Positions 1-47,264 of a stretch of DNA of 47,264 nt are shown here, in pieces. Position 1 is the first letter of the stretch. Each line of letters opens with the position of its first letter. The DNA comes from Chitinophagaceae bacterium (GTDB lineage: Bacteria; Bacteroidota; Bacteroidia; Chitinophagales; Chitinophagaceae): positions 1-47,264 of the forward strand of contig JAMLHK010000020.1 of the NCBI GenBank assembly GCA_023957155.1, given 5' to 3'. The notes under the pieces were generated by a model, which was not told the origin of the DNA, searched no databases, and was given only the letters and a program-made list of their open reading frames with translations. Made by a program: the position numbers and the translations under genes.

Positions 1-1
1 G

Positions 2-2851
2 ATTACCTCACCTGTGGATATGGAGATAGATGAGTATGGAAGGATGTTTGTGGTGGAGATGCACGGATACCCGCTGGATAAAAGTGGTAGCGGCATTATT
101 GTGATGTTGTCCGATACTGATGGAGATGGTATTATGGACAAGCGCACGGTTTTTAAAGACAGTCTGTTGTTACCCAATGGCATCCTCAGATGGAGGAAAG
201 GATTTTTAGTAACCGATTCCCCTAACATCTACTATCTTGAAGATAGTGATAATGACGGCAAAGCCGATATCATGGACACGGTGCTGACGGGGTTTGCACT
301 CACCAATCCACAACATAATTTAAATAATCCGGTGTATGGGTTAGATAACTGGATATATGCTGCTCATGAAGGTATCGTCCGTTCAAGAGATTACGGGGAG
401 GAGTTTGGAGATGAGGGTACAGAAATTTATTATCCATCCAACCCACAGGCAGTACGTCTGCCACAGAATGCCAGCGGACGTTCCGTGCGTTTTCAGCCCG
501 ATAAACTCCTGTTGGAAGAGATGGCCAGCCGCTGCCAGTTTGGACATACATTCGACCGGTGGGGGCACTGGTTTGGCAGCAATAATTCCAACCAGGGCTA
601 CCAGGAAATCATTGCCCAGCGGTATCTGACGCGTAATCCTCAGCTTCCTCCTACCTATGCAGACCAGGATATGAGCGACCACCTCAATGCGCCCGAAGTC
701 TTTCCAACCACCACTAATCCCGACCGGCAGATATTTACCGATGTGGGAACGATGACCTCCGGCAGTGGACTCACCGCCTACCTTGCCGAAGATTTTCCGG
801 AGCCGTATCACAATGCCACCTTCATTGCCGAGCCGGTCAGCAACCTGGTGCACGTAGATATATTAACCGATAGCGGCGTAAGCTACAAAGCAAGCCGGCT
901 GTTCCCGAACAGCGAGTTTTTCACCTCCACCGATGCCTGGTCGCGCCCGGTGAACATGTACGTGGGTCCCGACGGCGCGTTGTATATTTTGGATTATTAC
1001 AGAAGAGTGATCGAATCCCCGGAGTGGATGTCTGAAGAAGCAATCAAGGCCGGGAACCTATATGACGGCATTGATAAAGGAAGAATATTCCGTATCTCCC
1101 CGGTGAATGGTAAGCAAGCCGACTGGATGAAAGGACTAAAGTTGGGCGACGCCTCTAATGAAGAACTGATCAAAGAGTTATCTAATCCAAACGGCTGGTG
1201 GCGGATCAATGCCCAAAGATTACTGGTGGACCGGGCGGATAAAAATGCCGTGCCGGCCCTGGAGGAGATGGCTTCCGGCAGCAGCACGATGGGCAGGCTG
1301 CACGCTTTGTGGACACTAGAAGGGATGAATGCCCTTCAGCCTTCACTTATAAAAAAGGCATTGAAAGACAGTGTTGCCGGGATAAGAGAGAATGCCATTA
1401 AGCTGGCTGAGCTGCATTTAAATGATGATCCTTCACTGGGTAGCGTCCTGGTGGCTTTACAACAGGATAAAGATATAAAGGTTCGTTTTCAACTGCTGCT
1501 CACATTGGGATCAGTACACTCAGCCGGGGCATCTGAAGTACGTAACCGCCTGCTGTTCGGCGATATGGAAAACAAGTGGTTCCAGGTGGCCGCCCTTTCC
1601 GCTTACCCGCTGGATGCCAATGCACTGCTTAACTTAGTGCTGGCAAAATACAAAGCCGAAGTACCGGCCTATGGTTCAATGGTAGAACGGCTTGCAGGAA
1701 TGATTGCGGCTGCCTCAGATGAGCCGGTGGTTCACCGGCGTATTCAAAACGCCATTATACCGCGGTCAGCAGGCGAAGGCCAATCACAGACAGCCATGCT
1801 CAGAGGGCTGGCACAGGGACTGCGCAACCGTAAAGATAAGCTGTCTATCAGTGAGGCCGATCAGCAGCTCCTGCTTAAAACCTTTTTCGACAGCCCTTCA
1901 GAGGGGTTACGGAAATCGGCATTACAATTTTTGCGGGCCTCAAAGATCACCGATGATGCCTTACGCACATCGGCAGTTACCAGGGCTGTGTCTATTGTGC
2001 AGGACAGCACCGCCCCGGATATGAAAAGAGCGGACGCCATTGACTTCCTTACATTTGGAAATCCGCCGGAGTACCAGTCCATGCTGCAGGGATTACTTAC
2101 CCCTCAGGAACAGCCGGTGGTAAAATTAGCCGCGCTGCGGGTGCTGAACCAGGTACGCTCCACTGCGGTAAGTGAATACATAGTGGAACAATGGCCCGGG
2201 TTTACCAAAGAGATACGGGATGCGGCAGTTCGTGTATTCATGAGCGATACGTCCAGGATGCGGGTCTTGATCACGGCGATGGAACAAAACAAGATCGCAG
2301 CCAACAGTGTAAGCTTCTGGACGGGCATAGCCCTGATGCAGGTGGATGATGATAAGCTCAGGGAACGAGCCAGGGCAGTATTCTCCAGGACGGCACAGGA
2401 AGCCAAAAGAATAGCCAAAGAATACCAGGCAGCCCTTGACGGGAAAGGAGATGCAGAGAAAGGCAAAGCGGTATATATGCAGAGCTGTGCGGTATGCCAC
2501 CAGCTAAGAGGGCAATATGGTGTTGCTTACGGACCTGATCTTGGCACCATTCACAACTGGAAGAAGGAGGATATCCTGGCGAACATTCTGGATCCGAATC
2601 TTTCGATCATGGCGGGGTATGACCTGTGGGAGGTAGAGCTGAATAGTGGGGAAATGTTACAGGGTATTATTATGGCGGAGACGGCTTCAGCGATCATGTT
2701 AAAGGGTATGGGCAATGTAGAGAAGGTGGTAAACCGCCAGGAGGTACGATCGCTGAGATCGCTGAGTATATCGGCAATGCCTACAGGACTGGAGAAGAAT
2801 ATCAGCAAGGAGCAGATGGCAGACCTGATCGCTTTTTTGAAGCGGAGCTAA
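2..2851 (+). CDS. PVC-type membrane-bound dehydrogenase / HEAT-repeat / cytochrome c protein (5' partial)
   Basis: The reading frame is open to the first base of the window, so the N-terminus, including any export signal, is missing; the in-frame GTG at 14 is not the true start. The residues at the edge (PVDMEIDEYGRMFVVEM) match the opening of the soluble-dehydrogenase-like beta-propeller of the Piru_Ver family. Counting from 14, residues 1-345 are propeller-like with DTDGDG and DSDNDGKAD calcium-type loops. Residues about 375-790 are helical HEAT/ARM-like repeats. Residues about 810-945 are a c-type cytochrome with a heme site CAVCH at 825-829. The family is thought to oxidise sugars or alcohols and pass electrons to heme, but its substrates are poorly known. 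It heads a + strand run of exported proteins. The family call is strong; the substrate is unknown. Confidence 0.85.
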   Translation: MTSPVDMEIDEYGRMFVVEMHGYPLDKSGSGIIVMLSDTDGDGIMDKRTVFKDSLLLPNGILRWRKGFLVTDSPNIYYLEDSDNDGKADIMDTVLTGFALTNPQHNLNNPVYGLDNWIYAAHEGIVRSRDYGEEFGDEGTEIYYPSNPQAVRLPQNASGRSVRFQPDKLLLEEMASRCQFGHTFDRWGHWFGSNNSNQGYQEIIAQRYLTRNPQLPPTYADQDMSDHLNAPEVFPTTTNPDRQIFTDVGTMTSGSGLTAYLAEDFPEPYHNATFIAEPVSNLVHVDILTDSGVSYKASRLFPNSEFFTSTDAWSRPVNMYVGPDGALYILDYYRRVIESPEWMSEEAIKAGNLYDGIDKGRIFRISPVNGKQADWMKGLKLGDASNEELIKELSNPNGWWRINAQRLLVDRADKNAVPALEEMASGSSTMGRLHALWTLEGMNALQPSLIKKALKDSVAGIRENAIKLAELHLNDDPSLGSVLVALQQDKDIKVRFQLLLTLGSVHSAGASEVRNRLLFGDMENKWFQVAALSAYPLDANALLNLVLAKYKAEVPAYGSMVERLAGMIAAASDEPVVHRRIQNAIIPRSAGEGQSQTAMLRGLAQGLRNRKDKLSISEADQQLLLKTFFDSPSEGLRKSALQFLRASKITDDALRTSAVTRAVSIVQDSTAPDMKRADAIDFLTFGNPPEYQSMLQGLLTPQEQPVVKLAALRVLNQVRSTAVSEYIVEQWPGFTKEIRDAAVRVFMSDTSRMRVLITAMEQNKIAANSVSFWTGIALMQVDDDKLRERARAVFSRTAQEAKRIAKEYQAALDGKGDAEKGKAVYMQSCAVCHQLRGQYGVAYGPDLGTIHNWKKEDILANILDPNLSIMAGYDLWEVELNSGEMLQGIIMAETASAIMLKGMGNVEKVVNRQEVRSLRSLSISAMPTGLEKNISKEQMADLIAFLKRS

Positions 2852-2880
2852 GTTTCAGGTTAGAGTTTCTGGTTTCGGGG

Positions 2881-3014
2881 AGTGCTTTTCAAATTTTCGC
2901 AGGCGGGTGGTGACCTGCCTACCGGTCAGGCAGGCACCCGCCTGTAGAACCCGCTACCGGTCGGTGTCTCACCGACCGGAAAGCCGTACATAAGCGAAAA
3001 TTTGAAATGCACCC
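2881..3014. repeat. Family-1 palindromic repeat, copy A (MITE-like)
   Basis: This 134-bp intergenic element has inverted ends: the left side contains TTTCAAATTTTCGC and the right side GCGAAAATTTGAAA. Inside are two hairpins. One has a 7-bp stem, CCTGCCT/AGGCAGG (2914-2934). The other has a perfect 10-bp stem, CCGGTCGGTG/CACCGACCGG, with a TCT loop (2957-2979). The octamer GTTTCGGG flanks it on both sides (2872-2879 and 3015-3022), a possible target duplication, although the surroundings are low-complexity. Related copies lie at 11017-11133 and, split by a transposase cassette, at 37588-38612. It encodes no protein. Confidence 0.8.
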
Positions 3015-3116
3015 GTTTCGGGTTTCGAGTTTGACATTTATTGTTTTTAGTTTATGATTTATGCCTTTTAAGCAAGCAAGAAGAAAAACAAATTTCTTAA
3101 TACCAAATAATTAAGT

Positions 3117-4949
3117 ATGAAATTACCGGAAAATTACGCTGCCCGCCTGGCGGGACTCCAATATGCGCTTACCCGCACACGGTATAGGATCATAATGATC
3201 ATTGCATTTTGCTTCATTACGTCTTCGGGTTTTGCAAAATCTCAGGAATACCCTGCTGCAGATCATGCCGGTATTTTCCGTGCTGCTGTTGTTAAAGTTG
3301 ATATAACACCCGATGAACCCAAAATGCTGTTAGGATACCAGGCCCGCCAGTCCACCGGTGTGCATGACCGTATCTACCACCGTATCGTAATGCTGGATGA
3401 TGGTATTACCCGGTTTGTGCTTGTATCATCGGATATCTGTGTGATCTCTCCCTCGGAGTACGATCACATGGCATCGCTGCTGCTGCGGAGGTTTGGTATT
3501 ACTCCTGAAAATTTCTGGTGGTCGCTTACGCATACACATTCCGCACCTGAAGTAGGGGTGCCAGGTTTGCCGGAAGTGTTTATGGGAGAGCGGTACAAGC
3601 ACCCGGTAGATACGGTTTATACTTCTTTTGTAGAGCAGCGCCTGATAGAAGGGGTGGAGCAGGCACAAAGGCAATTAGTCAAAGCAAAGCTGGGCGTGGG
3701 CTGGGGACATTCCAACGCCAATATGAACAGGAGAGGGATTGATGTGAACGGCAAAGTGTCCCTCGGTATGGATCCGGACAGACCTGTGGACAGGAGGATT
3801 GGTCTTATCAGGATAGATAAGGAGGATGGGACGCCGCTCGTATTGCTTTCTAATTATGCCATTCACGGCACGGCATTAAACGGCGCTAATCTTAAGATCA
3901 GCGGTGATGTGCCGGGGATCGTGGCGGAGTATGTAGAAGAAAAAACAGGAGCACCGCTGCTTTTTATAAACGGGGCTGCGGGGAACATGGCCCCGATATA
4001 CAGCACTTATTCCAACCCGTCTGCGGCACATTTGTCGCAGTTCAGGGTATTGCTGGGGGATAAGATACTGGAGGCGAACAGGCAGATCACCTACACGACA
4101 GATAAGGTGCGGTTATTTGCCGGTAAAACGATCATTGAAACGCTGCGAAAGGAAAATCTGGGATGGCCATCGGATATGGGAAATTATAGCCGCAGCATTG
4201 GCAACGGCAGGCATTTAATAAAGCTGCCGGCCGGCTTTTTAAAGATCAATGATGATATTGCGATCTGGAGCCTGCCGGTGGAATTATTCTGCGAGATATC
4301 CAACGAGATCCGTGACCGTTCTCCATATCCCTATACTTTCTATTACGGCTACACGAACGGCTGGCTGGGATATTTACCTGCCGCCGCCGAGTTTAAATAT
4401 GGCGGTTATGAAATAGAGATCGTTTGTCCGTATACCCCCAACGTGGAGCAGGATGTAAAGGATGCGGTGTTAAATTACCTGCAGGGAGACTTAAAGGCTA
4501 AGCTGGCTGCTGACCGTACCCCGTTCAACAGACCTTCATTGATTAAGCCGGATGAGGCGAATGTGTTGACGCTGTCAGCGGAAAAAGGGAAGGCCATAGG
4601 CCCGGATATTAAATATATGCCGGAGTGGCGTGCTTTTGGCTGGTTTATGCAAAAAGATAAAGTAGAATGGGAAATCAGCTTAAAAGAAGATAAAGCGTAC
4701 ACGGTGCTGATGGAATGGTCAGTGGCTGATGATCATTCGGGGCAGCCTTTTATTTTGGAGAGCGGCGCTGGTACCATAACCGGCAATGTGGGGAAAAGCG
4801 GATCGTGGGAAACTTTTACTTCTGCTCCTATAGGAAAATTGAAACTAAAAGCAGGCAGGCAAAAGATCACATTCGGACCGGGCAAAAACTTTGATCCTAA
4901 AAAGGCCCTGCTCGATTTAAGAAGAATAATTTTAGCGCCGGTTGAGTAA
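3117..4949 (+). CDS. Neutral/alkaline ceramidase-like domain protein, exported, nucleophile absent
   Basis: This 610-residue protein has the neutral ceramidase N-terminal fold. It opens with AAVVKVDITPDEP (about 56-68), followed by the metal-site motif THTHSAPEVG (H139, H141) and a second conserved histidine in NYAIHGTAL (H250). In true ceramidases the nucleophile is the serine of GDVSP. Here the matching stretch is GNMAP (289-293), with alanine in place of serine, so sphingolipid amidase activity is doubtful. A hydrophobic segment at 25-40, preceded by RTRYR, acts as the signal peptide. An internal ATG at 3195 would drop the basic residues, so 3117 is kept, though with some doubt. Proteins of this fold often neighbour Piru_Ver cytochromes in environmental bacteria; a role in glycan or glycoconjugate breakdown is inference. 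Confidence 0.8.
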   Translation: MKLPENYAARLAGLQYALTRTRYRIIMIIAFCFITSSGFAKSQEYPAADHAGIFRAAVVKVDITPDEPKMLLGYQARQSTGVHDRIYHRIVMLDDGITRFVLVSSDICVISPSEYDHMASLLLRRFGITPENFWWSLTHTHSAPEVGVPGLPEVFMGERYKHPVDTVYTSFVEQRLIEGVEQAQRQLVKAKLGVGWGHSNANMNRRGIDVNGKVSLGMDPDRPVDRRIGLIRIDKEDGTPLVLLSNYAIHGTALNGANLKISGDVPGIVAEYVEEKTGAPLLFINGAAGNMAPIYSTYSNPSAAHLSQFRVLLGDKILEANRQITYTTDKVRLFAGKTIIETLRKENLGWPSDMGNYSRSIGNGRHLIKLPAGFLKINDDIAIWSLPVELFCEISNEIRDRSPYPYTFYYGYTNGWLGYLPAAAEFKYGGYEIEIVCPYTPNVEQDVKDAVLNYLQGDLKAKLAADRTPFNRPSLIKPDEANVLTLSAEKGKAIGPDIKYMPEWRAFGWFMQKDKVEWEISLKEDKAYTVLMEWSVADDHSGQPFILESGAGTITGNVGKSGSWETFTSAPIGKLKLKAGRQKITFGPGKNFDPKKALLDLRRIILAPVE

Positions 4950-5069
4950 ATAGGGAGTTTGTTCCTGGCCTGGCAGACAGCAGAGCGGTCAGGCGGTTAA
5001 GCAAATTCCGGTGTATTGCGTTTCAATCTTTTCCCGGCTTCTCCGACTTAGGTCAGTAAATCATGAAAA
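4950..5069. other. Intergenic segment with a weak inverted repeat
   Basis: This is the first part of the 369-bp gap between the ceramidase-like gene and the six-hairpin gene. A short inverted repeat, GCCTG (4968-4972) with CAGGC (4990-4994), encloses a GC-rich stretch that resembles a decayed piece of the hairpin repeats elsewhere in the window. No T-tract follows, so it is not a convincing terminator. The rest of the gap holds the 48-codon ORF at 5070 and then about 100 bases of A/T-rich leader before 5319. Confidence 0.35.
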
Positions 5070-5216
5070 ATGAAACGACCTGGTTTCAACAATTCATACC
5101 TTAAGCATTTTGGGGTGGAACAAGCTTCTGTTCTGCCGGAACCCCTGTCCTCTATGCCCGAAAAACTTTACCACGCAACAAAGGTCACCGGCAGGAAAGC
5201 TGTGGAGCAGCTATAA
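5070..5216 (+). CDS. Short ORF, 48 aa, unknown; possibly a gene remnant
   Basis: ATG at 5070 opens a 48-codon frame ending in TAA at 5216 (MKRPGFNNSYLKHFGVEQAS at its N-terminus). It has no signal peptide, membrane segment or recognised motif. The middle (PEPLSSMPEKLYHATKVTGR) is compositionally protein-like and not low-complexity. It lies in the same direction as its neighbours, 103 bases before the next likely start. It could be a genuine small protein, the stub of a deleted gene, or chance. No ribosome-binding site is evident. Confidence 0.25.
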   Translation: MKRPGFNNSYLKHFGVEQASVLPEPLSSMPEKLYHATKVTGRKAVEQL

Positions 5217-5318
5217 TATATGCAGTTTGCACTTTTCACCGAAGGTAAATATACCCGTCCGGGCCGTAATTGGCCCAGTTTCTTTACTTTTCAGTTTTTT
5301 CCGGTTAAAATAAATACG

Positions 5319-8018
5319 ATGCTTAGATCATTTCGATTTTTATTATGGCTGCCGATTTTGATTGGTATACAACATGGTTTCGCCCAAAACAAGGCAGTAA
5401 CCTTAGATATAGAGTGGGACCAGCCTGCGCTAAAAGGAAGTATTGCCGTAACCTACGGGGCAATTCAGGCGATTCAGATTGTAAAAGGGAAAGGTAAAGT
5501 GAAAGGAGACGCTTTTGAGATTACCGGCGATAAGGGATTGAGGATAAGCGTGAAGCTGGAGAATGTAAATATTGAAAATGGACCGGAACCGGCAGTTGTT
5601 GCGGTTAAAGCGGCCGATGGGCCTTTCTCTTTTTTTGTACGGGATGTAAACAAAGATTATCCCATTTATATACCAGGGTATAAGGTGGTGGTTTTGCCGG
5701 GAGCCGATAACAGAAGCTACAGGGATGTTGAACTGGACATCCTGCGGCGGAAAACCGAAACAAAAATTCAACGCATCAATAACGAAAAAGAAACCTCTTT
5801 TGAATCGGCGGCTAAGCTTACCCGTGATATGAGCGTTCCCATCTGGCTGGGTACAAGCAGGGATATGCGGATTTTTGAAATTTCAGAAAGCCTTCCGGAC
5901 GCATCTACCGGGGAAGCAAATATTATTTCTCCTAAGTTTTCTTCTTCCCCCCTGAAACTGGAAGCAACTAAGAACGGGAATGTAAATTATCTCTATACCA
6001 TGGGGCGTGGCGTAGGCGTACGCAATACGCTTACCCGGAGATTGGAGGAAGGTGTGTTACCCATACTGAACGCTACCCTGGAGGATGATGATGTGGAGTA
6101 TAATGCAGCTGCTTTTGTAGCGCTTGAAAAATCACCGCTGCAGCAGCAAAAGGGTACCGATTTCCTGGTAGCCGATCAATATAGTGGCGGGCACATGTTT
6201 ACGGAAGCGCAGCAGGAGCAATTAAAGGCCAGGACTCCTGCAGCTTTGAAAACTTCGGAAGAGACGGTGCTTGTTTTTCGCTCCGTTATAGAGAACAAGG
6301 GTGTTGTACCCAGGTATGCCTGGTTTAAAATTCCCCGCCCCGGCACAACATGGTGGATGAAATCGAAATATACTTTTGACGACAAAAATGGATTTTCTGT
6401 ATACGATTCGGGTAAGGTATTTTGCGTTTCCAGGTTGAACGGTAAACCCTTACCCAATGAAGAGATGGCACTTTTATTGCAACCGGGTGAAAAAGCGGTG
6501 ATCGAATTTTTCCTGCCGCATAGTCCTGTTTCCCCTGAGCGGGCTGCAGCCCTGGCTGCTTTGAATTATGATCAGAAATTCCAGGAAACGAAAAGCTTTT
6601 GGCTGGAAAAACTACAGCACGCTGCGCAGATCGAAGTTCCTGAAAAAAGGATCAATGAAATGCTGAAGGCCGGCTTATTGCATCTCGACCTGATTACTTT
6701 TGGCAATGAGCCTGATGGCACACTCGCGCCTAATATTGGCGTGTATTCACCCATCGGAACAGAGAGCTCGCCCATTATTCAGTTTTATGCATCCATTGGC
6801 AAATTGGAACAGGCAAAGCGTTGTCTTAATTACTTTTTGGATAAGCAGCATGATGATGGCTTCATACAAAACTTTGGCGGCTACATGGTAGAGACCGGCG
6901 CGGCGTTGTGGACGATGGGCGAGTATTTCAGGTATACAGGAGATAAAGACTGGGTGCGGTCCGTAAAAGATAAGCTGGTTAAATCCTGTAACTACTTAAT
7001 TGAATGGCGTAATAAAAATAAAAGACCTGAACTCAAAGGACGCGGTTATGGTATGATTGATGGAAAGGTTGCCGATCCGGAAGATCATTTTCATCAATTT
7101 ATGCTGAATGGTTATGCTTACCTGGGACTTAGCCGCGTTGCCGAGACGTTGAAGGATATAGATGCTGCAGAAGCGAAGCGATTACGGATGGAAGCCGATG
7201 CGTGGAAAGAAGATATCCGGCAGTCCTTTTTTACTGTAATGGCCATATCGCCGGTAGTTCCTTTAGGTGATGGTACCTGGTGCCCTACGGTGCCGCCATG
7301 GACGGAAGCAAACGGGCTGAGGGCTTTTTATCAAAAGAAAGAAACCTTCTGGTCGCACGGAACTTTCACAGCGCCTGATGCCTTGCTGGGTCCGTTGTAT
7401 CTTGTATTCTGCGAAGTGCTGGATCCTGCCGAGCCGGCATCCCTAAACCTGCTCCATTATCATAGTGAACTTTTTTATCAGGGTAATTCGGCTTTCAGTC
7501 AGCCCTATTACAGCAGGCATAACTGGCTGCAGGCCAGGCTGGGAATGGTGAAGCCCTTCCTGAATACGTATTATTATACGGTATCGGCACATGCCGATAG
7601 AGAAACGTATACTTTTTGGGAACACATGTACAGGGTAAGTCCGCACAAAACCCATGAAGAAGCATGGTTTTTGATGGAAACCCGCTGGATGCTCTATATG
7701 GAAAATGGGGATACCTTGAGCTTGTTCAGGACCATTCCCCGGAAATGGCTGGAAGACGGGAAGGTTATTTCGCTGAATGGCGTGCGCAGTTACTTTGGCA
7801 AGCTGAATGTAAAAGCTACTTCATATATAAATAAGGGCTTTATAGAAGCAACGGTCAGCGGGGAGTTCCATTCCAGGCCACGTACGGTAACGGTCCGGCT
7901 ACCTCATCCCGAAGGAAAAGAACCGGTGAAAGTTACCGGAGGAATTTATAATAAAAATACAGAAGCGGTTATAGTGCATGAGTTTACAGGCGAGGCAAAA
8001 ATAAGAGTAGAGTTCTGA
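5319..8018 (+). CDS. Six-hairpin ((alpha/alpha)6) glycosidase-like protein, exported
   Basis: The frame is open from 5220, but the ATG at 5319 gives a clean signal peptide (MLRSFRFLLWLPILIGIQHGFAQ), so the product is 899 residues. The N-terminal half is beta-rich. From about residue 430 on it becomes a helical toroid, with repeats such as MLKAGLLHLDLITFGNEPDG, YFLDKQHDDGFIQNFGGYM and GAALWTMGEYFRYTGDKDWV, typical of six-hairpin glycosidase folds. The C-terminus ends in a small beta domain. Acidic residues in EDHFHQFMLNGYAYLG and near TYTFWEHMYR are candidate active-site positions, but I could not assign a GH family. It shares a direction with the ceramidase-like and Tat genes and probably works with them on an unknown extracytoplasmic glycan. 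It is long for a single-domain enzyme, consistent with an N-terminal accessory domain. Confidence 0.7.
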   Translation: MLRSFRFLLWLPILIGIQHGFAQNKAVTLDIEWDQPALKGSIAVTYGAIQAIQIVKGKGKVKGDAFEITGDKGLRISVKLENVNIENGPEPAVVAVKAADGPFSFFVRDVNKDYPIYIPGYKVVVLPGADNRSYRDVELDILRRKTETKIQRINNEKETSFESAAKLTRDMSVPIWLGTSRDMRIFEISESLPDASTGEANIISPKFSSSPLKLEATKNGNVNYLYTMGRGVGVRNTLTRRLEEGVLPILNATLEDDDVEYNAAAFVALEKSPLQQQKGTDFLVADQYSGGHMFTEAQQEQLKARTPAALKTSEETVLVFRSVIENKGVVPRYAWFKIPRPGTTWWMKSKYTFDDKNGFSVYDSGKVFCVSRLNGKPLPNEEMALLLQPGEKAVIEFFLPHSPVSPERAAALAALNYDQKFQETKSFWLEKLQHAAQIEVPEKRINEMLKAGLLHLDLITFGNEPDGTLAPNIGVYSPIGTESSPIIQFYASIGKLEQAKRCLNYFLDKQHDDGFIQNFGGYMVETGAALWTMGEYFRYTGDKDWVRSVKDKLVKSCNYLIEWRNKNKRPELKGRGYGMIDGKVADPEDHFHQFMLNGYAYLGLSRVAETLKDIDAAEAKRLRMEADAWKEDIRQSFFTVMAISPVVPLGDGTWCPTVPPWTEANGLRAFYQKKETFWSHGTFTAPDALLGPLYLVFCEVLDPAEPASLNLLHYHSELFYQGNSAFSQPYYSRHNWLQARLGMVKPFLNTYYYTVSAHADRETYTFWEHMYRVSPHKTHEEAWFLMETRWMLYMENGDTLSLFRTIPRKWLEDGKVISLNGVRSYFGKLNVKATSYINKGFIEATVSGEFHSRPRTVTVRLPHPEGKEPVKVTGGIYNKNTEAVIVHEFTGEAKIRVEF

Positions 8019-8024
8019 TGAGTT

Positions 8025-8156
8025 ATGGAAAGAAGAAATTTTATAAAATTAACCTCTATAGCCGCTGCCGGCTTTCCCTCTGCTGAAGTTTACCGGCAAA
8101 TCGGGGAGATGGTACGCGATGTGAAGCAGGCTTTGCAGGGACAGGTAATCATATAG
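8025..8156 (+). pseudogene. Short Tat-signal ORF, 43 aa; probable internal-deletion remnant
   Basis: ATG at 8025, six bases after the upstream stop, opens a 43-codon frame. It starts with a near-consensus twin-arginine signal (MERRNFIKLTSIAAAGF) and then runs into a short charged helix (EVYRQIGEMVRDVKQALQGQ) and a stop. A Tat signal is normally followed by a folded enzyme of hundreds of residues, so this looks like the fused ends of a deleted Tat substrate. The next gene (8181) carries its own Tat signal, so this is not its misplaced N-terminus; the frames are separated by the stop at 8154-8156. A real tiny exported peptide cannot be excluded. Confidence 0.4.
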
Positions 8157-8180
8157 AGAAAACTTTACGAACAGCATTTT

Positions 8181-9806
8181 ATGAAAGAGATACTACCCCG
8201 GCATTTTTCATTATCCAGGCGACATTTTTTGTCTGCTGCTTTACCATTTGTAGCCGTACCTTTTGTCAGCGGGAGAACAACATTCCTTTTTGATCAGTTG
8301 GGGAAGAGAAGTATAAGACGTTATTCTGTTTGTCTCAATGCTGATATTATTACGAAAGATCCCGGGCTGTTGGATGTGCTGTCTGCTGCCGGTGTAGATA
8401 CCATCTGGATCGCCACTTATTTTTACGGCTATTGGCCTTACCCGGTGGATAAAATGCTTCGGGCAAGGGAGCTCGTTTTAAAAAAAGGGATGTCAGCATC
8501 AGCCATTACGATCCCGTTTGGGCATCCGGGAGATGCCTTACAGGCAGGAGATGATAGTTTCCCTTTAATCTCTCCTCCCTCCTGGCCAAGAAGTGTAGAT
8601 ATACATGGCCGGGTATATGCCGGTACCTCTGTAGGAGAAATAGTAACGAATGAAAATGCCCGGGCGCTCAGGAAGGTAGCAAAGATGGGGTTTAAGCAAT
8701 GTATGCTGGATGATGATTTTAGAATTGCCCGGGGTCCCGGTATAATTGGCGGTAGCTTTGATGAAGCAACCCGTGATCTTTTCCTGGAAAAAGGCGGTTA
8801 TGCACCATACCGGTGGGATGAACTTTTGCAAAGCATACAGGAACGCAGGTTAACCGGTATTTTACGCGACTGGGTGAACGGGTATGCAGACCAGATGACG
8901 CATTCTTTCCGTGTACAGCAAAAAGCGTTTGGGGGTGACCTGGGTATCATGGTCATGTATTTAGGAGCGGAAAAAGCCGGTATCAGGTTGGCTGATTTCC
9001 CGGATGTAAGTATGCGGGTGGGAGAAGAGCATTTTAGTGACAGGGGGCTGTCGGGCCCTAAGGGGTGGACGGATGAGTTGTTTTCGGTATTGTTTCATCG
9101 CAGGTATATAAAGCCCGGGAACGCATGGAGCGAAACGACTGCTTTTCCGGCAACTGCGCTTTCCGTAGAAAATATGTGTGCGAAACTTATTGTTTCAACT
9201 ATCGCAGATGTGAGGCATACTACTTTTATGAGCGGGCTGACACCTTTTCCCCAAAGCTACTGGACTACGCTGTCAACAAGTATGCGTACTCAGAGAGCTG
9301 ATCATGAAAAGATAGCCGGTCATCAGCTCAAAGGCCCGTTAAAACATTTTTGGGGAGAAGCAGCAAGGTATGTGGGCAGGGACAAACCTTTTTCACTCTG
9401 GCTGGCTTCAGGCATTCCGTTTGAAGTGATTGAAAACCCGGAGCAGGGACAGGATGGCTGGATCTTTATGACGGATGAAGATTATGATCATCTGGATAAG
9501 CAGGTTGATAAGAGGAATATTATTGTAAGAGAAGGGGTAGCCAGGGAGAATGACCCGGTGGTATCCATTCCTGAAAACATGACAGCTCTATGGAAGTGGA
9601 AGAAAGGCCTGGAGCCCCGGTTGAGGGAAGAGAAGATCCCCTATATCATAGAAGAGCAGCCATCGGTCTGTGCCTGGTATCCGGGAGCTAAACGTGTATT
9701 GGTATGGAATCTTTCAGCTGTTCCTGTGAGCCTGACCGTGCAATATGGAGAAAGGCAGATGAGTAGGGATTTTGGACCATTGGAGTCGGCGGTAGTGGAG
9801 CTGTAA
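8181..9806 (+). CDS. Tat-exported protein, probable TIM-barrel glycoside-hydrolase-like
   Basis: This 541-residue product begins with a twin-arginine signal, SLSRRHFLSAALPFVAVPFV (R13, R14). The mature part opens with YSVCLNADIITKDPGLLDVL and GVDTIWIATYFYGYWPYPVD, an alternating beta/alpha pattern like the first strands of a (beta/alpha)8 barrel. Acidic motifs CMLDDDFRI (about 180) and RVGEEHFSD (about 285) sit where barrel glycosidases place catalytic acids. The last 80 residues (VCAWYPGAKRVLVWNLSAVP) look like a C-terminal beta-sandwich. I do not recognise the family. It follows the six-hairpin gene closely and is probably co-transcribed. Export by Tat suggests a folded or cofactor-bearing enzyme acting in the periplasm. 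Confidence 0.6.
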   Translation: MKEILPRHFSLSRRHFLSAALPFVAVPFVSGRTTFLFDQLGKRSIRRYSVCLNADIITKDPGLLDVLSAAGVDTIWIATYFYGYWPYPVDKMLRARELVLKKGMSASAITIPFGHPGDALQAGDDSFPLISPPSWPRSVDIHGRVYAGTSVGEIVTNENARALRKVAKMGFKQCMLDDDFRIARGPGIIGGSFDEATRDLFLEKGGYAPYRWDELLQSIQERRLTGILRDWVNGYADQMTHSFRVQQKAFGGDLGIMVMYLGAEKAGIRLADFPDVSMRVGEEHFSDRGLSGPKGWTDELFSVLFHRRYIKPGNAWSETTAFPATALSVENMCAKLIVSTIADVRHTTFMSGLTPFPQSYWTTLSTSMRTQRADHEKIAGHQLKGPLKHFWGEAARYVGRDKPFSLWLASGIPFEVIENPEQGQDGWIFMTDEDYDHLDKQVDKRNIIVREGVARENDPVVSIPENMTALWKWKKGLEPRLREEKIPYIIEEQPSVCAWYPGAKRVLVWNLSAVPVSLTVQYGERQMSRDFGPLESAVVEL

Positions 9807-9815
9807 GGGGTAGGT

Positions 9816-9850
9816 CTTCCCGGTCGGTACGCGACAGCGTCAGACCGGGA
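9816..9850. repeat. Family-2 hairpin repeat, copy 1
   Basis: A 35-bp unit starts 10 bases after the preceding stop codon and is identical to 9956-9990. TCCCGGTC and GACCGGGA form the outer 8-bp stem; ACGC/GCGT forms an inner stem. No T-run follows, so it is not a classic terminator, although it could stabilise the 3' end. Confidence 0.8.
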
Positions 9851-9925
9851 AATGAAATGAGGTGAAAGTTTTGGTTAGTGGTAGCTTTTATTTTGAAATA
9901 TTTTTTGTTGTGTTGGAATAAAGAC

Positions 9926-9954
9926 AGCGGTCTGACCTTCGGTGCCGACCGCGG
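9926..9954. repeat. Family-2 hairpin repeat, copy 3 (inverted, variant loop)
   Basis: This 29-bp unit, AGCGGTCTGACCTTCGGTGC followed by CGACCGCGG, lies in reverse orientation between copies 1 and 2. On the opposite strand it shares CGGTCGGYAC and TCAGACCG with them but has a different, shorter centre. The outer arms GCGGTC/GACCGC pair. Confidence 0.7.
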
Positions 9955-9955
9955 C

Positions 9956-9990
9956 CTTCCCGGTCGGTACGCGACAGCGTCAGACCGGGA
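9956..9990. repeat. Family-2 hairpin repeat, copy 2
   Basis: This is an exact 35-of-35 copy of 9816-9850, spaced 140 bases start to start in the same orientation. The exact identity beside a diverged inverted copy suggests recent duplication or gene conversion. Confidence 0.8.
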
Positions 9991-10092
9991 GGGGATGAGG
10001 GTAAATGCTGATCTTTTAAGAAATTTCTGGTGTACCCGTCCGCCGGAACGGGCAGGTTTTATGAATGAAAAATTTCATGTACGTTTGATGCA

Positions 10093-10980
10093 ATGAGAAA
10101 CGGTGACACAAAACATATAAATCATCGCTTGATACTTCAGGAAGAACAGGAGCTAAACGGGTCTGTGCACTCCGGCAATCCGGTAGAAAATACCAGGGCT
10201 GAACTGAGCTCACGTTCACCGCTTCGCTATCCCGGTGGCAAAACAAGAGCGGTTGCATTGATCACCGGTTTTTTCCCTGAACAACTGGATACGCTTGTAT
10301 CTCCGTTTTTTGGTGGCGGCTCCATAGAGCTGGCCGTTGCGGCAAAGGGAACCGTAGTATACGGCTATGATGTATTTCCTCCTTTGATTGAATTTTGGCA
10401 GTGCCTGATCTCACAGCCGTTACAGCTTGCCAAAGCCGTGGAGAAATATTATCCCTTATCGAAAGACCGGTTTTATGCGCTGCAGCAGCATCAGACCTCA
10501 TTTGCAACCCGGTTGGAAAGAGCCGCTGTATATTACGTATTAAACCGGTCTTCCTTTTCCGGTTCTACGCTGTCAGGCGGCATGTCGCCGGGGCATCCGA
10601 GATTTACCGGGAGTTCCATTAAGCGGATAAAAACATTTTTTAACCCGAATATAAAAGTGGAGGAAGCGGATTATAAGCAATCATTGGCGGAACATCCCTT
10701 TGCTTTTACTTATCTCGATCCGCCCTATTTAATCAGGAGTTCATTGTATGGACGAAAAGGGAATGTTCACCGGGATTTTGATCACGAAGGTTTAGCAAAA
10801 ATATTAAAAGAGCGGGAGCATTGGCTGCTGTCATATAATGATTGTGAAGAAGTGCGTGATTGGTATGCCGGCTTTTATATGTTCACGCCCGACTGGAAAT
10901 ACGGAATGAGTAATGACAAAAGTTCAAAAGAGCTGTTGATCTTCAGTAAAGATTTTAAAATAAACAGGTTCTCTAAATAA
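10093..10980 (+). CDS. D12-class DNA N6-adenine methyltransferase (Dam-like), orphan
   Basis: This 295-residue cytoplasmic enzyme transfers a methyl group from SAM to the N6 of adenine in a specific DNA sequence. The alpha-class motif order is visible: SPLRYPGGKT (42-51, motif X), SPFFGGGSIEL (70-80, motif I, SAM binding), NRSSFSGSTLSGG (151-163) and the catalytic DPPY (209-212, motif IV). The first 40 residues are polar and family-atypical; no obvious internal start replaces the ATG at 10093. No restriction endonuclease, specificity subunit or mismatch-repair gene lies next to it, so it is an orphan methylase in this window. It is flanked on both sides by hairpin repeats (9816-9990 and 11017-11133), so the gene may have arrived on a mobile block. 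The target sequence cannot be read from the protein. Confidence 0.9.
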   Translation: MRNGDTKHINHRLILQEEQELNGSVHSGNPVENTRAELSSRSPLRYPGGKTRAVALITGFFPEQLDTLVSPFFGGGSIELAVAAKGTVVYGYDVFPPLIEFWQCLISQPLQLAKAVEKYYPLSKDRFYALQQHQTSFATRLERAAVYYVLNRSSFSGSTLSGGMSPGHPRFTGSSIKRIKTFFNPNIKVEEADYKQSLAEHPFAFTYLDPPYLIRSSLYGRKGNVHRDFDHEGLAKILKEREHWLLSYNDCEEVRDWYAGFYMFTPDWKYGMSNDKSSKELLIFSKDFKINRFSK

Positions 10981-11016
10981 GGATATGGATCCATTTCATT
11001 TACCTCATCGTTTAAC

Positions 11017-11133
11017 AGGGCACATTTTAATTTTTCGCTCTGCCCACAACGTTCCGGTCGGTGAGACACCGGCCGGTAGCGGGTTCTACGGGCGGGTGTC
11101 GCCGACCGCCTGCGAAAGATTGAAGTATGCCCT
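11017..11133. repeat. Family-1 palindromic repeat, copy C (inverted orientation)
   Basis: This 117-bp element ends just before the esterase start. Its outer ends are inverted: AGGGCACATTTTAATTTTTC on the left and, on the other strand, AGGGCATACTTCAATCTTTC on the right. The core carries CCGGTCGGTGAGACACCGGC, the hairpin of copy A in reverse. The AGCGGGTTCTACGGGCGGGT core also matches copy A read on the other strand. It fills most of the 172-bp gap after the methylase. Confidence 0.75.
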
Positions 11134-11152
11134 TTGGAAATGCAGATATTCC

Positions 11153-11968
11153 ATGTTATCGTTCCGGCAGCATATATTGGGGTTGGGTATGTTGTTGGTC
11201 TTTAGCTATACGGGGATAGCGCAAAACACAAATGACCCGTTTAATGATGTGCAGTTTATATCAGCAGTAGACGGATCTTCCCAGTATTACGTGGAAATTT
11301 TGCCGGGGTCGTTTGATGCCAAAAAAAAGTACGATGTCATTATCGGGTTACATGGCCACGGATCAGACCGCTGGCAATTTGCGAAAGATAAGCGCGATGA
11401 ATGTGCCTCTTTCAGAGACTTTGCTGCGCGGTACCAGATGATTGCCGTTTCTCCGGATTATCGTGCAAAGACTTCCTGGATGGGTCCTGCTGCAGAGAAA
11501 GACATGTTACAGATCATTAACGCCCTGAAGCGAAAATATCATGTTCATCGTGTTTTCCTGGTGGGAGGATCAATGGGAGGTACGGCTGCGCTTACTTTCG
11601 CTGCGCTTCATCCCGAATTAATTGACGGAGTGGTTTCCATGAATGGGCTTGCCAACCATTTTGAATACGATCGGTTCCAGGATGCTATAGCCGCTTCTTT
11701 TGGTGGAACTAAAGAGGCAATCCCGCTGGAGTATAAAAAACGCAGTGCAGAATATTGGCCCGAAAAGCTGCGTATGCCCATTGCCATTACTGTAGGTAAA
11801 CAGGATACGATAGTACCTCCTGCCAGTGTTATACGATTAGCGGAAGTGTTGCGGGTAACCGGCAGTCGTGTTTTGTTGAATATCAATGAAACGGGGGGAC
11901 ATGATACCCGTTATCGTGATGCTTTTGCCGCAATGGAGTTTGTGTTGTTTAATACTGCCGGTAAATGA
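11153..11968 (+). CDS. Exported alpha/beta-hydrolase esterase
   Basis: The frame is open from 10985, but its first 56 codons translate through the family-1 repeat. The ATG at 11153 gives a signal peptide (MLSFRQHILGLGMLLVFSYTGIAQ) and a 271-residue product. Nucleophile motif VGGSMGG (S140), acid in GKQDTIVPP and histidine in TGGHDTRYRDA form a complete triad; GLHGHGSD near residue 65 supplies the oxyanion hole. This is the prolyl-oligopeptidase-like/esterase-D branch, which cleaves carboxylic esters such as acylated sugars or phenolic esters. Substrate is unknown. A stem-loop with T-run follows the stop, so the gene is probably monocistronic. Confidence 0.85.
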   Translation: MLSFRQHILGLGMLLVFSYTGIAQNTNDPFNDVQFISAVDGSSQYYVEILPGSFDAKKKYDVIIGLHGHGSDRWQFAKDKRDECASFRDFAARYQMIAVSPDYRAKTSWMGPAAEKDMLQIINALKRKYHVHRVFLVGGSMGGTAALTFAALHPELIDGVVSMNGLANHFEYDRFQDAIAASFGGTKEAIPLEYKKRSAEYWPEKLRMPIAITVGKQDTIVPPASVIRLAEVLRVTGSRVLLNINETGGHDTRYRDAFAAMEFVLFNTAGK

Positions 11969-11972
11969 AAAT

Positions 11973-12003
11973 ATACCCGGTATAAGAATAGCCGGGTATT
12001 TTG
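11973..12003 (+). terminator. Rho-independent terminator after the esterase
   Basis: ATACCCGG (11973-11980) pairs with CCGGGTAT (11992-11999) over an 11-nt loop and is followed by TTTTG. It sits between converging genes, four bases past the esterase stop, and may also serve the META gene on the other strand. Confidence 0.7.
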
Positions 12004-12020
12004 TTGTATATGCCGTTCTG

Positions 12021-12491
12021 TTATTCTGCACGTTCAAAACGGGCAAGAGGCGCCATGCGGGCTTTATTCAACGTAAGTGTATGTCCTGCCAGGCTATAGT
12101 TATCGGCGGTTTCCAGCACTTCAAGTAACCCGGATTCAACTTCCATGTTTTCACAAGCCATCAGGGTAGTCATACCTTTGGAGAACTTAATCCTGTTATT
12201 GCCCGGCAGTGTAAAAGTTCCGCCGATGCCGTTACATCCTCCCGAAGCGCTGTACCGGCTATCGGTTTCCAGGAATTGCAGGAAGGGCTCTTTATCATTT
12301 ATTTTATTGTCAACAGGCTTACCATATAGCTCTACCAGCTTCCATTTGTTTGCCGTAAGCAACGGGAGATTATTGTCGGAGGAGCTGTTATGGTCACTAC
12401 CTGCTTTCCGGGCAGGATGGCATGCATATATCATAAAACAGGAGCTTATTATAAATAAGAGCATAGATATGCTGATCCGGAGTTTATTCAT
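12021..12491 (-). CDS. META-domain lipoprotein (HslJ-like)
   Basis: ATG at 12491 gives a 156-residue protein with a lipoprotein-type leader (MNKLRISISMLLFIISSC). Lipidation could be at C18 or C24 (IYAC). An upstream in-frame ATG at 12509 would add MIKIPF. The mature region carries META-domain hallmarks: NKWKLVELYGKPV, the loop ASGGCNGIGGTFTL, and the MTTLMACENMEVESGLLEVL segment with conserved cysteines. Members of this family are periplasmic or outer-membrane-anchored proteins of uncertain biochemistry; some, such as HslJ, are linked to heat shock or novobiocin resistance. It ends 18 bases past the shared terminator of the converging esterase gene. Confidence 0.85.
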   Translation of the reverse strand: MNKLRISISMLLFIISSCFMIYACHPARKAGSDHNSSSDNNLPLLTANKWKLVELYGKPVDNKINDKEPFLQFLETDSRYSASGGCNGIGGTFTLPGNNRIKFSKGMTTLMACENMEVESGLLEVLETADNYSLAGHTLTLNKARMAPLARFERAE

Positions 12492-12589
12492 AAATGGTAT
12501 TTTGATCATTCAATTTAAAACTATTTTTTGTTACAGGGGTTAGCTGTTTTTTATTTTTGTGGTGTATAGCGTATGGGGAAGGACTATTC

Positions 12590-13909
12590 TTAATGTCTTA
12601 TGGAAGATGCGTCAACCCGTGAAGGCGTATCTGTCCCGTTTACGATGCTCACGGAGCTTAGTGCTATTGCTTTGATGATGGCTGTCATGTTTTTCATATC
12701 GAGTGTTGAAAGCTCATCACCGGGTGTATGATAGTAAGGCTCACTATCCATTTTTGAAGTCGAGATGGTATGTGCGGGCACGCCTAACCTGGCAAGGGTA
12801 GCATTATCCGACCGGTAGAATAATTGCTGCTCGGGGTAAGGATCAGGATAAAATGTAAAAGTGGTACCCTTAAGATTTTTTTCTAAAATTTTTCCCATAT
12901 CGGTTTTCTCATAACCGGTAATGTAAGCGGAATTGGCGCCCCATTTGCTTTCGGTGCCGATCATTTCAATATTGAACATAGCCGTAACCAGGTCCGGATC
13001 AAGCTGCATAGAAAAATACTGCGAGCCGAAACCACCTGTTTCTTCTGCCGTAAAGGCGGCAAACACCAGGGTGCGTGCGTTATCTTTTATCTTTTTAAAA
13101 TACCGGGAGAGCATGATCACTGCGGTTATACCCGCGGCATCATCATTTGCGCCATTGTAAATCGAATCGCCCTTGGCATCGGGTTTACCTATTCCCAGGT
13201 GATCATAATGCCCGGAAAAGATAACGTATTCGTCTTTCCTGTCCTGCCCGGCAGGCTGGTCTTTTCCCGGTAATATGCCGACTATATTTTTAAGTTTCTT
13301 TTCTGTGATCTCATGCTCAACCCGGAAACTATATTCGGTTGGGACCTGGTCTGTTAAAACAAAAACCACGCTGTTATCTGATCTGAAACGCTCTCTTTTA
13401 AGACGGTTCAGATTGGGGAATGATTTATCGTGTACGGGATCAACCCAAATAATGTAATTCTTGCCGGACGTGATATATTGATAGGCCGCATTGAAAAACC
13501 GGTCGGAGTCATTGATCTTTACCGTTTCAAATCCCGAGCGTTCATTCACTTCTAAAACTTTTTGCGAGGTGAATGCGATGATGGAGGCGCTGTCTGTATC
13601 CCGGTTGTTAATCGTTCCCCGGGCCTGGGTTTGCTGTGATGCAACAAGGGTGAACTCCTGGAAATAATGCTGTGCCGGGGAAAGAGGCTGTAACCCGGCT
13701 TTCCGGAATTCCCGGGCTATGAAATCGGCAGCTTTATCTATTCCCGGGGTAAAAAGCGCCCGGCCTTCCATATCATCAGAAGAAAGTGTCTTTTCAATTT
13801 TCCGTACCTGTTTTTCTTTAATGACCCGGTTGATCGTCCGGTTATTCTTTTGTGCACTTACGTTCAGTACAAGCAGCAATGCTAATGCCGGAAGAATTAT
13901 TTTTTTCAT
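12590..13909 (-). CDS. M28-family zinc aminopeptidase, exported
   Basis: This 439-residue protein has a signal peptide (MKKIILPALALLLVLNVSAQ). Di-zinc ligands of the M28 family are visible in order: SGHYDHLG (H234), NGANDDAAG (D256/D257), TAEETGGFG (E289/E290), an aspartate-bearing segment after EMIG, and PYYHTPGDE near the C-terminus. Residues 30-90 form the usual propeptide-like segment (LSSDDMEGRALFTPG). It should remove N-terminal residues from peptides in the periplasm or outside the cell. It is followed on the same strand by the META gene, 98 bases away, possibly but not clearly co-transcribed. Confidence 0.9.
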   Translation of the reverse strand: MKKIILPALALLLVLNVSAQKNNRTINRVIKEKQVRKIEKTLSSDDMEGRALFTPGIDKAADFIAREFRKAGLQPLSPAQHYFQEFTLVASQQTQARGTINNRDTDSASIIAFTSQKVLEVNERSGFETVKINDSDRFFNAAYQYITSGKNYIIWVDPVHDKSFPNLNRLKRERFRSDNSVVFVLTDQVPTEYSFRVEHEITEKKLKNIVGILPGKDQPAGQDRKDEYVIFSGHYDHLGIGKPDAKGDSIYNGANDDAAGITAVIMLSRYFKKIKDNARTLVFAAFTAEETGGFGSQYFSMQLDPDLVTAMFNIEMIGTESKWGANSAYITGYEKTDMGKILEKNLKGTTFTFYPDPYPEQQLFYRSDNATLARLGVPAHTISTSKMDSEPYYHTPGDELSTLDMKNMTAIIKAIALSSVSIVNGTDTPSRVDASSIRH

Positions 13910-13924
13910 GGTAGGAGTTTACAG

Positions 13925-14180
13925 TCTATAGTTTGAAAGTTTGTAGTTTACGGTTTAGAAGTTAGCCCTACACCCTGTTCCTTATGCCTTATACCTTTGT
14001 TGCAGGTCTCAAGTTACAGGTTGCAGGGTGGATCTTTCCAAACTAATTTTCAAATTTTCAAATCAACTCATTTTCAAATTAATTCTCACACTCTCACATT
14101 ATCCTGCGGTCTGACGCTCCTTCGTCGCGTACCGACCGCTACATTTCCACATTTTCACATCTTCACATTCTCACATTTTC
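13925..14180. repeat. Low-complexity repeat tract
   Basis: The gap between the M28 gene and the LytTR regulator is a patchwork of near-repeats: GTTTACAGTCTATAGTTTG-type units (13917-13970), TTTTCAAAT units (14048-14080), then CACATTTT/CACATTCT units (14090-14100 and 14143-14178). The family-2 hairpin interrupts the CACATT array. No supported ORF is present. Confidence 0.6.
14106..14140. repeat. Family-2 hairpin repeat, copy 4 (inverted)
   Basis: This 35-bp unit is on the minus strand. Read on that strand it contains CGGTCGGTACGCGAC and ends in AGCGTCAGACCGC, matching copies 1 and 2 except for a five-base insertion at the loop (GAAGG). The arms GCGGTC/GACCGC pair. Confidence 0.75.
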
Positions 14181-14923
14181 TATAAGCTCATCATCTCCTT
14201 AAACTTTACAGCCTGCCTGCGGCTCACTTCAATTTTTTCACCACCTTTTATTTCGAGCAGCAGCCCCCCGTTAAAATAAGGCTCTACTTTTTCAATCATT
14301 CGCAAATTGACAATGTGTTTCCGGCTGGTCCGGAAAAATACTTTTTCATCCAAACGCTCCTCAAGCGCATTCAGCGATTTTAATATCAGTGGCTTGTGGG
14401 TGCTGAAAAATACCCGGGCATAATTGCCTACACTTTCAAACAGCCTGATCTCATTCAGTTTCACAAACCAGCACCGCTCCCCGTCTTTAACAAACACCTG
14501 GTCGTTTTCGCCTAAGATACCACGGTTTACTCCCTGCGGATTGGATATGGCGCCGGGTATTTCTTTATCTTCCGTCTGCTCCAGTTTATACAAAGCATCC
14601 GCCAGCCGCCTGGGCTCAACCGGTTTTAACAGGTAATCCAGCGCGTTTACTTCAAAAGCTTTCAGGGCATACTCATCGTAAGCCGTAGTAAATATCACCT
14701 GGGGAAGCTTGTCTAATTCAGCCAGTAAGTCAAAGCCTGTTTTTCCTGGCATTTGAATGTCTAAGAAAATCACATCAGGATCCATCTCTGCGATCTTATC
14801 AATGCCTTCATTGGCGTTAGCGGCTTCGGCAACGACTTCTATCCCCGGATGATCTCCAAGCAGCTTTCTCAGCTCACTCCTGGCTAATCTTTCGTCATCT
14901 ATAATAATGGCTTTTTTTGTCAT
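14180..14923 (-). CDS. LytTR-family response regulator
   Basis: This 247-residue cytoplasmic regulator has a receiver domain, with acidic pocket IIIDDERLA, phosphoacceptor D55 in VIFLDIQMPG, switch threonine in VIFTTAYDE and conserved lysine in YLLKPVEP. A LytTR DNA-binding domain follows (about 140-247), with VGNYARVFF and FFRTSRKHIVNL. The ATG at 14923 starts MTKKAIIIDDE; a GTG at 14944 that overlaps the kinase stop is also possible but adds seven atypical residues. It is encoded 17 bases after the histidine kinase and forms a two-component pair with it. Target genes cannot be inferred from the window. Confidence 0.92.
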   Translation of the reverse strand: MTKKAIIIDDERLARSELRKLLGDHPGIEVVAEAANANEGIDKIAEMDPDVIFLDIQMPGKTGFDLLAELDKLPQVIFTTAYDEYALKAFEVNALDYLLKPVEPRRLADALYKLEQTEDKEIPGAISNPQGVNRGILGENDQVFVKDGERCWFVKLNEIRLFESVGNYARVFFSTHKPLILKSLNALEERLDEKVFFRTSRKHIVNLRMIEKVEPYFNGGLLLEIKGGEKIEVSRRQAVKFKEMMSL

Positions 14924-14940
14924 AACCGATATTTTTAGGA

Positions 14941-15990
14941 TCACTTGTTTACCGGGATAATCACTTTGGCTTCTACCATCCCTCCCGGTATATCTCTAAT
15001 TTCAAATGTAGCTTTTGTGCCGAATAAAAGATTCAGCCGGTCCTGCGTGCTTTGCAATCCAAAACCGGTATGCCCGGCATGACCGTTTAAAAATCCGGTA
15101 TTGCGGATAACGATCTGGTAATGATCACCAGCTATGGCGGAAGTAATGACCACCACTCCGCCGTTTACCCGTTTGCTTATACCATGCTTAATGGCATTTT
15201 CCGCAAGGGTTTGCAGCATCATAGGCGGTACCGGCTGCTTTAACGTATCTTCATCCATATTGAACTGGACTTTTAACCGCTCTTCAAAACGCATTTGTTC
15301 CAGTGCCAGGTAATCCTTTACGATATTCAGTTCCTGTTCCAAAGGTACTGTTTCCAGCTTTTCTGTTTGCATACTGCTGCGCAGAATATTACTCAGCTCC
15401 GTGATAGCCTGCCTGGCCCGTTCCGGGTTCTCATCTACCAATGCTCTTATGCTGTTCAGGGAATTGAAAATGAAATGTGGGTTAATATGTGATTTGATGG
15501 TTTTGAGCTCCAGTTCCTTAACCAGGGACTGCAGCCGGAAAGTATCTACTTCCTGCTTTTTATTTCTCTGGAAGAAATGATACAGGTAATAGATCAGTAC
15601 CCATACGGTTAATATGAGCGAGCTGTCGAAAGTCCGGAGTACCAGGTTCCTGAGAAAGCCAACCTGCTTTTGAGGATCGGCTTCAGACAGGTTGAACAAC
15701 TGAAAAAAGGTAAGGTAGCTGAGTGAATAGACAAATCCGGCAATAATAATACAGGCAAGAAGCCGGGGAACGATCTTTTCTATGGGCAGGATCAGCCAGT
15801 TGCGTTTGATGATCACGCTTCTTATCAGGTGTGTAACAGGAATACCCAGCGATAAGGCAATGAAAAGGCGGGTAACCAGCTTCCCCGATATGGTTTTGTC
15901 GTAGGTATAGGCAAAAAAGATATTAATCAGTGCAAACACTCCCCATCCGCAGATTTGCCAGCACCAGTATCTTGATATTTTCGACAGCAT
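14941..15990 (-). CDS. LytS-type membrane histidine kinase
   Basis: This 349-residue sensor has four predicted membrane helices (about 12-29, 38-60, 73-96 and 122-141). A coiled linker (VDTFRLQSLVKELELKTIKS) and the His_kinase box HINPHFIFNSLNSIRALVDE (phosphoacceptor H172) follow. An ATPase N-box, MMLQTLAENAIKHGIS, and a late G-box, NTGFLNGHAGHTGFGLQST, complete the module. No extracellular sensor domain is present, so the signal is probably membrane-borne or sensed by the helices. The stop overlaps the region just before the LytTR regulator. A TAGATTTG box lies only four bases before the ATG (15995-16002), which hints at a leaderless transcript. Confidence 0.92.
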   Translation of the reverse strand: MLSKISRYWCWQICGWGVFALINIFFAYTYDKTISGKLVTRLFIALSLGIPVTHLIRSVIIKRNWLILPIEKIVPRLLACIIIAGFVYSLSYLTFFQLFNLSEADPQKQVGFLRNLVLRTFDSSLILTVWVLIYYLYHFFQRNKKQEVDTFRLQSLVKELELKTIKSHINPHFIFNSLNSIRALVDENPERARQAITELSNILRSSMQTEKLETVPLEQELNIVKDYLALEQMRFEERLKVQFNMDEDTLKQPVPPMMLQTLAENAIKHGISKRVNGGVVVITSAIAGDHYQIVIRNTGFLNGHAGHTGFGLQSTQDRLNLLFGTKATFEIRDIPGGMVEAKVIIPVNK

Positions 15991-15994
15991 ATTT

Positions 15995-16002
15995 CAAATC
16001 TA
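15995..16002 (-). promoter_or_regulatory. Candidate -7 box for the kinase-regulator pair
   Basis: TAGATTTG on the minus strand fits the Bacteroidota TAnnTTTG box. A TTTG lies 17 bases upstream of it. Only four bases separate the box from the ATG at 15990, so transcription would start at or inside the start codon. Confidence 0.4.
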
Positions 16003-16117
16003 AACATTTCTTTCTCCAGCAAAAAATATTGTAGTATCAGTGGCAAAAAATGTGGGTTAACGGCGGATATCCGGAAGAAAACGGGTGCGGAAAATTGAAA
16101 TGGGCGCGGGAAAACTA

Positions 16118-16152
16118 TTTGTTTACTTAAAAATATTTATATCTTACTTTTG
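16118..16152 (+). promoter_or_regulatory. Candidate dxs promoter
   Basis: TTTG at 16118-16121 and TACTTTTG at 16145-16152 are spaced by 23 bases, close to the Bacteroidota -33/-7 arrangement. The ATG at 16175 is 22 bases past the -7 box, a sensible leader length. Confidence 0.55.
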
Positions 16153-16174
16153 TTCCTTATTTAAGATATTTTAG

Positions 16175-18112
16175 ATGGAGATAACACCGGGGCCTCTTTT
16201 GCAACAAATCAATCATCCTGCCGACCTTAAAGTGCTGAGCAGAGAACAGTTGCTTCAGTTATGCGGGGAGCTTCGCCAGTATATTATAGATGTGGTAAGC
16301 GTACATGGCGGACATTTTGGCGCCAGCCTCGGTGTGGTAGAGCTTACTGTAGCATTGCATTATGTGCTGAATACGCCTTACGATCAGTTGGTATGGGACG
16401 TAGGGCACCAGGCCTACGGGCATAAAATTTTAACCGGGCGAAGAGACGTTTTTTATACCAACCGCAAATACGGGGGAATAAGCGGTTTTCCCAGGCGGGC
16501 GGAAAGCGAATATGACAGCTTTGGGACGGGTCATTCTTCTACTTCCATTTCGGCTGCTTTGGGTATGGCCATGGCGGCGAAATATAAGGGAGAGGACCGG
16601 AAATCCGTAGCGGTTATCGGTGACGGGGCAATGACTGCCGGTATTGCTTTTGAAGGAATGAATCATGCCGGTGTGGCTGATGCAGATATGCTGATCATTC
16701 TCAATGATAACTGTATGAGCATTGATCAGAACGTGGGAGCCCTTAAAGAGTATCTTACGGATATTACCACCTCGCGAACGTACAACAAGCTTAAAGATGA
16801 TATATGGAATGCGCTCGGTAAGCTGCCGGTGGGTAAACGCTTTACCCGGGAAATGGCCAGCAAGCTGGAGCACAGTATCAAAGGATTTGTGAGTAAGAGC
16901 AGCAATTTGTTTGAATCATTAAATCTCCGCTATTTTGGACCCATAGACGGGCATAATGTTAACAAGCTCGTAGATGTTTTACAGGATCTGAAAAAGATCC
17001 CGGGTCCCAAGCTGCTGCATATTCTAACGGTAAAGGGTAAGGGATATTCACTGGCGGAGAAAGATCAGACCAAATGGCATGCACCCGGATTGTTTGATAA
17101 AATAACCGGCGAGATTTATAAAAAAAAATTTGACCTTCCGCAGCCTCCGAAATACCAGGATGTTTTCGGGCATACTATCATAGAGCTGGCTGAAAAAAAT
17201 GATAAGATCTTAGGTGTTACACCGGCCATGCCTTCAGGGTCTTCATTAAAATTTATGATGGATCAAATGCCGGACCGGGCTTTTGATGTAGGTATTTGCG
17301 AGCAGCATGCCGTTACCCTCAGCGCGGGAATGGCTACCCGGGGAATGAAAGTGTTTTGTAATATCTATTCCTCTTTTATGCAGCGGGCGTACGACCAGGT
17401 AGTACACGATGTAGCTATCCAGGATCTTCCCGTTATTTTTTGTCTTGACCGCGCGGGATTGGTGGGAGAAGACGGCGCCACCCATCACGGGGCATACGAT
17501 ATAGCGTATATGCGTTGTATTCCTAACCTGATTGTAAGCGCACCGATGAATGAAAGCGAGTTGCGTAACCTCATGTATACGGCACAGTTAGATGACAATA
17601 CGCATCCTTTTGTGATCCGTTATCCGCGTGGAGAAGGTGTGATGCCGGATTGGAAAACAGAGATGAAGGCGATTAAGCCGGGAACGGGAAGAAAGCTGAA
17701 GGACGGAGAAGGTGTTGCGATATTATCTTTTGGTCACCCGGGAAATTATGCGGCTGCAGCTATACGCGAATTAAAAGCAGAAGAGCTGAATCCTGCGCAT
17801 TATGATATGCGCTTTGCTAAGCCGCTGGATGAAGCTTTGTTGCACGAAATATTTCAAAAGTTTGATAAGATCATTACGGTAGAAGATGGTACGGTACAGG
17901 GAGGATTTGGAAGTGCCGTACTGGAGTTTATGGTTGCCAACCAGTACCATGCACAAATCAGGATTTTAGGAATACCGGACCGCATAATAGAGCAGGGCAC
18001 ACCCCGGGAGCTGCAGAAGGAATGTGGTTTTGACGCTGCTGCTATAGCTGCTCATGTAAAGGAAATGATGAAACAACCGCTTAACCTCTCCTCAAAAAGA
18101 ATGCTGCGTTAA
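16175..18112 (+). CDS. dxs: 1-deoxy-D-xylulose-5-phosphate synthase
   Basis: Joins pyruvate and glyceraldehyde 3-phosphate, with thiamine diphosphate, to make DXP, the first step of the MEP isoprenoid pathway in the cytoplasm. The 645-residue length is normal. Family signatures are clear: HGGHFGASLGVVELTVALHY, VWDVGHQAYGHKILTGRRD, the TPP motif VIGDGAMTAG through ILNDN, then the central pyrimidine-binding part DVGICEQHAVTLSAGMA and the DRAGLVGEDGATHHG stretch. The C-terminal transketolase domain (EDGTVQGGFGSAVLEF) is intact. The start follows a well-placed promoter. A second MEP gene, ispD, lies at 41308 in the same window but not in the same operon. Confidence 0.97.
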   Translation: MEITPGPLLQQINHPADLKVLSREQLLQLCGELRQYIIDVVSVHGGHFGASLGVVELTVALHYVLNTPYDQLVWDVGHQAYGHKILTGRRDVFYTNRKYGGISGFPRRAESEYDSFGTGHSSTSISAALGMAMAAKYKGEDRKSVAVIGDGAMTAGIAFEGMNHAGVADADMLIILNDNCMSIDQNVGALKEYLTDITTSRTYNKLKDDIWNALGKLPVGKRFTREMASKLEHSIKGFVSKSSNLFESLNLRYFGPIDGHNVNKLVDVLQDLKKIPGPKLLHILTVKGKGYSLAEKDQTKWHAPGLFDKITGEIYKKKFDLPQPPKYQDVFGHTIIELAEKNDKILGVTPAMPSGSSLKFMMDQMPDRAFDVGICEQHAVTLSAGMATRGMKVFCNIYSSFMQRAYDQVVHDVAIQDLPVIFCLDRAGLVGEDGATHHGAYDIAYMRCIPNLIVSAPMNESELRNLMYTAQLDDNTHPFVIRYPRGEGVMPDWKTEMKAIKPGTGRKLKDGEGVAILSFGHPGNYAAAAIRELKAEELNPAHYDMRFAKPLDEALLHEIFQKFDKIITVEDGTVQGGFGSAVLEFMVANQYHAQIRILGIPDRIIEQGTPRELQKECGFDAAAIAAHVKEMMKQPLNLSSKRMLR

Positions 18113-18196
18113 AAACTGCTGCGGGTAAGCCGGATGATAATGCCGGCCAACAGTAAGAGGTGGCAGCGGGTTACCTTTTCTTCTGTTCATCTAAAT

Positions 18197-18203
18197 AAAG
18201 GAG
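18197..18203 (+). promoter_or_regulatory. Ribosome-binding site deciding the S9A start
   Basis: AAAGGAG lies five bases before the ATG at 18209. It is one of the few clear Shine-Dalgarno sites in the window and favours 18209 over the upstream in-frame ATG at 18134. Confidence 0.6.
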
Positions 18204-18208
18204 AATTT

Positions 18209-20374
18209 ATGAAAGCACGTTTTCCCTTCTTTATGGCTGCGGTATATTTTTTTGCTACTGCATGTAATACACAAATAAAAGACGATAATAAGGCATATAT
18301 GTGGAACAAGGATATTCAACCCCCGGCAGCACCTGTAAAAGAACATCTGCGTATCATTCATGGCGATACCGTACCGGATAACTATTACTGGATGATTGAT
18401 TACTTTAAAAAAGGAGCCGACAGTTCAAACGTTATTCGCTATCTGGAACAGGAGAATGCTTATCTCGATACCATGATGAGTGATTCAAAAATACTCCGGG
18501 AAAAGCTGTTTGAAGAAATGAAAGGCAGGATAAAGGAAAAAGATGAATCCGTTCCTGTTTTTAAAAACGGTTATTTCTACTATTCCCGAACGGAAGACGG
18601 GAAGCAGTACTATAAATACTGTCGTAAAAAAGGAAGCTTAGATGCCCCGGAGGAGATACTGCTGGATGTGGATGAACTGGCAAAAGACCATCCGTATTAT
18701 AGTGCTGTGGGATTTAATGTAAGCGAAGACAACAGGCTGCTGGCCTTTGGAGTAGATACGTTATCAAGAAGACAGTATACGATCTATATAAAGAATTTAG
18801 AAACAGGCGTCCTGCTGAAGGATGCCATACCCGGAACAACAGGCGGATCCGCATGGGCTAATGATAACGCCACGCTTTTTTATACGCTCAATAATCCGCA
18901 GACCCTGCTTAGCGAAAAGATCCGCAGGCATAAACTGGATACAGATGCCGGCAGGGATATAACCGTGTACGAGGAAAAAGATCCTTCCAATTATATCGGC
19001 GTGGTAAAAGCCAAATCAGGCAGGTTCATATATATAGTTTCCCAGGCTACACTATCCACCGAGATGCGGTTTATCAGGGCTGATGAGCCGGACCGGGAGC
19101 TTACGGTTTTCCAACCGCGTATAAAAGACGTGTTATATCATGTAGAGGACCTGGGGGATACCTTTTATATCGTTACCAACCTCAACGCCAAAAACTTCAG
19201 GTTGATGTCATGCCCGCTTAATAAAACTGACAGCAGCACATGGAAGGAGGTGATTCCCCACCGCCCTGATGTATTGATGGAAGATATCGAGGTATTTAAA
19301 GATCACCTCGTTGTTACCGAACGTAAAAACGGTTTGGTGCAATTACGTATACGTAATATGGTTTCGGGTGAAGAGCATTATATTGATTTTGGTGAGCCGG
19401 CTTACACGGCTGCGGTAGGCGCCAATCCCGAATTCAATACCTCCACGTTGCGTTATACGTATACTTCCCTGGTAACGCCTAATACTACCTATGATTACAA
19501 CATGAATACGAGGGAAAAGCAGCTGATGAAGCAGCAGGAAGTGCTGGGCGGATACGATACGAACGACTATGTAACTGAAAGGTTGTATGCTACAGCAAAA
19601 GACGGCGTTAAGATCCCGGTTTCTATTGTGTATAAAAAAGGGTTAGTAAAGGATGGGAATGCTCCCTTGTTGTTATATGGCTATGGCTCTTATGGCATTA
19701 GTATGAATGCGTCATTCAGCAGTAACCGGCTTAGTCTGCTGAACCGTGGTTTTGTGTTTGCTATTGCGCATATCCGCGGAGGTGAGGAAATGGGAAGACA
19801 GTGGTATGAAGACGGCAAAATGATGAAGAAGAAAAATACGTTTACGGATTTTATTGCGTGTGGTGAGTTTTTAATAAAAGAAAAATTTACTTCTTTCGGA
19901 CATTTATATGCGCAGGGTGGCAGCGCCGGCGGTTTGCTGATGGGCGCTGTGGTAAATATGGCACCGGATATGTGGCAGGGTATTATTGCCCAGGTGCCTT
20001 TTGTAGACGTAGTGAACACCATGCTGGATACCAGTATTCCCTTAACAACCAATGAATATGATGAGTGGGGAAACCCGGAAAAAAGCAAAGAGGCGTACGA
20101 TTATATGAAATCCTATTCGCCCTATGAGAATATCGAACAAAAGGATTATCCCCATATACTGGTGACCACGGGGCTGCACGACAGCCAGGTACAATATTTT
20201 GAGCCGGCAAAATGGGTAGCAAAGCTGAGAGTAATGAAAACGGACAATAATGTTTTATTGCTGCATACCAATATGGATTTCGGTCATGGCGGCGCTTCAG
20301 GCCGGTTCGATTACCTGAAAGATATAGCCCTGGAATATGCGTTTTTATTCAACCTGGAAGGGATCGGGAAATAA
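18209..20374 (+). CDS. S9A prolyl oligopeptidase / oligopeptidase B-like lipoprotein
   Basis: The ATG at 18209 yields a 721-residue protein with a lipoprotein leader ending at C19 (FFATAC). Residues about 50-430 form the seven-bladed propeller that limits access to short peptides. The catalytic alpha/beta-hydrolase domain has QGGSAGGLLMGA (S572), an aspartate in TTGLHDSQVQY and a histidine in MDFGHGGASGRFD. The sequence GYGSYGISMNASFSSNRLSL and AHIRGGEEMGRQWY are typical of the PtrB branch. It cleaves peptides after proline or basic residues. Lipid anchoring suggests an outer-membrane or periplasmic position, unlike the cytoplasmic E. coli PtrB. It sits 96 bases after dxs, but with its own ribosome site. 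Confidence 0.9.
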   Translation: MKARFPFFMAAVYFFATACNTQIKDDNKAYMWNKDIQPPAAPVKEHLRIIHGDTVPDNYYWMIDYFKKGADSSNVIRYLEQENAYLDTMMSDSKILREKLFEEMKGRIKEKDESVPVFKNGYFYYSRTEDGKQYYKYCRKKGSLDAPEEILLDVDELAKDHPYYSAVGFNVSEDNRLLAFGVDTLSRRQYTIYIKNLETGVLLKDAIPGTTGGSAWANDNATLFYTLNNPQTLLSEKIRRHKLDTDAGRDITVYEEKDPSNYIGVVKAKSGRFIYIVSQATLSTEMRFIRADEPDRELTVFQPRIKDVLYHVEDLGDTFYIVTNLNAKNFRLMSCPLNKTDSSTWKEVIPHRPDVLMEDIEVFKDHLVVTERKNGLVQLRIRNMVSGEEHYIDFGEPAYTAAVGANPEFNTSTLRYTYTSLVTPNTTYDYNMNTREKQLMKQQEVLGGYDTNDYVTERLYATAKDGVKIPVSIVYKKGLVKDGNAPLLLYGYGSYGISMNASFSSNRLSLLNRGFVFAIAHIRGGEEMGRQWYEDGKMMKKKNTFTDFIACGEFLIKEKFTSFGHLYAQGGSAGGLLMGAVVNMAPDMWQGIIAQVPFVDVVNTMLDTSIPLTTNEYDEWGNPEKSKEAYDYMKSYSPYENIEQKDYPHILVTTGLHDSQVQYFEPAKWVAKLRVMKTDNNVLLLHTNMDFGHGGASGRFDYLKDIALEYAFLFNLEGIGK

Positions 20375-20473
20375 TAACGGGTATCACGGGCTGAGTGTTT
20401 TAGGGTATACTTTAATATGGCTGCAATATTAGACCTGCTTCGTTAGATCGCGTAAATAGGACTTACCGAATAA

Positions 20474-23281
20474 TTATATTCGTTTTACAAGGATCCTGTA
20501 ATTCCCGGATGCTATGTCAAGAGTAATCGTATTGCCGGTTATCTCTTTAATCACGCACCCTTCAATAGAATCTATTTTATTCCCATTGATAGTAATTTGG
20601 TTTATCGAAGACGCGGGAATTTCTAAACGTGCCGAGGAATTACAAGGGACAGCAATATCCCAGGAAAGCGCTGTTTCCGTTTTATGCCATTCGCTTTTAA
20701 TTTTTCCGTATGGAGAATCATGGAAAGCCTTCACGTAACTTAAACTATCATAGAAAATGGGGCTCATGATCACCTTTTTGAAAGCATTCTCTTTTTTATC
20801 TGTTTTTATTCCTGCCAGATGCTCATAGTACCAGATCATCAAATCACCTAATAGCATTACATGATTGTGGGAGTTCATTTCAGGATCGGCCGTGTTCCCA
20901 TTCCAAAGTTCCCAAATAGTGGTTGCACCATTCTTAACCATATAGCCCCAGCTTGGATAAGTGGTATTAGTGGCAATTTTGTATGCTATATCTTCTTTGC
21001 CATAAGCGCTTAAGCCCCTCATCAAAAATTGTGTGCCAATAAGGCCGGTAGAGATGTGCCCTGCATTTTCCCTTTCTATTGTATAGGCTATATTTTGCAA
21101 TAATCTGGTTTCATATCCTTTAGGAACCAATCCCTGCATCAAAGAAACAATATTAGCCGTTACCGTATTATTGCCATACTTTGCTGTTTCCCTGTTAAAA
21201 TATTTTTCATTGTAAGCAATTTTAATATTTGCAGCCATTTCAGAAAAGTGCTGTTTATCATCGGGACGGCCGGCAATTTCTGAAAAATTTGCCATTAATT
21301 GTAAGACGCGATAAAAACAGGTAGTACTTAGAATGGACCCATCGGTCTTCCTGTTCGGATCCCGGGAGTGAATTAATTCCTGGCTTTCCGGAGGCACACA
21401 CCAATCGCCATATTGATCTTTTATAAGGATACCATCCTTTAAGTATTTTTTTGTTGTATAATCTATCCATCTTTTCATGGACTCATAGTGCAGCTTAATT
21501 GGCCGGGTGTCGCCAAATTGCTCATAGAGCATATTAGCCACAAAAAAGTAGGTTGCTGACCATGTAACATTATCGCTGCCATAAGTTTCTTTTTGAGTGC
21601 TATAATCAAAATTCCAGTAGCGGGGAGCCATATCACTGATACAACCGCTTTCGAGCTGTTCGTCTTCTATATCGTGCAGCCATTTGGCATAAAGTAAATG
21701 ATTGTCAAAAATAAAACTTTCTCCATAGCATTCTATGGAACGGTCTCCAAGCCAATTCAACCGCTCATCCCGTTGCGGACAGTCAGTAGGTCCGCTATGA
21801 TAATTTCCACGAATTCCCCAATAGGCATTCTTATATATTTGGTTCAGCATTTTGTTGGAACATTCAAAATTGCCAATGGTCTCCATCTTATCATATATCA
21901 CTTTACCCGTAAAATCATTTATTCCCGGCATATAATGAAGCCCTGTAATTTCCACAAAACGGAAGCCATAGTTCGTAAAACCAGGTTCCCATGAAAATTC
22001 ACCATCTTTTGATGGAATATAGATACATTCAGCCTTTGCCGTACGGAGATTGGCAACCGATATATTGCCATCTGCAAAAGTAGTTTCAGCAAATCTTAAC
22101 GTAATCGGATGATTCACCCTGCCCTTAAGTTTTATTGCCAACCTCCCTGCCATATTTTGTCCCATATCAAGTACATAGCAGTATGGCTTAACTTCTTTAA
22201 TGGATACCGGCTTCAATTCTTCCATTATGCTTAAATTGGGGTTGCGTTGCGCAATGATTTTCCCGGAAGGGGCTGCTACTTTACGGGCATTTATCCATCC
22301 GGTATCTTTAAAGCCGTTTTTATTCCAACCTTTCAACTCGTAGTTGGCATTATATATTTCTCCATCATACGCGTTGTTGGCAACAACCGGACCTCGTGCG
22401 GTGATTTTCCAGCTTTCATCGCTGACAATAGTTATCTTTTTTCCATTTACATATTCTACTTCCAACTGCATAAGCAACTTTGGAAATCCAAAATTTCGGA
22501 AAGCCCCTATTTTTTTTCGCAGGGCCTCGTAAGTTGGAACACGTACCGGAACAAAATATCCATTCCCCAGTGTTACCCCAATAGTGTTATTGTTCTCTTT
22601 AAGCAACTCACTCACATCATAAACATTATAATTTACGCGTTTTGAATAATCGGTAAGTGCCGGAGCTAAAACATCTGTCCCAACTTTCTGTCCATTTATG
22701 AAACATTCATATAATCCAAGTCCGCTTATATATAACCGGGCTCTTTTGATAGCATTGGATAATAGAAACTCTTTTCTGAGATAACGCGCTGCCAGCCGGG
22801 TTTGGTTAACTATGCTATCCCCGGCATTTGTCAAACTATCCAGTCCAATCCATGTAGCTTTCCATTCGTTGGCATTGATAAATGCCATTGACCAGGTCGC
22901 TTCGCCGGAGGTTGTATCGCCTTTATTCGTCCACACCTTTACCTTCCAGTAATAGTCGGTTTGGGATTGTAATACAGTGCCTGCATATTCTATGTTTATG
23001 GAGTTATCACTTTCTACTCTTCCTGAGTTCCAGATCAAACCAGTTCTGCTTTTGAGCTTTTCGGGACTATCGGCTACCATTATTTGATAAGCCGTTTGGT
23101 TAACGTTTTGCAGCTCCGATTGTATCTGCCAGGAGAAACGCGGGTTCAAAATATCTATCCCAACAGGGTTATTTAAGTTCTCCAATTTTAGGTTTTTCAA
23201 GCGAATTTGAACTTGCTGATGAGGTGAAGCATTGCAAAACGTTGTAATCATAAAGCAAACGGAGACCAATACCTTTTTCAT
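20474..23281 (-). CDS. GH78 alpha-L-rhamnosidase, exported
   Basis: Cleaves terminal alpha-L-rhamnose from glycans. The ATG at 23281 gives MKKVLVSVCFMITTFCNASP, a signal peptide; the longer frame from 23341 adds 20 atypical residues. The 935-residue protein has the family's order: an FnIII-like domain (NPRFSWQIQSELQNVNQTAY, about 20-125), the rhamnosidase N domain with SGLGLYECFINGQKVGTDVL, a beta-sandwich carrying YVLDMGQNMAGR, then the (alpha/alpha)6 barrel with the diagnostic SGPTDCPQRDERLNWLGD and a C-terminal beta domain. Catalytic acids lie in that barrel motif and in a downstream ATTIWELWNG stretch. It is the last gene of the - strand PUL operon and its only recognisable glycosidase. 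Confidence 0.95.
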   Translation of the reverse strand: MKKVLVSVCFMITTFCNASPHQQVQIRLKNLKLENLNNPVGIDILNPRFSWQIQSELQNVNQTAYQIMVADSPEKLKSRTGLIWNSGRVESDNSINIEYAGTVLQSQTDYYWKVKVWTNKGDTTSGEATWSMAFINANEWKATWIGLDSLTNAGDSIVNQTRLAARYLRKEFLLSNAIKRARLYISGLGLYECFINGQKVGTDVLAPALTDYSKRVNYNVYDVSELLKENNNTIGVTLGNGYFVPVRVPTYEALRKKIGAFRNFGFPKLLMQLEVEYVNGKKITIVSDESWKITARGPVVANNAYDGEIYNANYELKGWNKNGFKDTGWINARKVAAPSGKIIAQRNPNLSIMEELKPVSIKEVKPYCYVLDMGQNMAGRLAIKLKGRVNHPITLRFAETTFADGNISVANLRTAKAECIYIPSKDGEFSWEPGFTNYGFRFVEITGLHYMPGINDFTGKVIYDKMETIGNFECSNKMLNQIYKNAYWGIRGNYHSGPTDCPQRDERLNWLGDRSIECYGESFIFDNHLLYAKWLHDIEDEQLESGCISDMAPRYWNFDYSTQKETYGSDNVTWSATYFFVANMLYEQFGDTRPIKLHYESMKRWIDYTTKKYLKDGILIKDQYGDWCVPPESQELIHSRDPNRKTDGSILSTTCFYRVLQLMANFSEIAGRPDDKQHFSEMAANIKIAYNEKYFNRETAKYGNNTVTANIVSLMQGLVPKGYETRLLQNIAYTIERENAGHISTGLIGTQFLMRGLSAYGKEDIAYKIATNTTYPSWGYMVKNGATTIWELWNGNTADPEMNSHNHVMLLGDLMIWYYEHLAGIKTDKKENAFKKVIMSPIFYDSLSYVKAFHDSPYGKIKSEWHKTETALSWDIAVPCNSSARLEIPASSINQITINGNKIDSIEGCVIKEITGNTITLDIASGNYRILVKRI

Positions 23282-23407
23282 AAGCCTGATCCCCGGTGCT
23301 GTTCCTGTATGAATCATAATCTGATTTTTTTGTGATCCCATATAATTATGATATTATATTCCCGGACTTTTAAAAAGCATAGCCGGATTTTGTAAAAAAT
23401 AAAACAG

Positions 23408-24247
23408 CTAGTGTTTTTGGATTCTTGTAAATCTAAAAATACCGCTAGCTTTTGCAGTTTCCCCCGGTCTCAATTCCTTAGCTAACAAGGGAGAAGCATG
23501 TAAGCAGCCGTGATGGCTTTCCCAATTGTTAAAAAAGTATGCAACTTTTCCATCTGTAATATTTTCAAAAAGCCAGCTTGAATCGGCTGAAACAATGGAA
23601 ATCTTTTTACCGCTTAAATGCTGATCTGAAATTACTCCCCATTGATTTATCCAGGGGCTTTTTGACAAATCAATGCCGGCAACAGCAGGATAAAATTGCA
23701 TGGTTCGCTTCCCTATGCCCTGATTTTTACGAACATCCTTCAGCAGAATTTTTTTCCTTACCGGATCGTAAACAAATGTTCTTTCCATTGGGATATCCTT
23801 AAACAACGGAGCCGCATTCATAGACCAACAATTAAAGGATGCAAGATCATACAGCGTGGAATCCGATAAGTTCTTGAAAGCCATATTCCATTTAAGACCA
23901 ATCGAATGCTTTGATTTGACAATTCTCAATCGGATCGAATACCCGAATTTACCATCCGTAAGATCCATCTGAGCACCATCATGACTAAATGCCCAATTTT
24001 GTCTTCTGAAACCAAGTAACCCGCCGCTGAATCTTTGTAGGGTAAAAACTTCAGGTATTTCCAAAACAAATCTTTGTCCGGGTAAATCAGTAATGGTAAT
24101 GGCAACTCCAAGTCCGGCTTGCCTGTCCTGCGCTGTTGTTGTGTCCAGCATCATCCAGGATGCTTCTTTAATGTGCTGCCCTATAGAAAGTAAGGGGCAT
24201 ATTATGAGCATAATTAAAAAAACAGAAATTCTTCCTGGAGTGATCAT
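23408..24247 (-). CDS. Exported beta-rich protein of unknown function (PUL member)
   Basis: This 279-residue product starts with a signal peptide (MITPGRISVFLIMLIICPLL, cleavage near SIGQ). The remainder is predicted beta-rich, with alternating hydrophobics and many aromatic residues (FSGGLLGFRRQNWAFSHDGA, WNMAFKNLSDSTLYDLASFN, YFFNNWESHHGCLHASPLL). The shape and the late GETAKASGIFRF strand resemble carbohydrate-binding or mutarotase-type beta-sandwiches, but I do not recognise a family and see no catalytic motif. It lies between the sulfatases and the rhamnosidase in one co-directional series, so a role in handling the same glycan is likely by context only. Confidence 0.6.
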   Translation of the reverse strand: MITPGRISVFLIMLIICPLLSIGQHIKEASWMMLDTTTAQDRQAGLGVAITITDLPGQRFVLEIPEVFTLQRFSGGLLGFRRQNWAFSHDGAQMDLTDGKFGYSIRLRIVKSKHSIGLKWNMAFKNLSDSTLYDLASFNCWSMNAAPLFKDIPMERTFVYDPVRKKILLKDVRKNQGIGKRTMQFYPAVAGIDLSKSPWINQWGVISDQHLSGKKISIVSADSSWLFENITDGKVAYFFNNWESHHGCLHASPLLAKELRPGETAKASGIFRFTRIQKH

Positions 24248-24356
24248 ACAGTATATGATTGATTATATGAATAACCTTTTACAAAAAACAATAGCCCTCT
24301 AACCATTACAATTTACAATCATCTCAGGCTGCAATACAAGTTAAATCGGGTAAATA

Positions 24357-25808
24357 CTAATAACCGGGAAACCATTCTGATGTAAAAGCTTTACGCATTT
24401 TTACCAATCGCTGCTTATATTTTCGGTCGTTTGTAAAAGGATTCATTTCATAGGGGTCCCGATCCAGATCAAACAATTGCTCTTCTATACCAACTACATC
24501 ATATTTAATATACTTTAGCTTATTCTTATTAACAACCATACGACCAATTTCGCTTTCAACACCCAGTGTCTCTCTCCAATCAACTTTTTTGCCCTCAAAG
24601 AGCGGACGCAAACTCCTTCCTCTCGGATCTGACATGCCTTTTATACCGGCGTAGTCGCAAACAGTGGGTAGCAAATCAAGTCCGCTGGATATCAAATGTT
24701 CATTATCAATTCGACCGCCGGTAATATGCCCCTTCCACATGGCCATAAATGGGATACTGGCAGACTCTTCATAAAAAGCGGTTTTATGCAATAGCCGGTG
24801 TGCGCCGCTCATCTCTCCATGGTCGCTGGAGAATATAATAAGCGTGTTTTCTTCCTGGCCGCTTTCCTTTATAGCATCAAGAATCGTCTGTACTCTCTTG
24901 TCTACCATCTCAACGAGTTTACAATACGCCCAGCGTTGCATACGCCAGTCTTTATCTGTGTATTTATCATGAGCCAGTCTGATGAAATTACTGTTGGGTA
25001 AGCCGGCGGCTAAGTCAATTAAATATTTTATAGCCTTAGGCTCGTCTTTTTGAGGTTCATAATTGGGAGGAAGCGGCGGACAATATTTTTCAAAGAATTC
25101 CTGCTCTGTTACCCCTGGCGGCATCTCCAGTGCTTTATCCAGTGATGTACATTCCACTGTACTTTTCTTTATGAAGTTCTTTACGGATTCGGAAGTCGCA
25201 AAATCCCGGATGGGCATGAAACAGATATCGTGCGACTCAATTAGCGATACTACCATGAAGTAAGGGTTTTCATGCTTCTCTTTTATCAGTTTTGCAGTTT
25301 CTTCCGCCAGCTTTTCTCTTTCATCGCTACAATAATAGTTGAACCCGAGAGCTGCCGGTCTCAGGGAAGGAGGCAAATGTTGCTTTCCGCCATAAAAGAG
25401 TTCATAGCCGGCATTTTGTAAAAAAGCCGAAATGGTCGTGTTTTTAACTTCTTCTGAAACCTGGGGGATATTCACGGCTCCTTCGTTTTCCCGGACCTGA
25501 TTCCCATCTTTGTCGGAAAAGAATCCGGGAAAGCGGCCTGTCATTAAACTGATCCTGGCCGGAGAGCAAACGGGGTTCGTTGTGTAAGCACGGGTGAAAC
25601 GGATACCGCTCTCTGCGATGTAGTCCATAGCAGGTGTTTTCAGCCATTGATTGCCTGCGCAACTCATCATGGAAGCGCTTTGCTGATCTGTAAAAATATA
25701 AATGATGTTGGGTTTTTCTTTCGAAAATTCCTTCTGTCCTTTGCAGATCGTGGACGGCAGCAGGCACCCCGCTATAACTAAATATTTAAAAAAATCATTT
25801 CTTTTCAT
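24357..25808 (-). CDS. S1 family sulfatase (FGly type), first of two
   Basis: This 483-residue enzyme has a signal peptide (MKRNDFFKYLVIAGCLLPST). The sulfatase signature CSPARISLMTGR carries C81, the residue converted to formylglycine. Metal ligands are visible in YIFTDQQSAS (D41, Q42) and FSSDHGEMSG. The DQQ form, instead of DDQ, is common in the branch containing heparan N-sulfatase-like and choline-sulfatase-like enzymes. A C-terminal subdomain (EEQLFDLDRDPYEMNPFTND) closes the fold. It should strip sulfate esters from a saccharide in the periplasm or outer-membrane face. The gene is 60 bases downstream of the second sulfatase and differs clearly from it, so two different sulfate linkages may be addressed. 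It depends on a formylglycine-generating enzyme encoded elsewhere. Confidence 0.92.
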   Translation of the reverse strand: MKRNDFFKYLVIAGCLLPSTICKGQKEFSKEKPNIIYIFTDQQSASMMSCAGNQWLKTPAMDYIAESGIRFTRAYTTNPVCSPARISLMTGRFPGFFSDKDGNQVRENEGAVNIPQVSEEVKNTTISAFLQNAGYELFYGGKQHLPPSLRPAALGFNYYCSDEREKLAEETAKLIKEKHENPYFMVVSLIESHDICFMPIRDFATSESVKNFIKKSTVECTSLDKALEMPPGVTEQEFFEKYCPPLPPNYEPQKDEPKAIKYLIDLAAGLPNSNFIRLAHDKYTDKDWRMQRWAYCKLVEMVDKRVQTILDAIKESGQEENTLIIFSSDHGEMSGAHRLLHKTAFYEESASIPFMAMWKGHITGGRIDNEHLISSGLDLLPTVCDYAGIKGMSDPRGRSLRPLFEGKKVDWRETLGVESEIGRMVVNKNKLKYIKYDVVGIEEQLFDLDRDPYEMNPFTNDRKYKQRLVKMRKAFTSEWFPGY

Positions 25809-25868
25809 TTTTCATTTTTTTAATATTAAAGCCATATTTTTTTCATTTTAATTCAAAACCCCGAAGGC

Positions 25869-27398
25869 TCAGTTGTGTAAGGTCCGACTATGCCCTTTGG
25901 TTCTGATGCTCTCCAGAAGTTTCGTGAGGCGTTTCACTATTTCCGGATTTTCAGTATAAAGATTCTTCGTTTCACCAAGGTCATCGTTAAGATTATAAAG
26001 TTGACCGGGCGGCTCATTGAGAGATGGCGGGTGTAGCTTAGGTTCATCTTCCGGATAATAACCTCCGCCACCCTGACCCATAATAAGCTTCCATGCTCCT
26101 TCCTGAATAGCGAAAGTACCCATCATTGCATCTGTCACAACCGACTGCCGCAGAGGCTGATCAGCAGGTTTTCCCAGCAAGCGGGAGAGGAAGCTGAAAC
26201 TATCTTCTCCCTCATCTTTTGAAAGTTTATGACCTGTTAATTCAGCAAACGTGGACAGCAGATCGGTGTTAGCAATAAGGGCCTGCGATTCCTGCCCGGG
26301 GCGTATAGATGCCGGCCATCTTACCATGAATGGTATACGGGTTCCTCCTTCATAGACCTCGGTTTTTTGTCCCCGTAACTTTCCGTTGATCCTGTGCCCC
26401 TGAATTTCGGCATGGTCAATGCGCCTGTATGCTTTCACACCGCCATTATCGCTGGTAAAAATAACCAGTGTGTTTTCAGTTAACTTCAGGCTATCAAGTG
26501 TATTTAGCACCTGCCCGACAGACCAGTCTAACTCATTGATAAAATCTCCATAAACGCCTATTTCGCTGCTTCCCTTGAAACGGGCGTTGGGTTGCAACGG
26601 TGCATGAATGTTTCGGGGAGCCAAAAGCAGGAAGAACGGGTTTTCCCGGTTTTTCTCAATGAAGGTGATCGCCTTTTCTGTAAGAAGCAGGGCTGCGTCT
26701 TCAAATGCATATTCGGCACTCTTGCCGCTGGCCATTTGAAGATTTGTCGGGGTAGTTCGCGGACGAAGAGAATATTTTACACGATATTCAGGACGCGGGT
26801 CATTAATGAATTGAATGGGGTCACCCGGTGAAAGATTGATAACCCGCCGCCCCTCAATGAAAATGTTCGGGTGTTGCCCCACTGCCGGCATTCCGAAGAA
26901 GTAGTCGAAGCCCACATCCAGGGGACCCGGAGTAAGCTCATGGTTGAAATCCGGTCCTAACGCATCGTCCCAACCCAATGATCCCGGCTTGCCAAAACCA
27001 AGATGCCATTTGCCGATACAAGCAGTAGTATAACCGGCAGTTTTTAATAATGATGCTATAGTCAATCGTGATTCTTCTATGAGCAGCGGATCATTGGCCC
27101 AAACAACACCATGACCTACCCAGGTTCGCCAGCAGTAACGGCCTGTCATAAGGTTGTAGCGGCTTGGCGTACAAATGGATGCGGGAGAATGGGCGTTTGT
27201 AAAGCGCATCCCTTCATGAGCCAATCGGTCAATATTGGGTGTGTGCACCTTGCTTGCACCATAACAGCTAAGATCGCCGTAACCCAGGTCGTCCGCAAGT
27301 ATGCATATAATATTGGGTAAGGGCTCTTTTTTATGAGCGGGTACAAATGCCGTAAGTGTATAAAGAACAAGGAGAAAAACCGGCATGTTGAGTTTCAT
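25869..27398 (-). CDS. S1 family sulfatase (arylsulfatase-like), second of two
   Basis: The ATG at 27398 starts MKLNMPVFLLVLYTLTAFVP, a signal peptide, giving 509 residues; the 27425 start adds nine residues. The signature is CTPSRYNLMTGR, with C76 as the formylglycine site. Metal ligands are in ILADDLGYGDLS (D36, D37) and IFTSDNGGVKAYRR. The GDLSCYGASKVHTPNID and IGKWHLGFGKPGSLGW segments mark the arylsulfatase A-like branch. The C-terminus (GQLYNLNDDLGETKNLYTEN) is typical. It is more similar in motif to GalNAc- or aryl-sulfatases than the neighbouring DQQ enzyme, so the two are not simple duplicates. Exported and in the PUL operon. Confidence 0.93.
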   Translation of the reverse strand: MKLNMPVFLLVLYTLTAFVPAHKKEPLPNIICILADDLGYGDLSCYGASKVHTPNIDRLAHEGMRFTNAHSPASICTPSRYNLMTGRYCWRTWVGHGVVWANDPLLIEESRLTIASLLKTAGYTTACIGKWHLGFGKPGSLGWDDALGPDFNHELTPGPLDVGFDYFFGMPAVGQHPNIFIEGRRVINLSPGDPIQFINDPRPEYRVKYSLRPRTTPTNLQMASGKSAEYAFEDAALLLTEKAITFIEKNRENPFFLLLAPRNIHAPLQPNARFKGSSEIGVYGDFINELDWSVGQVLNTLDSLKLTENTLVIFTSDNGGVKAYRRIDHAEIQGHRINGKLRGQKTEVYEGGTRIPFMVRWPASIRPGQESQALIANTDLLSTFAELTGHKLSKDEGEDSFSFLSRLLGKPADQPLRQSVVTDAMMGTFAIQEGAWKLIMGQGGGGYYPEDEPKLHPPSLNEPPGQLYNLNDDLGETKNLYTENPEIVKRLTKLLESIRTKGHSRTLHN

Positions 27399-27515
27399 TT
27401 TCCTATTATTGAAAATTACCTTCATTTACCCTTCCAATTAATAATAGAATAAATTGCTTATTGAATACTTAAACCAAACATGATGTATGAGGTCAGCCAT
27501 ATTAAGCTTCGCCTT

Positions 27516-29348
27516 TTACTTATCTTCTTTAACTAACAATACGTTTCCGGCAGCAGATGTAATAGCGAATCTTTCATAAGTAAATATCCCTTTATCTATC
27601 GTCAAAGTCTTCTTCTCAATAATCTTCCCTTTATCATTGATATTAGAGGCATAAACAATAGTTTTATTATTACCCGGAAAGTTTTGCAGACGCCTCGGGG
27701 ATATATTTACAAACACAGGATAGGTAACATCCGGAAGGTCTACAGTAACCAGAACGCGGTAATCAGATTTCGTATCGCTTATTACTTTCCAATTCAGGCC
27801 CCGGTTGATAAATCCGGTCGTATCTCCCACGTTTTCATCACCGTTGCCCGGGTCATCATCAAGAGAAAATCCTGTGAATACGGGGTAACTCATGTTTATG
27901 GCAAAGCGACTGGCGTACCATTTAAAATCATACCAATCGGGGAATCCCCCATACGACTTGCGCATGGCAGTACTGTGGGTACCATTGTCCCATCCTGCAA
28001 AAACAGATTGTTTTTGCCCTTGCAGCGTTTTTATAAGAACCGGTTTACGAAGCCAGGTAACACCTTTGTCAGAGCGTCCCACACGCAACACGATGGGCGG
28101 TATATCTGTTTTGGATGATTCGACTAATTGTATGGTATTAAGCCGGTCACTTAATTTCATACCGTCAGAGCAAATGCTTTCAGGTTCTCCAACACGGGAC
28201 TTCATTCGCTGGCCTACAGTGCCTTCACCAAACGGGTCGAGTATGGGTACTAACAGATCAACACTGGCAAATTTATCGGGATTGCGTAGCACCAGCCGTA
28301 ATACTCCTGTACCCATGGAAGCACCGAAAGCATACACTTTGTTGGGGTCGGTTTGATAGTTTTGTTGTACCCATTTCATGGCCCATAAAAGCCATCTTTC
28401 CGTGTAATTGGTAGGAATGCCTGCCGGTATCTGACTTACATCGTTAATTTTACTATTCGTTCCATACCACCAGCTTTCTACTTCTCTGTACAGGCTGTCA
28501 TACGGCGGGAAGTTTGGCCTGGCTTCTTCTGCGGTCATTCTCCGGTTGATCCACACCCGGTCATAAGGTTCCATCAACACCACATCGGGACGAACGGTAA
28601 TCTTAAATTTAAATGGTAACCCTTCACGCCAGCCCATCGTGCTGTCACCAAAAAAAAGATGTGTCAGTTCGCCATTGGGCCTGCCCCGGTGGGAATGTAG
28701 CGAAACAGCAAGAGGCAATCCTTTGGCAGAGGGCTGGGGTTCCCTTAATTGCCAAATCGCCTGTATTTGTCCTACACTTATGGAAACAGGATTTGCCAAA
28801 GAATTAACCCCTGTTTTGAGCATTGCATTACTTTCTTTTTCTCCCAGTACGGCTAAATATGCCAGGCGTGGATCCTTTTGCAAAACAGTATGTACAAACA
28901 ATCCCCCGCTGCGATCTATCGGGCTTCGTCCTGGTTCAATGATCCAGCCATGAACGGGCACCCCACCCGTATTGGGGCATTCACCAGGATCATCATACCA
29001 GTCATTGGCACTATGCGGTTCAAGTTGATCCGTCAATAATCTTGCTTGTGATAAATTGTTTCCTGTGATAGGGTTATGCGAAATATAGACTCGTAAGTTC
29101 AGATTGTTGTTAATAGATTCATCCCATGTCAGAAAAACCTGCCCGTTTCTAAACTCAGCACGCAGGTTTGATACAATAGAAATTTCCTTACCAGGATTTT
29201 GATGTGTATTCCCTGGTTGTTTTTTGCTACCAAAAACATTCGGACTGAAGAGCATTAAAGGCAAAATAGAAATATATGAGACCCTGAACATTGCTCCTTT
29301 CAGATTGCTTATCAGCATTACCGGATATAGATCTTTACTCTTTTTCAT
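27516..29348 (-). CDS. Large exported esterase: FnIII-like domain plus alpha/beta hydrolase
   Basis: This 610-residue product starts MKKSKDLYPVMLISNLKGAM and has a hydrophobic export segment at about 20-40; an alternative start at 29291 would leave a short signal peptide. Residues about 55-110 (SNLRAEFRNGQVFLTWDESI) resemble a fibronectin type III module. The hydrolase domain has the nucleophile motif YAFGASMGTGV, an acid candidate in LRVGRSDKGVTW and a histidine in GWDNGTHST, a full triad. The family is unclear to me: it resembles PHB-depolymerase or feruloyl-esterase-like enzymes. A C-terminal beta-domain ends the protein. It lies in the PUL, so an ester substituent on the glycan is the probable substrate. 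Confidence 0.7.
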   Translation of the reverse strand: MKKSKDLYPVMLISNLKGAMFRVSYISILPLMLFSPNVFGSKKQPGNTHQNPGKEISIVSNLRAEFRNGQVFLTWDESINNNLNLRVYISHNPITGNNLSQARLLTDQLEPHSANDWYDDPGECPNTGGVPVHGWIIEPGRSPIDRSGGLFVHTVLQKDPRLAYLAVLGEKESNAMLKTGVNSLANPVSISVGQIQAIWQLREPQPSAKGLPLAVSLHSHRGRPNGELTHLFFGDSTMGWREGLPFKFKITVRPDVVLMEPYDRVWINRRMTAEEARPNFPPYDSLYREVESWWYGTNSKINDVSQIPAGIPTNYTERWLLWAMKWVQQNYQTDPNKVYAFGASMGTGVLRLVLRNPDKFASVDLLVPILDPFGEGTVGQRMKSRVGEPESICSDGMKLSDRLNTIQLVESSKTDIPPIVLRVGRSDKGVTWLRKPVLIKTLQGQKQSVFAGWDNGTHSTAMRKSYGGFPDWYDFKWYASRFAINMSYPVFTGFSLDDDPGNGDENVGDTTGFINRGLNWKVISDTKSDYRVLVTVDLPDVTYPVFVNISPRRLQNFPGNNKTIVYASNINDKGKIIEKKTLTIDKGIFTYERFAITSAAGNVLLVKEDK

Positions 29349-29395
29349 AATTGCTTATTGCTTGTATTTTTCTGTTACATGCTATTCATTTTTAC

Positions 29396-30340
29396 CTATT
29401 CCCATAAGACCGGATACTTCAGTTTTGAGATAAAAAAATTAATAACCGTTTCTTCTGTAGCCGGAAGATTGAAATCTCCACCGCTATGCGACCCTCCCGG
29501 AAGGAAAATATAAGTACTAATTACGGGTCCGAATTTTGTGGTTATGGCATTGTGTAGCCGTACAGACTGATTAGCCCCGATGGAAGAATCTTTGCCTCCG
29601 TGCATGATTAAAAAAGGCGGGATTAAAGCATTGTTGTCAAGTGCATTGACCTTGTAAATTAAATTAGCACTATCAGACCTGGCTTTATGTGTATTGACCT
29701 CAGCCCCGATAAAAATAGATAGTACTGAATTAGCATCACCTGCGGGGCCTCTTTTAGGCGGAACACCTGATAGGGACAAATCCGCATCCATATTAAAAAA
29801 ATCAGTGGGACCAAACCAGTCTGCCACTGCCTGGATTCTTGTTTTTACATCATTTACCAGCGCTATTCCCATCATTGCAGCCAAATATCCTCCGGCAGAA
29901 GAACCCCAGGCGCCAATTTTATCAGGATTTAAGGAATATCGGGTAGCGTTTTTTCTTAAGAATAAAACTACATTCCTGATATCTTCCAATTGAGCCGGCC
30001 ACTTAGCTTCCAGGCTTAACCTGTAATTGATCTCAACCACGGCAAATCCTGCATTTTTAAGAGCAGTTCTTGATCTTTGGTTAAGAGCAGTTTGGGGATC
30101 ATCCTTTGAGCCGCCGATAAAGCCGCCGCCATGGATCCATATCACCACAGGAAAGGGTCCTTCTCCAACAGCAGGCAAATGAATATCAAGCTTCTGGGCC
30201 GGTGATGTATTTGCGTAAGGAATATTCAGCCAGGACTGCCCGGGAATACTATCGGTTGAAGAAGCAGAGGATCCATAAACCGCATAGTTCATACATGTCA
30301 ATAACAACATAAATGAAAAACCTACAACAATTTGCTTCAT
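29396..30340 (-). CDS. Exported carbohydrate/acyl esterase, HSL/BD-FAE-like alpha/beta hydrolase
   Basis: This 314-residue enzyme has a signal peptide (MKQIVVGFSFMLLLTCMNYA). The oxyanion-hole motif VIWIHGGGFIGGS (about 67-79) and nucleophile motif GAWGSSAGGYLA (S148) mark the HGGG esterase group; the acid is in MHGGKDSSIG and the histidine in LPGGSHSGGDF. These enzymes take acetyl or feruloyl groups off plant and algal polysaccharides. It is directly downstream of susD (78-base gap), the position often used by a PUL's first enzyme. It is unrelated in sequence to the large esterase that follows. Confidence 0.88.
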   Translation of the reverse strand: MKQIVVGFSFMLLLTCMNYAVYGSSASSTDSIPGQSWLNIPYANTSPAQKLDIHLPAVGEGPFPVVIWIHGGGFIGGSKDDPQTALNQRSRTALKNAGFAVVEINYRLSLEAKWPAQLEDIRNVVLFLRKNATRYSLNPDKIGAWGSSAGGYLAAMMGIALVNDVKTRIQAVADWFGPTDFFNMDADLSLSGVPPKRGPAGDANSVLSIFIGAEVNTHKARSDSANLIYKVNALDNNALIPPFLIMHGGKDSSIGANQSVRLHNAITTKFGPVISTYIFLPGGSHSGGDFNLPATEETVINFFISKLKYPVLWE

Positions 30341-30418
30341 ACGCCCCTACGTTTATTAAACAATTTTAAGCAATATTTGCTACTTCTTATTATTATATGC
30401 ATTGGTAAGTAATGCCAC

Positions 30419-31963
30419 TCAATAGCCCGGATTTTGGTCAAGCCTTCCTATTTGCACTTCCCGGAAAGGAATTGGATAAAGTAAGTGATTTGCAGTTACC
30501 TTATAACTATTGGCGGGCAGGTATGATTCACCTGCATGGACGGCTTTAATATATACGCCATGATTGTTCATGACTTCTACAGCTTTCCCGGTCCGAACTA
30601 AATCGAACCACCTTTTGTTTTCAAAAGCAAACTCTACACGCCTTTCGTGATCTATAACGGCTCTCAACAGGTCGCGGTTGGTTTCTGTAGAAGGTTCTAA
30701 TCCTGCTCTTGATCTTACCTGGTTTAAATAGGTTAAAGCTTCCGGGGATTTATCCTGTTCATTTAATACTTCGGCTAATGAAAGCAAGGCTTCTGCATAT
30801 CGGTAAACCGGAAAATTGTCATCGGTGTTATATAACAGTGCGTGCGGATGTACAAATTTTTTAATAAACGGTACATATATTTTACCGGGAGGCGGAGTAT
30901 AACCTCTCGCACTTTTTACGGCTTCAATAACCATCATTTCCGTTACACCGGTTCCCTCTGCAATTGCTATTGAGGCATCCAACCGGGTGTCATTTGCTTC
31001 ATAGCTTTCAATCAGGTCTCCGGTTGGTATGTTAAATCCACCGGTACTTGTACTACCATTGTATGAGGTAATTCCCGTTATTAAGCTAAGATCACCGGAT
31101 AGAGGCAGAAACTGGTACCAATTGCTATTTTGACCCTGGTTGCCCTGCTGATATTGAATTTCAAAAATGGATTCTACACTGTTTTTATTGGACAGAGCAA
31201 AAACCGAAGCATAATCAGGTAACAGACTATAGCCCATTCCTATGATACTTTTCAATTCACTTTCTGCCAACGGGTAGTTTTTCTGGGTTAAATATACATC
31301 AGCAAGTAACATCCTGGCAGCCCCCTGGGTTGCCCGACCATTTTGTGGAAAGCCCGGGACAGGTAGTTTTGCCACGGCATCTTTTAAATCATCTACAATG
31401 GCATCATATACTTCTTTTACAGATGACCTTGGGAGATAAGCATTGGTTGTATTCGTTACTTCACTCAAGTATAAAGGAACGCCCCCGAAGTATCTTACAA
31501 GATCGAAATAATACAATGCACGCAAAAATTTAGCCTGCCCTGTGATCCTATTTACGTCCTGCTCAGTTAGGCCCGCTTTTGACACATTTCCAAGAATAGT
31601 ATTAACACGTGCAATTCCCGAATAGTGATTATTGTAATTGGCGGCTATAATAGGGCTTGTAGATACATCTAAAAATTCGTCTGCATCCTCTCGGCTTGCT
31701 ACAGCAAGTGCACGGTTACCATTGTTGAAAATGAAGTGTGTATTATCTGAGCGCATTTCAGCCATAGGATAAACGGCGTCACTAAAACCTTTTGCACCTC
31801 TGAGTGAGGCATAAGCACCCACTAACGCCTGATCAAACTGAGCTGATGTTTTGTAAAAATTACCGGATGTTATAGAACTCTCAGGCGCTTTATCCAAAAA
31901 GGTTTTGGAGCAGGACAGAAAGATCAATGAGAACGGCAGAATTATATATGTAATCTTTTTCAT
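30419..31963 (-). CDS. susD: SusD/RagB-family glycan-binding lipoprotein
   Basis: This 514-residue outer-membrane lipoprotein has lipobox Cys18 (FSLIFLSC). The N-terminal TPR-like SusD region includes TFLDKAPESSITSGNFYKTS, FDQALVGAYASLRG and FLRALYYFDLVRYFGGVPLY. The C-terminal signature YRYAEALLSLAEVLNEQ, LNQVRSRAGL, and FENKRWFDLVRTG is complete. It lids the SusC barrel and captures oligosaccharide at the cell surface. The gene starts 21 bases after the susC stop, the usual tight pair. Its binding site cannot be read from sequence, so the glycan is inferred only from neighbouring enzymes. The symbol denotes the family and not a tested ortholog of the starch gene. Confidence 0.95.
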   Translation of the reverse strand: MKKITYIILPFSLIFLSCSKTFLDKAPESSITSGNFYKTSAQFDQALVGAYASLRGAKGFSDAVYPMAEMRSDNTHFIFNNGNRALAVASREDADEFLDVSTSPIIAANYNNHYSGIARVNTILGNVSKAGLTEQDVNRITGQAKFLRALYYFDLVRYFGGVPLYLSEVTNTTNAYLPRSSVKEVYDAIVDDLKDAVAKLPVPGFPQNGRATQGAARMLLADVYLTQKNYPLAESELKSIIGMGYSLLPDYASVFALSNKNSVESIFEIQYQQGNQGQNSNWYQFLPLSGDLSLITGITSYNGSTSTGGFNIPTGDLIESYEANDTRLDASIAIAEGTGVTEMMVIEAVKSARGYTPPPGKIYVPFIKKFVHPHALLYNTDDNFPVYRYAEALLSLAEVLNEQDKSPEALTYLNQVRSRAGLEPSTETNRDLLRAVIDHERRVEFAFENKRWFDLVRTGKAVEVMNNHGVYIKAVHAGESYLPANSYKVTANHLLYPIPFREVQIGRLDQNPGY

Positions 31964-31984
31964 CTCATTTAAAAATTAAAGAAA

Positions 31985-34900
31985 TTAAAAATTAAAATTC
32001 ACCCCCAATGCAAACACCCTGGGAACAGGGTACATCCCACCATCTAACCCTTCGTTGAGTCCGTTTAAGCCCCAAACACTTGTTTCAGGGTTAGATCCTC
32101 TATATTTTGTGAAGACTAAAGCCTGCTGTATACTGGCGAAGATCCTGGCGCTTCTAATGTATTTAATCGTGGGTAAAGTATATCCTAATGCGATGTTCTT
32201 TATCGTTAAATAGGATGCATCATCTACGTAATTCGATTGAGCGTTTCCTGAGGTTGCAGTCCCTGATAAGGTTCTTCCGATTATGCCTGCACCCGGATTC
32301 TCAATTGAACGCCATCTGTCTTTCATGATTTTCTGGATATTAAAATTTCCTGCAGTAGACCGGGTCCATGACTCAATGGCTATTATTTTATCCTGCTTGT
32401 ATGCACCTGCCATGATAATATTCAGATCGAATCTTTTATAAGAAAAAGTATTCGTCATACCGAAAATAAACCTGGGAGTTGGATTGCCGATGAATGTTCT
32501 GTCGTTTACATCAATTTTTCCATCCGGTACTCCATTCGGACCACTTATGTCTTTAAATCTGGCTGTCCCTACTTTTGAATTGATGCTTTTAGGCTGGCTA
32601 TCAAATTCTTCCTGCGTCATGTAAACTCCATCGGACACGTAGCCGAATATTTGTCCTATCGGGTGCCCGACTGCTGTTCTGCTGGCGTTACTTGCATTAA
32701 AAGCCGTAGTTGCTCCTATAGGTTGATCATTGGTACCTAATTTAATTACTTTGTTCCGGCTTAAGGAAATGTTTAAGTCCGTATTCCATTTTAACTGTCC
32801 AACGAGATTTTTAGTACTCAACGCAAATTCATATCCCCAAAAATCAAACTGACCAATGTTGCTTTGTATGTTAAGGAACCCGGTGCCGGCCGGAATATCT
32901 GTTTGGTAGAGCAGGCTTGCTGTACTTTTTTTATAAAAATCAAATGTGAAAGCTACCCGGTTATTAAAAAATGCAATGTCTAAGCCAACGTCCATTCCAT
33001 TGGTGGTCTCCCACGTCAGTTCCCTGTTTCCTATTGACGATGGACTTCTTCCGGATACAAGTGAATTACCGAACACATAATTCGAAGGGGAAATATTTGC
33101 AAACTGGCTATAATCACCAATGTTAAAATTACCCGTAGCTCCATATTCTGCCCTCAGCTTCATAAAACTCACTATAGACAGATCTTTCATAAAATTTTCT
33201 TCCGAAACGATCCACCCTGCTGATACAGAAGGAAAATCACCCCATCTGTTATCCGATCCAAAACGGGAAGAGCCATCCCGCCGGATAGATGCAGTTAATA
33301 AATACTTCTTTTTATAATTATAGTTTAACCGGCTATACATAGAGATCAATGACCACCCCGATTGAGTATTCGACCACCCTGTTATATTGGCAGCAGCACT
33401 TAACCAGGGTACCATGTCATCCGGGAATTGGTTTCCGGAAAATTCACTGTTTTCCACTTCATATTCCTGAACTGAATAGCCTCCCATCAACTCTACATTA
33501 TGGTTGTTGGCAATTGTTTTGTCAAAAGTGAGCGTGTTTTCAAACATCCATAACCTGGCGTTATTTGTTGCATGCGACCCTGTTGCTAAAATAGGGGGAG
33601 GGTTAAGTAAGGTGCCTGTGGTGGAAGGATAAAAAGTTCTCCGCTCATTATTGTTCAGGTCTGCAGAAAGAGAACTTTTAAATAAAAAGTTTTTCATAAA
33701 ATCCACTTCAACGTAGGCATTCGAAAGCAGCCCTATTGAACGGGACTTATCACTCCGGTCTTGCAACGTCTTTTTCCAATTGGGGAACGTAAATAAACCG
33801 GGAGCAGTAAATCTTAACTTCGTTGATCCATCGGGATTGGTATCATCCGGTGAAAAAATAGGAGGAGTGACAATGGCTCCGTATAAGAGGCTTAAAAAGC
33901 CTTCTGTTTCGCCCGGTCCCTGGGTTTCAGGGCCCTGATCTACATGTATCTTTCCGTTAATATTATGAAATGTCTGATAGGAAGGGGCTACATTAAAGCC
34001 CACCTTTATATGGTCATTAAACTCATAAGTATTGTTGCTGCGCAAAGAAAAACGTTGATAGGCAGAATTGATAACTACCCCATCTTCCTTATAATAACCG
34101 AGCGTGGTTGCTGAGCTGAATTTACCTTTATTAGATAAAAACGAAAGATTATAGCTGCTTTGAGAAGCGGGCCTTAATGTTTCATCATACCAGTTGGTAT
34201 CTTTACCCTCATAGGATTCAGGATGCTGGTACAAAGCCGGGATTTCTCCGGTAAACCCCTCATATTTTATCTTATCTTCATAAAATTCCTTCATGTACTG
34301 AAGGAGCTCTTTGGCGCTCATTAATTCATATCTGCCCTTTTTGGGTACTGCTGAAACGCCTACGGTTGCATTAAACTGAACAACATTCTGCCCGCTTTTA
34401 GCTCTTTTGGTAGTAACCAGAACCACGCCATTGGCTGCTCTGGAACCATACAGGGAAGAAGCTGAAGGGCCCTTCAATACAGAAATATTTTCGATCTCAT
34501 TCGGGTTAATATTACTCAATCCTTCCACAATAGGAAGTCCGTCTATAACGTACAAAGGATTGTTACCTGCATTAATAGAGGCGGCGCCTCTGATACGAAT
34601 GGCAATATCTTTACCGGGATTTCCTGAAGACGTATTGATTTGTACACCTGCTACTTTTCCCTGGATCTTTTGCGTAGTTTGACCTACGGGTATATCTGTT
34701 AGTTCGTTTGCATTAATATCAGAAATAGCGCCGGTTATTAACCTACGCTTTTGTGTGCCGTACCCCACGACCACCACCTGATCGAGTGCAGAAACGCTTT
34801 CTTCCATCGTGACATCTACCAATGTTCTCCCGTTAACCGGTATTTCTCTCGTTGCATAACCCACATAAGAAAATATCAACGTGCCGTTTGCAGGCACATT

Positions 34901-35506
34901 AATAGAGTAATTTCCTTTTCCGTCAGTTGAAGTTCCGGATACTGCCCCTTTTACAGTAACACTGACTCCTGCTAAAGGCTCGCCTTTTGAATTAATCACC
35001 TGTCCTGTTACGATGTTTGCAGCAGGTGGATACTGGAGTTTTTGATATTCGGAAATGGAAAGAGCCGTGAGATTTTCGGGATTGTTTTTTACAGGCTCTA
35101 TCAATATCTGGTTATTTACCTGGCGATAGGCTAAAGAAGTCCCTGCAAGAATGTTCCTCAAAAAATCTTCTACACTTTGTTTACTACCCTTTATTTTCAG
35201 ATTACGAATACCTTTCACTTCTTTATTGCGGTACATGAAATGGAATGGACTTTGTGCCTCAATTTTTTGAAATGCCTGGACAAGTGTTTCATTATTAAGC
35301 TCTAAAGTAATTTCTACTTTACTGATAGGCTGGCTTTTGGCAGGTAGGGCAAACAGTAATTGAACAGAGGTCGTAATGAGTAGAGTAATGGTTGCTGTTC
35401 CGATTCTCATAATGTTTTTTATGGAAGGTTTTTGCAATAGGATTCTACTTCTGTACAGTAATTTCAGGAAATTATGATTGTGTTCAGAATACAAAAAAAC
35501 ATTCAT
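31985..35506 (-). CDS. susC: SusC/RagA TonB-dependent transporter with STN signalling domain
   Basis: Imports oligosaccharides through the outer membrane using TonB energy. The ATG at 35506 gives 1173 residues; a later ATG (35410) would give a short signal peptide, and 35596 is open too. After the signal (ITTSVQLLFALPAKSQ) come an STN domain (ISKVEITLELNNETLVQAFQ, about 70-125), a CarboxypepD_reg-like domain (GQVINSKGEPLAGVSVTVKG), the TonB-box-type VVVVGYGTQKRRLITGAIS, a plug (IRIRGAASINAGNNPLYVID) and a 22-strand barrel. The STN domain is the part that contacts a FecR anti-sigma factor, and fecR and ECF sigma genes lie directly upstream, so the transporter likely reports bound glycan and induces its own operon. 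The start is uncertain. Confidence 0.94.
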   Translation of the reverse strand: MNVFLYSEHNHNFLKLLYRSRILLQKPSIKNIMRIGTATITLLITTSVQLLFALPAKSQPISKVEITLELNNETLVQAFQKIEAQSPFHFMYRNKEVKGIRNLKIKGSKQSVEDFLRNILAGTSLAYRQVNNQILIEPVKNNPENLTALSISEYQKLQYPPAANIVTGQVINSKGEPLAGVSVTVKGAVSGTSTDGKGNYSINVPANGTLIFSYVGYATREIPVNGRTLVDVTMEESVSALDQVVVVGYGTQKRRLITGAISDINANELTDIPVGQTTQKIQGKVAGVQINTSSGNPGKDIAIRIRGAASINAGNNPLYVIDGLPIVEGLSNINPNEIENISVLKGPSASSLYGSRAANGVVLVTTKRAKSGQNVVQFNATVGVSAVPKKGRYELMSAKELLQYMKEFYEDKIKYEGFTGEIPALYQHPESYEGKDTNWYDETLRPASQSSYNLSFLSNKGKFSSATTLGYYKEDGVVINSAYQRFSLRSNNTYEFNDHIKVGFNVAPSYQTFHNINGKIHVDQGPETQGPGETEGFLSLLYGAIVTPPIFSPDDTNPDGSTKLRFTAPGLFTFPNWKKTLQDRSDKSRSIGLLSNAYVEVDFMKNFLFKSSLSADLNNNERRTFYPSTTGTLLNPPPILATGSHATNNARLWMFENTLTFDKTIANNHNVELMGGYSVQEYEVENSEFSGNQFPDDMVPWLSAAANITGWSNTQSGWSLISMYSRLNYNYKKKYLLTASIRRDGSSRFGSDNRWGDFPSVSAGWIVSEENFMKDLSIVSFMKLRAEYGATGNFNIGDYSQFANISPSNYVFGNSLVSGRSPSSIGNRELTWETTNGMDVGLDIAFFNNRVAFTFDFYKKSTASLLYQTDIPAGTGFLNIQSNIGQFDFWGYEFALSTKNLVGQLKWNTDLNISLSRNKVIKLGTNDQPIGATTAFNASNASRTAVGHPIGQIFGYVSDGVYMTQEEFDSQPKSINSKVGTARFKDISGPNGVPDGKIDVNDRTFIGNPTPRFIFGMTNTFSYKRFDLNIIMAGAYKQDKIIAIESWTRSTAGNFNIQKIMKDRWRSIENPGAGIIGRTLSGTATSGNAQSNYVDDASYLTIKNIALGYTLPTIKYIRSARIFASIQQALVFTKYRGSNPETSVWGLNGLNEGLDGGMYPVPRVFALGVNFNF

Positions 35507-35600
35507 AACTTTAACTCGTTTTAAGTTAAGACAATAATCGTTCTGCGATGAAAATTTAAAACATGCTGTGTTTCGATGGCAGTCGGCACATAGCAATTAT

Positions 35601-35630
35601 AATATCTCTGGAAGTATTTTCAGAGATATT
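35601..35630 (-). promoter_or_regulatory. Strong stem-loop in the susC leader
   Basis: AATATCTCTG pairs perfectly with CAGAGATATT around a 10-nt loop, about 95 bases before the susC start. On the minus strand, which would be transcribed from fecR into susC, no T-run follows, so it is not a standard terminator; TTTT occurs only on the plus side. It could be a leader hairpin, processing site or a protein-binding site. Confidence 0.45.
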
Positions 35631-35700
35631 TTTTGTTCGGTCTTATCTTGCAGGAACTTCGTTTTAAGTCGTTGATCAATCTGTTCATATTGCGTGTTAT

Positions 35701-36717
35701 TTATTTTTCCAGATTATTTATCATGATTATGGTAGAGTCATTCCTGTTATTGTAGTGATAGGTGACCCCGTTAAATTCACAAATACTTTTTAAAGCCTGG
35801 TCTAAGTTGATATCCCTGGGGAAAGTAGTGGTAAATCGCTGAGAATTTACAGACTCATCATTTATAATTATTGTTACTTTATATTTTTCCTCCAGCATTT
35901 TTGCTGCTTCGGAAACCGTTACATTATCAAACAGCAGTTTCTCATCTTTCCAGTCAAGATAATGATTATTGTTGACGGTTTTCATTACAGCCGTTTCTTT
36001 TTGCCTGTTGTACCTTATTTCCTGATTGGGCGTAATGATACCCAGCACCCGGCTTGCGTCTTTTACTTTTACTTTTCCTCTTGTAACCGTAACCGTAATC
36101 TCTTTATCATCCGGTAATGCTTTGATATTAAATGCAGTACCAAGAACTATGGTTTTCAGGCGACCGGTATGCACAATAAAGGGTTTCGTTTCATTGTGCA
36201 TAACATCGAAAAAGGCCTGTCCTTCAAGGAATACTTCACGACTTTTTGCACCGTCAAAAGAGGAGGGGTAATTGAGCCTGCTCCCGGAATTTAAAATAAC
36301 CTTGCTCCCGTCCGGAAGAAAAATAAGACGGTTCTCTTCCTGCTGTAGATTTGAATGGTTCTTTTTTTGATGGGAAATATTATTGGAAGCTATTTCTTTT
36401 TTCGACAGCCTGCCGTACTGAAAAAATATGCCGATAGTAAGTATTACAGCTATAACAGCTGCTGCCGCGGCCAGTACACTCCTTTTTTGTATGAGCTTTA
36501 TCCTATGACCGGTTCTTTCCCTGAATTGAACACTGTCCCAAACAGCTCCTTTTATTTCATGCTTAAGGGCATTCTTTTCTTCGGTACTTAAGGTATCCAA
36601 AATATCCGGCTCATTGCGGAATAGTTCATAATACGTGTCTATATATTCACGCTCTTCCTTTGTTAAATCTGACCTGAAATATTTATGCAATAATTGTATA
36701 AAATATTGTTTATCCAT
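35701..36717 (-). CDS. FecR-family anti-sigma factor
   Basis: This 338-residue inner-membrane protein has an N-terminal sigma-binding region (about 1-75, with LTKEEREYIDTYYELFRNEP), one membrane helix (about 80-100, VLAAAAAVIAVILTIGIFFQ) and a periplasmic FecR domain with LPDGSKVILNSGSRLNYPSS and FDVMHNETKPFIVHT. The C-terminal DUF4974-like part (LLFDNVTVSEAAKMLEEKYK) contacts the STN domain of the receptor in this family. It holds the sigma factor inactive until SusC signals. Gene order sigma, fecR, susC, susD is the standard Bacteroidota arrangement, with a 220-base space after sigma. Confidence 0.93.
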   Translation of the reverse strand: MDKQYFIQLLHKYFRSDLTKEEREYIDTYYELFRNEPDILDTLSTEEKNALKHEIKGAVWDSVQFRERTGHRIKLIQKRSVLAAAAAVIAVILTIGIFFQYGRLSKKEIASNNISHQKKNHSNLQQEENRLIFLPDGSKVILNSGSRLNYPSSFDGAKSREVFLEGQAFFDVMHNETKPFIVHTGRLKTIVLGTAFNIKALPDDKEITVTVTRGKVKVKDASRVLGIITPNQEIRYNRQKETAVMKTVNNNHYLDWKDEKLLFDNVTVSEAAKMLEEKYKVTIIINDESVNSQRFTTTFPRDINLDQALKSICEFNGVTYHYNNRNDSTIIMINNLEK

Positions 36718-36937
36718 TTTTGGAATTTTATCGGTCCAATATTAGCATGACCTGAAAACAAAGAAAAGTCCCACTCTGTGAAAAGATTTTTTCCGGATAT
36801 AGAAGTTCGGAGGTGATCTATTAAGAAAATATTTTACCTGTGGGTATTGATCCCGTACCGGAAAGAATATTATTGGGGAAGATTTTGAAAGCTGTGCGTG
36901 AGGTATGCACTAAAGCCGGGTAAGCATTTGTATCAAA

Positions 36938-37525
36938 TCAGAATAAGTGGGCAAAAAACAGCATTGTTACAGTGAGCATGCGTAGTAAAGAGATCTTTAA
37001 GGTTTCAACCGCTTTCCCGAGTTGGTTTTGAACAGTTTTTCTGTTAATGCCCATTTGCCTGGAAATTGTTTTTGTTGATAAACTTTCTTCGTAGTGGAGC
37101 CGGAAGATCATTTGCCTTTTGGGTGGCAGTGTTTTCAGGAGTGCTTCATAAGACTTTATGAAATCTTTCCAAAGGAGCCGGGCGTCCGCATTCAGGTTCT
37201 TTTCAGCAGCATGATCCAGCAGGTCAAAGAAAGAATGAACCGACTTTTGTTTAAGAACAAATTTTATTACTTTATTACGAATAGCTACATGCAGGTAAGC
37301 CGGTATATTTTCTATAGATATCGTTTGCCTTTTAAGCCAGATATGAGTGAAAATATCCTGCACAATATCCATTGCATCATCATGTTTCTTTAATCTTTTA
37401 TAAGCGCTTGAATACGCCTGCTGCCAGTACTTCTCGAATAGCTGATCAAATGCAGATTTACTTCCTTCGGCTACCAGTTGCAGTAATATTTTATCCTCCT
37501 CGTTATTAGATTTGCCCTGGCTCAT
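36938..37525 (-). CDS. ECF RNA polymerase sigma factor (Bacteroidota FecI-like)
   Basis: From the ATG at 37525 the product is 195 residues (MSQGKSNNEEDKILLQLVAE); a start two codons earlier at 37531 is equally possible. Region 2 appears as FDQLFEKYWQQAYSSAYKRL and DAMDIVQDIFTHIWLKR, and region 4 as LKTLPPKRQMIFRLHYEESL with a helix-turn-helix TKTISRQMGINRKTVQNQLG. The hydrophobic tail (MLTVTMLFFAHLF) is common in Bacteroidota ECF factors. It should direct RNA polymerase to the PUL promoter when released by the neighbouring FecR protein. A TATATTTG box lies close upstream. Confidence 0.93.
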   Translation of the reverse strand: MSQGKSNNEEDKILLQLVAEGSKSAFDQLFEKYWQQAYSSAYKRLKKHDDAMDIVQDIFTHIWLKRQTISIENIPAYLHVAIRNKVIKFVLKQKSVHSFFDLLDHAAEKNLNADARLLWKDFIKSYEALLKTLPPKRQMIFRLHYEESLSTKTISRQMGINRKTVQNQLGKAVETLKISLLRMLTVTMLFFAHLF

Positions 37526-37542
37526 AAGCATATAATGTTACC

Positions 37543-37550
37543 CAAATATA
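37543..37550 (-). promoter_or_regulatory. Candidate -7 box for the ECF sigma gene
   Basis: TATATTTG on the minus strand matches TAnnTTTG and lies 11 to 17 bases before the possible start codons. No clear -33 TTTG is seen at the right distance, so expression may need an activator or be weak. Confidence 0.45.
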
Positions 37551-37587
37551 ATTAATTTAAAAAAATATAGTTACTGTCCGGGTAACA

Positions 37588-37682
37588 GGGGTATATTTCA
37601 AATTTTCGCAGGTGGGTGGTGACCTGCCTACCGGTCAGGCAGGCACCCGCCCGTAGAACCCGCTACCGGTCGGTGTCTCACC
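37588..37682. repeat. Family-1 palindromic repeat, copy B left half
   Basis: From ATATTTCAAATTTTCGCAGG it matches copy A almost base for base (GACCTGCCTACCGGTCAGGC, AGAACCCGCTACCGGTCGGT) up to GGTGTCTCACC at 37672-37682. There the match stops, and the transposase cassette begins. The rest of the repeat resumes at 38557. Confidence 0.8.
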
Positions 37683-37763
37683 ATAGCCGTCAATTTATGC
37701 CCGGAGGGCTTACATGTGAATAGCCTCCAACGAAGTTGGGGGATAAAGGGGAAAAGGTGGATC

Positions 37764-37781
37764 CAACCCGCTGGCGGGTTG
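37764..37781 (+). repeat. REP-like palindrome, left copy
   Basis: CAACCCGC-TG-GCGGGTTG forms an 8-bp stem, 11 bases past the transposase stop. With the adjoining AAC, 21 bases are shared exactly with the inverted copy at 38302-38322. Confidence 0.8.
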
Positions 37782-37792
37782 AACGATATGGG

Positions 37793-38236
37793 CTACAACA
37801 GGTATTTTTCATTAAATTCAATATCATTCTCCATAAGCAGCCGCCTGAATTCATCCCGGAATGTTTCTTTTTTATGATGCTCCTTTTGATTTTTAATATA
37901 ATTGATAATCGTATCCTTTTCTTTGATCGAACAGGTGAAGGCGCCATAGCCATCCTGCCACTCCTCAAAACCCGGAAATAAACCGTTCTCTTTCATCCAT
38001 CCATTGCTAGCTATTTTTATGTCCTTGATATAATTGGCGAGTGAGATGGACGGGTGAAGGTCTGAAAGGATATGAATGTGATCTTCTGCCCCGTTAATAC
38101 GATAAAGCTTACACCTCTTATTTCTTACAACGCCCCAAATGTACTTGTACAGTTGTTCGCAATTTTCTTCAGCAATAGTCGCTTTGCGGTGCTTTGTACC
38201 AAAAATAAGGTGGTAAAAGATCTGACGGTAGCTCAT
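37793..38236 (-). CDS. REP-associated tyrosine transposase (IS200/Y1-like TnpA)
   Basis: This 147-residue HUH endonuclease cuts and joins single-stranded DNA at hairpins. The fold is readable in order: MSYRQIFYHLIFGTKHRKAT, the metal-binding HUH as DHIHI (H53, H55), WQDGYGAFTCS before the second half, and the nucleophile motif NYIKNQKEHHKKETF (Y113, Q117, H120-H121). Length and the YIxNQxxHH motif fit the RAYT/TnpA_REP group. All catalytic residues are present, so it looks active. It is flanked on both sides by inverted REP-like hairpins and has no orfB/TnpB partner, as expected of a domesticated or hairpin-mobilising transposase. Confidence 0.92.
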   Translation of the reverse strand: MSYRQIFYHLIFGTKHRKATIAEENCEQLYKYIWGVVRNKRCKLYRINGAEDHIHILSDLHPSISLANYIKDIKIASNGWMKENGLFPGFEEWQDGYGAFTCSIKEKDTIINYIKNQKEHHKKETFRDEFRRLLMENDIEFNEKYLL

Positions 38237-38304
38237 AGCGTTTATTCATTGGTTAGAAAAGGTGATAATATGCATTTGTAAGATACATTATTATTAATAA
38301 TGTT

Positions 38305-38322
38305 CAACCCGCCAGCGGGTTG
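38305..38322 (-). repeat. REP-like palindrome, right copy (inverted)
   Basis: CAACCCGCCAGCGGGTTG is the exact reverse complement of the left palindrome and lies 68 bases upstream of the transposase start. Confidence 0.8.
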
Positions 38323-38340
38323 TGCTCCGTCCTCCTGTTA

Positions 38341-38463
38341 CCTCCCGCTTCGCGGGAGGCTATTCGCGTTTCAGCCCTTCGGGCTGAGATTCAGTCCCTA
38401 CTATCATAAATATTGTGCTTCCGGGGTTGATATGCATAGGTGTTGCCATAGCCTCTTCGAGGC
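38341..38463. repeat. Cluster of three further 3-nt-loop hairpins
   Basis: CCTCCCGC-TTC-GCGGGAGG (38341-38359), TCAGCCC-TTC-GGGCTGA (38371-38387) and GCCTC-TTC-GAGGC (38451-38463) follow one another. The first two mirror the left end of the cassette; the third has ATAG at its 5' foot. The TTC loops (GAA on the other strand) are constant while stems vary. Confidence 0.75.
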
Positions 38464-38556
38464 ATCAGTTTGGCAGATTACGATCATATAGGTTTTAATC
38501 AGTCCCCTAGTGTAGCCGCCAATTTGTGCAAAATACTTTGTTAAGTTGACGCCTAT

Positions 38557-38612
38557 GGTGTATCACCGACCGGAATACCGCGTATGAAGCCAAAATTTGA
38601 AATACACCCAGG
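38557..38612. repeat. Family-1 palindromic repeat, copy B right half
   Basis: GGTGTATCACCGACCGGAAT, the following CCG, and AAAATTTGAAATACACCCA match the 3' part of copy A (GGTGTCTCACCGACCGGAAA onward). Together with 37588-37682 this restores a full element with inverted TTTCAAATTTT ends. Confidence 0.75.
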
Positions 38613-39009
38613 TAACACGAGCGGGGATTGAATGTAGAAACGGTTCCTTCATGATAAGGCGGACTGTCGTTGTCATCATTTAGAAACAGCCGTATATTAT
38701 GAATGATAAAAGCGGGCTGGTAAATGTTCCTTCCCGTTCGGCCCCTGTATTATGGTGCTATTACAGGATAATATTAGCTCCTATCCCGGAGCGATCTGCC
38801 TGCTAAAGAAGGGGGTGTTACGTAAAGTGTAATATAAACGGGCTATGATGATACCGGTAGCGTTATGTTAACCATAATATGCCGCATCATTTTGTGAATG
38901 GTGAATAAATTCACTGCTGACAATTGCCTATTCACTCAGGCAAGACGATATGTTATAATATAACATACCCGTAGCCTGGCTTTTACCGGTATTTCCGGGA
39001 AGGCTTGTT
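38613..39009. other. Non-coding gap with tandem hairpins downstream of gdhA
   Basis: No supported ORF is present in these 397 bases. Three consecutive palindromes occur close to the gdhA stop: GTGAAT-AA-ATTCAC (38901-38914), TTGCCT/AGGCAA (38924-38943), and TATGTTAT-AAT-ATAACATA (38949-38967). None has a T-run on the minus strand, so they could be a 3'-stability structure but not an obvious terminator. The rest is unremarkable. Confidence 0.4.
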
Positions 39010-40350
39010 TTAAACTAAGCCCTGTGCCAGCATGGATTCAGCGATCTTCACGAAGCCACCGATATTGGCGCCTTTTTCATAATTAATATGCCCGTCTTCT
39101 TCCTTGCCGTATTTTAAGCATATCCTGTGGATTTGCTTCATGATATCCCGCAGTTTGTTATCCACTTCGTCCCTGGACCAGGAGAAGCGGAGAGAGTTTT
39201 GCGACATTTCCAACCCGGATACCGCAACCCCGCCGGCATTAGCGGCTTTACCCGGAGCATAAAAGACCTGCGCCTTGTTAAAGGCGGCAACCGCCTCGGG
39301 TGTACAGGGCATATTGGCGCCTTCCGCCACACAGAAGCACCCGTTTTCTATGAGTGCCTGCGCGTCCTCTCCATTCAGTTCGTTTTGGGTAGCGTTCGGT
39401 AAGGCAATGTCACACTTGATTTTCCATGGGCGCTCTCCTTTAAAATAACCACATTTGTAATGCGTGGCATATTCGCTGATCCTGCCCCGTTTAACATCTT
39501 TCAGTTCTTTGATAAATTGTAAACGTTCCAGGTCAATACCATCCGGCTCGTATATAAATCCTTCGGAATCGGACATCGTGAGTACTTTGGCTCCTTTGGC
39601 AATACATTTTTCGGCTGCATATTGAGCTACGTTCCCGGAGCCGGAAATAGTAACTTTTTTCCCGACTAAGGTTTCTCCCCGGGTCTTTAGTATTTCCTCT
39701 ACAAAATACACTAACCCGTAACCTGTGGCTTCCGGACGAATAAGACTGCCGCCCCATTCGTATCCCTTGCCGGTTAACACGCCGCTGAACTCTCCTTTAA
39801 TGCGTTTATACTGTCCGAATAAATAACCGATTTCACGTTTACCCACTCCGATATCTCCCGCAGGGATATCCATATCTGCTCCAACGTGGCGGTAAAGCTC
39901 AGTCATAAAGCTCTGGCAGAATTTCATTACTTCATTATCCGACCTGTTTTTGGGGTCAAAATCCGATCCGCCCTTACCGCCGCCCATGGGGAGCCCGGTA
40001 AGACTGTTTTTGAAAACCTGTTCAAAAGCAAGGAATTTCAGTACGCTCAGGGTTACCGAAGGATGAAAGCGAAGTCCGCCTTTATATGGGCCGATAGCGC
40101 TGTTCATTTGCACCCTGAATCCCCTGTTCACCTCTACTTCCCCTTTATCGTTTAGCCACGGTACCCTGAAGATAATGACCCGCTCAGGTTCAACAATACG
40201 TTCTAAAACCTTATTGTTCCGGTAAATGGGATGTTGGTCAATGTAGGGGATCAGAGATTCGGCAACCTCTGTTACGGCCTGTAAAAATTCCGGTTCTGCA
40301 ATGTTGCGCCGCTTAACGTTTTCTATAAACTGACTGAGGGAATCATTCAT
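39010..40350 (-). CDS. gdhA: NADP-type glutamate dehydrogenase
   Basis: Interconverts 2-oxoglutarate plus ammonia and glutamate in the cytoplasm, feeding nitrogen assimilation. The 446-residue length matches the hexameric short class. The substrate pocket is seen in GYEWGGSLIRPEATGYG, MNSAIGPYKGGLRFHPSV and LTGLPMGGGKGGSDFDPK (catalytic-region lysine K126), with the dinucleotide fold at ISGSGNVAQYAAEKCIAKGA. GDIGVGKREIGYLFGQYKRI is also family-typical. The acidic residue rules that decide NADP versus NAD were not checked further; by overall similarity it is the GdhA type. It stands alone between the repeat region and a small unknown gene. Confidence 0.96.
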   Translation of the reverse strand: MNDSLSQFIENVKRRNIAEPEFLQAVTEVAESLIPYIDQHPIYRNNKVLERIVEPERVIIFRVPWLNDKGEVEVNRGFRVQMNSAIGPYKGGLRFHPSVTLSVLKFLAFEQVFKNSLTGLPMGGGKGGSDFDPKNRSDNEVMKFCQSFMTELYRHVGADMDIPAGDIGVGKREIGYLFGQYKRIKGEFSGVLTGKGYEWGGSLIRPEATGYGLVYFVEEILKTRGETLVGKKVTISGSGNVAQYAAEKCIAKGAKVLTMSDSEGFIYEPDGIDLERLQFIKELKDVKRGRISEYATHYKCGYFKGERPWKIKCDIALPNATQNELNGEDAQALIENGCFCVAEGANMPCTPEAVAAFNKAQVFYAPGKAANAGGVAVSGLEMSQNSLRFSWSRDEVDNKLRDIMKQIHRICLKYGKEEDGHINYEKGANIGGFVKIAESMLAQGLV

Positions 40351-40401
40351 ATATTGTATTGTAAGGTTTAGAGTATAATATTTTGAAAATTACCAAATTA
40401 T

Positions 40402-40830
40402 TCAGTGAAGTACCTTATTAAATTTTTGCAATTCCTGCAATTCTATGGTGGTCAGGGGTTCATTGTTGTCATATTTTGCTTTTAAGAATAAAACTCTTTT
40501 GTGCTGAGGAAATCTTTCCAGTATCGCATCCAGCATGCGGCCGGCATTTTCATCCCTGGAATACAGTGGGGAAGGTTGGGGTAGTGCAGATTTGTACCGC
40601 GTTGGTTTTTTCTTGATGATAGCTTCTAAAGTAGTCAGCTTATTTGCGGGAATATCCGCTACTTTTACGGCTTTATGATATAGCCCTTCTAACTGTTTCT
40701 TGCTTAATCCTCCCCGTTCCTGGTACTGGTATTGCAAACTTCGGATAAAAGAAGAATCCGGCTTAGCCGTTAAAACAGCATTCAACAAATCACTCACAAT
40801 GTCAACCTCGGGCTTTAGTCTTTGTATCAT
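40402..40830 (-). CDS. Small cytoplasmic protein of unknown function
   Basis: The ATG at 40830 gives a 142-residue protein (MIQRLKPEVDIVSDLLNAVL); the frame runs further upstream to 40875 but adds a hydrophobic oddity. It is helical and charged, with no signal or membrane segment. A short repeat of the type LLNAVLTAKPDSSFIRSLQY / MLDAILERFPQHKRVLFLKA may mark two similar helical hairpins separated by a basic linker (KKKPTRYKSALPQPSPLYSR). I do not recognise a family. It lies 51 bases upstream of gdhA on the same strand and may be co-transcribed with it. Confidence 0.6.
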   Translation of the reverse strand: MIQRLKPEVDIVSDLLNAVLTAKPDSSFIRSLQYQYQERGGLSKKQLEGLYHKAVKVADIPANKLTTLEAIIKKKPTRYKSALPQPSPLYSRDENAGRMLDAILERFPQHKRVLFLKAKYDNNEPLTTIELQELQKFNKVLH

Positions 40831-41307
40831 AAAAAAACATATAAAGTTCACCTCTCTGCTAAAGAGTACCGGCAAGCTTTAATTTTTTCCGTCTTGTATC
40901 TTTGGGGTGTAAAAATACGTCAGCTATTGTATTTTCTCCCAAAAAAAATTCTCACTTCAGGGAAATCGCATCGGGGATTTATATCCGCAGTTCCAGGGAG
41001 AGCATAATATCCTTTAGATACTCAAATGAAAAAGCCGAAAGTCCGTACCGGGTGTCGGATAGTAACGATGCTGCTATTTCCGGACTGACGGGACGTTTAT
41101 CCGGCATAACCCCGGGGATTGGCTTACTTGGGCGTAACCGGATCTTCCATATTACTAAGCATTTTAGCGTATGGCAGGCAGGAGAGGCGGGATATTTTGC
41201 CCCGGTCAGGCGCTACAAAGGAACGAACGGGGGCACTCCGGCAGGAGAAGTAAAATTTGTGGTAAGGGTTTACCTGATAATCGCTAATTTTCAACCGAAA
41301 TATTGTT
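40831..41307. other. Long gap before ispD with a + strand promoter-like box
   Basis: The 477 bases between the small unknown and ispD contain TATCTTTG at 40897-40904, an exact TAnnTTTG box on the + strand. It has no good -33 TTTG (only TTTA at a suitable distance) and lies about 400 bases ahead of ispD. The only long frame (40902-41396) overlaps ispD in another frame and has no family features. The interval may be a long leader, a non-coding RNA or decayed gene. Confidence 0.4.
40897..40904 (+). promoter_or_regulatory. Candidate -7 promoter box (TATCTTTG)
   Basis: This is a perfect match to the common Bacteroidota form of the -7 element. Its transcript would start near 40911 and reach ispD after roughly 400 untranslated bases, unless a small gene lies between. 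Confidence 0.4.
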
Positions 41308-41976
41308 ATGAAGAAATATGCGGTAATTGTGGCCGGAGGTACAGGAACAAGGATGGGATCGGTTGTTCCCAAGCAATTTTTACAGTTGAACGGTAAGCCG
41401 GTGATAGGATATACACTGGAGACATTCCTGCGTGCTTATGAAGATATGCAGGTCATACTGGTAATACCGGCCGGTTTTGAAGAGGAGGGGAAGCGGCTTA
41501 TACAGCAAACCGGCGCACCGGGGCGTATACAAATGGTACAGGGTGGTGAAACGCGGTTTCATTCTGTGCAGAACGGGTTACAGAAAGTAAACGGGGACGC
41601 GGTGGTTTTTGTTCACGATGGCGTAAGATGCCTGGTCAGTGAAGACCTGATCCGCCGGTGTTATATCCAGGCGGTTGAAAAGGGGAGCGCTATCCCGGCT
41701 GTTGCAGTAAATGACAGTATAAGAATAGTGGAAGGAGATGGTACGCGGGCAATAGACAGAAGCCGGGTACTTGCCGTTCAAACGCCGCAAACCTTCCGGA
41801 GTGAAATTATTCTGCCGGTATTTCAGCAGCATTATAGCACGGCTTTTACCGATGAAGCTACGGTAGCGGAAGCTGCCGGTTACCAGGTATTTATGATAGC
41901 AGGAGAGAGAGAAAATATGAAGATCACGCTGCCTGCCGACCTGGTAATAGCAGAGCAACTGCTTAAAAAAAGATAA
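41308..41976 (+). CDS. ispD: 2-C-methyl-D-erythritol 4-phosphate cytidylyltransferase
   Basis: Uses CTP to activate MEP, the third step of the MEP isoprenoid pathway. The 222-residue cytoplasmic protein has the nucleotidyltransferase loop AGGTGTRMGSVVPKQF (about 9-24), GGETRFHSVQNGL (about 79-91), the HDGVRCLVSEDLI segment and TPQTFRSEIILP near 160. TDEATVAEAAGYQV and ITLPADLVIAE near the end complete the family pattern. dxs is in the same window at 16175, so the pathway is used, though the genes are not linked in one operon. It converges with the acyltransferase gene on the opposite strand, 43 bases away. Confidence 0.95.
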   Translation: MKKYAVIVAGGTGTRMGSVVPKQFLQLNGKPVIGYTLETFLRAYEDMQVILVIPAGFEEEGKRLIQQTGAPGRIQMVQGGETRFHSVQNGLQKVNGDAVVFVHDGVRCLVSEDLIRRCYIQAVEKGSAIPAVAVNDSIRIVEGDGTRAIDRSRVLAVQTPQTFRSEIILPVFQQHYSTAFTDEATVAEAAGYQVFMIAGERENMKITLPADLVIAEQLLKKR

Positions 41977-42019
41977 GTCCGGGTATCGCTTCCGCTTTGT
42001 TTTACTGGTGATGCAATAG

Positions 42020-42928
42020 TTATTTTTTAAAAAGGTTTAGCGGGAAGGGCAGGTTGTTGTAGCGTAAGGAATAATAGGGTTGGTTAATACAGCCGAAACT
42101 TTTATAAAAATGGGCAATGCCCGGAATATCGGAGCCTTCAAAGTCCAGGACCAGCGCCCGGTTGGAAAATTCTTTTATAAGCTCATGGATATGAAAGTGA
42201 TTTGCGTGGAGCCGGCGGCCTTCGGGAAGGGTAACAGACATGATCAGGTACAATCTTCCATCCATATTTAAGAGCAATGATAATGCCAGCGGGTTATTAC
42301 CCCAACCGGTGGTGCGGATCACCAGGTTCCCTCTTTCATACAGATAGCTGCACAGGTTTTGAAACCTGCTGTAATCGCTATCCGTAACATGCGGAAAGCG
42401 GTTACCGTATAGGGTTTTATATCGTTCAATTACCTTAGTGTAATCGGGCAGGGCGTCATAGCTGAGCTTTTTGCTTTGCGCCCCGGAAAGACTGTATTTG
42501 AGTCCATTTTTAAAGCCTGCGGCAATATCTTTATAGCTCCTGTTCAGCGGCAGGATATAATTATTTTTGATGATTCCTGCGAAGTGAACATTGTCAAAAT
42601 TCAGGTTTATTTCAATAAAACGGAATGCCTTTTGCGCAGCAGATAAAAACCCGGGGACCTGATTTTGATAAGCGGCTTTTTTTCCATAAACACCCGACTG
42701 CTGGCAAAAAGCAGGCTGGTATAAATATTTAATGGCATATTTTCTTCTCCAGGTAAGCGGCATCACCGCTTCATAATCGTTCAGCACTAAGGCATCCCAG
42801 TTGTCCGCCATATTGTCTAAATACCAGGAATAAGCGTAGATCAACCCGTTATCTGCCCCGGCAATACATTGATCCCATTTAACAGGGTCAATTTCATTTC
42901 TTTTCAGGTATTGAATAGCGGTCGTCAT
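42020..42928 (-). CDS. GNAT/FemAB-like acyltransferase
   Basis: This 302-residue protein lacks signal or membrane segments. The opening ITDP-like pattern (MTTAIQYLKRNEIDPVKWDQ, CIAGADNGLIYAYSWYLDNM) and the late segment LVLDFEGSDIPGIAHFYKSF are typical of FemAB/GNAT-fold aminoacyl- or acetyltransferases used in cell-envelope or exopolysaccharide assembly. LYERGNLVIRTTGWGNNPLA and SLLLNMDGRLYLIMSVTLPE form the second GNAT-like lobe. The substrate is unknown. It lies 11 bases downstream of the M1-like gene on the same strand and in the same block as a sugar phosphotransferase, which fits an envelope role. Confidence 0.7.
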   Translation of the reverse strand: MTTAIQYLKRNEIDPVKWDQCIAGADNGLIYAYSWYLDNMADNWDALVLNDYEAVMPLTWRRKYAIKYLYQPAFCQQSGVYGKKAAYQNQVPGFLSAAQKAFRFIEINLNFDNVHFAGIIKNNYILPLNRSYKDIAAGFKNGLKYSLSGAQSKKLSYDALPDYTKVIERYKTLYGNRFPHVTDSDYSRFQNLCSYLYERGNLVIRTTGWGNNPLALSLLLNMDGRLYLIMSVTLPEGRRLHANHFHIHELIKEFSNRALVLDFEGSDIPGIAHFYKSFGCINQPYYSLRYNNLPFPLNLFKK

Positions 42929-42939
42929 GAAAGGGGCGC

Positions 42940-45717
42940 TTAAAAAGGAATAAGGGGACTGATCTTTTTAAAGTTAATATTTTGTATGTCTATGCTGAAT
43001 GCTATGCGTTGCCAGAAATGATTGGTTGATCTGAAGTAATCACGATATACTTTACTATACATCAGCGGCATATATACATTGACAATGCCTTTACATAAAG
43101 ATAGCTGTAATCCTGCATCGTATAATATTTTCGGTTGTGCTGTGCCGCTTACCCATCCTTCGTTATAGGTTCCCAGGTCCAAAAAAACTTTTACAGGGAT
43201 GTGGTGATGAATTGTGGAAGTAAAATTAAGCGCCATCAGCCAGTCATCCGTTTTACCCACTTTATTGTTCAGCAGATCGGTTCGTACTTTAAAGCCACCG
43301 TCCCTCATCATTACCTGTTGCGACAGCAACCCGTCATATTCGTTTCGTCCTGCGAAATAATTATCATAGGTATAATCTTCCTCACCTTTGGGGGTACTCA
43401 TATTAAGGTGGTAGGCTTCGGTGTTAAGCGACTTCCCGGGTGTGTTGCCGCCGGTATAAAAAAACTTTCCTGCAAACCAGCGGGCATCCAATCCGCCACC
43501 TTTGGGATAGTTAAAAAAATAATTCCCCGTATACGCTATTCTTCCGAAGTCATTGGAAAGATCAAATTGTAATGTATAGCGGTAAGGATACAATACCCGG
43601 CTGTTTTCCGTTACAAAGCGCAGCTGGCTGATGGTGCGGGTGCTGGTATGAACGGAATACGAAGGAGGGTTCCAGGAAAACCGCAAAGCATCTGTTTGGA
43701 TAACATGTATTTTTAACTGCGCATAGCGGCTAAGATGACTACGCAAATCGCTGTTCCTGAAAGTAAAACGGATCTGCGGACTGAGCTTACCGTAGCGCAA
43801 ATACGTAGTGTGATCTTCTTCATCCGTATATTGATTTTCGGAAAACCGGGCAATACTTAAGCCGGCTTCTATATGATCAAAAATATTTTCCGGGTACCAG
43901 GTATAGGTTGCCCGCCCGATGCCGTTAAGCTTCCGGCTGCCGAATGCATATAGGGGTACTGCAATAAAACGAAAACGGGTAAAGGGAAGGCTGTAATTGT
44001 GAACAGCTACGCCTGCCATTAGCTTGTCATAGTTATTAAAGCCCGGCACAGGCGCTACGCCCACGTAATGATATTTGTTTTCGTCATCTGCTTTCCCCAT
44101 CCATGTAAGCTTTATTTTCTTTGTAGAGGTAGTTAACCGGCTACCCCCGGTATGGAGTAAATTGAAAATACTATCCAGGTTCTTTCCGCTTATTAGTTCT
44201 GCTTCGTATTTAAGGTCTTCGGGATACGGATGCCGGTATTGCCATGTATTGTAATAGGCGGTCATACAGGAATCAAACGCTGCTTTCCCCAGCTGAGATT
44301 CGAGTATTTGCATCCATTGGGCTGCTTTATAGTGAGCGGATAAAAAATAGTTGGCCCGGGAAAATGCAGGCGCCGGCAGATCCACCGGTTGGTCTTTTTT
44401 TACTTTAGCCACCGATTCAAATGCTATTTTTTCAAATGAGTCTGCGGGATGTGCGCCCGGGGTAGCTTTTCTTTCCCCGGCAGGATACCTGTTTTCGTAA
44501 AAAGTATGCATCCCTTCGATCATCCACGGATGTGCTCTGCCATTGGGCGAGAGGGTGCGGTAAAACCAGTTCCGACCGATGCCCTGTACAACAGCCTGTT
44601 CCTTTAATTCTCCTTTTTTCTGAACGGGAACTGCTGTTAGTGCCGGGTAGGTACCTTCCGTTCCGCGGGGAACGGCAACCATATTTAGGACAGAAAAAGG
44701 GTATTCTCCTATAGCTGCGGTATAATAGGTAACTGCGTTTTTAGTATATGCTATACCGTTAGTCCATTGTTTTTGGGCTGCCGGGGTATAAAAAGCTGAC
44801 ACGTCAATAATTTTCCCGGATGGCAGCATACAGGTGTCCTGTTGTACGATAAATCTTTTGTCGGCAAACCAGGCAAAGTCATCGCCATGCTGCAGGGTAT
44901 AGTGCAGTGTTTTAGTGGCAGAAGCAGAAGGAGGAAAAACCTCGCGGATGATTTTATAGGAGCCTCCCTTCATTTTCTTCCTGTGCCGGGTTGCTTTCCA
45001 TGTATACGCCGAACGTGTTTTCAGCCATTCTTTCTCCGCTTCATTTTGTAATTCACCTGTTGCCGCAACTACGTAATTTTTGGGAAGGGTGATGGAAACA
45101 TCAAAGCTTCCCGGCTCGCTGTAAAGCGGTCCCTGCTGCAGGTAGGGCATCGGGTGCCATCCTTTGCCGTCATATACCGCCGGCTTGGGATACCATTGTG
45201 CCACCTGGTAGGATTGCCCGTCATGCCCGGTTGCAGAAAACGGATCGGGGAGCTGTACATGAAAAGGGGTAGTGATCGTTATTCGTTCACCGGGTAAAAG
45301 CGGGTCGGGTAGCACCAGGGCGATGATATCGGGGTGTTCCGGGTGCGCTGATGTATTCGCGTGCATATCATTTACCCTGAAGTCAAGCCGGTTGATATAG
45401 CCCTTTTGTTCGGGGGATGAAAAATAAAACCGGGTATCCCCGTTTTGGAGCATTTGCTCACTAAATGCGGTCCGGTCATTCTTAAATGCGTTCGGCCATA
45501 GATGAAACCAGATATAAGGTAATGTATCGGGTGAATGATTGCGGTAAAGGATCCGGATAAAACCGTCCAGCGTATGCCGGGTGTCATCCAACGATACCCG
45601 GATGGAGTAATCCACCTGCTGCTGCCAGTAGGGTTGCTGCGCTGAAGCGGAAGCGATGCAACTATGGATCAAAATGAACAGCAGGTACTTTTTCACGAAT
45701 GCGCCCGGTTTTTTCAA
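42940..45717 (-). CDS. M1 peptidase-like protein with destroyed zinc motif (pseudoenzyme)
   Basis: This 925-residue exported protein starts MKKPGAFVKKYLLFILIHSC with a signal peptide ending near ASAQ. Residues about 30-220 look like the M1 N-terminal beta-saddle (DTRHTLDGFIRILYRNHSPD) and about 250-470 like the catalytic domain. In active relatives the motif is HEIGHNWFYG; here it reads QGIGRNWFYR (378-387), replacing both histidines and the glutamate. The distal ligand glutamate in WMIEGMHTFYE (E401) is kept at the right 18-residue spacing. The substrate-binding MEYP-type segment is EGTYPALT, also altered. The C-terminal third (GNYFFNYPKGGGLDARWFAG) is beta-rich. Reading frame is intact, so a non-catalytic role is likely. 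Confidence 0.85.
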   Translation of the reverse strand: MKKPGAFVKKYLLFILIHSCIASASAQQPYWQQQVDYSIRVSLDDTRHTLDGFIRILYRNHSPDTLPYIWFHLWPNAFKNDRTAFSEQMLQNGDTRFYFSSPEQKGYINRLDFRVNDMHANTSAHPEHPDIIALVLPDPLLPGERITITTPFHVQLPDPFSATGHDGQSYQVAQWYPKPAVYDGKGWHPMPYLQQGPLYSEPGSFDVSITLPKNYVVAATGELQNEAEKEWLKTRSAYTWKATRHRKKMKGGSYKIIREVFPPSASATKTLHYTLQHGDDFAWFADKRFIVQQDTCMLPSGKIIDVSAFYTPAAQKQWTNGIAYTKNAVTYYTAAIGEYPFSVLNMVAVPRGTEGTYPALTAVPVQKKGELKEQAVVQGIGRNWFYRTLSPNGRAHPWMIEGMHTFYENRYPAGERKATPGAHPADSFEKIAFESVAKVKKDQPVDLPAPAFSRANYFLSAHYKAAQWMQILESQLGKAAFDSCMTAYYNTWQYRHPYPEDLKYEAELISGKNLDSIFNLLHTGGSRLTTSTKKIKLTWMGKADDENKYHYVGVAPVPGFNNYDKLMAGVAVHNYSLPFTRFRFIAVPLYAFGSRKLNGIGRATYTWYPENIFDHIEAGLSIARFSENQYTDEEDHTTYLRYGKLSPQIRFTFRNSDLRSHLSRYAQLKIHVIQTDALRFSWNPPSYSVHTSTRTISQLRFVTENSRVLYPYRYTLQFDLSNDFGRIAYTGNYFFNYPKGGGLDARWFAGKFFYTGGNTPGKSLNTEAYHLNMSTPKGEEDYTYDNYFAGRNEYDGLLSQQVMMRDGGFKVRTDLLNNKVGKTDDWLMALNFTSTIHHHIPVKVFLDLGTYNEGWVSGTAQPKILYDAGLQLSLCKGIVNVYMPLMYSKVYRDYFRSTNHFWQRIAFSIDIQNINFKKISPLIPF

Positions 45718-45753
45718 AAATAACGGAAATCGGTATAATTTAGTTCAGGCGCA

Positions 45754-47172
45754 CTACTGTCCTTTCCCTTTTAAAATAATACGCAGGGTATACATGAGGA
45801 TCTTAAAATTAAGCGCAAGAGATATATTTTCGATATATACCAGGTCATACTGCATTCGTTCTATCATTTCTTCTACATTTTCAGCGTACCCGAATTTAAC
45901 CATACCCCAGCTGGTAATACCGGGTTTTACTTTCAGCAGGTATTTAAAATAAGGTGTTTTAGCATTGATCTGCTCAATATAGTATTGCCTTTCGGGACGC
46001 GGCCCCACTAAGCTCATTTCTCCTTTCAAAACATTCCAAAACTGGGGCAGCTCGTCAATACGCCATTTACGCATGGTTTTACCCCATTCTGTAATGCGGG
46101 GATCGCCGTGCGATGACAATGCCGGGCCGTTCTTTTCCGCATCGGTATACATAGAGCGGAACTTGTACATGATAAAAGGGCGGCCTTTATAGCCCACGCG
46201 CTTTTGCGTGAAGATTACGGGTCCCGGGGAACTGAGCTTTACCCTTATTGCCGTATACAGCATAAGCGGAAAGAATACCACAATAGCCATTGCGGAAATC
46301 AATACATCGGTCAGCCGGATGAGGTTCAGTTGCCAGTCGGGCATCAGTCCTGTCCTGATTTCAATGAGCGGGGCATCCAGCACGTTCCGGGTGTGAACCG
46401 AGCCGGCAAGTATATCCAAGTTGCTCGGCGCTATCCTGATCTCTATATCTTTTTCACTGATGCGGTTAATGATAGACGTTATTTCCCCGGGCAGCGCATT
46501 TTCTATGGCGATGATGACCTGGTCGGGTTGTTCAGATTCCAGTATTTCTTCCAGGGTATCTATATTGCCCAATAGTGGAAGCTGGTCATCCAGGCTGTGG
46601 TGCAGGCTATGCATATTTACAAAACCGCTGAACTTATAGCCCAGGCGGTTCTGGTTTTTTTTGATTTCTTTAAACAGCGACAGGGCGGTGGGATTATTGC
46701 CGATGATGATGCTGTTAAACCACACCTGCCCGTTAAGCAGTTGCTTTTTGGTAATGTTAAGCCATATCATACGACCTATCCAGATCAACGTGAAGTGCAG
46801 CAGGAACAGGGAAAGAAAGGCTTTGTAATAGTAGGGATAGTTAGCCTCCTTATCATCAAGCACAAGCAGGAAAAAAAGCACGAGGCAGCCTGCCAGTGTG
46901 CCGAAGAAGGTTATGGTAAATTCCTGGAGATAGGATCTGGTATATAACGACTGGTGATAGCTGCCGAGCAATAAAAAAAGGATCAGCCATCCGCAGGGAA
47001 TAAAGAAAATGCTCAATTGTAACCGGGTATTGTATAAAAGCTCTGCGGTAATGTTAAGCTCGAAGCCGGTTAAATGTTTCCGGATAAAAAACGCGATCGT
47101 CCACGCCACCGCCACAGCAATATAATCGCTCAGAACGAACCAGGAAGTCTTTATTGTATGCCGGTCTCTCAT
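45754..47172 (-). CDS. Undecaprenyl-phosphate sugar phosphotransferase (WcaJ-like)
   Basis: This 472-residue integral membrane enzyme moves a sugar-1-phosphate from a nucleotide sugar onto undecaprenyl phosphate to start exopolysaccharide or capsule assembly. Membrane helices occur at about 10-28, 45-67, 80-104 and 110-130, followed by a soluble CoA_binding_3-like fold (SIIIGNNPTALSLFKEIKKN). A re-entrant helix (about 283-303) leads to the bacterial sugar-transferase domain: QKRVGYKGRPFIMYKFRSMY, RITEWGKTMRKWRIDELPQF and NVLKGEMSLVGPRPERQYY. The conserved acidic/basic catalytic segment is intact. It heads the envelope-biosynthesis block on the minus strand. Confidence 0.94.
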   Translation of the reverse strand: MRDRHTIKTSWFVLSDYIAVAVAWTIAFFIRKHLTGFELNITAELLYNTRLQLSIFFIPCGWLILFLLLGSYHQSLYTRSYLQEFTITFFGTLAGCLVLFFLLVLDDKEANYPYYYKAFLSLFLLHFTLIWIGRMIWLNITKKQLLNGQVWFNSIIIGNNPTALSLFKEIKKNQNRLGYKFSGFVNMHSLHHSLDDQLPLLGNIDTLEEILESEQPDQVIIAIENALPGEITSIINRISEKDIEIRIAPSNLDILAGSVHTRNVLDAPLIEIRTGLMPDWQLNLIRLTDVLISAMAIVVFFPLMLYTAIRVKLSSPGPVIFTQKRVGYKGRPFIMYKFRSMYTDAEKNGPALSSHGDPRITEWGKTMRKWRIDELPQFWNVLKGEMSLVGPRPERQYYIEQINAKTPYFKYLLKVKPGITSWGMVKFGYAENVEEMIERMQYDLVYIENISLALNFKILMYTLRIILKGKGQ

Positions 47173-47193
47173 GGGGGAAGGTGATCCTGTTTC

Positions 47194-47264
47194 TTATTTT
47201 ACGGGGTAATTAGCCGATTGTATTTTTTGTAATATCTGGTGGGCTACATCCATGGCGATTAGCC
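47194..47264 (-). CDS. 3' end of a gene running off the window (partial)
   Basis: On the minus strand a frame enters from the window edge and reads LIAMDVAHQILQKIQSANYP then VK and a TAA stop at 47194-47196. The composition is protein-like, helical and not repetitive, and it ends 21 bases before the sugar phosphotransferase start, as a co-transcribed neighbour would. Only 23 residues are visible, so no function can be assigned; a glycan-assembly gene is expected from context. Confidence 0.5.
   Translation of the reverse strand, partial: LIAMDVAHQILQKIQSANYPVK

Follow-up and report, generated by a model that had tools for sequence, protein, structure and literature searches.

Footed hairpin modules beside a subclass 1.2 Y1 transposase gene of a Chitinophagaceae bacterium: candidate REP-like partners in a probable IS4-type MITE frame

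The locus considered here, a short Y1 transposase gene enclosed by two inverted sets of hairpins, raises the question of what kind of element it is, and of whether the hairpins are partners of the enzyme or only its neighbors. It lies in a 47,264-nucleotide stretch of contig JAMLHK010000020.1 from a Chitinophagaceae bacterium (assembly GCA_023957155.1), referred to as the window. An earlier note on this DNA took the locus for a RAYT (TnpA_REP) unit with its own REP set. The reading we favor, with moderate confidence, is that it is a TnpA_Y1 subclass 1.2 locus with inverted partner modules, of which the footed hairpin B is the predicted substrate, carried in an IS4-type MITE frame. The features of the locus are listed by position, with the gene on the minus strand.

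37596..37682, plus strand: left part of an older palindromic MITE, interrupted by the element; 98% identical to the uninterrupted copy at 2880-3015
37673..37681, plus strand: left direct repeat GTGTCTCAC, target duplication; single in uninterrupted older-MITE copies
37682..37696, plus strand: terminal inverted repeat CATAGCCGTCAATTT of the element frame; same end in genus MITEs
37699..37709, plus strand: hairpin A, gene 3' side (sequence reading and single-strand DNA folding)
37720..37742, plus strand: foot ATAG (37720-37723) and hairpin B (37724-37742; 8 bp stem, GAA loop), gene 3' side (reading, strict detector, folding)
37764..37781, plus strand: palindrome C, gene 3' side (repeat reading and single-strand DNA folding)
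37793..38236, minus strand: Y1/HUH transposase gene, 147 aa, with the TnpA_Y1 subclass 1.2 signature (DHIH, EWQ, YIKNQKEHH)
38305..38322, minus strand: palindrome C, gene 5' side, read inward 38322-38305 (repeat reading and single-strand DNA folding)
38341..38363, minus strand: foot ATAG (38363-38360) and hairpin B (38359-38341; 8 bp stem, GAA loop), gene 5' side (reading, detector, folding)
38372..38386, minus strand: hairpin A, gene 5' side, read inward 38386-38372 (reading and single-strand DNA folding)
38540..38557, minus strand: terminal inverted repeat at the other end, CATAGGCGTCAACTTAAC on the minus strand
38557..38609, plus strand: right part of the older MITE; 83% identical to the copy at 2880-3015
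38558..38566, plus strand: right direct repeat GTGTATCAC, one mismatch relative to the left copy GTGTCTCAC

Read inward, both ends of the element carry hairpin A, ATAG-footed hairpin B and palindrome C in the same order, and the two modules are inverted relative to each other. This three-hairpin order had been described in the earlier note and is confirmed both by reading and by single-strand DNA folding, which recovered all three hairpins at each end (z = -2.71 on the 3' side and -5.09 on the 5' side, relative to 200 shuffles). The B stem on the 3' side of the gene is CCTCCAAC-GAA-GTTGGGGG, with one G-T pair, and that on the 5' side is CCTCCCGC-GAA-GCGGGAGG; the sequences differ and the pairing is kept. 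The limits first proposed for the cassette, 37683-38556, fall within one base of the element frame at each end, the inverted repeats at 37682-37696 and 38540-38557 being enclosed by the direct repeats GTGTCTCAC and GTGTATCAC.

The gene encodes an intact Y1/HUH protein with the motifs DHIH, EWQ and YIKNQKEHH and with Tyr113 as catalytic residue. Subclass 1.2 was defined in 2018 by a signature motif set, as a low-copy group of the IS200-like class in Bacteroidota, and was placed outside the RAYT class (PMC6006769, in the portion available). The window protein agrees with that partial account in its HuH/Y1 core and length (147 aa, compared with about 148 aa), in the motifs DH[IV]H, WQ and Y...Q..HH (here YIKNQKEHH), in its Bacteroidota host and in low copy number, there being one full copy in its own genome and a next match that is 45% identical. 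Judged by its sequence, the window gene is a member of TnpA_Y1 subclass 1.2, within the IS200-like class and to the exclusion of RAYT. Identification as a RAYT was rejected on motif and fold: the protein has Y...Q..HH and not the catalytic Y...NP of RAYTs. The foot at both ends of the element is ATAG rather than GT[AG]G. Inverted flanking hairpins with copies elsewhere in the genome, as at RAYT loci, are present. Among the best 80 of 137 confirmed homologous loci, Y..Q..HH is found in 77 and HuH in 78. Two homologues, L114 and L121 (49–50% identity), are in Actinobacillus, outside the Bacteroidota, which suggests transfer between phyla. Subclass 1.2 also has members in Cyanobacteria.

In the table of the 2018 study, as far as it is available, subclass 1.2 has no REP, and the text describes it as generally lacking typical terminal IS200 structures (PMC6006769). 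Here, by contrast, footed hairpins flank most of the copies examined. The automatic REP search of that study, in the same portion, used a GT[AG]G foot in TnpA_REP-encoding genomes, so that subclass 1.2 may have gone unsearched. The suggestion of a possibly undescribed family does not hold for the protein, whose subclass has been described since 2018, although we recognised no report of REPs or hairpin partners for it in the open-licence literature.

The association was followed through 81 loci, comprising the one in the window and the best 80 of the 137 confirmed homologous loci (45–84% identity); by record title these are mostly Bacteroidota, plus two Actinobacillus and one Calditrichia MAG, and some are closely related to each other, such that the loci are partly non-independent. 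A strict detector, searching within 300 nt of the gene for [AG]TA[AG]CC (RTAR-CC) leading directly into a hairpin and reading inward, matched upstream at 45 of 80 loci, downstream at 48 of 81 and on both sides at 33 of 80. On the outward strand it matched 3 upstream, 12 downstream and none on both sides, with a mean of 0.1 in dinucleotide shuffles. Relaxing the detector to a 7 bp stem with one mismatch allowed, within the same distance, gave 51 inward matches upstream and 54 downstream, with 65 of the 81 loci matching on either side and 40 on both. The relaxed outward counts (5 upstream, 21 downstream, either at 26 of 81) indicate that orientation is not absolute; in control windows 1.2–2.7 kb from the gene the same detector matched 3 and 2 of 559. 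Flanking hairpins had been expected in relatives, and this expectation is borne out at the 65 loci with at least one inward hairpin and fails at the other 16, where even the relaxed detector found no RTAR-CC hairpin in either 300 nt flank. Some of the hairpin-negative loci show weaker forms by eye, such as a CTAG foot at L064. The four paralogues in the window's own genome (26–45% identity) have no RTAR-CC hairpin by the relaxed detector.

Foot and hairpin also find each other when only one of them is specified. When the foot was not required, 140 inward 8-3-8 hairpins were found, 60 of which have RTAR in the preceding four bases, compared with 10 of 111 outward; the footless ones include A- and C-type hairpins, and 37 of the 38 distinct inward RTAR-preceded hairpins start with CC. 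When pairing was not required, 77 of 192 inward RTARCC places start an 8-3-8 hairpin with at least 7 of 8 pairs, compared with 17 of 81 outward. By eye, the same module order surrounds homologues in other contexts, and footed B hairpins flank homologues in Chryseobacterium, Prevotella-like and other genomes. Among the best 80 loci are 23 of Chryseobacterium type, 12 of which have a carA-like motif match upstream; in the other 11 the match is histidine-kinase-like and upstream, or response-regulator-like and downstream. Pfam bore out two of these motif assignments, carA at L067 and the kinase at L075, but not the response regulator. These two recurrent neighborhoods point to long vertical retention. 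One MAG, SJ882, has three copies of the gene at different sites, with a common outer repeat, GGCTAATTAATATTTTGATGTGC, at least on the left. At the 80 loci, Rfam at gathering threshold gave four matches in all: RNase P, a His leader, a tRNA and Acido-Lenti-1.

The earlier note had also read the B stems as structures under selection, since pairing and the GAA loop are kept while the stems differ. The re-paired stems in the window agree with this, as do changing, paired stems in relatives: in an unselected alignment of close relatives the stem is CCTCCCGC, CCCCCAAC or CCCCCTGC and the partner strand changes to match, with one broken pair in L048. A larger alignment comprises 57 distinct 23-mers, each made up of a 4 nt foot, an 8 bp stem and a 3 nt loop, which were picked for having TA, CC and 7 or more of the 8 pairs; this choice fixes those columns and inflates the pairing figures. 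With that inflation, 96.1% of cells are paired (69.2% when shuffled), 137 cells show two-sided changes (44.9 when shuffled) and covariation is 0.767 (0.226 when shuffled); slid alignments are at most 53% paired. Of the 57, 47 have A as the first base of the foot, 8 have G and 2 have C. Invariance of TA and CC among the 57 was withdrawn as a result, being a product of the selection. Together these alignments support the view that what is conserved in B is its structure and not its sequence.

Further copies in the same genome, proposed in the earlier note as a check, were found. A DNA search of the genome with the window region gave 56 matches, and one with a single MITE gave 28; on reading, these resolve to 12 places besides the window, a lower bound as the assembly is 88% complete. 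The places are C22 235 kb, C22 107 kb, C12 327 kb, C12 336 kb, C4 66 kb, C14 26 kb, C3 30 kb, C1 6 kb, C1 113 kb, C24 248 kb, C24 70 kb and C25 134 kb. All lack an intact gene, and 10 of the 12 keep a footed B, the exceptions being C24 70 kb and C25 134 kb; the copy at C1 113 kb has both ends and gene fragments. Dispersed modules also occur further afield. Ferruginibacter has three near-identical MITEs with inverted modules inside different ends, a Saprospiraceae MAG has inverted pairs in which little is conserved except the hairpins, and Chryseobacterium has dispersed and tandem A-B-A units.

Within the genus (12 genomes), all seven genomes in which the gene has a DNA match also carry MITE matches (2 to 43 each), as do two of the five with no gene match among the matches listed, G427 with 6 and G426 with 2 (Fisher p = 0.045); absence was scored by DNA match among those listed, by which divergent homologues could be missed. 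Across 396 genomes of the order the strict B pattern was present in 26: of the 172 genomes that have a homologue at E 1e-20 or better, 18 carry it, and of the other 224, 8 (p = 0.007). Two or more matches were present in 12 of 172 and 3 of 224, respectively (p = 0.006). A reversed control matched once in 9 of the 396 genomes, and single matches are thus partly due to chance; none reached two. The order-wide link between pattern and gene is modest. In 30 genomes picked as carrying a homologue the pattern was found in 28, and the reversed control in none, a non-independent figure as it includes gene-adjacent copies. In four genomes of one genus (G329, G335, G391 and G393), GTAGCCCGGGGTGCAACCCCGGG-type hairpins are scattered, most of them on the canonical GTAG foot; the pattern matches 24 times in G335, which lacks a homologue at E 1e-20.

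The flanks of the window element belong to another repeat. The older palindromic MITE has the ends GGGTGCATTTCAAATTTTCGC, with 8 bp direct repeats seen by eye at L140 and L161. A genome search at E 0.1 gives 30 matches to it, counting fragments and interrupted copies; the window itself contains copies at 2880-3015 (uninterrupted) and 11023-11108. Seven copies of the newer MITE in this genome, the window's included, abut pieces of the older one. By eye, at the window, C24 248 kb, C22 107 kb and C4 66 kb, both flanks are its central palindrome, CGGTCGGTG-NNN-CACCGACCG, and the empty site is visible in uninterrupted copies such as that at 2880-3015. From this comparison we place the insertion point of the window element at the apex of the older palindrome. 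The outer inverted repeats at 37579-37609 and 38589-38619 were rejected as ends of the element, as they belong to the older MITE, which is uninterrupted elsewhere. A further dispersed repeat, at window positions 38858-38967, recurs at several other sites of this genome and also has matches in G265 and G434.

Full copies of the newer MITE are about 200–240 bp long, with the ends CATAGCCGTCAACTTAAG and the order A, foot-B, C, B'-foot', A'. We examined 40 copies (33 from congeners and 7 from the window's own genome), of which 34, from eight genomes, have both ends within the mismatch limit. Exact 9–10 bp direct repeats flank 22 of these 34, compared with a mean of 2.6 and a maximum of 8 in shuffled pairings, and are lacking in the other 12. 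In four of the 12 (L207, L208, L210 and L238) the flanking 9–10 bp are inverted to each other, as if a hairpin loop had flipped. In one tandem array (L249, G433:C51:2000-3800) three left MITE ends, spaced at 288 bp, precede a single right end.

The MITE ends are CATAGCCGTCAAC and the duplicated target is GTGNNNCAC-like. The target of IS231 is GGG(N5)CCC, and IS4-type genes were therefore looked for. A PF01609 search of eight genus genomes gave 31 matches, 30 of which were scanned for ends. An IS4-family element of 1541 bp (NF033592, 2.6e-58) is present in five copies in G431, and a 1539 bp form in one copy in G429. All six copies (L271, L276, L279, L280, L284 and L288) have CATAGTCGTTAAG ends; four are flanked by exact 10 bp repeats of a GTG-start target (GTGGGGACAC, GTGTAAGGAC, GTGGGGGCAC and GTGTGTGCAC), and in the remaining two the direct repeats have one or two mismatches. 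The same end is found on a piece at a contig edge in G427 (L287). The ends of this element and of the MITE (CATAGTCGTTAAG and CATAGCCGTCAAC) agree at about 9 of their first 11 positions, and the two share the duplication length and the GTG...CAC form of the target; the frame is therefore best read as IS4-type. It has the CAT-start ends and the 9–10 bp target duplications of IS4-family MITEs, and differs from them in its interior, a mirror pair of A-B modules around C, and in that one copy has the Y1 gene. The frame is probably moved by an IS4-type DDE transposase and not by the Y1 protein. None of the four PF01609 matches in the window's own genome has a pair of such ends, the matching IS4 element being in other genomes.

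The Y1 gene itself is seen in this frame only in the window, since none of the congener gene copies retrieved is bounded by paired CATAGCCGTCAAC ends at up to 4 mismatches; several carry a different outer repeat, GGCTAATTAATATTTTGATGTGC, and at GGCTAATTAATATTTTG-ended gene copies no clear target duplication was seen by eye. No long ORF, judged by length, was seen between paired MITE ends in 20 further congener stretches. The window copy thus looks like a gene cassette captured in an IS4-type frame, and the capture may be a chance event. The proposal that the transposase moves or seeds REPs across genomes is upheld as to dispersal, modules being scattered in its own genome and in congeners, and not as to agency. 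Spread in the genus with 9–10 bp duplications and IS4-like ends is not evidence for the putative seeding of REPs by the Y1 transposase, and for the copies there such seeding is less likely than IS4-type mobilisation.

There are parallels to described systems. In Stenotrophomonas REPs, GTAG immediately precedes a 16 nt palindrome whose loop is 3 nt long, and REPtron Sm resembles the present locus in having a tetranucleotide foot that abuts an 8 bp stem closed by a 3 nt loop, in the inverted pairs that flank its gene and in its dispersed copies (PMC8266576, in the portion available). Compared with RAYT/REP systems as given there, the locus has a class 1 protein with Y...Q..HH, a foot that is mostly ATAG or ATAA, the extra hairpins A and C on each side, and MITE frames in the genus. 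The nearest described arrangement of a gene between inverted repeats is that of the TIRtrons (TIRYT), in which, as here, a Y1 gene lies between long inverted repeats with related repeats elsewhere; in the available part of that account their proteins are RAYT-like and their repeats mostly unrelated to REPs, whereas the inverted repeats of the present locus contain footed hairpins (PMC3733652). A different likeness is to the candidate RNA Acido-Lenti-1 (RF01687), which scores 25.1 bits (E 0.003) against the window B-A segment at 38341-38386, below the gathering score of 37. It scores 28.8 bits at L185 (385-430) and 40.1 bits at L120 (49-93), the one locus of the best 80 to pass. Acido-Lenti-1 may itself be a DNA element of the module kind; little is known of its function in the description available, and the likeness may run the other way.

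The following model explains these observations best. The unit would be a subclass 1.2 Y1 gene flanked by two inverted partner modules, each with A, an [AG]TA[AG] foot on B, and C. By analogy with RAYTs and REP hairpins, we infer that the enzyme acts on B: it would bind the footed hairpin in single-stranded DNA, and would nick and rejoin at it. In the genus, module pairs would spread as MITEs of roughly 200–240 bp with CATAGCCGTCAAC ends and 9–10 bp duplications, an IS4-type DDE transposase moving the frame; an IS4-family element with similar ends is complete in two congeners. The window element would be one of these frames with the gene added inside it, and would have landed in the older-MITE apex. 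That the modules form a REP-like partner family for subclass 1.2 is well supported by the anatomy.

Other explanations fit parts of these data. The modules could be passive cargo of an IS4-type MITE, with the Y1 enzyme unrelated to them and the co-occurrence due to capture; the frame with its 9–10 bp duplications and IS4-like ends invites this view, as do G427 and G426, with MITE matches (6 and 2) and no gene DNA match among those listed, and the G427 contig-edge piece (L287) with its IS4-type end. We consider it unlikely, as footed B hairpins occur at Chryseobacterium, Prevotella-like and other homologues, where the IS4-type frame was not seen by eye, and as the three near-identical Ferruginibacter MITEs hold the modules inside different ends. 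A canonical RAYT with a REP set would share the inverted hairpins, the tetranucleotide foot, the 8 bp stem and the 3 nt loop of the Stenotrophomonas REPs (PMC8266576, same portion), as well as the dispersed copies; it is very improbable, given that subclass 1.2 is phylogenetically outside the RAYT class in the available part of the 2018 study (PMC6006769).

The locus might instead be an ordinary self-moving IS200-like insertion sequence, the hairpins being its left and right ends. IS200-type insertions are expected to make no target duplication and to have ends that are not inverted repeats. The class 1 protein is in keeping with such an element, and so are the three differently placed copies in MAG SJ882 with GGCTAATTAATATTTTGATGTGC at least on the left, yet set against the IS200/IS605 (subclass 1.1) pattern the window element has inverted, symmetrical ends and the flanking direct repeats GTGTCTCAC and GTGTATCAC, and a classic IS200 cassette was rejected on these grounds. 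Given also the single full copy in the genome and the Chryseobacterium-type copies in two gene neighborhoods, we regard this as highly doubtful. Least likely of all is that the hairpins have no part in transposition and serve as terminators or RNA elements. In favor of this are the resemblance of B-A to Acido-Lenti-1, with the RF01687 score at 38341-38386, and the pass at L120, but a terminator needs neither the RTAR foot nor the mirror order on both sides of the gene, and that resemblance could itself be read in reverse, given how little the available description says of function.

Returning to a subclass 1.2 locus with partner modules, the finding proposes a substrate for a subclass that had been described without insertion-sequence ends or REPs. 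Whether it extends to the subclass as a whole is an even call: subclass 1.2 enzymes would then be the partners of a phylum-wide RTAR-foot REP family, missed by earlier searches that required GT[AG]G or left the subclass unsearched, REP partnership would have arisen or survived in the IS200-like class too, and in some lineages the modules would be carried in DDE-type MITEs, giving two unrelated transposases per repeat. If true, REP-type repeats would extend beyond the RAYT class. The subclass may stand midway between IS200 elements that move themselves and REP processors that have been domesticated: its Chitinophagaceae copies look mobile, and its Chryseobacterium-type copies occupy two recurrent neighborhoods. 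Acido-Lenti-1, an orphan among the candidate RNAs of Rfam, may likewise belong to this kind of DNA element.
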